From: Balneolales bacterium
GTDB lineage: Bacteria; Bacteroidota; Rhodothermia; Balneolales; Natronogracilivirgulaceae
DNA: 39,602 nt
Direction of reading: 5' to 3'
NCBI GenBank assembly: GCA_007120385.1
Contig: SKNT01000172.1
Span: 1-39,602, forward strand
Shown one piece after another: positions 1-39,602 of this stretch. Within the stretch, counting starts at the first letter, position 1. The number at the start of each line of letters is the position of its first letter. The notes under the pieces were generated by a model. That model worked only from the letters and a program-made list of their open reading frames with translations, made no database searches and was not told the origin of the DNA. Both the position numbers and the translations under genes were made by a program.

Positions 1-582
1 CACGACGTGTCGGAATCTGGAGTCTACAGGGCCTATTTGTCCCGCCCGGAATCATTCGTTGGAGTCTACGAATTCCGCCACCTTGACCTGAGGAGATATG
101 ACGCCGCGGGTCCTGAAGTGGTGGAGGTTAGGAGCGGCACTATCCCTCCGCAGGTATGGCTGTTCCGTGATGTGGTGAATCTGGATGTGTCACCCCGCAG
201 GCGCACGCCGGCAACGCACGGGTTTCCGCGTGATGATTTACGTGCGCGCTATGTGGACGTGCGATTTGAGCTGGAACTGCCCGAGAGGGAAGCAACGGAC
301 TTGCCCATTTATGTGTACGGCCCCTTCAACAACTGGACCATACACGAGAATAACCGCATGGAATATCATTCGTCAACAGACTCCTATGTTGGCCGGGCAA
401 TCATTAAGGAGGGGGAATATGACTACAAATATGCCCTAGTGGAACGAGGCCGCATAGATGATTTCAGGCTGGATGCCAGCTTTGCTTCAACATCGCAGGA
501 ATACACCACTATGGTCTATTTCCGCGACCCCGGTCTTCAGGCGGACCGATTGCTGCAGGTAGACTGGGGCCGGGTCCGGTAG
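1..582 (+). CDS. Type IX secretion plug-type protein (DUF5103), C-terminal fragment
   Basis: The reading frame is already open at base 1, so the gene starts upstream of the window; the GTG at base 7 is just an internal codon. The visible 193 residues resemble the C-terminal half of DUF5103 proteins, which act as a periplasmic-side plug partner of the SprA translocon in type IX secretion. Visible family features are an extended beta-rich stretch, the YVYGPFNNW segment around residue 104 that looks like an early-set/CBM-like fold, then EYDYKYALV and the terminal MVYFRDPG...DRLLQV signature. There is no C-terminal sorting domain. It converges with the next gene with only 10 bases between stops and no visible terminator. 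The family call is fairly secure; the role is taken from the family and only part of the protein is visible. Confidence 0.8.
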   Translation, partial: HDVSESGVYRAYLSRPESFVGVYEFRHLDLRRYDAAGPEVVEVRSGTIPPQVWLFRDVVNLDVSPRRRTPATHGFPRDDLRARYVDVRFELELPEREATDLPIYVYGPFNNWTIHENNRMEYHSSTDSYVGRAIIKEGEYDYKYALVERGRIDDFRLDASFASTSQEYTTMVYFRDPGLQADRLLQVDWGRVR

Positions 583-592
583 TGCATACTGA

Positions 593-3500
593 TCAGAAAT
601 CCAGTCCGATGCTGAAGTAGTGGACACGGCGTCCGAATCCGGTACCGTCCTCCATATCGTAGGGCCAGGCCAGGTCATAGCGGAAGGGAAGTCCCAGCAG
701 AATGGTCCTCAGGCCAAAACCGGTACCTGCGAGGATGGCATCACGATCGACACCGTCCCATGCCGCACCCACGTCAAAGAAAATGGTTCCCTGGATATTG
801 TAGAGCGGGATGAAGGGGATTGGTCCCGGAAGCATGGCGGCAATAAGCGGAAAACGGAATTCGGCGTTGAACAGGCCGAACCGGTTTCCAATTGCGGAAT
901 TGAAAAAGTGACCACGCAGCGGCAGGGCCGGTATGGTAAAGAAGATATCTTCCAGCCGGTCAGTCTGAAGCGAGCCTTCTGCCCATCGGAAGTTGATCCA
1001 GTTCTGCATACCGCCCATAAAGAAATTCTGGGCATCGGGACCGAAGGAAGCGGCTCCCGAACCGCGGAACGCGAAGACATAGCCCATGCCCAGGTGGAAA
1101 TAACGGCGGTAGTCACCGATCACCGAGGCAAATCCGATGATATCGGAGGACAGCGGCGGGCTTCCTGTCAGGCTGATGGCGTAGCGCCTTCCCGAGAGCG
1201 GTGAGAGGAAACCGGGGCGTGTGAGGTCACGAGTGAAGGTGACTTCGGGATAGAAGAACAGGGCATCTTCGGAGTCAGAGACATTGGCATAGACAAGACT
1301 GAAATCACGCGAAATATTGATCAGGCTGACTCCGTAGTCAATCCGGGTGAATTTGTTTATGGGATACTGAAACTGAACACCCCCGCCATAAAATCGGAAC
1401 CGGACCTGCTCAAAATCCGAGAAATCCCGGCTGAGCACCAGAAAGTTGCGCGATGTATGGAAATAGCGCACCATGTAGTTTGTGCGGTTGGCATAGTATC
1501 CGTAACTCACCTCATAATCACTGTTTCGCAGATCAAACTGCAGGTTTGTGATCAGGTTGATACGGTGATCACCCAGAAGGTCGGAAAAAGTGAAGGCAGC
1601 AAGTGCATAGGTTCCATAAAAAGTGGATACTCCGCCAGCTGCATAGGTGATATCAGGTGAGAACTCAAGGCGATAGCGGCGTGGAATAAAACGGCCGTCA
1701 TCGGTGCGGACAGGTCTGTCTTCCCGCGCCTTTTCCACATGTGTCGTGGTGATAAGGTCATCAAGCCCGTCGCCAAAAACGTAATTGCGAAAATCGATCA
1801 CGTCCTGGTCTACATCTGCGGTATCGGGTTCGACGGTATCCTGATCCGGTTCGTCCGGGGTTTCAGGCTGTTCTTCGCGAATAAGGTCCATGATGGCGGA
1901 CGTCTGGCGCACCAGTTCAGTTGCGCTCAAGCGTTGCAGATCGTCATCAAACATCTGGAATGCCAGCCCGAGGGCGGGCACACGCCGTTCTGCAGATTCC
2001 CGCAATCTTCTTTCTGCCCAGTGGTTGCGCTGCAGCGGCTCCGTTATGCGGCGGTCAAAGGGGTTGTCCAAAGTGAAAATATGGACAAATCCACGGTTGA
2101 AGGAGTTGATGGCCAGCAGGTTTCCGTCAGCGCTGATGGACATCTGCATGACACCTGTAATCAGATTGGTAAGCGGATAACTGGTACGAGTCTCCAGATC
2201 CATTTCGTAAACATTTGGGATGCCGTTCTGGTCGGAGATGTAAATGAGCCGGCCATCACTGGTCATGATAGGCTGGGTTTCGTTCCAGTTGGGTGTACTG
2301 GTAAGGCGGGTGGCCCTGTTTGACCCAAGACGGAGCATGTAGATGTCGCTCTGTCCGAGATTGGGGTTGAGCAGTACGTTGAAATCTGTGCGGAAGGTAT
2401 TTACTTCGGTGTGTGGTCCACGGTCCGATGCAAAAAGCAGATAACGGGAGTCGGCAGACCATGCAGGATTGAAATCGCTGAACACATCGTTGGTGGCGCT
2501 TATGAAATCACCGTTTTCAAGGTTGTAGACGTAAATATTGGTGAAAGGCCCGGCATTGCCCTGGAAGGCCAGATTTTTGCCGTCCGGCGACCAGGCCACG
2601 TCCCCGATAGCGTCAAGCTGAGGAAAGACAATCCGCTGGACCTCTTCGGTCTGGTAGTCTACGATGGCAAGGTCGACCGATCCTCCCGAACGGGTCGAAA
2701 GGGCCAGTTTCCTGCCATCTGGCGACCAGGTCAGGGTGGGCCTGAGGATATTGAGTTCCTCAAAATCCACATTATCCTCTCCGCGAATGAGTGTCTTGAT
2801 GCGGCTGCCGTCTCTGGCGTTCAGCACAATCACGTCAAAATAACCCCGGGCGTTGGAAATCATGGCCACCCTGTCGCCCTGGGGGGAAACGGCGGGGCTG
2901 GTGTTGAAGGCCCGCCGATATCGGTCGGTGGTAAGCAGGTTGCCAATTTCGCGCAGGTCTTCACGCACGGCTATTTCGGGGAAATAGATTTTGCGCAGGT
3001 GGTCATGGAAGCGATCGTTCAGCTCACTCATGCTCAGGCCGAGCGACTGGCGCAGTCCGGCCTCCACACTGCGAGTCTGCCTGACACGCTGGAGGATCTC
3101 GCCGATCTTCTCCCGGCCATACTCTTCAACGATGAAATTCCAGAAGGCCTGTCCGCCGCGGTACGCCATGAACCCACCCATTTGCTGTATGGGTGGCATC
3201 ATATTGTTCATTACGGCCTCACGTATGAACATGTCCGTGTCGGTATCCCAACCCAGCGAAACATATTCGGCAAGCCCCTCCTCGAACCATAGAGGTATGA
3301 CAAGCTGGATATTGTTCTGGATGATGGACTGGATGGTTCCTCCATAGAACTTGTCATTGAACATGGCGTGGACCAGTTCATGGTGCAGTACCTGGCGATA
3401 GTCGCCGTAATGACCCATGAAGGGTATGGTGATCCGGTTTTTGAACTTGTCGGTCACCCCTCCAATTCCCTGGGCGTCAACGGGAAGCGGCACCACATTC

Positions 3501-3829
3501 GTCTGGCTGAAGTCGATGTGAGAGTCGTAAATGATCACGGCGATCCGGTCGTTGAGCTGATGCCGGAAGTCACGCTGCAGCTGGGCGTAAGCCGCTTCAA
3601 GACTCTTTGCGGTGAATTCTGCCAGATAGTAGTTATTCGAATCGTAATAATATACGTCGAAATGATCCGACTGGATGAATCGCCAGTCAAATTGTGAGTA
3701 TTGAACCCTGTTCTTGCCGAAACCGAAATACTGTGCATGGGATTCGGGTATGGCTGCGGTGCTTCCAACTATCAGGATGCATGCCGCAACAAGAAATCGG
3801 GTAACTGAAAACGGACGATTTGAATTCAT
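593..3829 (-). CDS. Zinc-peptidase-like / beta-propeller / Omp85-like barrel fusion protein
   Basis: This 1078-residue exported protein has a signal peptide ending near ESHAQ (residue 33). Residues about 45-290 look like a peptidase MA (gluzincin) domain: HHELVH supplies an HExxH motif at 150-154 and WFEEGLAEY near 181-189 probably gives the third zinc ligand. Residues about 305-610 carry PD40/TolB-like propeller blades (SPDGRKLALS, SPDGKNLAFQ, SADSRYLLFA). An acidic linker near 655-685 precedes a C-terminal beta-barrel of about 350 residues with Omp85-like signs: LRGH at 971, NAEFRFPL, TIFFDVGAAW and a terminal phenylalanine. No POTRA domains are visible. It is the last gene of the rqcH-aroK-aroB-tamB-rnr strand, 75 bases after rnr. 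It is probably an outer-membrane protein with a large periplasmic part; substrate unknown. Domain calls are strong; function is inference. Confidence 0.8.
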   Translation of the reverse strand: MNSNRPFSVTRFLVAACILIVGSTAAIPESHAQYFGFGKNRVQYSQFDWRFIQSDHFDVYYYDSNNYYLAEFTAKSLEAAYAQLQRDFRHQLNDRIAVIIYDSHIDFSQTNVVPLPVDAQGIGGVTDKFKNRITIPFMGHYGDYRQVLHHELVHAMFNDKFYGGTIQSIIQNNIQLVIPLWFEEGLAEYVSLGWDTDTDMFIREAVMNNMMPPIQQMGGFMAYRGGQAFWNFIVEEYGREKIGEILQRVRQTRSVEAGLRQSLGLSMSELNDRFHDHLRKIYFPEIAVREDLREIGNLLTTDRYRRAFNTSPAVSPQGDRVAMISNARGYFDVIVLNARDGSRIKTLIRGEDNVDFEELNILRPTLTWSPDGRKLALSTRSGGSVDLAIVDYQTEEVQRIVFPQLDAIGDVAWSPDGKNLAFQGNAGPFTNIYVYNLENGDFISATNDVFSDFNPAWSADSRYLLFASDRGPHTEVNTFRTDFNVLLNPNLGQSDIYMLRLGSNRATRLTSTPNWNETQPIMTSDGRLIYISDQNGIPNVYEMDLETRTSYPLTNLITGVMQMSISADGNLLAINSFNRGFVHIFTLDNPFDRRITEPLQRNHWAERRLRESAERRVPALGLAFQMFDDDLQRLSATELVRQTSAIMDLIREEQPETPDEPDQDTVEPDTADVDQDVIDFRNYVFGDGLDDLITTTHVEKAREDRPVRTDDGRFIPRRYRLEFSPDITYAAGGVSTFYGTYALAAFTFSDLLGDHRINLITNLQFDLRNSDYEVSYGYYANRTNYMVRYFHTSRNFLVLSRDFSDFEQVRFRFYGGGVQFQYPINKFTRIDYGVSLINISRDFSLVYANVSDSEDALFFYPEVTFTRDLTRPGFLSPLSGRRYAISLTGSPPLSSDIIGFASVIGDYRRYFHLGMGYVFAFRGSGAASFGPDAQNFFMGGMQNWINFRWAEGSLQTDRLEDIFFTIPALPLRGHFFNSAIGNRFGLFNAEFRFPLIAAMLPGPIPFIPLYNIQGTIFFDVGAAWDGVDRDAILAGTGFGLRTILLGLPFRYDLAWPYDMEDGTGFGRRVHYFSIGLDF

Positions 3830-3904
3830 CTGCTTGGTTCTGTGGGTATGTAAAAAGACAACATCACTGATTGCCGGTAAAAAGTTCCGCTGCGTTGGCG
3901 CGAC

Positions 3905-6091
3905 CTATTTGCTTCCGGACCGTTCCGGCAGAAAATCGATCTGTCGCTTCTCCAGATCCGTTCTGGCCACTTTCACCTTGATGTCGCCACCCAGGCGAAA
4001 CGTCTTGCCACGACTGCGCCCGCGCAGCTGGTGGCGTGCCTGGTCGTAGACGTAGAAGTCATCATCCAGATCACGGATGGCGATCATGCCTTCGCAATAA
4101 CTCTCATTCAACAGTACAAAGAGCCCTTTTTCGGTGACTCCGCTAATCACGCCATCAAAAACATCACCGATATGGCCGGACATGTACTCCACCTGCTTGA
4201 GTTTGATGGAGTCACGTTCCGCGATGACCGCATCGCGCTCCTTCTGGCTGCAGTGGTCACCAAGTTCGATCAGTTCCTGGAAGCTGTAGCCCGGAACTCC
4301 GGCAGCATACTGCTTTAGCAACCTGTGAACTATCAAATCAGGATAACGTCTGATAGGACTTGTAAAGTGTGTATACTCACGGAATCCGAGACCGTAATGG
4401 CCAATATTCTTCGGACTGTACACGGCCTTTGCCATGGAACGAAGCACCAGTTCGTTTATGGCATACTTCAATGTAGTCTTGTTGGCCTGTTTAATAAGAT
4501 TGTTGATCTGCGTGGCGGTTACCTTGTCGTCTCTGACTTGAAACTCGATACCCAGGGGCCGGACATTCTCACCGATATTTTTGAGTTTTTCGGGATTCGG
4601 CTTGTCGTGAACACGGTACAGGAACGGATAGCGTGATTTGCCGTCTTTTTCCCCCTCCTTGCCACGGCTCTTTCCATCAGGGCTGTTTTTCCTCTGTTCC
4701 CGCAGCAGGCTGACATGTTCCGAAACGGTTTTGTTGGCCATGAGCATGCACTCTTCCACCAGGCGGTGTGCAGCCAGGCGTTCCTTTACATAGACGCCGA
4801 GCGGACGTCCGTTCTCGTCGAGCCGGAAGCGGGGTTCGGGTGTATCGAGGTCGATGGATCCCTGGCTGAACCGCTTGTCGGTCAGCATTGCCGTCATTTT
4901 GGCCAGTATCCGGATGGATTCCTGGTGTTTATGGCCCTTGCCGTCGATGATCTCCTGCACATCTTCGTAGGTGAAACGCATGGAGGAGTTGATCACCGTC
5001 TCCTCAATGGTATAAGCTTCCAGGTTGCCGTCCGGGGTGATTTCCATGAAGCAGCTGTATGACAGTTTGTCTTCGTTGGGGCGCAGACTGCACACTCCGT
5101 TGCTAAGGCATTCCGGCAGCATGGGTATGGTCCGGTCCACCAGATAGACACTGGTGCCCCGCACCACGGCTTCCCTGTCGAGTATCCGATCCTGCTGCAC
5201 GTAGTAGCTGACATCGGCAATGTGCACTCCCAGGTAATAGTTGCCGTTATCGAGCATACTAATGCTCAGGGCATCGTCAAAATCCTTGGCATCATGCGGG
5301 TCAATGGTGAATATTTCCCAGTTCCGGATGTCCTTTCGCCGCTTGTACTCTTTTTCGGGGATGTCCACAGCCACGTTTTCCGCGAACTCCTCGACCGCCG
5401 GCGGGAAGGCGGCCTGCATTTCATTTTCGGCAAGGATGGAAAGTATGGATGCGTTGTTGGTGCCTTTCTTGCCCAGATTCTCAAGGACTTCGGCCTCGGG
5501 CAGCGAGCGCGGATGGAGCCAGTCCACCAGACGGAATGTGACCTTGTCGTTGTGCCGGGCCCCTTTGGTGTTGTCCGGGTGGACAAAGAACTCGACCTGC
5601 GCCGATTTTTCATCCGGTATAATCAAATAGGTTTTTTTACCCTCCTCGTGAAATGTGCCGACGAAAAACTTCTTGCCGCGTGAGATGACATCGACAATCT
5701 TCCCTTCCTTACGGTCGCTTCTGGATTTTGGGAGGATGGCGACCCGGACCCGGTCTTTGTCCAGAGCCGTTCCTGTGTGTTTGGCCGGAATGCGGATATC
5801 CTGTTCCCTTCCATCCACCATGACATAGCCTGTTCCGGAGCGGGTGCTGGAAAATACCCCCTCGAGGGTGTTGCCGTCCTGCCGGGCATCGGCAATACGA
5901 TACTGGTCATTCTGCTGGGCGATTTTGTTTTGCTTGAGCAATCGCTTGAGGGCCTTGTTGAATCGTTCGTCACCCTTTTTGGGCGGAAGCTTGAAGGCGC
6001 TTCTCAGTGTGTCTCTGGTTACCCAGCTTTCAGAGTGGCGTTCAAGCAGTTCAATGATGAGATCTTCCAGGTGAATTTTCTTTTTTTTCAT
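3905..6091 (-). CDS. rnr: Ribonuclease R (RNase II/RNB family 3'-5' exoribonuclease)
   Basis: RNase R degrades structured RNA 3' to 5' and takes part in mRNA, rRNA and tmRNA-linked quality control. In order the 728 residues show an N-terminal winged-helix-like segment (about 5-65), cold-shock OB domains (about 75-245), the RNB catalytic domain and an S1 domain (about 640-720). The RNB active-site stretch TIDPHDAKDFDDALS at 262-276 contains the metal-binding aspartates D264, D267 or D270, D272 and D273. A lysine/glycine-rich insertion near residues 468-485 (NSPDGKSRGKEGEKDGK) lies within the RNB region. The long basic C-terminal tail of E. coli RNase R is absent; the protein stops soon after S1. 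It lies 129 bases downstream of tamB, and an AT-rich stretch before its start could hold its own promoter. Confidence 0.95.
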   Translation of the reverse strand: MKKKKIHLEDLIIELLERHSESWVTRDTLRSAFKLPPKKGDERFNKALKRLLKQNKIAQQNDQYRIADARQDGNTLEGVFSSTRSGTGYVMVDGREQDIRIPAKHTGTALDKDRVRVAILPKSRSDRKEGKIVDVISRGKKFFVGTFHEEGKKTYLIIPDEKSAQVEFFVHPDNTKGARHNDKVTFRLVDWLHPRSLPEAEVLENLGKKGTNNASILSILAENEMQAAFPPAVEEFAENVAVDIPEKEYKRRKDIRNWEIFTIDPHDAKDFDDALSISMLDNGNYYLGVHIADVSYYVQQDRILDREAVVRGTSVYLVDRTIPMLPECLSNGVCSLRPNEDKLSYSCFMEITPDGNLEAYTIEETVINSSMRFTYEDVQEIIDGKGHKHQESIRILAKMTAMLTDKRFSQGSIDLDTPEPRFRLDENGRPLGVYVKERLAAHRLVEECMLMANKTVSEHVSLLREQRKNSPDGKSRGKEGEKDGKSRYPFLYRVHDKPNPEKLKNIGENVRPLGIEFQVRDDKVTATQINNLIKQANKTTLKYAINELVLRSMAKAVYSPKNIGHYGLGFREYTHFTSPIRRYPDLIVHRLLKQYAAGVPGYSFQELIELGDHCSQKERDAVIAERDSIKLKQVEYMSGHIGDVFDGVISGVTEKGLFVLLNESYCEGMIAIRDLDDDFYVYDQARHQLRGRSRGKTFRLGGDIKVKVARTDLEKRQIDFLPERSGSK

Positions 6092-6220
6092 TCGATATTT
6101 GATATCAGCGGCAGAGTGCCGGTTGTCAGATTTGTATGGTTTTTATATGGTTATGTGAACGGCGGTATTGGTAAAACAAGCAGAAGCAAGGAACCATTCT
6201 CCCTGAGTGTCACCAAGCAG

Positions 6221-9200
6221 CTATTCCCCGGCATCCCCGGGTGATTCGGTTTCAGTTGTTTCATTAATGATGCCGAAAACAGGTATGGCCATGTCTGCGG
6301 TTTCCTGTCCGCCGGAATCCTCCTCGCCGGGTGTTTCATCACCGGCAGCCTGGGGTTCTCCACTGTTTCCAACGAGTCCGAACAGTGTGGTTACATTTCG
6401 CCAGACCCGGTTGCCGAATTCACGCCAGGAATTGAACCGGAATTGCGCTTCCAGCCCCACTCCGTTAACGTTTTCTACGTCGGCCTGTGTGCCGAGTATG
6501 GACATGAGCATGGGGTCTTTGCGGTGGAAGACTTCCACCGACAGATTCGGATTGATGCGATAGGTGGCACCCAGGTCGCCGATATTGGCATCTTCGCCGC
6601 CGACCTCACCCTCCCGTCGAAGGACCAGCCGGTCATCGAACAGGCGCAGGGCAATGGCAAGGTCCGCCTGGTCGAAACCTAGCAGGTTCAGGTCCACATC
6701 CACGTTGAGAAGGTTGTCACTGAGCAGGGTGTTGATCTGGGTGGAAAGCAACTGGCTGATGCCCACCTGTCCGGCCCGTGCCTGAAGCGTGGTGCCCAGT
6801 TCCTGGGTTTGGGTATCGCCGACGAGGGAGCCCGAGATGAAGCCACCGGTGAAAAGCAGGCTCGTGGCCTGGATCAGTTTCTGTTCTTCGCTGTTCAGGA
6901 TATTGAGTACGGCCGCATTTTGGGTGGCGTCGATGGCATTGGGGAACTCGAAGTAGAAATCGTTTTCGATGTTGTCTATGGGCCCTGTGATGCGAAGCAG
7001 AAGTTCTACGGGCACGCGGTTGGTCTGGTCCAGCGAGGCGCCCAGAAGCGGGGCGATGTTGGGCCGTGAGCGATAGACGGCGGTAATATCAAGCAGGGCG
7101 TTGGTAGGGTCCCCATCCAGCCGGATGGTTCCGCCCTCTCGCAGGACGAAGCGGCGTGTGAGGATATCGCCGCCGACAAAGAGATAATCACCGCTGCTGA
7201 CATCGAAATTGCCGAATATCTGCAGGTCCTCATCCTCCAGGGTAATGCGCATGCGCCCGCTGCCCTGTGCGTTAACTATTTCGCCGGTGACCGGATCGAA
7301 AATAAGCTGGACGGTGGAGTTCGGGCCTGCGACAAACTGCAGATCCATTCGGAAGACTTCCATGAAAGTGCGGTCGATTTGCCGTAACACGGCCGGATCC
7401 CTGACGATTTGTCGGCGGATATCCACTTCGTCGAAATCTTTTACGAAACGGATGAAGCGACCCTGGGCTTCGTCAACGGACTGATCCACAAGGGGTATGG
7501 ACACGCGTGACTGGCTGGTTGTAATAACCGGTTCCAGGGTACGCACAAACGGGGAGACATTGGAACCGCTGATGTTGACCACGCCCGTGCCGGAAACGCG
7601 TCCGTAAAAAGGCACATCGGGTCCATCCCGGTTGTCAAGGAACCGGAGGTTGCGCATATCCAGGGTGATATCCATGAATTTTTCGGGCTGGAAGTCATTG
7701 AAATCGAAGAATCCGGTGACCACTCCCCTGCCTCTTGCCACATCGCTGACGTTGAGCCGCTCAATGATCACCCCTTCGTGGCGGTTGACGGAGACTTTGC
7801 CGTCGAGCCGGTAACGCGGCTCCAGGAAAACCGGTACGACCTCGGATTCCAGGATCTCAAAATCACCATGAAAATCATAGTCACTGAGGTTGCCGGTTAT
7901 GTATCCACTGCCGTTTGCCCGACCTTCAATGGATTCGAATATGCTGTCCATAAGGTACCGCAGCACCCAGGCGTCCAACTCTTCCACCATGACATCAAAA
8001 TAGTAGAGTGTGTCGGATGTCTCCCTGGCATCAGGGGCGCGCAGCCATCCGGAGGCGGCGAGATGCTGCCTGTATCCGTTGTTGTTTTCGATGTAGTCGG
8101 CGTATTTTTCTTCGTCCGTGATAACAAGCAGGTCGGTGTCGAAACGTTCCTTTTCGGGATTGTAGGTGCTGTTGAGGCTGACATCACCGATGATCCGCTC
8201 GTTGAATGCCAGCCGGTCCACTTCCAGATGGCCATGGAATACCGGATTCACGGCAAGGTTTCTGGTGATCAGGTTGCCGTCGAGCAGGCCCTGGAAACCG
8301 ACCCTGCCATCGATCATCTCCGAGATGCGTTGCAGATCGACATTGACGAACTGGTATTGAACAGAGTCTTCCGGGTCGTTGCTGAACGTACCGTCTACGA
8401 AGATGCGGTCATTCCCACTGCGAAGGAAGAGCTCCTGGATATGCAGCTTTCCGTCATGGCCGTAGCGGAAAACCGGGCGGTCTTCTGTGACCCAGAGATA
8501 GCGCTGATTACCCAATACCATATTTTCTACAGAAAACCGGATTTCCGATTCATCCAGTGTCCCCTGTATATCAGAGGCAAAGCGAACTTCATTTCCGAAG
8601 TTTGCGACACGACTTTGGCTGGATAAGGAACCGTGGTCTGCGACAAGCAACCATGACAGGCTGTCCAGCTGCTGTTCCATGAAGGTGAGGTGACCGACTT
8701 GCAAGTCGATATCCAGATTCAAGGCATCACGCAGCGGCTGGTCATGACGGAACCCGGCATCCAGTATGATTTCGGACCGGTTTATGGCGAAACCGTTCCA
8801 GGACGAGGCCCCGTCCTGCCACCGGGAACGGATCTCGAGTTTTTCATGGTCGGCATGGAGCATCATATCCAGTTGCAACGAAGATGTTATCACGGGCAGT
8901 TCAGGAAGGTAGGCGCGGAGAATTGCCAGGTTCTTTATCTCAAAGAAGATGTCGGCCCGCAGGAGATCGTCCTTTGAAGCCCGGTACATGGCAGGTTCGT
9001 CCACATCATGGAAGAGGATCTCCTCGCGGATATGATGGACCAGATAGTCTTGCCACTGACGGAAAAGCGAGGGTATTGCAGGCATGGAAATGTCCCCTTC
9101 CATCACCAGGTCGGCCACCGAACTGGTCAGCCTCAGTGAGCGTGTTTCGGAACCGGGGTGGTTCATGTCCAGGTAAAGCTGGTGCGAGCCGAGGTCGGTT

Positions 9201-10951
9201 CCGTTGAGTTTTGAAGGATAGACATCCACCACGATACGTCCGTACCATTCATCCAGGTTCCGGCCGTGCCAGTTGATATCGTAATTCATGTTCCACTCCG
9301 ACTCAGGCAAGCCGTGATCATCGCTGAGTGCACTGAGATCGAAGTCCGAAGACCTGCCACGGATCAGAAAATGCGGCCAGTCGTCCTGCAGGTTCACGGT
9401 GCCTTTTCCGGTTAAATAACTATCCTGCTGATAATAGCCGAACTCATGTGTGAGGATGCGGTCGGAATATTCCAGATCCAGGTGCATGTCGGGTATGTGG
9501 TACCCGGCCAGCCGGGAATCGAACAAGTCAATATCCAGTAAGTAACGGGCAGACGGGTCAAGCAGGTTTTCGGCACGCAGGTACAGCTCCGTGTTGATCA
9601 GACCGGGCCAGGACTCCAGCCCTTTCAGAGCAGCGGGATTCAGTTCGCTGCCGAAAAGGGACATTTCCAGGGAAAGCGGCGGCTGGAGATCCACTGTGCC
9701 ACCCGCTTTGAGCGATCCTTGGGGAAGCGTCAGGTCGAAGTCAACATGCATGGTATCGATGCTGCCGCGAACGCTGCCCAGGAGAGCAATCGCTGACCAG
9801 TCACTAAATGGAAAATCGTGAATCCCAGGAACAAGGAGTGCGATGTCGGAATCATCCAGTTGCAGGTCAAACAAATCCACCTGGTATTCAAACATGGGAG
9901 GATCGAACAAATCGGTCAGGTCGGCATGGAAGCGCAGCCCGGTTTGCCCGGTGGCGACTTCCGCGTTTCGCAACGTGATCGCATTGCCGGAGCCGGCGGC
10001 TTCAAAGGAGGCATTGATACCGGGAAAATCTGCTGGGATTTCCGGGATGAACATCCCGAGTTCCTCTTCAGCGAGCAAGAGATCTTTCATCTCCAGAGCC
10101 CAGTAGGCGTTTCGCATCTGATCTGCGGGATCCCGGGCAAACAGGTTTACACCGTCAAAATCCAGACTCCAGTCAAGGTGGGAATGGCCCAAACGCATCT
10201 GCATCACGTTGAATTCCAGGTAGCGGCTGTCGTTGTAAATCTGGCCGGACAGGGCAAATTCACGATAATCCAGATTTTCCAGGACCAGGGTGAGATATGA
10301 TATGTCCAGATAGCGCTGTTCCCGGGAAATTTCCAGGAACATTTCCGTGTTGATGCGTTCAATTCGGAATGGTTCTGCCAGACGCGGGTCGGTGATGCCC
10401 GGAGGTGGATTTTCCACGTGAAGTGTTCCGTCGTGCAGATGGACGAAGGGTGCGTAAATCTCCAGGGTTCGGAATGGCCGGCCGAGCGGGGCCAGTCCTT
10501 CCTCTTTCCGGGTCCGTTCAGGCACATCTTCGTTTCCTATACGGTTGAATGCGCGTGCCATGGTATAGACGCCCTGGTCATCGGTACGCAGGTAGACTGT
10601 GGGTGTTATCAGTGCCAGGTCATTTATCGTCAGGTTACTGCGCAGCAGGGCAATAAGGTCTACCCGCACACGGAGTGTCTCCATGCTGAGGAGGGTGCGG
10701 TCATCGTGTTCCAGAATAATGTCATGCAATTCCATCTGCATGGGCAGGAACCCGCTGATCCCGCCAATGTGGAGAGTCCCCTCAAAATTGGTGTTAAACC
10801 AATTCTCGGCCCGTTCCGACAGATAACCCCGGACAGGATCTGTTTGAAGCATCAGGATGATGACGCCTGAAAACAGGATAACAGTGGCTGCCAGGACCAG
10901 CAGGCTGCTCCAGAAAATTCGCCAGGTGATATAAAGAAATCGGTAGAACAA
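6221..10951 (-). CDS. tamB: TamB-family envelope assembly / lipid-transfer protein (DUF490)
   Basis: TamB-type proteins are anchored in the inner membrane, span the periplasm as a long hydrophobic beta-groove, and are implicated in outer-membrane protein assembly and phospholipid transport. The 1576-residue product has one N-terminal membrane helix (about 12-35), then very long repetitive beta-strand sequence, and a C-terminal DUF490 region (about 1160-1530) with segments such as GSGRMRITLEDEDLQIFGNF and LDGDPTNALLDITAVYRSRP. It ends in an acidic glycine/glutamate-rich tail. It is longer than E. coli TamB (about 1260), which is usual in Bacteroidota. It starts 37 bases after aroB on the same strand. 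The expected partner is an Omp85 protein; the only one here is the barrel fusion two genes downstream. A start at ATG 10951 places the helix correctly. Confidence 0.9.
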   Translation of the reverse strand: MFYRFLYITWRIFWSSLLVLAATVILFSGVIILMLQTDPVRGYLSERAENWFNTNFEGTLHIGGISGFLPMQMELHDIILEHDDRTLLSMETLRVRVDLIALLRSNLTINDLALITPTVYLRTDDQGVYTMARAFNRIGNEDVPERTRKEEGLAPLGRPFRTLEIYAPFVHLHDGTLHVENPPPGITDPRLAEPFRIERINTEMFLEISREQRYLDISYLTLVLENLDYREFALSGQIYNDSRYLEFNVMQMRLGHSHLDWSLDFDGVNLFARDPADQMRNAYWALEMKDLLLAEEELGMFIPEIPADFPGINASFEAAGSGNAITLRNAEVATGQTGLRFHADLTDLFDPPMFEYQVDLFDLQLDDSDIALLVPGIHDFPFSDWSAIALLGSVRGSIDTMHVDFDLTLPQGSLKAGGTVDLQPPLSLEMSLFGSELNPAALKGLESWPGLINTELYLRAENLLDPSARYLLDIDLFDSRLAGYHIPDMHLDLEYSDRILTHEFGYYQQDSYLTGKGTVNLQDDWPHFLIRGRSSDFDLSALSDDHGLPESEWNMNYDINWHGRNLDEWYGRIVVDVYPSKLNGTDLGSHQLYLDMNHPGSETRSLRLTSSVADLVMEGDISMPAIPSLFRQWQDYLVHHIREEILFHDVDEPAMYRASKDDLLRADIFFEIKNLAILRAYLPELPVITSSLQLDMMLHADHEKLEIRSRWQDGASSWNGFAINRSEIILDAGFRHDQPLRDALNLDIDLQVGHLTFMEQQLDSLSWLLVADHGSLSSQSRVANFGNEVRFASDIQGTLDESEIRFSVENMVLGNQRYLWVTEDRPVFRYGHDGKLHIQELFLRSGNDRIFVDGTFSNDPEDSVQYQFVNVDLQRISEMIDGRVGFQGLLDGNLITRNLAVNPVFHGHLEVDRLAFNERIIGDVSLNSTYNPEKERFDTDLLVITDEEKYADYIENNNGYRQHLAASGWLRAPDARETSDTLYYFDVMVEELDAWVLRYLMDSIFESIEGRANGSGYITGNLSDYDFHGDFEILESEVVPVFLEPRYRLDGKVSVNRHEGVIIERLNVSDVARGRGVVTGFFDFNDFQPEKFMDITLDMRNLRFLDNRDGPDVPFYGRVSGTGVVNISGSNVSPFVRTLEPVITTSQSRVSIPLVDQSVDEAQGRFIRFVKDFDEVDIRRQIVRDPAVLRQIDRTFMEVFRMDLQFVAGPNSTVQLIFDPVTGEIVNAQGSGRMRITLEDEDLQIFGNFDVSSGDYLFVGGDILTRRFVLREGGTIRLDGDPTNALLDITAVYRSRPNIAPLLGASLDQTNRVPVELLLRITGPIDNIENDFYFEFPNAIDATQNAAVLNILNSEEQKLIQATSLLFTGGFISGSLVGDTQTQELGTTLQARAGQVGISQLLSTQINTLLSDNLLNVDVDLNLLGFDQADLAIALRLFDDRLVLRREGEVGGEDANIGDLGATYRINPNLSVEVFHRKDPMLMSILGTQADVENVNGVGLEAQFRFNSWREFGNRVWRNVTTLFGLVGNSGEPQAAGDETPGEEDSGGQETADMAIPVFGIINETTETESPGDAGE

Positions 10952-10988
10952 CGGTTGGTTTTACCTGTAAAAAAAGTGGTTGTGTCTG

Positions 10989-12068
10989 TCAGGCCAGGAC
11001 ATCAAAGGCATAAATCCAGGCGTCCCGAAGCAGGGTTTTGTCACTGATGCTGGCAATCAGCGGCTTTCCATGCCCGGACACCAGTACAAGGCGGATGTCC
11101 TGGTCTCTGTTTTTCTTGTCGTGAGTCATGAGGGTAACGAGTTCGTCGACCCTGCTGGTGTATGCGTCAATATCCAGCCGATAATTCGTTTTGAGCTCCA
11201 GCAAAGGTTCGTCAGAGACCTCATGTCCGAAGTGACGGGATACGAACAAGGCAGCGATCATACCAGCATATACGGCTTCGCCGTGGTTGATATTGCGGTA
11301 GTTGTCCAGTGTTTCCAGGGCGTGCCCGAAGGTGTGGCCGAAATTGAGCCATGCGCGTTTTCCGGCTTCCCGGGCATCGGCCGCCACAATGTCCGACTTG
11401 ATGCGCACCGAGCGCTCGATGACCAGCCGCAACCTTTCCGGAAAGCGTCCGGAGGGTTCGGCAAGCGCCGCTGCCTTATCCAGAAGTTCCGGATCCGAGA
11501 TGTACCCATATTTCAGCACCTCACTTAAACCGCAGAGCCATTCCCTTTGCGGCAGGGTTTCAAGGAATGCGGTGTCAAAAAGCACGGCTTGCGGGTGGTA
11601 AAAGGTACCTATGGTGTTTTTTCCGAAGGTGTGGTTGATGCCTGTTTTGCCTCCAACGGCGCTGTCCACCATGGCCAGCAGTGTGGTGGGTACATGGAAC
11701 AGCGGCAGCCCGCGCATGAGTGTGGAGGCGGCAAAGCCAGCCAGATCACCGGTCACTCCACCGCCTATGGCTATGAGCGGGGTATTGCGTCTCAGCGGAC
11801 CGGAAAAAGCAAAATCGATAATCCGGTTCCACATGTCGGAATTCTTGGACCCCTCGCCGGGGGGCACTTCGAAGCAGCGCACTGAATCATCCGGAAATGC
11901 ATTTTCAATGCGGTCACGGTGAGCGGCCAATACGTTTCCATCCACAACCAGTATGGCTTTTCCGCTTTCAGCTCCTGCGGCCTGACCCCACAGCAGATGC
12001 AGGTCATCGAACAGAAGAAAACGGCATTCGTGTATGTCAGTTATGTTAAGGGAGGGCATTCGGAGCAT
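10989..12068 (-). CDS. aroB: 3-dehydroquinate synthase
   Basis: AroB converts DAHP to 3-dehydroquinate, the second step of the shikimate pathway, using NAD+ and a divalent metal. The NAD-binding signature IAIGGGVTGDLAGFAAS, the substrate/metal region VPTTLLAMVDSAVGGKTGIN with KNTIGTFYHP, and the metal-ligand motif FGHTFGHALE are all present, and the length of about 359 residues is normal. The frame extends to a TTG at 12077, but ATG codons at 12068 and 12059 are more credible; I chose 12068. None has a convincing Shine-Dalgarno sequence. With this start it overlaps the end of aroK by 23 bases (14 if it starts at 12059), so translational coupling is likely. aroK and aroB are a classic pair. 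Confidence 0.95.
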   Translation of the reverse strand: MLRMPSLNITDIHECRFLLFDDLHLLWGQAAGAESGKAILVVDGNVLAAHRDRIENAFPDDSVRCFEVPPGEGSKNSDMWNRIIDFAFSGPLRRNTPLIAIGGGVTGDLAGFAASTLMRGLPLFHVPTTLLAMVDSAVGGKTGINHTFGKNTIGTFYHPQAVLFDTAFLETLPQREWLCGLSEVLKYGYISDPELLDKAAALAEPSGRFPERLRLVIERSVRIKSDIVAADAREAGKRAWLNFGHTFGHALETLDNYRNINHGEAVYAGMIAALFVSRHFGHEVSDEPLLELKTNYRLDIDAYTSRVDELVTLMTHDKKNRDQDIRLVLVSGHGKPLIASISDKTLLRDAWIYAFDVLA

Positions 12069-12606
12069 GATTATCAAGAAGTCGAATCAGTTCACTGGTG
12101 GTCTGATGTTTTGACCAAAGGGGCTGGACAGGTACCGTTATGTCTGCTTTTCTGTAGAGCGGTTCGCGTTTTTCGAGCAGCCCGGCAATGCGGTCCCGGA
12201 GCTGGTCGCCATCCAGCAGTTTTCCGCTGGCATCCCGGAGCAAAGGACGTTTTTTGTCCTTTTGCAGTCGCACGACGAGGGTATCAATCGGAACCTGCAA
12301 GTAGATGGTGACAGCATTCTGTTGCAGCAGGTCACGTATTTCTTCCTGCTGGTTGGCACCACCGCCCAGGGCCAGGACGGCCGGTCTGTGCTCAAGCAGG
12401 TTACGCAGATGCAACCGTTCCAGCATCCGGAAATATTCCTCCCCTTTCGAGCGGAAGATGTCCGGTATCTGCTGTTGCTCCTCCCGTTCGATTACTTCAT
12501 CCAGGTCAAAAAAAGGAAAACCCAGTCGCCCGGCAAGCTCCCGGCCGATCCTGCTTTTTCCCGAGCCCATGAAGCCGGTCAACGCAATCAAATTTTTGGC
12601 ATCCAT
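12046..12606 (-). CDS. aroK: Shikimate kinase
   Basis: Shikimate kinase phosphorylates shikimate with ATP in aromatic amino-acid synthesis. The 186-residue protein starts with the P-loop GFMGSGKS at residues 11-18, followed by FFDLDEVIE (substrate and magnesium aspartates near 34 and 36), EYFRMLE, and the glycine-rich shikimate-binding ALGGGA near 75-80. The lid arginine lies in the KKRPLLRD segment. Length is normal. It follows the rqcH-like gene by 33 bases and overlaps aroB, so the three are probably one transcript. A few residues beyond the usual end (DNHAPNALP) account for the overlap with aroB. Confidence 0.95.
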   Translation of the reverse strand: MDAKNLIALTGFMGSGKSRIGRELAGRLGFPFFDLDEVIEREEQQQIPDIFRSKGEEYFRMLERLHLRNLLEHRPAVLALGGGANQQEEIRDLLQQNAVTIYLQVPIDTLVVRLQKDKKRPLLRDASGKLLDGDQLRDRIAGLLEKREPLYRKADITVPVQPLWSKHQTTSELIRLLDNHAPNALP

Positions 12607-12639
12607 AAGCTTATATATTACGAAATATTCCGGGATTAT

Positions 12640-14250
12640 TCATGATTCCGGCGCTTCGGGTTTCTGCGGCCTCACCATCTCCACCCGCTCCCTGGTGACG
12701 ACAACCTGTCCGGGTGCTGCCCCTCTGGGTTTGCGGACATGTTTGCGTTTTGCCACCATTACCGGCACCATGGATGAGCCGGCCTGGCGGGAATAGGCAG
12801 CTGCGAAAGATGCCGCTTTGAGGATCACCTGTGGATCGGGCCAGCCGCTGCCACCGCCGGTACGTATCAGCACGTGCGATCCCGTTGTTCCACGGGCGTG
12901 CATCCATATATCTTCCTTGTGTGATAAAGCGAGTATTTGGTCATTGCTTTGGGCATTTTTCCCGATCCACACATCGTATTTCCCGATTTTTACAAGCCGG
13001 TATGGTCTTGCCACAGGCCGGGCTTCAGATGTAGCAAATCCATGCTGTTGCAGTGCTGCTTCATGTTTATTTGTCCATTTTTCCAGTTCAGCAGGGTGTT
13101 CCATTCCTGCCACTTCCTCAAGAAACTGCTCCAGCTGCTTCAGTTGTGAGGTCACAAGCGCCTTTCTTTTGCCGGATGTGGCAATTTCCCTGCGAATATG
13201 AGCTGCCCGGGCGTAAAAAGCCTGTGCCTGATGCACAAGGGTTTCACCGGGGGTGACAGAAATTACGCGTTCACGCCCTTCGTCAGTCCAGTCGGCAACA
13301 GTGATCCGGTCACGGGTGACTTTGCGGTCCGATCCGGGCTGGCTCATGAGCAAATGGCCGGCCTGTTCCAGTTCATTCGCCTTTTCAAGCCGTTCCGACT
13401 CCCTGTTTAACTGATCCAGCTGTTTGCGAAGCCCGCTGATGCGCCTGAGAAGTTTTTTTTCCAGGTCCCTCTGCCTTGGCAGCAATCTTGTTTCACGGTG
13501 CTTTGAAAGGAACAGGGTCCGGACGGCATCATTTACCTTTGCAAATGTGCGTTCGGGCGGGTGTGACAGGTACTGTTTTGGAAGCAGGCTCAGATTGCCT
13601 TCCGCAGTGATGGAAACGGTTTCCGGGTGAAGAAGCAGTTTTCCGAGTTCATTCAGTTTTGCTCTCAGGCCGGCTTCATCCAGGGAATCCAGCATGCAGG
13701 TATCCGCCACGTCGTTGATCAGTCCGCGAGGGAAGCGTTTGTCGATGGCGGTAATTTTCTTTCTCAACGGCAGGTCGGGATCCAGGCTATGCGGGGCAGC
13801 TTCACATGCCACCCTGCCGGCAGCAACAGGAGCCGGGATTCCCTGCAGCTCCTGGCTTTTCTTGAAGGAAGAAAGAATCCGGCCATCCTCGACCAGGAAC
13901 ACATTTGGCCGGCTGCTGAATGGCATGAAGAGCAGTTCTTGCGTACTGTTGGCGAATGTGAATCGGATGTAGCGATCGTGGGGGAATGGCATGGCGACTT
14001 CGGCAACGGCACATCCCTTGAGCTCAGGGAAAAAGCCGGCGGCATTATGCGATGGCGGTGCCGCCCGACCGTCAAGAAAAAGAGCGGTACCCGGAGAGGC
14101 CGCCGAGAAAGTCAGTTTCCTGTCCGGCTCTTTCTGAAAAAAGAAATCGATTTGATCTTTTCGGCTGGACCAGACTTCCCTGATTTCCTTTCCCGAAATT
14201 TCGTATCTTAGTTCTGCGACCAGCGAATGCAATGTATAATAGTTATTCAT
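12640..14250 (-). CDS. rqcH: NFACT-family protein, RqcH-like ribosome quality control factor
   Basis: RqcH (Rqc2/NEMF homologue) binds stalled 50S subunits carrying peptidyl-tRNA and recruits tRNA-Ala to add a C-terminal alanine tail that marks the chain for proteolysis. The 536-residue product has an NFACT-N domain (about 1-180) with HDRYIRFTF placing an Asp-Arg pair at 92-93, matching the tRNA-binding DR pair of characterised RqcH; a helical middle with helix-hairpin-helix and coiled-coil character (about 230-410, SERLEKANELEQAG); and a C-terminal NFACT-R domain (about 420-520) with DIWMHARGTTGSHVLIR. Older annotation calls such proteins fibronectin-binding. It is the first gene of the minus-strand run and is divergent from the 14301 gene across only 50 bases. 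Family is firm; tailing activity is inferred from the conserved pair. Confidence 0.85.
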   Translation of the reverse strand: MNNYYTLHSLVAELRYEISGKEIREVWSSRKDQIDFFFQKEPDRKLTFSAASPGTALFLDGRAAPPSHNAAGFFPELKGCAVAEVAMPFPHDRYIRFTFANSTQELLFMPFSSRPNVFLVEDGRILSSFKKSQELQGIPAPVAAGRVACEAAPHSLDPDLPLRKKITAIDKRFPRGLINDVADTCMLDSLDEAGLRAKLNELGKLLLHPETVSITAEGNLSLLPKQYLSHPPERTFAKVNDAVRTLFLSKHRETRLLPRQRDLEKKLLRRISGLRKQLDQLNRESERLEKANELEQAGHLLMSQPGSDRKVTRDRITVADWTDEGRERVISVTPGETLVHQAQAFYARAAHIRREIATSGKRKALVTSQLKQLEQFLEEVAGMEHPAELEKWTNKHEAALQQHGFATSEARPVARPYRLVKIGKYDVWIGKNAQSNDQILALSHKEDIWMHARGTTGSHVLIRTGGGSGWPDPQVILKAASFAAAYSRQAGSSMVPVMVAKRKHVRKPRGAAPGQVVVTRERVEMVRPQKPEAPES

Positions 14251-14300
14251 ACGTTACTTTCTCTGTTCTCGTAGCGCTTTTAAATTAAACATCAGATTGT

Positions 14301-14948
14301 ATGAACTACCCAATTTTCAGTGCTATAGTCAATCAGACTGAGACACGACTCACCAGGAGAGCCATTAATATAGATCAGTTCCGGGTATGGAACGAGGACA
14401 AAATCAATGCAACGGGACTTGAGATTGGTGTGAATCTGGCCAACAAGTCAAATCATGTGCAGCGCCTGGTCATTAATCTTGACTGGGACAAATTCCGTGA
14501 GGCCAGTCTTGCCCGGCAGCTTCCCGGCATGGAGAAACATCCTCTTTTAAAGGATGGGGTGTTCAACCGGAAAAGTGTCCGTCCCTACCTGGATGTTGAG
14601 ACGATTTGGTATTTTGATGAGCAGGTGCTTTACCGCAAGCTGAAGTCACCGGTAGGCAACCGGCGGATGGAGGCGGCCAGTCACTGGATGGAGCACATCA
14701 ATACCGAGCTGAAGCGGGTTCTGACCGAGGAAAATTTGATCACACGCTGGCACATGGAGATCGAGGGGGACATAAACGGCCGGTATGTAACGGATATGAG
14801 TCTCATTTCCTATCTGCAATACGAACTTGATTCATTCCGGTCGCTCAATGACATAAATGCTCATCTTGAAAAGAACATCCAGTTTATCCTGCAGCGGACC
14901 GATGTTATCATGAAGATTGCATCACGGACTATGGAGTTGGCAGCCTGA
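14301..14948 (+). CDS. Conserved-looking protein of unknown function
   Basis: I do not recognise this 215-residue protein. It has no signal peptide, membrane helix or cysteine cluster, so it is probably cytoplasmic. The first half is mixed alpha/beta (NHVQRLVINLDWDKF, YLDVETIWYFDEQVLYRKL); the last 90 residues look helical, with SHWMEHINTELKRVLTEENL and a C-terminal amphipathic stretch near residues 175-212 that could mediate self-association. The ATG at 14301 follows an AT-rich leader and is divergent from the rqcH-like gene with 50 bases between starts, so the two may share a control region. Codon use and composition look like the neighbours. The reading is coding rather than shadow because no other frame here makes a recognisable protein. 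Confidence 0.75.
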   Translation: MNYPIFSAIVNQTETRLTRRAINIDQFRVWNEDKINATGLEIGVNLANKSNHVQRLVINLDWDKFREASLARQLPGMEKHPLLKDGVFNRKSVRPYLDVETIWYFDEQVLYRKLKSPVGNRRMEAASHWMEHINTELKRVLTEENLITRWHMEIEGDINGRYVTDMSLISYLQYELDSFRSLNDINAHLEKNIQFILQRTDVIMKIASRTMELAA

Positions 14949-15089
14949 GATCCGGCCGGTAAACAGCGCGGCATACGGACGATTGCTTCGAAAAAGCAGC
15001 ATTCTTACATATCACAGCGGCCGGGAGTGGTCCTTCAGCCGCCATGATACGAAGATTGTCAATCGCTGCAGCAGGGGCTGCCGGCTATG

Positions 15090-15179
15090 CTATTTCTTCT
15101 TATGCCTGTTTTTACGAAGTCTTTTCTTTCTTTTGTGCTTGGCAATTTTTGCACGCTTACGTTTTTTTCCGCTGGGCAT
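15090..15179 (-). CDS. AURKAIP1/COX24-type small ribosomal protein, 29 residues
   Basis: The minus strand encodes a 29-residue, extremely basic peptide beginning MPSGKKRKRAKIAKHKRKK and ending RHKKK before a TAG. This is the AURKAIP1/COX24 domain pattern found as a stand-alone microprotein in Bacteroidota-type genomes. The mitochondrial relative (mS38) sits in the small ribosomal subunit near the decoding region, so a role in 30S structure is likely by homology. It starts 24 bases after the TPR gene's stop on the same strand and is probably co-transcribed with it. It lies below usual gene-finder cut-offs. The match is close to what I remember of this family, which makes the call stronger than its length suggests. 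Confidence 0.85.
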   Translation of the reverse strand: MPSGKKRKRAKIAKHKRKKRLRKNRHKKK

Positions 15180-15203
15180 ACGTTCTGATTTTAATGGTTC
15201 TTA

Positions 15204-15950
15204 TTAGTGGTAAAGTTCGTTGTGGTGCCGGTCGAGGTAACCCTGAACAACCGCTTCCCATTCCGGATCATCCGAGAGCATCAGCGAACGGTCAAAAAAC
15301 GGAACACTTTCGCCGATGTTACCCATCTGATGCAGCAGGACACCCATGTTGAAATTGGCGCGCACATGATTTGGGTCGATCCTCAATGCCTGTTCCAGCA
15401 TGGAGTGTGACGTTTCCGGCAGCAGAAGACTCATGTACACCACGGCAAGATCCGTCAGCACGTCCGGATCATCCGGTTTGAGCGCAAGAGCATTAATATA
15501 CATCTCTTTTGCCTTTTTTGCCTCCTCTTTTATGAGGTGTTCCTCATTTTTCTGCTGCATGGCAGACAGATGAAGTTCTGCGGCATGTATCAGGTCGGAG
15601 TGCAATCCGGTTTGCATTGCGCGTTCACCGGCCCAAACGGCGGCGGGACCGAAATGTCCTGTCCCGGAGTAGATTCGGATCAGCTCTCCGTAATAGGGCA
15701 GCCGTGCTCTCTCCAGCGACAGCGTATCCAGCACCGAGGTGACGTAAGCGATACGCTCCTGATCATCCGGACCCAGCCGCGCCGGAGCGTCCGCCCTTCC
15801 ATAAGAAGTTTCCGCGCCAGCCATACCGTCAGGACGCTCATTGAATTGGTATTGTTGTCCGGCAGGGTCCCTGCTATCCATGAAAATAGCCAGAGCCAGA
15901 GCTGTAAACGTGGCCAGAGTAACCACAACGAGAAACCATCGGTTAAACAT
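15204..15950 (-). CDS. Membrane-anchored TPR protein
   Basis: The 248-residue product has an N-terminal membrane anchor (residues 5-24, FLVVVTLATFTALALAIF) followed by a polar linker and a TPR-like helical array. Repeats can be placed at roughly 85-115, 125-158, 162-193 and 196-228, the clearest being DPDVLTDLAVVYMSLLLPE and NHVRANFNMGVLLHQMGNI. It probably faces the periplasm and acts as a protein-binding scaffold; no enzymatic motif is seen. It lies between HU upstream and the ribosomal microprotein downstream. Its ATG is only 29 bases beyond the U-run of the HU terminator, so expression must come from read-through or from a promoter overlapping the terminator. Specific partner unknown. Confidence 0.85.
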   Translation of the reverse strand: MFNRWFLVVVTLATFTALALAIFMDSRDPAGQQYQFNERPDGMAGAETSYGRADAPARLGPDDQERIAYVTSVLDTLSLERARLPYYGELIRIYSGTGHFGPAAVWAGERAMQTGLHSDLIHAAELHLSAMQQKNEEHLIKEEAKKAKEMYINALALKPDDPDVLTDLAVVYMSLLLPETSHSMLEQALRIDPNHVRANFNMGVLLHQMGNIGESVPFFDRSLMLSDDPEWEAVVQGYLDRHHNELYH

Positions 15951-15979
15951 GCTGATGAAACGGTATTCGGGGTAATGAT

Positions 15980-16024
15980 AAAAAAAAGGATATCCGGTGT
16001 TTCCCTGTACGGGTCCGGATATCC
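15980..16024 (-). terminator. Rho-independent terminator of the HU gene
   Basis: A perfect 10-bp inverted repeat (GGATATCCGG at 15988-15997 with CCGGATATCC at 16015-16024) has an inner CCC/GGG pairing. Read on the minus strand it is followed by a run of eight T (plus-strand A 15980-15987). It lies 53 bases after the HU stop and just before the TPR gene start. Confidence 0.85.
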
Positions 16025-16076
16025 TCTAAAGATACAGAAAAACGGGGAAAAGGTCCCCAAACAACGATCTCCCCTG

Positions 16077-16364
16077 TCAGGTGTTGATGGCGTTGTTTAC
16101 GGCCTGTTTGAAATCCCTTGAGACTTTCAGTACCGGCACGTACTGCTCGGGTACGGTGACTTCCTGATTGGTTTTCGGATTGCGGGCAATGCGCTGAGCG
16201 CGCTTGACCACTTTGAAACTACCGAAACCGCGCAGTTCGATGTTTTCCCCTTTTTTCATCGATTCAATCACAGTCTGCAGAAAACCGTTTACCACGGCTT
16301 CCGTTTCTATTTTGGTTATTCCTGTGTTGGCTGAGATTACCTCTACGATGTCTGCCTTGGTCAT
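16077..16364 (-). CDS. HU/IHF-family DNA-binding protein
   Basis: HU-type proteins bind and bend DNA as dimers and help organise the nucleoid. The 95-residue product is full length: two N-terminal dimerisation helices (MTKADIVEVI...TKIETEAVVNGFLQTVIESM), the IELRGFGSF turn at 42-50, the RNPKT arm tip at 61-65, and the C-terminal VSRDFKQAVN helix. The frame runs 25 codons further upstream to an alternative ATG at 16439, but that extension is cysteine-rich, unlike the family, and ATG 16364 gives the canonical MTKADIVE start. It is divergent from the symporter gene and has its own terminator. It does not contain the long extension of some Bacteroidota HU-like proteins. HU versus IHF subclass cannot be settled by eye. 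Confidence 0.95.
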   Translation of the reverse strand: MTKADIVEVISANTGITKIETEAVVNGFLQTVIESMKKGENIELRGFGSFKVVKRAQRIARNPKTNQEVTVPEQYVPVLKVSRDFKQAVNNAINT

Positions 16365-16512
16365 AATAACTGGGTTTTGGTGGAATTGATTACTGCTCAT
16401 ATGATTACTGCAACTGCATCTGTTGAATACACATAACAAAAAAAACGGCTTAAGGTTCCCGCAGTTGTAAAAAACTTTAATTTTTGGGATTGCACTTCGT
16501 GACCTTCGGTTC

Positions 16513-16525
16513 CTATGTCACATAG
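16513..16525. promoter_or_regulatory. Candidate operator palindrome in the HU/symporter divergent region
   Basis: CTATGT and ACATAG flank a single central C, a perfect 6-bp inverted repeat of the sort bound by dimeric regulators. It lies about 150 bases upstream of the HU start and 200 bases upstream of the symporter start. No regulator is identified, and a palindrome this short can occur by chance. Confidence 0.25.
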
Positions 16526-16596
16526 AATGCCATGACAGTTATTAATCATTCGCATGTGTGCATGTGTGTCAGTGCCCGTGCTCTGTCATGGGCATT
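16526..16596. promoter_or_regulatory. Long stem-loop in the HU/symporter intergenic region
   Basis: The 362-base gap 16365-16726 has no gene I can support. It holds an imperfect inverted repeat: the 13-base arm AATGCCATGACAG (16526-16538) pairs with CTGTCATGGGCATT (16583-16596) apart from one bulged base. The 44-base loop contains GCATGTGT twice in tandem. There is no U-run on either side, so it is not a standard terminator. If the symporter promoter lies upstream, the structure would be in its mRNA leader; otherwise it may be a protein-binding site. It matches no riboswitch class I know. Confidence 0.4.
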
Positions 16597-16726
16597 TCAT
16601 GTGTTCCAAAAAAACCCTATCATTTTTCGTGACGCTGGTCCTGCGTCCTTTGCGTGCTATTTGGAGGAGTACGTATCGGTTAGAAGCATTCCTGAAATCA
16701 TCCATGTTCCAATTAACTAGTGCAAA

Positions 16727-18391
16727 ATGGAATTATTCGAGAAGATTATCTATACCCTGGAGGATCTGGTCTGGAACACTCCTGAAATCATGCCTTTGAT
16801 GGTTATAGCCCTGCTCAGCTTCGGGCTTTTCATCACCATGAGGCTCGGATTCATACAGATCCGAAAGTTCGGACACGGGCTCCGGGTTCTTTCCGGCCGT
16901 TACTCTGAAAAAAACATTCTGGGTGACGTAAGTCACTTCCAGGCCCTCAGCACGGTACTTTCTGCAACAGTAGGTATCGGCAATATAGCCGGTGTTGCAC
17001 TGGCCATTCATTTCGGGGGGCCGGGAGCGCTCTTCTGGATGTGGGTGACGGCTATTTTCGGCATGGCCGTCAAGTACGCCGAATGCACCCTGAGCACCAT
17101 CTACCGAAGGACCAATGAAGACGGTTCGGTATCCGGGGGACCGATGTATTACATTGAGCGGGGGCTGGGCAAGCGGTGGAAATGGCTTGCGGTCGCATTT
17201 GCCACCTTTGCCGTGATCTGCTCTTTCCTGACCGGCAACGGTGTACAGGCCAATACGGTGGCCGATACCATGCAGAGCGCATTCGGCATCCCGAAAGTAT
17301 TAACGGGACTGGTGACTGCTACGGCTGTCGGTCTGGTAATTATAGGCGGCATCAAGCGCATCGGTCTGGTTGCGGCGCGTCTGGTGCCCTTCATGGCCGT
17401 ACTCTACGTTTTCGGGGCCATGGTAATTCTGCTTCTGCACCACACCGAGATTATTCCCTCCCTGGTGCTGATAGTCACATCCGCATTCAATCCGCAGGCC
17501 GGTGCTTTTGGAATCGGTTCGGGCGCCTTCATGATGACCTTTGTATGGGGTATCCGCCGCGGGCTGTTTTCCAACGAAGCCGGACAGGGTTCTGCTCCAA
17601 TAGCCATGGCCGCTGCCAAAACCGATGAACCGGTGCAGGTTGGGGTTGTTGCCCTGCTTGGTCCCTTCGTGGATACCATCATTATCTGCACCATGACCGG
17701 TCTGGTAATCATCGCCACCGGATCCTGGGAAGCCCATCATCCGACCAGCCTGGACCTCAACCATCCGGAAGTGGCTTACGTAATGGACGACCAGGTATCT
17801 GTTCCTGCAGACGATGCCGGTCTGCAGCCGGATGCCCCTGTTTCCATCACCATCAAGGACGGCTTGCCGGAAAACGGCTCCTTCCTCTATTACGGATTTG
17901 CCGTGGACACCATTTATGCAGACGCAGACCGTCTGGCGTTGTTCAACGGTACCATTACCATTGTGGATGGAGTTGCCGTAGCAACGGATGAGGACGATAT
18001 GGTCCACACGCATCTGCACACCGGTGTCATCCAGAACGGTGCGCCACTGACAGCCGTTGCCTTTGAGCGGGGGCTCTCGCCGCTGTTCCCGGGAGGCGGC
18101 CTGCTGGTTACATTCAGTGTGCTGCTGTTCGCCGTATCGACATCCATCAGCTGGAGTTATTACGGTGAGCGGTCCATACACTACCTGTTTGGCGACCGTT
18201 CCATTTTCTATTACCGGCTGATGTATGTCACCATGCACTTTATCGGAGCCGTACTCACCCTCGGGCTGGTGTGGACGTTCGGTGACATCATGCTCGGTCT
18301 TATGACGTTCCCGAACCTGATCGGACTGTTTGCACTGTCGGGTGTGGTATACAAGGCTACCAAAAAGTACTTTGACACATATCAGTTCTGA
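16727..18391 (+). CDS. Sodium:alanine/glycine symporter (AGCS family)
   Basis: AGCS transporters import alanine or glycine with Na+ (or H+) across the inner membrane. The 554-residue protein has about ten or eleven hydrophobic segments and clear family motifs: ALSTVLSATVGIGNIAGVA at 73-91, the conserved GGPMYYIERGLGKRW at 138-152, and GIRRGLFSNEAGQGSAPIA at 275-293. Unlike compact AGCS proteins of about 450-480 residues it carries an extra polar segment of roughly 100 residues (about 335-436) between the CTMTGLVIIATG helix and LTAVAFERGL; it is acidic and beta-like and probably lies outside the membrane. It starts without a visible Shine-Dalgarno sequence after a structured leader. Substrate specificity cannot be read from sequence. 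Confidence 0.92.
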   Translation: MELFEKIIYTLEDLVWNTPEIMPLMVIALLSFGLFITMRLGFIQIRKFGHGLRVLSGRYSEKNILGDVSHFQALSTVLSATVGIGNIAGVALAIHFGGPGALFWMWVTAIFGMAVKYAECTLSTIYRRTNEDGSVSGGPMYYIERGLGKRWKWLAVAFATFAVICSFLTGNGVQANTVADTMQSAFGIPKVLTGLVTATAVGLVIIGGIKRIGLVAARLVPFMAVLYVFGAMVILLLHHTEIIPSLVLIVTSAFNPQAGAFGIGSGAFMMTFVWGIRRGLFSNEAGQGSAPIAMAAAKTDEPVQVGVVALLGPFVDTIIICTMTGLVIIATGSWEAHHPTSLDLNHPEVAYVMDDQVSVPADDAGLQPDAPVSITIKDGLPENGSFLYYGFAVDTIYADADRLALFNGTITIVDGVAVATDEDDMVHTHLHTGVIQNGAPLTAVAFERGLSPLFPGGGLLVTFSVLLFAVSTSISWSYYGERSIHYLFGDRSIFYYRLMYVTMHFIGAVLTLGLVWTFGDIMLGLMTFPNLIGLFALSGVVYKATKKYFDTYQF

Positions 18392-18556
18392 AGCACAACC
18401 TGAAGGTCCGGAGCAGCGCAGAGACAGTCGATGCATTTGCATTGCAAGCACAATTATACAGACACACGCAGAAAGTGGCAGCAGAAACGTTACCACTGCG
18501 AAGTTTTTCCACATGCGGCCCGTCCGGAGTTTCCTGCCGGGCCATAACCAGGCACT

Positions 18557-19195
18557 ATGAACACGGAATTCAAGAATGTGACACTGGTGGATCATCCCGT
18601 CGTGGCCCGGGACCTCACCATACTTCGAAACAGAAACACCCCGCCACCGGTATTCCGGTCGGCGCTTGGGCGCATTGCCATCATTCTGGCCTATCACTCG
18701 CTTAAGCGACTTCCCCTTCGCAAGGTCAGGGTTGATACACCCATCCAGGAGACAGACGGCTATGAGCTGGATACCGAAATCGCCGTGGTTTCGATACTCC
18801 GCGCCGGTCTGGGGCTTGTGGATGCGGTGATGCAGTTCATACCCGAAGCCAGGGTAGGTCACCTCGGCATGTACCGTGACGAACAGACTCATCTGCCGAT
18901 CGACTATTACTCCAAAATTCCCCGCAACATCGAACGCCACCATGTGCTGCTGGTGGACCCGATGTTGGCAACCGGTGGAAGCGCCGTTGATTCCATCACG
19001 TTCCTTAAAAGCAAGGGAGCGAAAAACATCCGTTTCATGTGCCTTATTTCAGCTCCCGAGGGTGTCCGGAAGATACAGGAGGCACATCCCGATGTATCCA
19101 TCATCACCGCCGCCATTGATGAGCGTTTGAATGAAGATGCCTTTATCGTTCCCGGTCTTGGTGATGCCGGTGACCGTATCTTTGGCACAATATGA
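18557..19195 (+). CDS. upp: Uracil phosphoribosyltransferase
   Basis: Upp makes UMP from uracil and PRPP in pyrimidine salvage. The 212-residue protein has the PRPP-binding motif VLLVDPMLATGGSA at 130-143, the uracil-binding C-terminus FIVPGLGDAGDRIFGT at 196-211, and the VSILRAGLG segment at 78-86. Length and motifs are normal. The 165-base gap after the symporter holds no gene; just before the start it contains a GGCCCG/CGGGCC inverted repeat (about 18516-18542) without a U-run. The stop codon overlaps an ATG of the following frame (ATGA), although the more likely lptC start lies 50 bases further on. A link to LPS genes is probably only transcriptional. Confidence 0.95.
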   Translation: MNTEFKNVTLVDHPVVARDLTILRNRNTPPPVFRSALGRIAIILAYHSLKRLPLRKVRVDTPIQETDGYELDTEIAVVSILRAGLGLVDAVMQFIPEARVGHLGMYRDEQTHLPIDYYSKIPRNIERHHVLLVDPMLATGGSAVDSITFLKSKGAKNIRFMCLISAPEGVRKIQEAHPDVSIITAAIDERLNEDAFIVPGLGDAGDRIFGTI

Positions 19196-19245
19196 CGTAT
19201 GTTTTGCGGACTATTAAACCCTGCGCGCCATCTTTCCCCGAGTTC

Positions 19246-19821
19246 ATGAAACCGAGAAGAACACTCCTCCTGCTGCTGGTTTTTTTTGCCGCAGCGGCCA
19301 TAACATCCGCATGCACGGACCTCTCGGAATATGACCGTGAACGGGTGCGTGATGCCATGGCCGATTCTCTTCTTTCGGTAACCGAGTCGCGCAACATCCG
19401 CATGGAGCTGATTGAGGACGGGCAGCGCATTGTGGCAGTGCATTCGCCCTTTGCCGCTACCTACAGCCGGGAAGGGCGCAGTGAAACCGACCTGCGAGAT
19501 TCGGTCTACGTAGCTGTTTATGATTCAACAGGCGCGATTGAAACCGAGGTTACAAGCCGTTCGGCCAAGTACCTGGGGCACCAGTCGGAGTTTCATTTCA
19601 GCGAAGAAGTAGTCGTGCATACGCGTGACAAAAGGCGCCTGTACACCGATTATCTTGAATGGTCCCAGGGTGACCGGTCGGTTTACACTCCCGATTTTGT
19701 GATCATCGTCACGGAGACCGACAGCATTACCGGGTACGGCCTCACCGGAAGCGATGATCTGGTCTCCTACCGGCTCACGGAAGTAACCGGAGAGTTTGAA
19801 CTTGAGCAGAACGAACGGTAA
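19246..19821 (+). CDS. lptC: LPS export component LptC, lipoprotein-like
   Basis: LptC receives LPS from the LptB2FG extractor and passes it to LptA across the periplasm. The 191-residue product begins MKPRRT, then a hydrophobic signal and TSAC, so cysteine 23 may be a lipoprotein cysteine; E. coli LptC instead keeps a membrane helix. The mature part is beta-rich in the LptC pattern (IVAVHSPFAATYSREGRSET, LYTDYLEWSQGDRSVYTPDF, ITGYGLTGSDDLVSYRL). The open frame extends to an ATG at 19192 overlapping upp, but ATG 19246 gives a clean signal sequence and was chosen. It sits 15 bases before the OstA-like gene, which supports the assignment. Confidence 0.85.
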   Translation: MKPRRTLLLLLVFFAAAAITSACTDLSEYDRERVRDAMADSLLSVTESRNIRMELIEDGQRIVAVHSPFAATYSREGRSETDLRDSVYVAVYDSTGAIETEVTSRSAKYLGHQSEFHFSEEVVVHTRDKRRLYTDYLEWSQGDRSVYTPDFVIIVTETDSITGYGLTGSDDLVSYRLTEVTGEFELEQNER

Positions 19822-19836
19822 CCGGTCCTGGCGCCA

Positions 19837-21312
19837 TTGCAAATGAACTGCACCATGAATGTTTCATCCCAGATACAGCCAATGCTTCCAGCCCTTATGC
19901 TGACGCTTGGACTGATGCTGGTGCTGCCGTCCGGTCCCGCCGGCACGGCCGAAGCCCAGAGCCGGGTCCGCATCCTGCAGTCAGACCAGCTGGAAGGCGT
20001 TACGGCTCCGGAGGGCCGCATCCGCAAGCTTACCGGCAATGTGGCTCTGAGCACCGAAGATTTCACTATCGTCTGCGACAGTGCCTGGCATTTCCTGGAC
20101 CTGGAGGAGCTGCGGGCCTGGGGCAACATTCAGATCACATCGGAACGCGACCAGATCTGGTCTGACAAGGCAACCTACGATCTGGTCTCGGAAGTGGCGC
20201 TGTTTGAGGGCCGGGTGGTGATGCAGTCTGAAAAAGCCCTGCTGTTCAGCGATGAGGTGTTTTACAGTTTTGCGACGGAGATAGCGCTCTTCCCCGATCG
20301 GCTGCGCTTTGAAGATGAGCGCGGGGTGCTGGTAGCTGATTCGGGTTACTACTACAATGCCCTGGACAGTGCCGTATTCCGGGGAAATGTCCAGGTTGCC
20401 GATTCACTGCAGTACATCGAGGCCGACAGCATGTTCACCCGACGCGGGGATGAGTACTACGAACTTCACGGCAGGGTTTACATCGACGACCAGGAGAACC
20501 GCACCCGCTTGACGGGGGGATTTGTACTTTCGGACTCCACTGGCTACCGGCGTGTGGAGGGTGGAAGCCGCATGCGCCGGATAAGCGAGGATCTGAGTGA
20601 TACCACGTTTTTATGGGCAGACTGGCTGGAGGTCCGGCAGAAAGACACGATCAACACCTTTACGGCCTATGAGTCGGTGCACATCTGGACGGAGCGCTAC
20701 AGCAGCCTTTCCGATACGGCGCATTACGATGATGCCGTGGAGCAGTTCATACTCGAGGGCGGCAGTCCGAAGCTATGGTATGATGAAATGCAGCTGTCCG
20801 GTCCGTACATCCTGATCCAGCTCCGGGAAGATTCGGTGCGTTACCTTGAGTCGCATCCCAACTCCTTTGCGGTTCAGCGGGACACCTCCCTAAACCGGCT
20901 CAATCAGATAACCGGCGACACCCTTTTCATCCAGTTCGAGGACGGTGCCGTCTCCTACATGCAGGTTTATCCCAGAGGCAACGTGCTCTACTTTGTCAAG
21001 GACTCGGGCGGCGAGGCTGACGGTGCCATCGAAATGACGGCTGATTTCATCAAACTGATTTTTGAAGACGGGGAGTTGGAGGATGTGATTGCCCGCCGGA
21101 ATGTTGACGGCACTTTTTTCCAGGAAAAACCTGGCGTCTCCGAACGGCGTCTCAGCGGATTCATCTGGGAGCCGGAAATGAGGCCGCTGCGTCCAGAAGA
21201 GCCCATAGAGCCGCGCCTGCCGCCCGTACCTGACGAACGACCGTTCAAGCTTCCGGAAAGGTTCGAATCAGAAAGAGAAGTTGTATTCCGTACTCCTTCG
21301 AGTTCCCGGTAA
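19837..21312 (+). CDS. OstA-like (LptA/LptD N-terminal-like) LPS transport protein
   Basis: OstA-domain proteins form the beta-jellyroll bridge that carries LPS through the periplasm. The 491-residue product has a signal peptide ending near AEAQ (residue 41), then repeated jellyroll strands of the OstA type: LEGVTAPEGRIRKLTGNVAL, LRAWGNIQITSERDQIWSDK, ALFEGRVVMQSEKALLFSD, and later YIEADSMFTRRGDEYYELHG. There is no C-terminal barrel, so it is not a full LptD. It is much longer than E. coli LptA (185 residues), with a proline/arginine-rich tail near 450-491. It directly follows lptC, suggesting one LPS-export unit. ATG 19855 would also leave a signal peptide. Family call is firm; whether it functions as LptA is inference. 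Confidence 0.85.
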   Translation: MQMNCTMNVSSQIQPMLPALMLTLGLMLVLPSGPAGTAEAQSRVRILQSDQLEGVTAPEGRIRKLTGNVALSTEDFTIVCDSAWHFLDLEELRAWGNIQITSERDQIWSDKATYDLVSEVALFEGRVVMQSEKALLFSDEVFYSFATEIALFPDRLRFEDERGVLVADSGYYYNALDSAVFRGNVQVADSLQYIEADSMFTRRGDEYYELHGRVYIDDQENRTRLTGGFVLSDSTGYRRVEGGSRMRRISEDLSDTTFLWADWLEVRQKDTINTFTAYESVHIWTERYSSLSDTAHYDDAVEQFILEGGSPKLWYDEMQLSGPYILIQLREDSVRYLESHPNSFAVQRDTSLNRLNQITGDTLFIQFEDGAVSYMQVYPRGNVLYFVKDSGGEADGAIEMTADFIKLIFEDGELEDVIARRNVDGTFFQEKPGVSERRLSGFIWEPEMRPLRPEEPIEPRLPPVPDERPFKLPERFESEREVVFRTPSSSR

Positions 21313-21352
21313 CCGGAACCGTTAATCAGGATGGCTACTCAGGATATAATAT

Positions 21353-21421
21353 GCAGGCCCGGTCCACCGGATCTCCAAAGCACACTGTGCGTAATGGAAA
21401 ACCGGTAATCCGGGTGCCTGC
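21353..21421. repeat. Interrupted inverted repeat between convergent genes
   Basis: In the 120-base gap between the OstA-like and EF-G-like stops, GCAGGC plus CCGG (21353-21362) can pair with CCGG, GT bulge, GCCTGC (21410-21421), and the intervening sequence has an 11-base palindrome GCACACTGTGC (21380-21390). It could be a shared terminator structure but has no U-run. Confidence 0.25.
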
Positions 21422-21432
21422 AATGGAATCTG

Positions 21433-23562
21433 TCAGGAGTTTTCCTCCTGTTCCGCCGTTTCTTTCATGATGCGATCCTGGATTTCATGCGGAACCGGTC
21501 CGTATCCATGGAATTTTCGGGTATGAGTGGCCCGTCCCTGCGTCATGGACCGCAGGTGTGTGGCATAGCGATAGAGCTCGGCCAGCGGCACCAGCGCCTT
21601 GACTTTCTGGAATGTGCCTTCCGAGTCCATCCCCTGCACCTGTCCGCGCCGCGGAGCCAGGTCGCTCATTACTTCGCCCATGTACTCTGCCGGGACGGTG
21701 ACCTCAACCTCGTAGATCGGCTCAAGGAGCTGCGGTTTGGCATCCAGAAAACCTTTTTTGAACGCCATAAGTGCGGCGGTTTTGAATGCGGCCTCGTTGG
21801 AATCCACCGAGTGCATGGAACCGTCGTAGACCGAGACGCGGATATCGCGGGCGCGGCAGCCGGAGAGCGGGCCGTTTTCCATTTTTTCCATAATACCCTT
21901 GAGGATGGCGGGCAGGAACCGTGCGTCAATCACGCCGCCGACAATACAGTTCTGGTAGATCAGTTTCCCGCCCCATTCGAGCTCTATCTCCTGGGTATCT
22001 CGAACAGTCACTTCTGGCGTAGGTGGCATGCCCTCTTCCCATGGTTCCAGGTACAGATAGACTTCGCCGTACTGGCCGGCGCCGCCGGACTGCTTTTTGT
22101 GGCGGTACTGTGATTTTACACCTTTTGTAATGGTTTCGCGGTAGGGAACCCCGGGCTCGTAGAACTCGGGATTCAGCTTGAAACGGTTCTCGAGCATGTA
22201 GCGCACCACGTTCAGGTGTTCCTCTCCCTGTCCGCTCAGGATGATCTGCTTGAGTTCCTTGCTGTTTTCGACTCGCAGCGAGGGGTCTTCCTTCTGCAGC
22301 TGGTTCAGTGCGGAGCCGATTTTCTCCTCTTCGCCCTTTTCTGTGGAACGGACAGCCATCCGCTCGGTGGGCTCGGGATACCTGACCCTGGAAATGCCAA
22401 TATCAATGCTCTTGTCGCGCAGGGTGTCGCCAACGGCGCCATCCTTGAGCTTGACCACCGCGCCGATATCACCGGCATGGATTTCGGATATATCAACACG
22501 CTTGCCGCCCTGCGTAAGAAACAGGTTGCCCAGGCGGTTGGTTGATCCTTTGGCATGATTGATCATATCCGCACCGGTGCGAAGAGTTCCTCCGAACACT
22601 TTCAAGAAAGTGAGATCGCCGACATGTTCTTCCGAAATGGTCTTGAAAAGGAATGCAAGCGGCTTCTGGTCCAGGTCGGCCGGGAGGTCATTGCCATTCA
22701 CGTCTTTGTCCGGGTTGGCTTCCAGCGGGTTGGGCAGCACATTGTCAATAAAACCCATCACACGCCCGGAGCCCATGTTTTTATCTGCGGAGAGGCAGAA
22801 CATCGGGAAGATCTGGCGATCAATCATGGCCTTTTTCAATCCTTCCACCATTTCATCTTCATCCAGGTGTCCCTTTTCGAAGTACAGCTCCATCAGTGAT
22901 TCGTCATTTTCTGCGATGGCTTCGATGAGTTCATTGTGTTGCAGATCGGCCTGGGACTTGTGTGAATCGGCAATTGGCAGCTTGTCGGGCTTGCCGCCTT
23001 CCTCGGAGAACTCATACATCTGCATTTTGAGCACATCGACGATGGTGGAGAAGCCCTCCCCTTCCTCGAAGGGATACTGGACCGGGACCACTTCCCTGCC
23101 GAACCGTTCCTTGCACAGGTCCACGACCATCTGGTAATTGGAGTTGGCATGGTCGACTTTATTGACGATCAAAAAAGCGGGTTTCTTCATTTCTGCCACA
23201 ATATTCCATAGCACCTCGGTGCCCACTTCCACGCCGTGCTCGGCGTCCAGCACGAAAATGGCGGCATCGGCCACTTTCAGAGCGTTGACCACTTCGCCTA
23301 TGTAATCGGCCGTTCCCGGGGTGTCGATGAGGTTGATCTTTGTTCCGCGCCAGTCAAGGTGCATGTACGAGCTGAAAACCGACTTCTGTTTTTCCTTTTC
23401 GATGGGGTGGTAATCCGACACGGTATTGGACTCCTCGACAGAACCGCGCCTTTTGATGGTTCCTGATTCGAACAGCATGGTTTCTGCGAGGGTGGTCTTG
23501 CCCGAGCCGGCGTGCCCGAGCAGGGCGATGTTTCTGATTTTTTTGGGTTGATACACATTCAT
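21433..23562 (-). CDS. Elongation factor G-like translational GTPase (EF-G paralogue)
   Basis: This 709-residue protein has the five-domain EF-G layout: a P-loop GHAGSGKT at 16-23, DTPGTADY at 80-87, NKVD at 134-137, domain II near 300-400, and EF-G domains IV/V (GGVIDARFLPAILKG, LAPRRGQVQGMDSEG, LRSMTQGRATHTRKFHGYGPVP). Switch I differs from housekeeping EF-G: where EF-G has ERGITI, this protein has EKEKQKSVFSS at 55-65, so the invariant glycine and threonine are not kept. That matches the EF-G-like/EF-G-2 branch rather than main fusA, which normally lies with rpsL/rpsG/tufA. Its cellular role is not well defined. It is isolated on the minus strand with a 172-base AT-rich upstream region. 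Confidence 0.9.
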   Translation of the reverse strand: MNVYQPKKIRNIALLGHAGSGKTTLAETMLFESGTIKRRGSVEESNTVSDYHPIEKEKQKSVFSSYMHLDWRGTKINLIDTPGTADYIGEVVNALKVADAAIFVLDAEHGVEVGTEVLWNIVAEMKKPAFLIVNKVDHANSNYQMVVDLCKERFGREVVPVQYPFEEGEGFSTIVDVLKMQMYEFSEEGGKPDKLPIADSHKSQADLQHNELIEAIAENDESLMELYFEKGHLDEDEMVEGLKKAMIDRQIFPMFCLSADKNMGSGRVMGFIDNVLPNPLEANPDKDVNGNDLPADLDQKPLAFLFKTISEEHVGDLTFLKVFGGTLRTGADMINHAKGSTNRLGNLFLTQGGKRVDISEIHAGDIGAVVKLKDGAVGDTLRDKSIDIGISRVRYPEPTERMAVRSTEKGEEEKIGSALNQLQKEDPSLRVENSKELKQIILSGQGEEHLNVVRYMLENRFKLNPEFYEPGVPYRETITKGVKSQYRHKKQSGGAGQYGEVYLYLEPWEEGMPPTPEVTVRDTQEIELEWGGKLIYQNCIVGGVIDARFLPAILKGIMEKMENGPLSGCRARDIRVSVYDGSMHSVDSNEAAFKTAALMAFKKGFLDAKPQLLEPIYEVEVTVPAEYMGEVMSDLAPRRGQVQGMDSEGTFQKVKALVPLAELYRYATHLRSMTQGRATHTRKFHGYGPVPHEIQDRIMKETAEQEENS

Positions 23563-23734
23563 GAGCTGTACTCCATTAGAGTTAAAGGCGGGGAAACAAC
23601 CTTTTTCGGAATTATAAATTATTTCGTAGTAATTTGATCAAAAGCGACAAGAAATATTGAAAACGCTTGAAAGTATGGTAGGGCAAAGTAAGTTTTTGGA
23701 AACCTTTTGGCAATAACATGCTTCCGCATTTGTA

Positions 23735-24739
23735 ATGAAACGTATCCTGATCCTGCACACCGGCGGCACAATAACCATGCAACTGCATGTGAATCAAAGA
23801 GATAGTGCCACCTGCCCTGCATCATTCAATTTGGATTTTTTTGACGAACAGATGCCCGGACTCAGTGAGATTGCCGACCTGGATTCAAAAACCCTGTTCC
23901 TGGAAGACAGTTCCAACATGGTTCCGGAGCTATGGGTGCGGCTGGCAGATGCCATCGCCGGGCAGTATGGCTCGTATGACGGCTTTGTTGTGCTGCACGG
24001 CACGGATACGATGTCCTACACGGCTTCGGCCCTATCCTTCGCTTTCGAAAATCTTTCCAAGCCGGTGGTGTTCACGGGCAGTCAGGTGCCGCTAAGCAAC
24101 CGCCGGACCGATGCTCGTCGCAACCTGATCAATTCCGTGGAGCTAGCCACGCTCAATTTCCCGGAGGTGTGCATCTGCTTCAACGACAGGGTCTACCGGG
24201 GCAACCGGTCTACCAAGATCAGCATCGGCGATTTTGATGCCTTTGCTTCGCCAAATCACCCCGTTCTGGCCGAATTCGGCCTTAACCTGGATATCCGTTC
24301 GCAGTTTCGGCCGGCCCCGGGCTCATTCAGCAACAGTGCCCGTTTTGATCCGCGCGTGCAGCTTGTCAAACTGTTCCCCGGCATGGACTACAGCCGTGCC
24401 GTCCCCCGTGATGCATCCGCAGTGCGCGCCATTGTGATTGAGGCCTACGGAAGCGGGAACCTGCCGGTTGGCGGCACCCACCGTCTCCTTCCTTCCCTTC
24501 AGGAGTACATGGAAAAGGGTGGAATTGTGATTATTACCTCCCAGGCGGTCTATGATGAAGTGGACCTGGAAAAGTATGAAGGCGGTCGTCAGGCCAAAAA
24601 GCTTGGGGCGATCCCGGCCGGTGACATGACAACCGAAGCATGCATCACCAAAATCATGTATCTTCTGGCTCACCATGAAGATGTCATAACCATACGGGAT
24701 ATGTTCCGTGAAAACCTGGCCGGGGAGCGCACCAGTTAA
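23735..24739 (+). CDS. ansA: Type I L-asparaginase
   Basis: Cytoplasmic asparaginases hydrolyse asparagine to aspartate and ammonia. The 334-residue protein opens with MKRILILHTGGTITM, placing the first catalytic threonine at residue 12, and has the second active-site motif LHGTDTMSYTASAL with Thr90 and Asp91. VVFTGSQVPLSNRRTDARRN and VYRGNRSTKISI are also typical. No signal peptide is seen, consistent with type I rather than the periplasmic type II. The upstream 172-base gap shared with the EF-G-like gene is AT-rich and probably contains both promoters. The exonuclease gene follows after 39 bases on the same strand. Confidence 0.93.
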   Translation: MKRILILHTGGTITMQLHVNQRDSATCPASFNLDFFDEQMPGLSEIADLDSKTLFLEDSSNMVPELWVRLADAIAGQYGSYDGFVVLHGTDTMSYTASALSFAFENLSKPVVFTGSQVPLSNRRTDARRNLINSVELATLNFPEVCICFNDRVYRGNRSTKISIGDFDAFASPNHPVLAEFGLNLDIRSQFRPAPGSFSNSARFDPRVQLVKLFPGMDYSRAVPRDASAVRAIVIEAYGSGNLPVGGTHRLLPSLQEYMEKGGIVIITSQAVYDEVDLEKYEGGRQAKKLGAIPAGDMTTEACITKIMYLLAHHEDVITIRDMFRENLAGERTS

Positions 24740-24778
24740 CCACCCGGCTTGCACTGCTGAACCAAAAAAACGAACCGC

Positions 24779-25495
24779 ATGTACTTTGTCTTTGATATCG
24801 AATCCATACCTGACGTTCCTTTCCTGAGAGAACTCATGGAACTCCCGCCGCAAGATGAGCAGGAACTTCTGGAGCGTGCAGCCGAGGAATTCGGAAGAGG
24901 GAAATCGGGGTTTCTGCCGCCTATGTACCACCAGATGGTATCCTGGGTCGGCCTCTGGATCACCGTTTCGGGTGAACCGCGCCAGAAAGTGGCCTGGAGC
25001 GGGACGGATGAACGCGAGGGGTTGATGATGCTCATCGACACACTCAGGACCTACAAGGATTTCGGGGTCATCCATCACAATGGCAAGGGGTTTGACCTTC
25101 CGCTCATCACCTACCGTGCCATGAAACACGGGCTGCAGCTTCCGCCCCGGCTCAATGCCCACGATATCCGCTACCGGTTCAGCAAGCACAACCTGGATCT
25201 GATGGATGAATTCAGTAATTTCGGTGCCAGCAGCTTCCCGAAACTCAAACACATCGGCGCCCTGATCGGAATACCGGTTAAGGTGACCGGCGAGGGAAAC
25301 GAGGTGCTGGAAATGTTCCGCAACGGGCAACTGGACCGTATTGAACACTACTGCTATGAGGATGTGATGGCCACCTACCTGATCTGGCTTCATCTTCAGT
25401 ATACCAATGCCGAGCTTGCGGATCCCCGGTTTCAGGATCTGCGCAAGAGGGCCCTGGCCAAACTCAGAGAGATACAGGAGCTGGCTGCCGGATGA
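24779..25495 (+). CDS. PolB-type (DnaQ-fold) 3'-5' exonuclease
   Basis: This 238-residue protein resembles the stand-alone 3'-5' exonuclease family related to the proofreading domain of family B DNA polymerases. The three exonuclease motifs are visible: Exo I FDIES with D6 and E8, Exo II HHNGKGFDLP with N101, F105 and D106, and Exo III YCYEDVMATY with Y191 and D195. No polymerase domain follows. The natural substrate (DNA repair intermediate or RNA) cannot be told from sequence. It follows ansA by 39 bases and precedes the S9 peptidase after 65 bases containing an AT-rich promoter-like stretch, so it probably ends that transcript. Confidence 0.88.
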   Translation: MYFVFDIESIPDVPFLRELMELPPQDEQELLERAAEEFGRGKSGFLPPMYHQMVSWVGLWITVSGEPRQKVAWSGTDEREGLMMLIDTLRTYKDFGVIHHNGKGFDLPLITYRAMKHGLQLPPRLNAHDIRYRFSKHNLDLMDEFSNFGASSFPKLKHIGALIGIPVKVTGEGNEVLEMFRNGQLDRIEHYCYEDVMATYLIWLHLQYTNAELADPRFQDLRKRALAKLREIQELAAG

Positions 25496-25560
25496 TATCC
25501 GGTGTCACTGCTGACGTAACATATGGGTATAATATTTATTAACAACATAAATTCATCAAT

Positions 25561-28185
25561 ATGAAATACAGTTACTTACTATCTGTTGCGACTATTATAA
25601 CCCTGCTTCAGATGACCCTTCCGGTCCCAATGCAGGCCAACGACCAGGACACCCTCATCACAGCAGATGAATGGCTTCTTTTGGGGCCTGTTTCGGGCCA
25701 TGACCCGGTCTACCATGACGTACCGGGCATTGACGGCAGCACATGGAGTGTTGAGAATCTTTTGAAAACCGATCTGGCGCACTATGCTTCCTGGGTTCCG
25801 GCGGAAGGGGCACAGGTTTCCTGGTCCCGCAGCCAAAGACATGAGTGGAAGCTTGCCACTGCCGACGAACAGGGCGTGGCGCGGTTGCCTGAAGGGTCCG
25901 AATCGCATCATGACATCATGTGGGCGGCGGCTTACATTGAGACGGATCGGTTTGTCACGGGAATGCTTACTCTGAAAAGCCGCGGAATGTTGCGAGCTTT
26001 TCTGAATGGCGATGAGGTGGCTGTGAAACGGACCACACAGCCCTCAGATGAGGAAGAAGCCGGTAGTATCTGTCACCAATTCGAATTGAGGCGGGGCAAG
26101 CACCAGCTGCTGGTCAAGCTGTTGCATCCTTCCGAATCTGAAATACGCAACTGGTGGCTTCAGGCATCTTTGGAGGCGGGGGATCAGACCGGATCGCTGT
26201 CCTGGAGCCTAGATCCGGTGCGCACGGTGCTGCAGCGAGATATTTCAAATGCTCCGCGTCCGACCGGCATATCCATCAGTCCGGATGGTGACCTGGCTGC
26301 CGTTCATGTGCGGCAGGATCTTCCGCCGGACGGATCCACGGAGACCCGCATTGACATTCGCAGGACCGCTGACGGCTCGTTATTCCGCCGCTATGCCGGC
26401 GGGATGACAGTGACGGGCATGCAATGGGTGCCAGACGGTCGCCGCTTCAGCTACACTACCTCCGGCAGCAACGGGACGGACCTGTGGATTGTGAATCTCG
26501 AGACTGGTGAGAAGGACCGGATCCTGAAGGACATGAAAAAATTTACAGGATACCGCTGGTCACCAGATGCCTCCTTTCTTATATACAACCTTTGGGAGGA
26601 ACACAAACCGGGAACGCATGGCGTGATGCGCTATCACGGGTTGCAGGACCGGCGTCCGGACTATCACAGGCGCACCTTCCTGTATCAGCTCAACGTGCCG
26701 GAAGGTACAACGCGGCGTCTGACAGCCGGCCTGCTCTCCACCATGCTCGGCAGCATCCACCCTTCCGGAAAAGAGATCCTTTATCTGCGCTCCCATGAAG
26801 ATTACCGGGAGCGACCCTATGGCAAGATGGAATATGTGATCCTGGATCTTGAGACCATGCAGGCCGACTCGCTGTTCTCGCTTGACTTCGGAGGATTGGC
26901 ACAGTATTCGCCGGATGGCAACAGGATCCTTGTCATGGGCGGACCGAATGATTTTGAGGGCCTTGGAGTGAATTTGCCGGACACGGTTCTTGCCAACGAC
27001 TATGACACCCAGGCTTACGTTTATCATCGTGATTCGGGCGAAACAGAAGCTATTACACGTGATTTTGACCCTTCGGTATCGCTGGCCCGCTGGGATGAGT
27101 CCGGGCGTTACATCTTTTTCGTGACCACTGATGCGGCCTTTGAGCGGGTGTACCGTTATGATACCCGGGAACGCACCTTCCGCGGTTATGAGGGTGGACC
27201 GGATGTGGTGCTCTCACTGGATCTTGCGAGGAACAAGTCCGTGGCAGTGATGAGCGGTTCGGGCGCTTCCGACTCGCCAAAGACGTGGGTGATCGATTTC
27301 ACCAGGCGCAATCCGCAGGCACGGGTGCTATACGATCCGGGTGCCGAGGCATACCGTAGCATCCGTTTCGGTGAGGTCCGGCCGTGGTCTTTTGTCAGTG
27401 AGCGGGGCGATGAGATCGACGGCCATGTGTATTATCCGCCTGATTTTGATCCGGAACGCTCCTATCCTGTCATCGTGTACTACTATGGCGGTGCCACTCC
27501 GGTTTCGCGCGCTTTTGCCGGCCGCTATCCCAAGGAGCTGTATGCCTCCATGGGCTACCTTGTGTATGTAGTGCAGCCGAGCGGGGCCATCGGGTACGGG
27601 CAGGAATTTTCCGCCAGGCATGTCAACGACTGGGGCAAGGTTGCCGGGGACGAGATCATCCAGGGGACCCGGGCGTTTCTTGAGGCGCACACCTATGCAC
27701 ATCCGGAGCGTGTTGGCGCCATCGGTGCCTCCTACGGAGGATTCATGACGATGTACCTCCTTACGCAGACCGACCTGTTCGCCGCCGCCGTGTCGCATGC
27801 CGGCATCAGCAACCTGGCCGGCTATTGGGGCGAAGGGTTATGGGGCTTCCAGTACAGCGGTGTAGCAACGGCCGGAAGCTACCCCTGGAACCGGCACGAC
27901 ATTTATGTGGGACGCAGTCCGGTTTATAACGCCGACCGCATCCGCACCCCCCTCCTGCTGGTAACCGGCATGTCCGATACGAACGTCCCGCCTGGTGAAA
28001 GTCTGCAGATGTTCACGGCCCTGAAACTGCTTGGACGTGATGTGGCTTTTGTGGCGGTGGAGGATCAGGATCACCACATTCTGGACTACAACAAGTTTAT
28101 TCAGTGGAAAGATGCTATATTGTCGTGGTTTGATAAATGGCTTAAAGATGAGCCGCACTGGTGGGAGGAACGATTCGGCGATTGA
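25561..28185 (+). CDS. S9-family serine peptidase with N-terminal accessory domain
   Basis: This 874-residue exported peptidase combines a signal peptide (about 1-26), an N-terminal beta-sandwich-like segment (about 35-210, DEWLLLGPVSG, LKSRGMLRAFLNGDEVA), a PD40-type propeller (about 230-590) and a C-terminal alpha/beta-hydrolase domain. The catalytic triad is readable: Ser724 in GASYGGF, Asp806 in GMSDTNVPP and His838 in DQDHHIL. Family members cleave peptides, often after proline or as dipeptidyl/acyl-aminoacyl peptidases; the exact preference is not visible. With its signal peptide it probably feeds on external protein-derived peptides in the periplasm. The N-terminal segment resembles ligand-binding jellyrolls of secreted hydrolases and is not part of the minimal S9 architecture. 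A TATAAT-like stretch lies at 25536-25541. Confidence 0.92.
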   Translation: MKYSYLLSVATIITLLQMTLPVPMQANDQDTLITADEWLLLGPVSGHDPVYHDVPGIDGSTWSVENLLKTDLAHYASWVPAEGAQVSWSRSQRHEWKLATADEQGVARLPEGSESHHDIMWAAAYIETDRFVTGMLTLKSRGMLRAFLNGDEVAVKRTTQPSDEEEAGSICHQFELRRGKHQLLVKLLHPSESEIRNWWLQASLEAGDQTGSLSWSLDPVRTVLQRDISNAPRPTGISISPDGDLAAVHVRQDLPPDGSTETRIDIRRTADGSLFRRYAGGMTVTGMQWVPDGRRFSYTTSGSNGTDLWIVNLETGEKDRILKDMKKFTGYRWSPDASFLIYNLWEEHKPGTHGVMRYHGLQDRRPDYHRRTFLYQLNVPEGTTRRLTAGLLSTMLGSIHPSGKEILYLRSHEDYRERPYGKMEYVILDLETMQADSLFSLDFGGLAQYSPDGNRILVMGGPNDFEGLGVNLPDTVLANDYDTQAYVYHRDSGETEAITRDFDPSVSLARWDESGRYIFFVTTDAAFERVYRYDTRERTFRGYEGGPDVVLSLDLARNKSVAVMSGSGASDSPKTWVIDFTRRNPQARVLYDPGAEAYRSIRFGEVRPWSFVSERGDEIDGHVYYPPDFDPERSYPVIVYYYGGATPVSRAFAGRYPKELYASMGYLVYVVQPSGAIGYGQEFSARHVNDWGKVAGDEIIQGTRAFLEAHTYAHPERVGAIGASYGGFMTMYLLTQTDLFAAAVSHAGISNLAGYWGEGLWGFQYSGVATAGSYPWNRHDIYVGRSPVYNADRIRTPLLLVTGMSDTNVPPGESLQMFTALKLLGRDVAFVAVEDQDHHILDYNKFIQWKDAILSWFDKWLKDEPHWWEERFGD

Positions 28186-28267
28186 AAAAAAATTATAATG
28201 CCGGATGATATCCATTTTCAATGTCCTGAAAAAAAATGCAACCAGTTAAAGAAAACTGCAATTCGTC

Positions 28268-29473
28268 ATGAAAAAAATCGATATGAAAAAGGCACTAGTG
28301 GCAACCGCAGCTGTTATTTTATTTCTCATGCCGGAGGCCAGAGCGGCTGACTATCCGTCCAACTGGAGTCTGGATCTCAAGGGAGGTATCACTTCCGGCT
28401 TCTTTACATTCAATTCAAAAATCACCCCTCAGACTGGTATTCAGGTTAGGTATTCCATGAATCCTGTTGTGTCATTCTACGGTGACATGGCATTCGGACA
28501 GTTCCGTTCGCAGGATTCTATGCAGGACACCAACGGTTTTTCAAATGATTATTTTGCAGTTGGCCTGGGAACCCGGATGAACATTCTGCGGATGCTGACA
28601 GGCCTGAATTCTGTCACCGAGAGTTTCGGAATTTATGCCTCAACGGGCATTGGCCTGATGCGCGGCGATGTCAGTGTCTCTGATGTCGCTGTTCCGGGCT
28701 ATTCGAGCAGAAATGCTCCTGTCAATGCCATGGTGTACCGCATCTCAACCGGGGCTATGTACCGTATCAGCCGGCGGATTGATATTTTTGCGCAGGCCGA
28801 GTTCAACCATTCCGGAAGTGATCTGCTGGATGGCTACCAGCGGTTGGATGGCAGAAGCACCGGCCGTTTTACTGGCGGCGATTCCTTTGTAAATGCAAGC
28901 GGCGGCATCAGCATCAAGTTCGGTAGAAGCCAGGTGCGTCACGCCGACTGGCAGCAGTCGGACCATCGCACCGATCCGCTTGCCAGCTCACTGCAAAGTG
29001 ACATCTCCCGTCTCGAGGCCGAACTGGAAAAACAGGAACGTTCACACGAGCAGCTCACCCAGCGGCTTCAGTCGCTGAACCAGACCATCAACGAGTTCAG
29101 TTATCTGATCAATACCGCTCACAAGGAAGAGTTCAAGTTATACGACACCCAGCTTCTGAGTCTGCAGAACCGGATGGATCTGTTGCAATCCGATGTCAAC
29201 GATATCGCAGAGCAGGTGGAAACCACCCGGGTGGAACCGGATGATTACCGGTTCTTTGTAGTTGCCGCCGTTTACAGGAATATGGAGAATGCCGAGCGTG
29301 GTTTGCGCGGGGTCCGGGCTGCAGGATTTGATCAGGCCACCATACAGCAGGATCGTCGCCGCAACTACTACCTGATAGCATACAGCGGGCATACCACCCG
29401 GGAGGCTGCACTGGAAGAAATGAGACGGATCCGGGCGGAAGTGAACCCGGAATCATGGGTATATGTACAGTAA
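28268..29473 (+). CDS. Outer-membrane barrel / coiled-coil / SPOR protein, copy A
   Basis: The 401-residue product has a signal peptide (cleavage near ARAAD, residue 27), then about 190 residues of alternating strands compatible with an eight-stranded outer-membrane barrel (33-220, LDLKGGITSGFFTF, IQVRYSMNPVVSFYGDM, GISIKFG). A heptad-like segment at about 240-318 (ISRLEAELEKQERSHEQL) predicts a long coiled coil. The last 75 residues (327-401, YRFFVVAAVYRNMENAERGL...GFDQATIQ...YYLIAYSG) fit a SPOR domain, which binds glycan strands lacking stem peptides. So it could link outer membrane and cell wall. Translation could start at M1 or M6. It is followed after 12 bases by a paralogue. Domain layout is read by eye; the tether role is inference. 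Confidence 0.75.
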   Translation: MKKIDMKKALVATAAVILFLMPEARAADYPSNWSLDLKGGITSGFFTFNSKITPQTGIQVRYSMNPVVSFYGDMAFGQFRSQDSMQDTNGFSNDYFAVGLGTRMNILRMLTGLNSVTESFGIYASTGIGLMRGDVSVSDVAVPGYSSRNAPVNAMVYRISTGAMYRISRRIDIFAQAEFNHSGSDLLDGYQRLDGRSTGRFTGGDSFVNASGGISIKFGRSQVRHADWQQSDHRTDPLASSLQSDISRLEAELEKQERSHEQLTQRLQSLNQTINEFSYLINTAHKEEFKLYDTQLLSLQNRMDLLQSDVNDIAEQVETTRVEPDDYRFFVVAAVYRNMENAERGLRGVRAAGFDQATIQQDRRRNYYLIAYSGHTTREAALEEMRRIRAEVNPESWVYVQ

Positions 29474-29485
29474 CAGAGAAAAGCA

Positions 29486-30763
29486 ATGCACATCCCGTTC
29501 CATCTGAAGAGTAAAGCACTGTCCGCGGCGCTGGCTGCGGCCTGTCTGGTTTGCGGACTGATGACAGTGCGCCCTGTTCTGGCCGGTGATGCTTCCGGAG
29601 ACTGGAGCATCGATTTCAAAGGCGGGGTCACATCCGGCCAGTTCACCTTTGACTCGAGGATGACCGGCCACGGCGGACTTCAGCTCAGGTACTCGATGAA
29701 TCCGGACATTTCGCTGTATGGGTCGTTCGGTGTCGGGGTGTTTCGGGATGATAAATCCATGATGGAGATAACCGGTTTTTCCAATGACTACTTTGTTGGC
29801 GGGATCGGCGCCCGGGTGAATGTTCTGCACATGCTGGCCGGATCCTCATCTGTCTCCGAACGTTTGGCGGTCTATACCACCACGGGAATCCAGATGATGC
29901 GGGTGGATGTGCGCGTGCGCAACCGGGAACTTCAGGGATATGTCGGGAACAACTTTTCCGGAAATGCGATGGTGCTGAACCTGGGGGCCGGAGCCTCGTT
30001 CCGGATCAACCGCCGGGTCGACCTTTTTCTGCAAACCGAGCTGAATCACTCCGACAGCGATTTGCTGGACGGATATGAGCGGCTGCCCGGATCCTCGCGC
30101 ACGGGTTTCATCAGCGGCGGGGACTCGTTCATCAATACCAGTGCCGGGATAACGGTCAAGCTTGGCGGGTCGGACGTTCGCCACACCGACTGGCGGCACC
30201 GGGAGTGGGATGCACGTGCCGGATCCCGTCCTGCCTCATCGGTTGAGCAGGAGCTTGCGCGGATGCAGGAGCAACTGGAGCGAAGCGACCGCATCAAGGA
30301 GGAGCTGGCACGACGCCTGCAATCGCTCACCGCGAACCTGACCGAGTTCAGCGAGTTGATCAACACAACACAGCAACAGCAACTGGACACGCAGGACCTG
30401 AAGCTGGAGCAAATGCAGCGGCAAATGGACCAGCTTCAGGCGGAGATCGGACAGATAGCGGGGCGTGTCGCACCTGACGCGCCATCACCTCAAACACCGG
30501 CCGTTACGACGCCGCCCGAAGCGGACCCCGATCAGCCGCGCCATTATATTGTGGCCGGTGCCTTCCGGAACCGCGACAATGCCGCCAGGTTGCTGCAACA
30601 GATCACGGAAGAAGGGTTTGGTCAGGCCGCCCTTGTTACCGATGCAGGGCGCGGATTCCACATTGTGACGTATGTGTCCTATCCGACCAGAGAGCAGGCC
30701 GAGCAGGAACTCGCCAGAATCCGGTCACGTGCCAATCCCGATGCCTGGATATTTACCCAGTAG
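29486..30763 (+). CDS. Outer-membrane barrel / coiled-coil / SPOR protein, copy B
   Basis: This 425-residue protein is a clear paralogue of the preceding gene: both share WSxDxKGGxTSGxFTF, RYSMNP, GFSNDYF, LDGYxRL and GGDSFxNxSxGIxxKxG. It has a signal peptide ending near VLAGD, a barrel at about 35-222, a coiled coil at about 250-330 rich in Gln/Leu/Glu (ARMQEQLERSDRIKEELARR), a proline/threonine linker near 333-352 that copy A lacks, and a C-terminal SPOR domain (IVAGAFRNRDNAARLLQQIT). The two genes are 12 bases apart and surely co-transcribed. Extra linker length and divergence argue for distinct jobs or binding partners rather than simple dosage. It converges on the lipoate ligase gene with 72 bases between. 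Confidence 0.75.
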   Translation: MHIPFHLKSKALSAALAAACLVCGLMTVRPVLAGDASGDWSIDFKGGVTSGQFTFDSRMTGHGGLQLRYSMNPDISLYGSFGVGVFRDDKSMMEITGFSNDYFVGGIGARVNVLHMLAGSSSVSERLAVYTTTGIQMMRVDVRVRNRELQGYVGNNFSGNAMVLNLGAGASFRINRRVDLFLQTELNHSDSDLLDGYERLPGSSRTGFISGGDSFINTSAGITVKLGGSDVRHTDWRHREWDARAGSRPASSVEQELARMQEQLERSDRIKEELARRLQSLTANLTEFSELINTTQQQQLDTQDLKLEQMQRQMDQLQAEIGQIAGRVAPDAPSPQTPAVTTPPEADPDQPRHYIVAGAFRNRDNAARLLQQITEEGFGQAALVTDAGRGFHIVTYVSYPTREQAEQELARIRSRANPDAWIFTQ

Positions 30764-30835
30764 TGCCAGCGACTCTTCTGCCGGTTATCCGATGCAGTTT
30801 GGCAGGTCGCACATATGATTTCCATAAGAACCCAG

Positions 30836-31888
30836 TCAGCGGGCCGTCTCCACACCCCTGACGCTCCTTTCTGCATCTTCCACATCGTCCTCGCCATAGA
30901 CAAGGTCAGCAAGGGCTTCGGCGCTTATGCCTTCCGAACCTGCGCTCTGCAGCAAGACGTCCGACAAGCAGGATTGCACATTCTCCCTGTCGTACCGGAT
31001 TCCTTCCAGGACATGGCTGAAAGCGGATAAATCGGCATCTCCATCGGAAATAAGGGTTATCTCTTCGATGTTTCCTCTGTTAACAAGCAGCTCGACGGAT
31101 ACGGACAGTCCGTTTATCATGCGAGTGCGCGTCACCCGGAATTTTGGTGACCGGCCGATGTTCCACTCCCAGCGGTTGTAGCGGGACTCGCGTATTTCCC
31201 GGATCTGTCCGAGGTCCGATTTTGTGAGCCGGTAATGCGGTCCGACCAGTCCCTCACGGACAAGCCCATCCAACAGATATTGGCGGAATTCACTGATATC
31301 CATTTGTACATCCAGGAACTCCGAAATATTGGCAACAACGCTGCGCACCGATTTGTGACTTTTAGACCGGATTTGTTTCATCCGGGTGGAAATCACCTGC
31401 TCGAGTTCTTTCAGTCCGGAGTTGAAGAGCAGTGTGCCGTGACTGAACATCCGTCCCCTTGAAGAGAACTGGGCGCTGCCGGAGATCTTGCGTCCGTCTG
31501 CCATGATATCATTGCGGTCGTTCATTTCTGCCGGCACGCCCATGGTGCGCAGAACCCGGACAATCGGAGCGTTGAAAAAATGGAAATTGTGGAGCCGGGA
31601 GGGTTCGTAGCGGGTGACAAAACTGAAATTCAGGTTTTGCGGGTCGTGATATACGGTACCTCCGCCAGAAAGGCGGCGAAGAACCGGGATCCCTTTATCC
31701 CTGACATAGGAGTCATGGACTTCTTCCAGGACATTCTGGTTGCGTCCGACAATGACCGACGGTTCGTTGCGGTAAAGCAGCAGATAGTCCCGGGACGGAT
31801 CCATGTGTCGAAGCACATACTCTTCGATCGCCAGGTTTGCTGCCGGGTCGGTAGTGTCTTCATTGTCAATAAAAACCAGTGATTTCAT
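30836..31888 (-). CDS. lplA: Lipoate-protein ligase A family protein
   Basis: LplA activates free lipoate with ATP and attaches it to lipoyl domains of 2-oxoacid dehydrogenases or glycine cleavage H protein. The 350-residue protein has the lipoyl-binding loop RRLSGGGTVYHD at 71-82, the NEPSVIVGRNQN segment at 41-52 and the catalytic-lysine motif GRKISGSAQ with Lys134. A C-terminal accessory domain (about 255-345) is present, as in complete LplA-type ligases. It is a single gene flanked by a convergent and a divergent neighbour. The last residues are acidic and arginine-rich and not conserved in the family as far as I recall. An alternative octanoyl-transferase role is less likely given the accessory domain. 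Confidence 0.9.
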   Translation of the reverse strand: MKSLVFIDNEDTTDPAANLAIEEYVLRHMDPSRDYLLLYRNEPSVIVGRNQNVLEEVHDSYVRDKGIPVLRRLSGGGTVYHDPQNLNFSFVTRYEPSRLHNFHFFNAPIVRVLRTMGVPAEMNDRNDIMADGRKISGSAQFSSRGRMFSHGTLLFNSGLKELEQVISTRMKQIRSKSHKSVRSVVANISEFLDVQMDISEFRQYLLDGLVREGLVGPHYRLTKSDLGQIREIRESRYNRWEWNIGRSPKFRVTRTRMINGLSVSVELLVNRGNIEEITLISDGDADLSAFSHVLEGIRYDRENVQSCLSDVLLQSAGSEGISAEALADLVYGEDDVEDAERSVRGVETAR

Positions 31889-32057
31889 CCTGCAAAGATA
31901 ACGAATTGACTTGAAAAGCGCCGTGTCCCGAGTCTGCGCCAGCTGTATGCAGAAAATATACCCGGATCAGTCGGAGTATGTTGTTTCGAAAATTTTGAAC
32001 TAGTACGAAGTGGGAATTACCGGTACCAGATTTGCGGTCTGATGCGTACCTTTCAGC

Positions 32058-32234
32058 ATGTTCGGAGCCAAAGAAACCACACGCGAGTGTCCCTCCTGCG
32101 CACTGGAATCTTCCAGAGATGAGGAAGTCTGCCCCTATTGCGGCTATGAGTTTCCGCCCGAACAAAAGGGACGCATGGTCATGGCATGGCTATTTGTGCT
32201 CCTGGTAATCCTGTGGCTGATAACCCGCTGGTAG
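32058..32234 (+). CDS. Zinc-ribbon membrane microprotein, 58 residues
   Basis: This short plus-strand frame encodes a 58-residue protein with a textbook zinc ribbon: CPSC at 11-14 and CPYCGYEFP at 25-33, followed by a hydrophobic C-terminal helix (about 40-56, MVMAWLFVLLVILWLIT). Two CxxC knuckles spaced by ten residues plus a tail anchor indicate a membrane-bound metal-binding microprotein; function unknown. The last 56 bases overlap the 3' end of the M20 peptidase gene in antisense. It is divergent from lplA (169 bases between starts). Its length hides it from common gene callers, but the ordered cysteines make chance unlikely. Confidence 0.75.
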   Translation: MFGAKETTRECPSCALESSRDEEVCPYCGYEFPPEQKGRMVMAWLFVLLVILWLITRW

Positions 32235-33699
32235 TGTTCTCAATGAACCGGATGTAGAACGCGATCATTTCACCGTAATTATCAACGGAGATGCGCTCAT
32301 CCGTGCCGTGGATTCTGCCTCTGTCATCCGGACGGGCGCGGATGGGCCTGAACCGAAGCAGATTGTCCGTCACCTCCGTGAAGTGGCGGGCGTCCGTGGC
32401 AGCCAGAAACATGGCCGGCGCAACCGGAATAGCGGGAAAGACTTCATGAATCGTATGCTTCATCAGCTGGTAGGCTTCGGAGGAGGTTGAAGTCACAGGT
32501 GAGGGCTCCCGTGCGCCGTCCAGCACACGCAGATCGATCAGGTCATTGTCGATGGTGTTTTGCACATAGTAGAGCACTTCCCGGATGTTGTCATTTGGAT
32601 GGATCCGGAAGTTGATCGTTGCATTGGCGGTCTGGGGCAGCACGTTTTCCTTGATGCCGGCGTGGAAAATTGTTGGAGCTATGGTTGTTCTCAGAGCAGC
32701 GTTGGTGTGCGGTATGTAGCCCAGCCGGTCCTCAATCACCCCTCCAAAAAGCCACAGGTTGGCCAGCGCCATGCGGTAGTGGAACGGAAGGTCGGGCATA
32801 AGGGGCTCAAATGTCTCCCTGAGCAGGCCGGGTATCCGACCCTGCATGGGCTGCTGTTTCAGATTGGTGATGGCCTCGCTGAGAACGCCGATGGCGGTTT
32901 CCCGCGGAGGCATGGAGGAGTGGCCTCCCTCCATGTTTACCTCCAGTTCGATGCTGAGATAGCCTTTTTCCGCTACTCCGATCATGGCGATGGGATGTTC
33001 AAGTCCATCCATTATCTTCTCGGCCACGGGCATTCCCTCATCCACGAGAAATTCAATTTCCACTTCATTATCCAGCAGGTAGTCTGCAACTTTGCGGGCG
33101 CCCTTACGTCCACCCACCTCTTCATCGTGGTTCAGTGCCAGATAGACGGTGCGTTCGGGTTCAAACCCCCGCTCCAGCAAATAGTTGACCGCTTCCAGAT
33201 AAGAAAAAATACCGCTTTTGTCATCGATGGCACCACGGCCCCAGACAAAACCATCTGCGATTACACCCTCGAATGGCGGATGTGTCCAGTTTTCATGGGT
33301 GCCTGGTTCAACTGGCACCACGTCATAGTGTCCCTGCATCATGGATGCGGGCAGATCCGGCCGGCTCCCTTCCCATTTATAGAGCAGGGTCAGGTTGTTG
33401 ATGATTTTCAGATCCAGCTTATCGTGAATCAGGGGATAGGAACTGCGGACGAAATCAATAAAGGCATGAAATTCGGACAGATAGTGCTCACGGTCCTCCT
33501 GAGTGGAAACGGTTTGATACTGTATGGCCTTTGACAAACGTTCCACGGCGTCATTAAGCGGAATGTCATCGTACTGAACCTCACTTACGTCGGGAATCTC
33601 ATAGTGGACACTGGCTGTGCGGTAAAGTACTATGGATGCCACAATGGCAAGGCCAAGCAGCGCAAACAGAAGAACAGTAGCTGCTTTTCTTAGTAACAT
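32179..33699 (-). CDS. M20-family metallopeptidase, membrane-anchored
   Basis: M20 peptidases are dinuclear zinc exopeptidases or deacylases. The 506-residue protein has an N-terminal hydrophobic anchor (about 5-26), then GHYDVVP with metal ligand H124 and D126, GRGAIDDKSG with the bridging Asp159, and HDEEVGG with catalytic Glu193 and ligand Glu194. A dimerisation lid domain lies near 245-370 and a C-terminal metal ligand is expected near ATDARHF. It most resembles carboxypeptidase-S/PM20D1-like members. Its last 17 residues run beyond the usual family end and overlap the zinc-ribbon microprotein gene. It follows ftsH by 59 bases on the same strand with a GGAGAG ribosome-binding site, so it is probably co-transcribed. 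Confidence 0.9.
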   Translation of the reverse strand: MLLRKAATVLLFALLGLAIVASIVLYRTASVHYEIPDVSEVQYDDIPLNDAVERLSKAIQYQTVSTQEDREHYLSEFHAFIDFVRSSYPLIHDKLDLKIINNLTLLYKWEGSRPDLPASMMQGHYDVVPVEPGTHENWTHPPFEGVIADGFVWGRGAIDDKSGIFSYLEAVNYLLERGFEPERTVYLALNHDEEVGGRKGARKVADYLLDNEVEIEFLVDEGMPVAEKIMDGLEHPIAMIGVAEKGYLSIELEVNMEGGHSSMPPRETAIGVLSEAITNLKQQPMQGRIPGLLRETFEPLMPDLPFHYRMALANLWLFGGVIEDRLGYIPHTNAALRTTIAPTIFHAGIKENVLPQTANATINFRIHPNDNIREVLYYVQNTIDNDLIDLRVLDGAREPSPVTSTSSEAYQLMKHTIHEVFPAIPVAPAMFLAATDARHFTEVTDNLLRFRPIRARPDDRGRIHGTDERISVDNYGEMIAFYIRFIENTTSGLSATGLPGAQIAMP

Positions 33700-33758
33700 G
33701 ATATTCTCTCCGATTTTTTTGCCGCAAGCTGCTGATGGCGGCTACGAACTGCACCCGG

Positions 33759-36017
33759 TCAGTTGGAGTTTTTTCTTTCTGCAGTTTCACTCTTTCTTTT
33801 GGATGCGGTTTTGCTATTGCCGTCCGTGGTCGATTTTCCATCTTCAGACGGTTCTGTATCGTCAGCTGACCCGGAACTGTCTGATGAAGTTTTGCTCCCG
33901 GAAGACTGCTTGCCATCGGAAGACTGCTTGCCATCGGAAGAACTTTCACTTTCCGAGGACTTTTTTCCTTCAGGAGATGGGGCTGTACCGGGTGATTCAC
34001 CAACTGCGGATTTTGTTTCATCTGAAGTCTTTGCAACCCCGGTCTGTTTGAATTTCCGGGATCCGTTTTGTCCGCCAATGCTGCCGGCTTCCGTCGTTTT
34101 CCCGGGTTTGCGTGGCTTTTTGCCCACGAGTTCGAGGATTTCGTCGCCCATGACCTCTTCTTTTTCCAGAAGCAGTTCGGCAAGTCTGTCGAACGCTTTC
34201 CGGTGTTTTTTGAGGACGTTTTCGGCTCTGTTGTAAGACTCTTCGAGGATTCCGTTGACTGCGCGATCGGCTTCACGTGCAGTTTCGTCGCTGTATTCCC
34301 GCTGGTTGGCGATCTGCTCGCCAAGGAAGACTTCCTCACGCTGTCCACCCAGGGCGGTGTACCTGAATGCCTCGCTCATACCCCAATCCAGCACCATTTT
34401 CCGGGCCAGTTTGGTAACCTGCTTCAGGTCGTTTTCAGCGCCGCTGGTGGCCGTGTTGAACACAATGCGTTCGGCAGCCCTGCCACCCATAATCACGGCC
34501 AGCCGGTCGAGAAGGTGCTCCTTGCGGTAGAGATACTGATCGCGTTCGGGCAGCTGCTGGGTGACGCCCATGGCCTGACCTCGCGGTATGATGGTCACTT
34601 TGTGAACGGGATCGGTGTTGTCGAGGGCGGCGGCAACGATGGCGTGTCCGGCTTCGTGGTAGGCCAGCAGGCGGCGCTCCTCCTCGTCAAGTATCACACC
34701 ACGGCGTTCCAGTCCCATGATGATTTTGTCCCGTGCCAGATCAATGTCACGCTGGGTGACCTTGTCCCGGTCATCACGTGCGGTCATCATGGCCGCCTCG
34801 TTGAGCAGGTTCTCCAGGTCGGCGCCGCTGAAACCGGGGGTGCCTCGGGATACGCTTTCAAAATCGACGTCTTCATCCATGGGTTTGTTCTTGGCGTGGA
34901 TCTGTAGGATCTTGATCCGGTCTTCCTGCGATGGCAGGCCCACTTCCACCCTGCGGTTGAAGCGGCCGGGTCGCAGCAGGGCTTTGTCGAGGATATCCGG
35001 ACGGTTTGTGGCCGCCATGACGATCACGCTCTCATTTGGTTCAAAGCCGTCCATCTCCGAAAGCAGCTGGTTGAGTGTCTGTTCCCGTTCGTCGTGTCCG
35101 CCTCCGAGTCCGGCGCCGCGGCGGCGTCCGATGGAGTCCAATTCATCGATAAAAATAATAGCTGGAGCGGCTTCCTTGGCGTTTTTAAACATTTCACGGA
35201 CACGTTTTGCGCCGACACCAACGAGCATCTCCATGAAGTCGGATCCGGTGATGCTGTAGAACGGAACGCCGGCTTCACCGGCAACGGCACGCGCCATCAG
35301 GGTTTTACCGGTGCCCGGAGCGCCATAAAGCAGCACGCCTTTGGGGACCTTGACCCCCAGTTTTTCATATTTTGTGGGATCTTTGAGGAAGGAGACGATT
35401 TCCTGCAATTCGCGCTTGGACTCGTCTGCTCCGGCCACATCCTCAAAGGTGGTGCGCCTGCCCTCTCCGGGGCGGTGCAGTTTTGCCTGGCTCTTTCCGA
35501 TAGAGAACATGCCCTGGCCCTGGGTGTTCATCCGGCGGTACCAGGCGATGGCGATGATCAATATCAGCAGGAATGGCAACGTCATGAAGAGAAAGTAGAG
35601 CCAGCTGTTGTCGCGCTCGGGAACGGTCGTCACTTCGACGCTGCTTTGCTCCAGAAGCGCCATCAGTTCATCGTCGCCGAACGAGGGCAGGTAGGTAATG
35701 AACTCCGTATAGGAAATTGTGTCTCCGTCAGCTGCGCGGCGCTTGGATGCGGTTTTGAGTTTTCCTTCGATCCGGTCTCCCTGCACGACCACTTCCCGGA
35801 CGTTATTGTCCTTGAGTTCGGTCCGGAATGTGCTGTACTGGATCTGGTCGGGAGAGAGCTGCCCTCCATAATAGGAAAAGAGAATCCACACGCCAAGAAT
35901 GGCTGCGATAAGGAAATAGAATACCATGATGCGCGAGGGACCCGGTGCCTGTTGGGGCGGAATCGTTCCCTGCGGGGTGCTTTTCTTCTCGTTTTGCTTG
36001 CTTTTCTTTTCTGACAC
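33759..36017 (-). CDS. ftsH: ATP-dependent zinc metalloprotease FtsH
   Basis: FtsH is the inner-membrane AAA+ protease that removes damaged membrane proteins and regulators. Two membrane helices (about 29-50 and 138-159) flank a periplasmic domain. The AAA module has Walker A GAPGTGKT at 232-239, Walker [10 protein letters not shown], the second region of homology [23 protein letters not shown], and the protease motif HEAGH at 454-458. At 752 residues it exceeds the usual 610-680 because of a C-terminal tail of about 115 residues that is rich in Ser, Lys, Glu, Gly and Asp, probably disordered, and contains a small tandem repeat. It precedes the M20 peptidase gene by 59 bases. Confidence 0.95.
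33901..33936 (-). repeat. 18-bp perfect tandem repeat inside the ftsH tail
   Basis: The 18-base unit GAAGACTGCTTGCCATCG occurs twice head to tail in frame, adding six residues per copy (DGKQSS twice) to the disordered FtsH tail. Such units change copy number easily by slippage without shifting frame. Confidence 0.9.
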
Positions 36018-36224
36018 GTATCGCGATTTAAAGATTAATTCAGATGGTAAATGTCGAAGGGGTAAGATAATGACAAACGGGGTAACATGTATGGGATGCT
36101 TGATACAGGCACCCGTATTTGTATTACCACGTACGCTTTTCTAACACCCATTGTCAACGATAGGATTCCCCTTATTATTGAAAACGGACAGAAAATGGGT
36201 TTTTCTTTTGGGCGTGGGAATTTG

Positions 36225-36232
36225 TAATTTTG
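36225..36232 (+). promoter_or_regulatory. Bacteroidota-type -7 element of the tRNA-Leu gene
   Basis: TAATTTTG matches the TAnnTTTG -7 consensus used by the Bacteroidota primary sigma factor and ends 7 bases before the mature tRNA start, so transcription would begin almost at the tRNA 5' end. A TTG at 36208-36210 is closer (14 bases) than the usual -33 spacing. Confidence 0.45.
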
Positions 36233-36239
36233 GTTTTGT

Positions 36240-36321
36240 GCCAGAGTGGCGGAACTGGTAGACGCGCACGACTCAAACTCGTGTGGCTTCGGCCGTGTGG
36301 GTTCGAGTCCCACCTCTGGTA
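36240..36321 (+). tRNA. tRNA-Leu, anticodon CAA
   Basis: The sequence folds as a class II tRNA. The acceptor stem GCCAGAG pairs with CTCTGGT (first pair G-U) and is followed by discriminator A. The anticodon stem CACGA/TCGTG encloses the loop CTCAAAC, giving anticodon CAA, which reads UUG leucine codons. A long variable arm contains GGC TTCG GCC, and the T arm is GTGGG-TTCGAGT-CCCAC. CCA is not encoded, so it is added after transcription. A leucine discriminator A and the long variable arm agree with leucine identity. A TAnnTTTG element precedes it and a terminator follows within six bases. Confidence 0.95.
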
Positions 36322-36326
36322 CTCCC

Positions 36327-36359
36327 AGCCCTGCATGTCATTGGCCTGCAGGGCTTTTA
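36327..36359 (+). terminator. Rho-independent terminator after tRNA-Leu
   Basis: AGCCCTGCA (36327-36335) pairs perfectly with TGCAGGGCT (36347-36355), with an 11-base loop, followed by a short T run (GGGCTTTTAT). It lies immediately after the tRNA. The 219 bases from here to the next gene hold no other gene; frames that cross the tRNA are not credible. Confidence 0.8.
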
Positions 36360-36578
36360 TATGTTCTGTACCTGACAATATGGTGCCGGGCCGAATGTTC
36401 GTCGGCCATGAAGTTAGCAACCGGGCCGGAAAAACTCCCTCTCTGCCTGCCGTTCCTTCCGGTGACAAACTCACGGGCTCATGCACCACAAACATCCATC
36501 TGCGTTTTTCTCAAGAGATTTTATTATAATCAGGAATAGCTGAGGGGTATAACCAATCACTTTCTGAGGAGGCAAACC

Positions 36579-36749
36579 ATGGAAGTTATTTTTGGGATTC
36601 TTGCACTTATATGCGCCGTTTGGGTTATTTATGACGTATGGGCCGTTCAAAAGAGTATGAGCGGGGGTAAAAAACTGGTGTGGACCATTTTCGCCCTGTT
36701 CTTCAGCATCATCACGGCCATAGTATATTATCTCGTCCAGAAAAAGTAG
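36579..36749 (+). CDS. PLDc_N-type small membrane protein, 56 residues
   Basis: The 56-residue product is two membrane helices joined by a short polar turn: VIFGILALICAVWVIYDVW, then QKSMSGGKKLVWTIFALF, then FSIITAIVYYLVQKK. This matches the phospholipase-D-nuclease N-terminal (PLDc_N) pattern, with an aspartate ending helix one and a KKLVW turn, found widely as a stand-alone microprotein of unknown function. A strong Shine-Dalgarno GAGGAGG (36566-36572) sits six bases before the ATG, unlike most genes in this window, which suggests high translation. A TATAAT-like stretch occurs near 36526. Confidence 0.85.
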   Translation: MEVIFGILALICAVWVIYDVWAVQKSMSGGKKLVWTIFALFFSIITAIVYYLVQKK

Positions 36750-36804
36750 GATTTCAGCCCGTTCTTCCCGGTTGACACTATTACCTGCAGTTTGGTTAAA
36801 CGGG

Positions 36805-36844
36805 GGAAATACGCTTGGCCGTGTAAAAAAGCGCTTGGCAGTGT
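36805..36844. repeat. Two imperfect 20-bp tandem units downstream of the acyl-CoA synthetase gene
   Basis: On the minus strand ACACTGCCAAGCGCTTTTTT is followed directly by ACACGGCCAAGCGTATTTCC; 15 of 20 positions agree. The pair starts six bases after the acyl-CoA synthetase stop. The first unit ends in a T run and may contribute to termination, but no strong stem precedes it. Confidence 0.6.
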
Positions 36845-36850
36845 AACAGG

Positions 36851-38509
36851 TTACGCTGTCTCTATGCCGGCATCTTCCTGCAGGTTGTAGGTTTCTATGC
36901 CCTGCTCCCGCAGCTTGTATTTCTGGATCTTGCCGCTGGCAGTTGTCGGGTAAGAAGAGACAAACCGCACATATTTGGGCACCTTGTGACGCGCCATGTT
37001 GGCCTTGACGAATTCCTGCACTTCCTCTTCGGACAGCTTCTTGCCCTCCTTCAGGATGATGAAGGCGGCAACCTCCTCGCCGTACTCCTTGCTCGGCAGA
37101 CCCACTACCTGGACGTCAGTGATATCCGGATGCGTGTAGAGGAACTCCTCGATTTCCTTGGGATAGATGTTCTCCCCGCCCCGGATGATCATGTCCTTGA
37201 TGCGGCCGACGATCTTGTAATAGCCTTCCTTATCCACCGTGGCCAGGTCGCCGGTGTGCAGCCATCCCTCTTCGTCTATGGCCTCCTCGGTTGCTTCGGG
37301 CATCTTGTAGTATCCTTTCATGATGTTGTAGCCCCTGGCGCAGAATTCGCCGGTCTGGCCGGGAGCCAGTTCCTTGCCGGTGGCCGGATCCACGATTTTT
37401 GCTTCGATGCCTGGCAGCACGCGGCCGACGGTCTCCACCCGGTGGCGTATGCTGTCGTCCACGGTGGTCTGCGTGCAGACCGGTGATGCCTCGGTCTGGC
37501 CGTAGGCGATGGTGATTTCGGTGGCCCCCATGTCGTTGACCACCTGTTTCATGACGGCAATCGGACACGGTGAGCCGGCCATGATGCCGGTGCGCAGGTT
37601 GAAGGTGTAATTCTTGAATTCGGGGTGTTCCAGCACCGCAATAAACATGGTGGGAACCCCGTGCAGCGCGGTGCATTTCTCGTTCTGGCACGCTTCCAGC
37701 ACATCCTGCGGACGGAAATAGGGCAGCACCACCATGGTGGTGGCGTGGGTCAGGCAGGCCATGACGCCCAGCACCAGACCGAAACAGTGGAACAGCGGCA
37801 CGGCCAGGCACAGTTTGTCCTCATGCGTGAATTTCATGCACTCACCGACCGCCTTGCCGTTGTTCAGGATGTTGAAATGGGTGAGCATGACGCCTTTCGG
37901 GAAACCGGTGGTGCCCGATGTGTACTGCATGTTGATGATCTCGTGGCAATCCAGCCCATCCTGCACTTTCCGGAAATCCTCATCGGAAATCTGCTCGCCA
38001 AGTTCGACCAGGCGCGCGAAGTTGAGCATTCCCTGCGGTGTGTTCTCGCCCGCGTATATGATGCGTTCCAGCAGAGGAAATCGTTTTGCCGCGACCTTTC
38101 CATCCGTGGCGTCCTTCAATTCCGGACACAGCCGGGCAATAATATCGGTATAGCTGCTGTCCTTGAAACCATCGATGACTACAAGTGCCTTCGCATCGGA
38201 TTGCCTGAGCAGGTATTCGAGCTCAAAGATCTTGTAGTTGGTGTTCACGGTTACCAGGACCACCCCGATCTTTGCCGTGGCGAAAAGCGTCTGCAGCCAT
38301 TCCGGCACGTTGGTGGCCCAGATGGCGAGATGGTCTCCCTTTTTGAGTCCCAGCGCCATGAGGCCTTTGGCCACCTTGTCAGTTTCTTCATCAAATCCGG
38401 CCCAGGTCCTTTTGTAGGGAAGCTTGGTATAGGTGATAGCGATATGATCCGGGTGGATGCGAGCCATGTCCTTCAGGACGGCTCCCACGGTTTTATTGAT
38501 CTCCTTCAT
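36851..38509 (-). CDS. AMP-binding acyl-CoA synthetase
   Basis: Enzymes of this ANL family activate a carboxylic acid with ATP and transfer it to CoA. The 552-residue protein has the phosphate-binding motif YTSGTTGFPKG at 196-206, the adenine/acyl region ITIAYGQTEASPV, GWLHTGDLATVDKEGYYKIVGR, and the C-terminal catalytic lysine in TASGKIQK near residue 530. Overall pattern and length suit medium- or long-chain fatty acyl-CoA synthetases of the YngI/FadD type, but chain length cannot be read from sequence. The start is supported by GGAGAG eight bases upstream. It is a single gene with a 243-base divergent region shared with the fasciclin remnant, so it may be separately controlled. Confidence 0.9.
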   Translation of the reverse strand: MKEINKTVGAVLKDMARIHPDHIAITYTKLPYKRTWAGFDEETDKVAKGLMALGLKKGDHLAIWATNVPEWLQTLFATAKIGVVLVTVNTNYKIFELEYLLRQSDAKALVVIDGFKDSSYTDIIARLCPELKDATDGKVAAKRFPLLERIIYAGENTPQGMLNFARLVELGEQISDEDFRKVQDGLDCHEIINMQYTSGTTGFPKGVMLTHFNILNNGKAVGECMKFTHEDKLCLAVPLFHCFGLVLGVMACLTHATTMVVLPYFRPQDVLEACQNEKCTALHGVPTMFIAVLEHPEFKNYTFNLRTGIMAGSPCPIAVMKQVVNDMGATEITIAYGQTEASPVCTQTTVDDSIRHRVETVGRVLPGIEAKIVDPATGKELAPGQTGEFCARGYNIMKGYYKMPEATEEAIDEEGWLHTGDLATVDKEGYYKIVGRIKDMIIRGGENIYPKEIEEFLYTHPDITDVQVVGLPSKEYGEEVAAFIILKEGKKLSEEEVQEFVKANMARHKVPKYVRFVSSYPTTASGKIQKYKLREQGIETYNLQEDAGIETA

Positions 38510-38656
38510 CGGGGTCTCTCCTACTTAATGGTAACGGGATGGTAAGGTCAGAATACCATTTTTCCCGGATATTTTCTTTCAAAACGGTTTAAAAATTCGG
38601 ATAAATCGTCCATTTAAAAGACAGCAACCGTATATGAATCCTGCCTCAAAAAAAAA

Positions 38657-38664
38657 TATGTTTG
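38657..38664 (+). promoter_or_regulatory. Possible -7 element before the fasciclin remnant
   Basis: TATGTTTG matches TAnnTTTG, about 90 bases before the lipoprotein start, in the 243-base divergent gap. There is no clear TTG at the -33 distance, so this is weak. A GAGG ribosome-binding sequence lies just before ATG 38753. Confidence 0.3.
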
Positions 38665-38752
38665 CCTGGTGCCATTTAAATAAAGACAGGGTTTTTCGTC
38701 GCACAGCCATACAAATAAACACAATACAAACACAATCCGATGAGGTAATACT

Positions 38753-39138
38753 ATGAAAAAACTATCATTCGTGCTGAGCGTGACCTTTCTGTTTGCGTTA
38801 AGTGCCTGTGACATTACTGATAACACTTACAATGATTCCAGCATATCAGGCGTTGCCGGTTCTGAAGTCATGATGAACGGAGCGACTCTGAGCAGCGAGT
38901 CCATTCTTGAGATCGCCGCATCCAACGAGGATTTCTCTCTTCTGGCGGCAGCCGCAAGGCCGAAGATGTGATCACCTCCGACCGCATTCGCACGTTAAGC
39001 AAGTCGTTCTTTTTTGTGAAAGAGGAAGATGATGCGTTCTTTGTCGGCAACGACAATGCTTACGCACAGATCGTTGCCACCGATGTTCTGGCGCGCAATG
39101 GCGTGATTCATGTGATTGACGCCGTGATGCTTCCCTGA
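38753..39138 (+). pseudogene. Fasciclin (FAS1) domain lipoprotein, internally deleted and frameshifted
   Basis: The first frame encodes a lipoprotein signal (MKKLSFVLSV...LSAC, Cys19) and the usual start of a FAS1 domain, SILEIAASNEDFSLLAAAA, then stops at 38971 after RPKM. In the neighbouring frame, open from 38941 or earlier, the FAS1 C-terminus continues: AEDVITSDRIRTL, then IVATDVLARNGVIHVIDAVM and a stop at 39136-39138. The middle of the domain, about 60-70 residues in normal FAS1 proteins (the FAPTDAAF region), is missing, and the two parts are out of frame. One deletion near 38945-38965 of a length not divisible by three explains both. FAS1 proteins act as surface adhesion modules; this copy should yield only a 72-residue lipopeptide. 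An assembly error is possible. Confidence 0.8.
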
Positions 39139-39255
39139 CACGGGCGGCAGAACCCCCAGGCAACCGAAATCACTGCTTCTTTACAGGGATTTCATTCATT
39201 ACTGAGCAAGTGAGGCGGAAAATCGAAGTCGATCCGGCACCCTGTATCTACCGTA

Positions 39256-39295
39256 AATGTCCTGTTCTTCCTTGATGAACGGGACGTTATTTTTT
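39256..39295 (+). terminator. Rho-independent terminator downstream of the fasciclin remnant
   Basis: A 12-bp stem with a few G-U pairs (AATGTCCTGTTC 39256-39267 with GAACGGGACGTT 39277-39288, nine-base loop) is followed by ATTTTTT on the plus strand. It lies about 118 bases after the remnant's final stop. The stretch 39139-39255 holds nothing else I can support. Confidence 0.75.
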
Positions 39296-39354
39296 AAAGC
39301 GTGCCTTCGCAATAATGGAATAAAAGGGCCTTGATGAAGGTCTGATCATGAAAA

Positions 39355-39468
39355 TCAGACGGACATGCTGAAAATCCAGCTGACGGCAATAATGCCGATG
39401 AATACGGCCCATCCGATCGTAAGAATAATGGCGCTTCCTAATTTTTTCGTGCTCATTGATGCTGACAT
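39355..39468 (-). CDS. Possible single-helix membrane microprotein, 37 residues
   Basis: The minus strand encodes MSASMSTKKLG, then a hydrophobic helix SAIILTIGWAVFIGIIAVSW and the short end IFSMSV. In-frame ATG codons at 39486, 39468 and 39456 give 43, 37 or 33 residues; I chose the middle one with no ribosome-binding site to decide. The amphipathic start, lysine pair and 20-residue helix look like a real membrane microprotein, but the size leaves chance open. No family recognised. Confidence 0.45.
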   Translation of the reverse strand: MSASMSTKKLGSAIILTIGWAVFIGIIAVSWIFSMSV

Positions 39469-39525
39469 GTTACTGGATGATCTCATTTTGTTGTAAGGAT
39501 ACCGTTAGCGATGGGCGCCTAGCCT

Positions 39526-39575
39526 GCCGCTAGCGGCTTTGCAAATGGGGATGCCCGGAAATTGTGCATTTCCGG
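39526..39575. repeat. Two inverted repeats near the right edge
   Basis: GCCGCTAGCGGC (39526-39537) is a perfect 12-base palindrome, and CCGGAAAT (39555-39562) pairs with ATTTCCGG (39568-39575) over a five-base loop. Neither is followed by a T run on the plus strand within the window. They may belong to control or termination of a gene beyond the edge. Confidence 0.45.
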
Positions 39576-39602
39576 ACAGGAAACTGTCAAAACAACCCGT
39601 CA

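Follow-up and report, generated by a model that had tools for sequence, protein, structure and literature searches.

Two adjacent genes of a Balneolales bacterium encode proteins that probably tether the outer membrane to the cell wall in an OmpA-like manner, with a SPOR domain in place of the OmpA C-terminal domain; we assign this reading a probability of about 70%. The genes, termed copy A and copy B, are located within the window, i.e. the whole stretch of 39,602 nucleotides that was analysed. The source bacterium presumably lives in a soda lake. The nearest named records are Balneolales metagenome-assembled genomes with the label CSSed, which denotes soda-lake sediment, and the Balneolaceae strain ANBcel3. 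The layout given in the preliminary description, two adjacent paralogues that combine an outer-membrane barrel, a coiled coil and a SPOR domain, was confirmed for both open reading frames (ORFs), and their features are as follows:

25561..28185, + strand: S9 (prolyl oligopeptidase family) peptidase, conserved upstream neighbour and locus marker (Pfam; synteny)
28268..29473, + strand: copy A, barrel - coiled coil - SPOR protein, 401 aa (ORF; Pfam OMP_b-brl and SPOR; AlphaFold2, AF2; orthologues in seven genomes)
28268..28345, + strand: copy A signal peptide, residues 1-26, ending in ARA (sequence; AF2 helix 6-19; conserved in orthologues)
28364..28918, + strand: copy A eight-strand barrel, residues 33-217 (AF2 strands; Foldseek match to OmpA)
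28976..29221, + strand: copy A coiled coil, about residues 237-318 (AF2 helices; heptad scan)
29249..29470, + strand: copy A SPOR domain, residues 328-401 (Pfam; AF2 b-a-b-b-a-b fold at 329-400; profile match to FtsN and CwlC structures)
29486..30763, + strand: copy B, paralogue of A, 425 aa (ORF; Pfam SPOR and OmpA_membrane; AF2; B clade support 100/99)
29486..29584, + strand: copy B signal peptide, residues 1-33, ending in VLA (sequence; AF2 helix 5-26)
29603..30160, + strand: copy B eight-strand barrel, residues 40-225 (AF2 strands 40-52 to 213-225; Foldseek match to OmpA)
30236..30463, + strand: copy B coiled coil, residues 251-326 (AF2 helix; heptad scan)
30464..30541, + strand: copy B proline-rich linker, residues 327-352 (low pLDDT at 327-345; lineage-specific in the linker comparison)
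30542..30760, + strand: copy B SPOR domain, residues 353-425 (Pfam; pLDDT about 90)
30836..31888, - strand: lipoate-protein ligase (LplA), conserved, convergent downstream neighbour and locus marker (Pfam; synteny)

Copies A and B are encoded on the same strand with a gap of 12 nt, while 82 nt separate the end of the S9 peptidase gene from the start of copy A and 72 nt the end of copy B from the lipoate-protein ligase gene. Synteny comparison revealed no cell-wall or division genes among the neighbours of the locus. Cys residues in the signal region of copy B had made it a candidate lipoprotein, which was rejected because its orthologues contain AxA-type sites instead of a conserved lipobox. 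A conserved lipobox is also absent from the signal peptide of copy A.

The presence of an eight-strand barrel, initially proposed from the sequence, is supported by structure prediction. The AF2 models of both copies, which were built on shallow alignments of homologues, consist of eight strands and a C-terminal domain with a beta-alpha-beta-beta-alpha-beta fold, and the top match of each model in a Foldseek search against the PDB is E. coli OmpA (E = 3.0e-10 for A and 7.3e-9 for B). The strands of copy A comprise residues 33-45, 53-63, 68-81, 91-105, 120-137, 150-166, 171-182 and 206-217. Pfam matches above the cut-off were obtained for OMP_b-brl in copy A (8.9e-8) and for OmpA_membrane in copy B (3.1e-5). 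The longer barrel loops are found on the outer side, with the exception of one 14-residue periplasmic turn. The outer loop between strands 7 and 8 of copy A (28814-28885) contains the motif S-D-L-L-D-G ... G-G-D-S-F, which belongs to the best-conserved segments of the barrel; this is unusual in a surface loop and perhaps marks a metal or ligand site.

Among the NCBIfam barrel models, the closest is that of the type IX secretion protein PorG (NF052316), with an E-value of 2.6e-7 for copy A, which could indicate that A and B are part of a type IX secretion or gliding system with a PorG-like barrel. This is highly improbable, because the scores of 30.6 bits for A and 22.8 bits for B are below the equivalog cut-off of 130, type IX neighbours are absent at the locus, and a PorG-like similarity is expected of any small Bacteroidota barrel. 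Membership of A and B in the PorG/type IX family was rejected on the basis of this cut-off.

The proposed SPOR identity of both C-termini was likewise upheld by Pfam and by comparison with solved structures. In copy B, residues 352-423 match SPOR with an E-value of 2.6e-11. In copy A, residues 328-398 reach 20.4 bits in hmmscan, just below the cut-off of 21, and 23.3 bits, above the cut-off, in the genome search with Pfam. A profile restricted to the SPOR domains of the family matched the SPOR domains of CwlC (1x60, 2.2e-5) and FtsN (1uta, 2.1e-4) in the PDB, and nothing beyond these two was above chance level.

The region between barrel and SPOR domain is predicted to form two helices in copy A (residues 237-287 and 293-306) and a single helix in copy B (residues 251-326); the second half of the copy A coiled coil has low AF2 confidence. 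As the tether proposal had assumed, the coiled coil is placed on the periplasmic side rather than on the cell exterior, because the even number of strands brings a chain that enters the barrel from the periplasm back to the same side, and because OmpA-type peptidoglycan-binding domains are attached to the same scaffold in other proteins. About 80 helical residues would correspond to roughly 12 nm if they formed one extended helix (0.15 nm per residue). In most comparisons, no domain is less conserved than the coiled coil, whereas 11 of 18 measured proteins have 100-102 residues between the last barrel Trp and the SPOR domain and the remaining seven have 112-117. A stalk of near-constant length but free sequence is the pattern that a spacer would show. 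In copy A, the heptads are arranged in two blocks that are offset by one residue, and the heptad scan detected a one-residue shift at the equivalent position in each of the seven homologues with a SPOR end that were examined.

The longer class of 112-117 residues results from linkers that follow the coiled coil. The proline-rich linker of copy B had been regarded as a difference between the two copies and as a sign that they form a heteromer or work at two different distances, a view that is not sustained by the comparison of genomes. Four genomes have such a linker in copy B and one genome has it in copy A, as does one single-copy protein, whereas copy B of three genomes lacks it. In line with two reach lengths within an A-B heteromer, A and B are adjacent at one locus in all seven genomes of the genus in which the locus was seen, and their spacing differs (101 versus 112-116 residues) in G000, G002 and G009. 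However, the spacing is equal and linker-free in three of the seven pairs (101-102 residues in both copies of G001, G003 and G005), one pair has a linker in both copies, and both copies are long in G008 (117 and 116). We therefore consider such a heteromer unlikely. The linker itself was ruled out as a mark of copy B and of a heteromer because it is not conserved.

Homologues of the barrel and coiled coil were searched in 129 Balneolales genomes. An end-to-end match to the barrel-coil-SPOR profile was found in about 40 of them, covering four families. Among 116 other genomes of the class, no single match combined barrel and SPOR domain, which were present only separately, and none was found among the out-of-order genomes of a set of 296 phylum genomes either. 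Within the genomes surveyed, the full layout was encountered in Balneolales alone. The layout is not tied to the tandem, since the single-copy form occurs throughout the order and the tandem is restricted to one genus.

The inner end of these proteins appears to be exchangeable. At least 15 genomes of the genus g26 encode a homologous barrel and coiled coil that terminate in an OmpA domain (Pfam OmpA, 1.7e-23 to 4.1e-25), and the homologous barrel of other g26 genomes ends in a SPOR domain. In five g26 genomes (G106, G051, G058, G050 and G105), the homologous barrel proteins L102-L106 (609-726 aa) have a long coiled coil followed by an acidic linker and a single, strongly hydrophobic C-terminal helix, whose peak Kyte-Doolittle value is 1.9-2.4, compared to less than 1.0 for A and B. 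These proteins are possibly single-protein straps that run from the outer to the inner membrane. All six barrels examined from outside the order, which were the closest ones, end in OmpA-type domains. The barrel tree requires at least five changes of the C-terminal module (OmpA domain, SPOR domain or predicted transmembrane helix), with the reservation that its deep branches are weakly supported and that some rows are long. In the own genome of A and B, three of the four OmpA-domain proteins are lipoproteins, the fourth is MotB/ZorB-like and none is a barrel, so the wall-linking barrels found there are of the SPOR kind. The SPOR domain is read as a replacement of the OmpA wall-binding domain mainly because the module has been exchanged on homologous barrels and because the OmpA-domain proteins of the own genome lack a barrel.

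Several further genes were noticed in these searches. The own genome contains a second gene for a barrel-coil-SPOR protein (L097:5227-7769, G000:C19; also L098 and L137). Next to it is a paralogue whose sequence stops after the barrel, and the surrounding genes appear to serve polysaccharide synthesis. An OmpA-domain protein with an N-terminal transmembrane segment (L189, G000:C69:70-402) is encoded next to a long coiled-coil ORF, and the two resemble the ZorA/ZorB pair of the Zorya defence system. A search of viral protein families provided nothing useful.

A connection between outer membrane and cell wall, as initially suggested, is still the best explanation for A and B, given that the same scaffold carries OmpA-type peptidoglycan-binding domains elsewhere. 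In the proposed mechanism, the signal peptide would export A and B, and the eight-strand barrel would insert into the outer membrane with both ends in the periplasm. The coiled coil (~75-80 residues, roughly 12 nm) would then extend from the barrel towards the peptidoglycan, probably within an oligomer, and the SPOR domain at its tip would hold the glycan strands of the peptidoglycan, which in OmpA is the task of the C-terminal domain. The basis of this reading is computational and includes the domain order, the barrel and SPOR folds, synteny, gene duplication, the repeated exchange of the C-terminal module and the near-constant stalk length; glycan binding, the oligomeric state, the mechanical role and the choice between general and septal binding are what we infer.

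Constriction of the outer membrane together with the wall is largely the task of Tol-Pal in E. coli. A and B could serve a related purpose as septum-directed tethers, in which the SPOR domain binds the peptide-free glycan that amidases produce at the division site and the barrels pull the outer membrane inwards. This is conceivable but doubtful. Each of the seven genomes tested contains enzymes of the Amidase_3 family, and the own genome encodes two RlpA homologues, so that a denuded-glycan ligand may exist. TolB_N had no match in G000, G005, G008, G013, G017, G028 and G051 while control genomes were positive, but a single-domain search is no proof that Tol-Pal is absent. The missing match fits the need for another constriction tether and proves nothing. 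Genomes contain two to four barrel tethers each, which is more typical of general envelope proteins.

In favor of a septal role, FtsN, DamX and RlpA are known to bind denuded glycan through their SPOR domains (PMC6895207), and the residues involved have been defined. In the structure of SPOR-RlpA with denuded glycan, contacts are provided by Gln 270 and by Arg 302, 309 and 311; Gln 270 and Arg 309 correspond to Gln 251 and Arg 285 of FtsN, both of which are required for its septal localisation (PMC6895207). Alignment to FtsN revealed that all members of the A/B family contain Val/Ile at the position of Gln 251 and Leu/Ile/Val at that of Arg 285, whereas the Gln is kept in both RlpA homologues of the own genome and also in the SPOR domain of L097. 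Septal targeting, as put forward in the preliminary description, is therefore unproven. Gln and Arg at these positions are a preference of the SPOR family and not an absolute requirement, and glycan binding by the A/B SPOR domains can neither be deduced from these positions nor taken as assured. Speculatively, nearby Arg-rich turns and a conserved C-terminal Trp, which might correspond to DamX W416, could form another binding face. A Cytophaga SPOR domain reportedly localises to the septum in E. coli. A C-terminal, Gln-less SPOR-like domain is also found in secretin-like proteins of about 580-660 aa in relatives of the order (L025, L026, L033, L034 and L035).

The loss of the known glycan-contact side chains could also mean that the SPOR domain mainly acts as a protein-protein or self-assembly module, such that barrels clustered by their coils recruit a periplasmic partner and bind little peptidoglycan. 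In line with this, the SPOR domains of A and B have diverged quickly and share 37-51% identity. This explanation is nevertheless improbable, because the domain has been exchanged with OmpA-type peptidoglycan-binding domains on the same scaffold. In addition, contacts between SPOR domains and glycan are mostly made by the main chain (PMC6895207), and low conservation of side chains is thus compatible with glycan binding.

A and B are real genes, as shown by their conservation in seven genomes of the genus with dS well above dN. The dN/dS ratios are well below 1 in all three domains (roughly 0.03-0.24 for pairs with estimable dS), of which only the direction is safe because several dS values are saturated. 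This indicates that purifying selection acts on the barrel, the coiled coil and the SPOR domain. The gene order EF-G, asparaginase, exonuclease, S9 peptidase, barrel gene(s), lipoate ligase, M20 peptidase and FtsH, the latter identified from its sequence, is maintained across the family, and four other genera contain a single copy at the same locus. In G011 (L120:568-4252, G011:C224), the site is empty and the S9 gene directly abuts the lipoate ligase gene, which shows that the barrel gene is dispensable in this genus. The tree resolves the A sequences and the B sequences as one clade each (support 100/99), and these two clades group together (99/99) to the exclusion of the single-copy relatives. 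As judged from this branching order, the pair results from one tandem duplication at the base of one genus, from a single-copy gene that stayed in place.

A and B share with OmpA and OprF a barrel of the same size and fold, periplasmic N- and C-ends and a C-terminal wall-binding module, but they differ by the absence of PF00691 (no Pfam match), by the SPOR domain in its place and by the intervening coiled coil of ~75-80 residues. Since PF00691 is absent, they do not belong to OmpA by membership, although they would be OmpA-like in their working. OmpM and SlpA are large porin-type barrels with SLH domains N-terminal to the barrel. Different from this arrangement, A and B have a small barrel of only eight strands first and the SPOR domain last, and no SLH match. 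The combination of barrel, coiled coil and wall-binding domain in a single-protein tether is nonetheless common to A, B, OmpM of diderm Firmicutes (PMC10628300) and SlpA of Deinococcus (PMC9388160). With FtsN, DamX, DedD and RlpA, A and B have the C-terminal SPOR domain in common (Pfam; profile match to the FtsN structure), but their anchor is an outer-membrane barrel and they have not retained the Gln and Arg that contact glycan. FtsN, DamX, DedD and RlpA themselves are inner-membrane proteins or lipoproteins. The Braun lipoprotein Lpp is similar only by analogy, as a coiled-coil spacer that sets the distance between outer membrane and wall; it is covalently linked, lipid-anchored and devoid of a barrel or SPOR domain. 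The BamP protein of F. johnsoniae, whose periplasmic domains contact BamD and the POTRA domains of BamA and which inserts a loop into the BamA barrel (PMC12611786), was ruled out as a model, because A and B are barrels themselves and BamP is not. Searches of the open-licence literature yielded no report of a protein that combines a barrel with a SPOR domain, which is weak evidence of absence.

As a less probable extension of this reading, the barrel on its coiled-coil stalk of near-fixed length may be an interchangeable envelope strap in Balneolales, which a SPOR domain, an OmpA domain or a transmembrane helix as inner end would anchor to septal or modified glycan, ordinary peptidoglycan or the inner membrane, with the SPOR form linked to division in bacteria without a recognisable TolB. 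The known tethers between outer membrane and wall comprise OmpA/Pal, Lpp, the SLH-type proteins OmpM and SlpA and covalently linked barrels, and a SPOR domain on an OmpA-like barrel would add another. SPOR domains, OmpA domains and transmembrane helices on homologous barrels constitute a natural series for studying how outer membrane and wall are spaced, and the nearly constant stalk length of the SPOR family offers a route to what sets this spacing. The same series also poses the question of whether a tether can be confined to particular sites of the wall.
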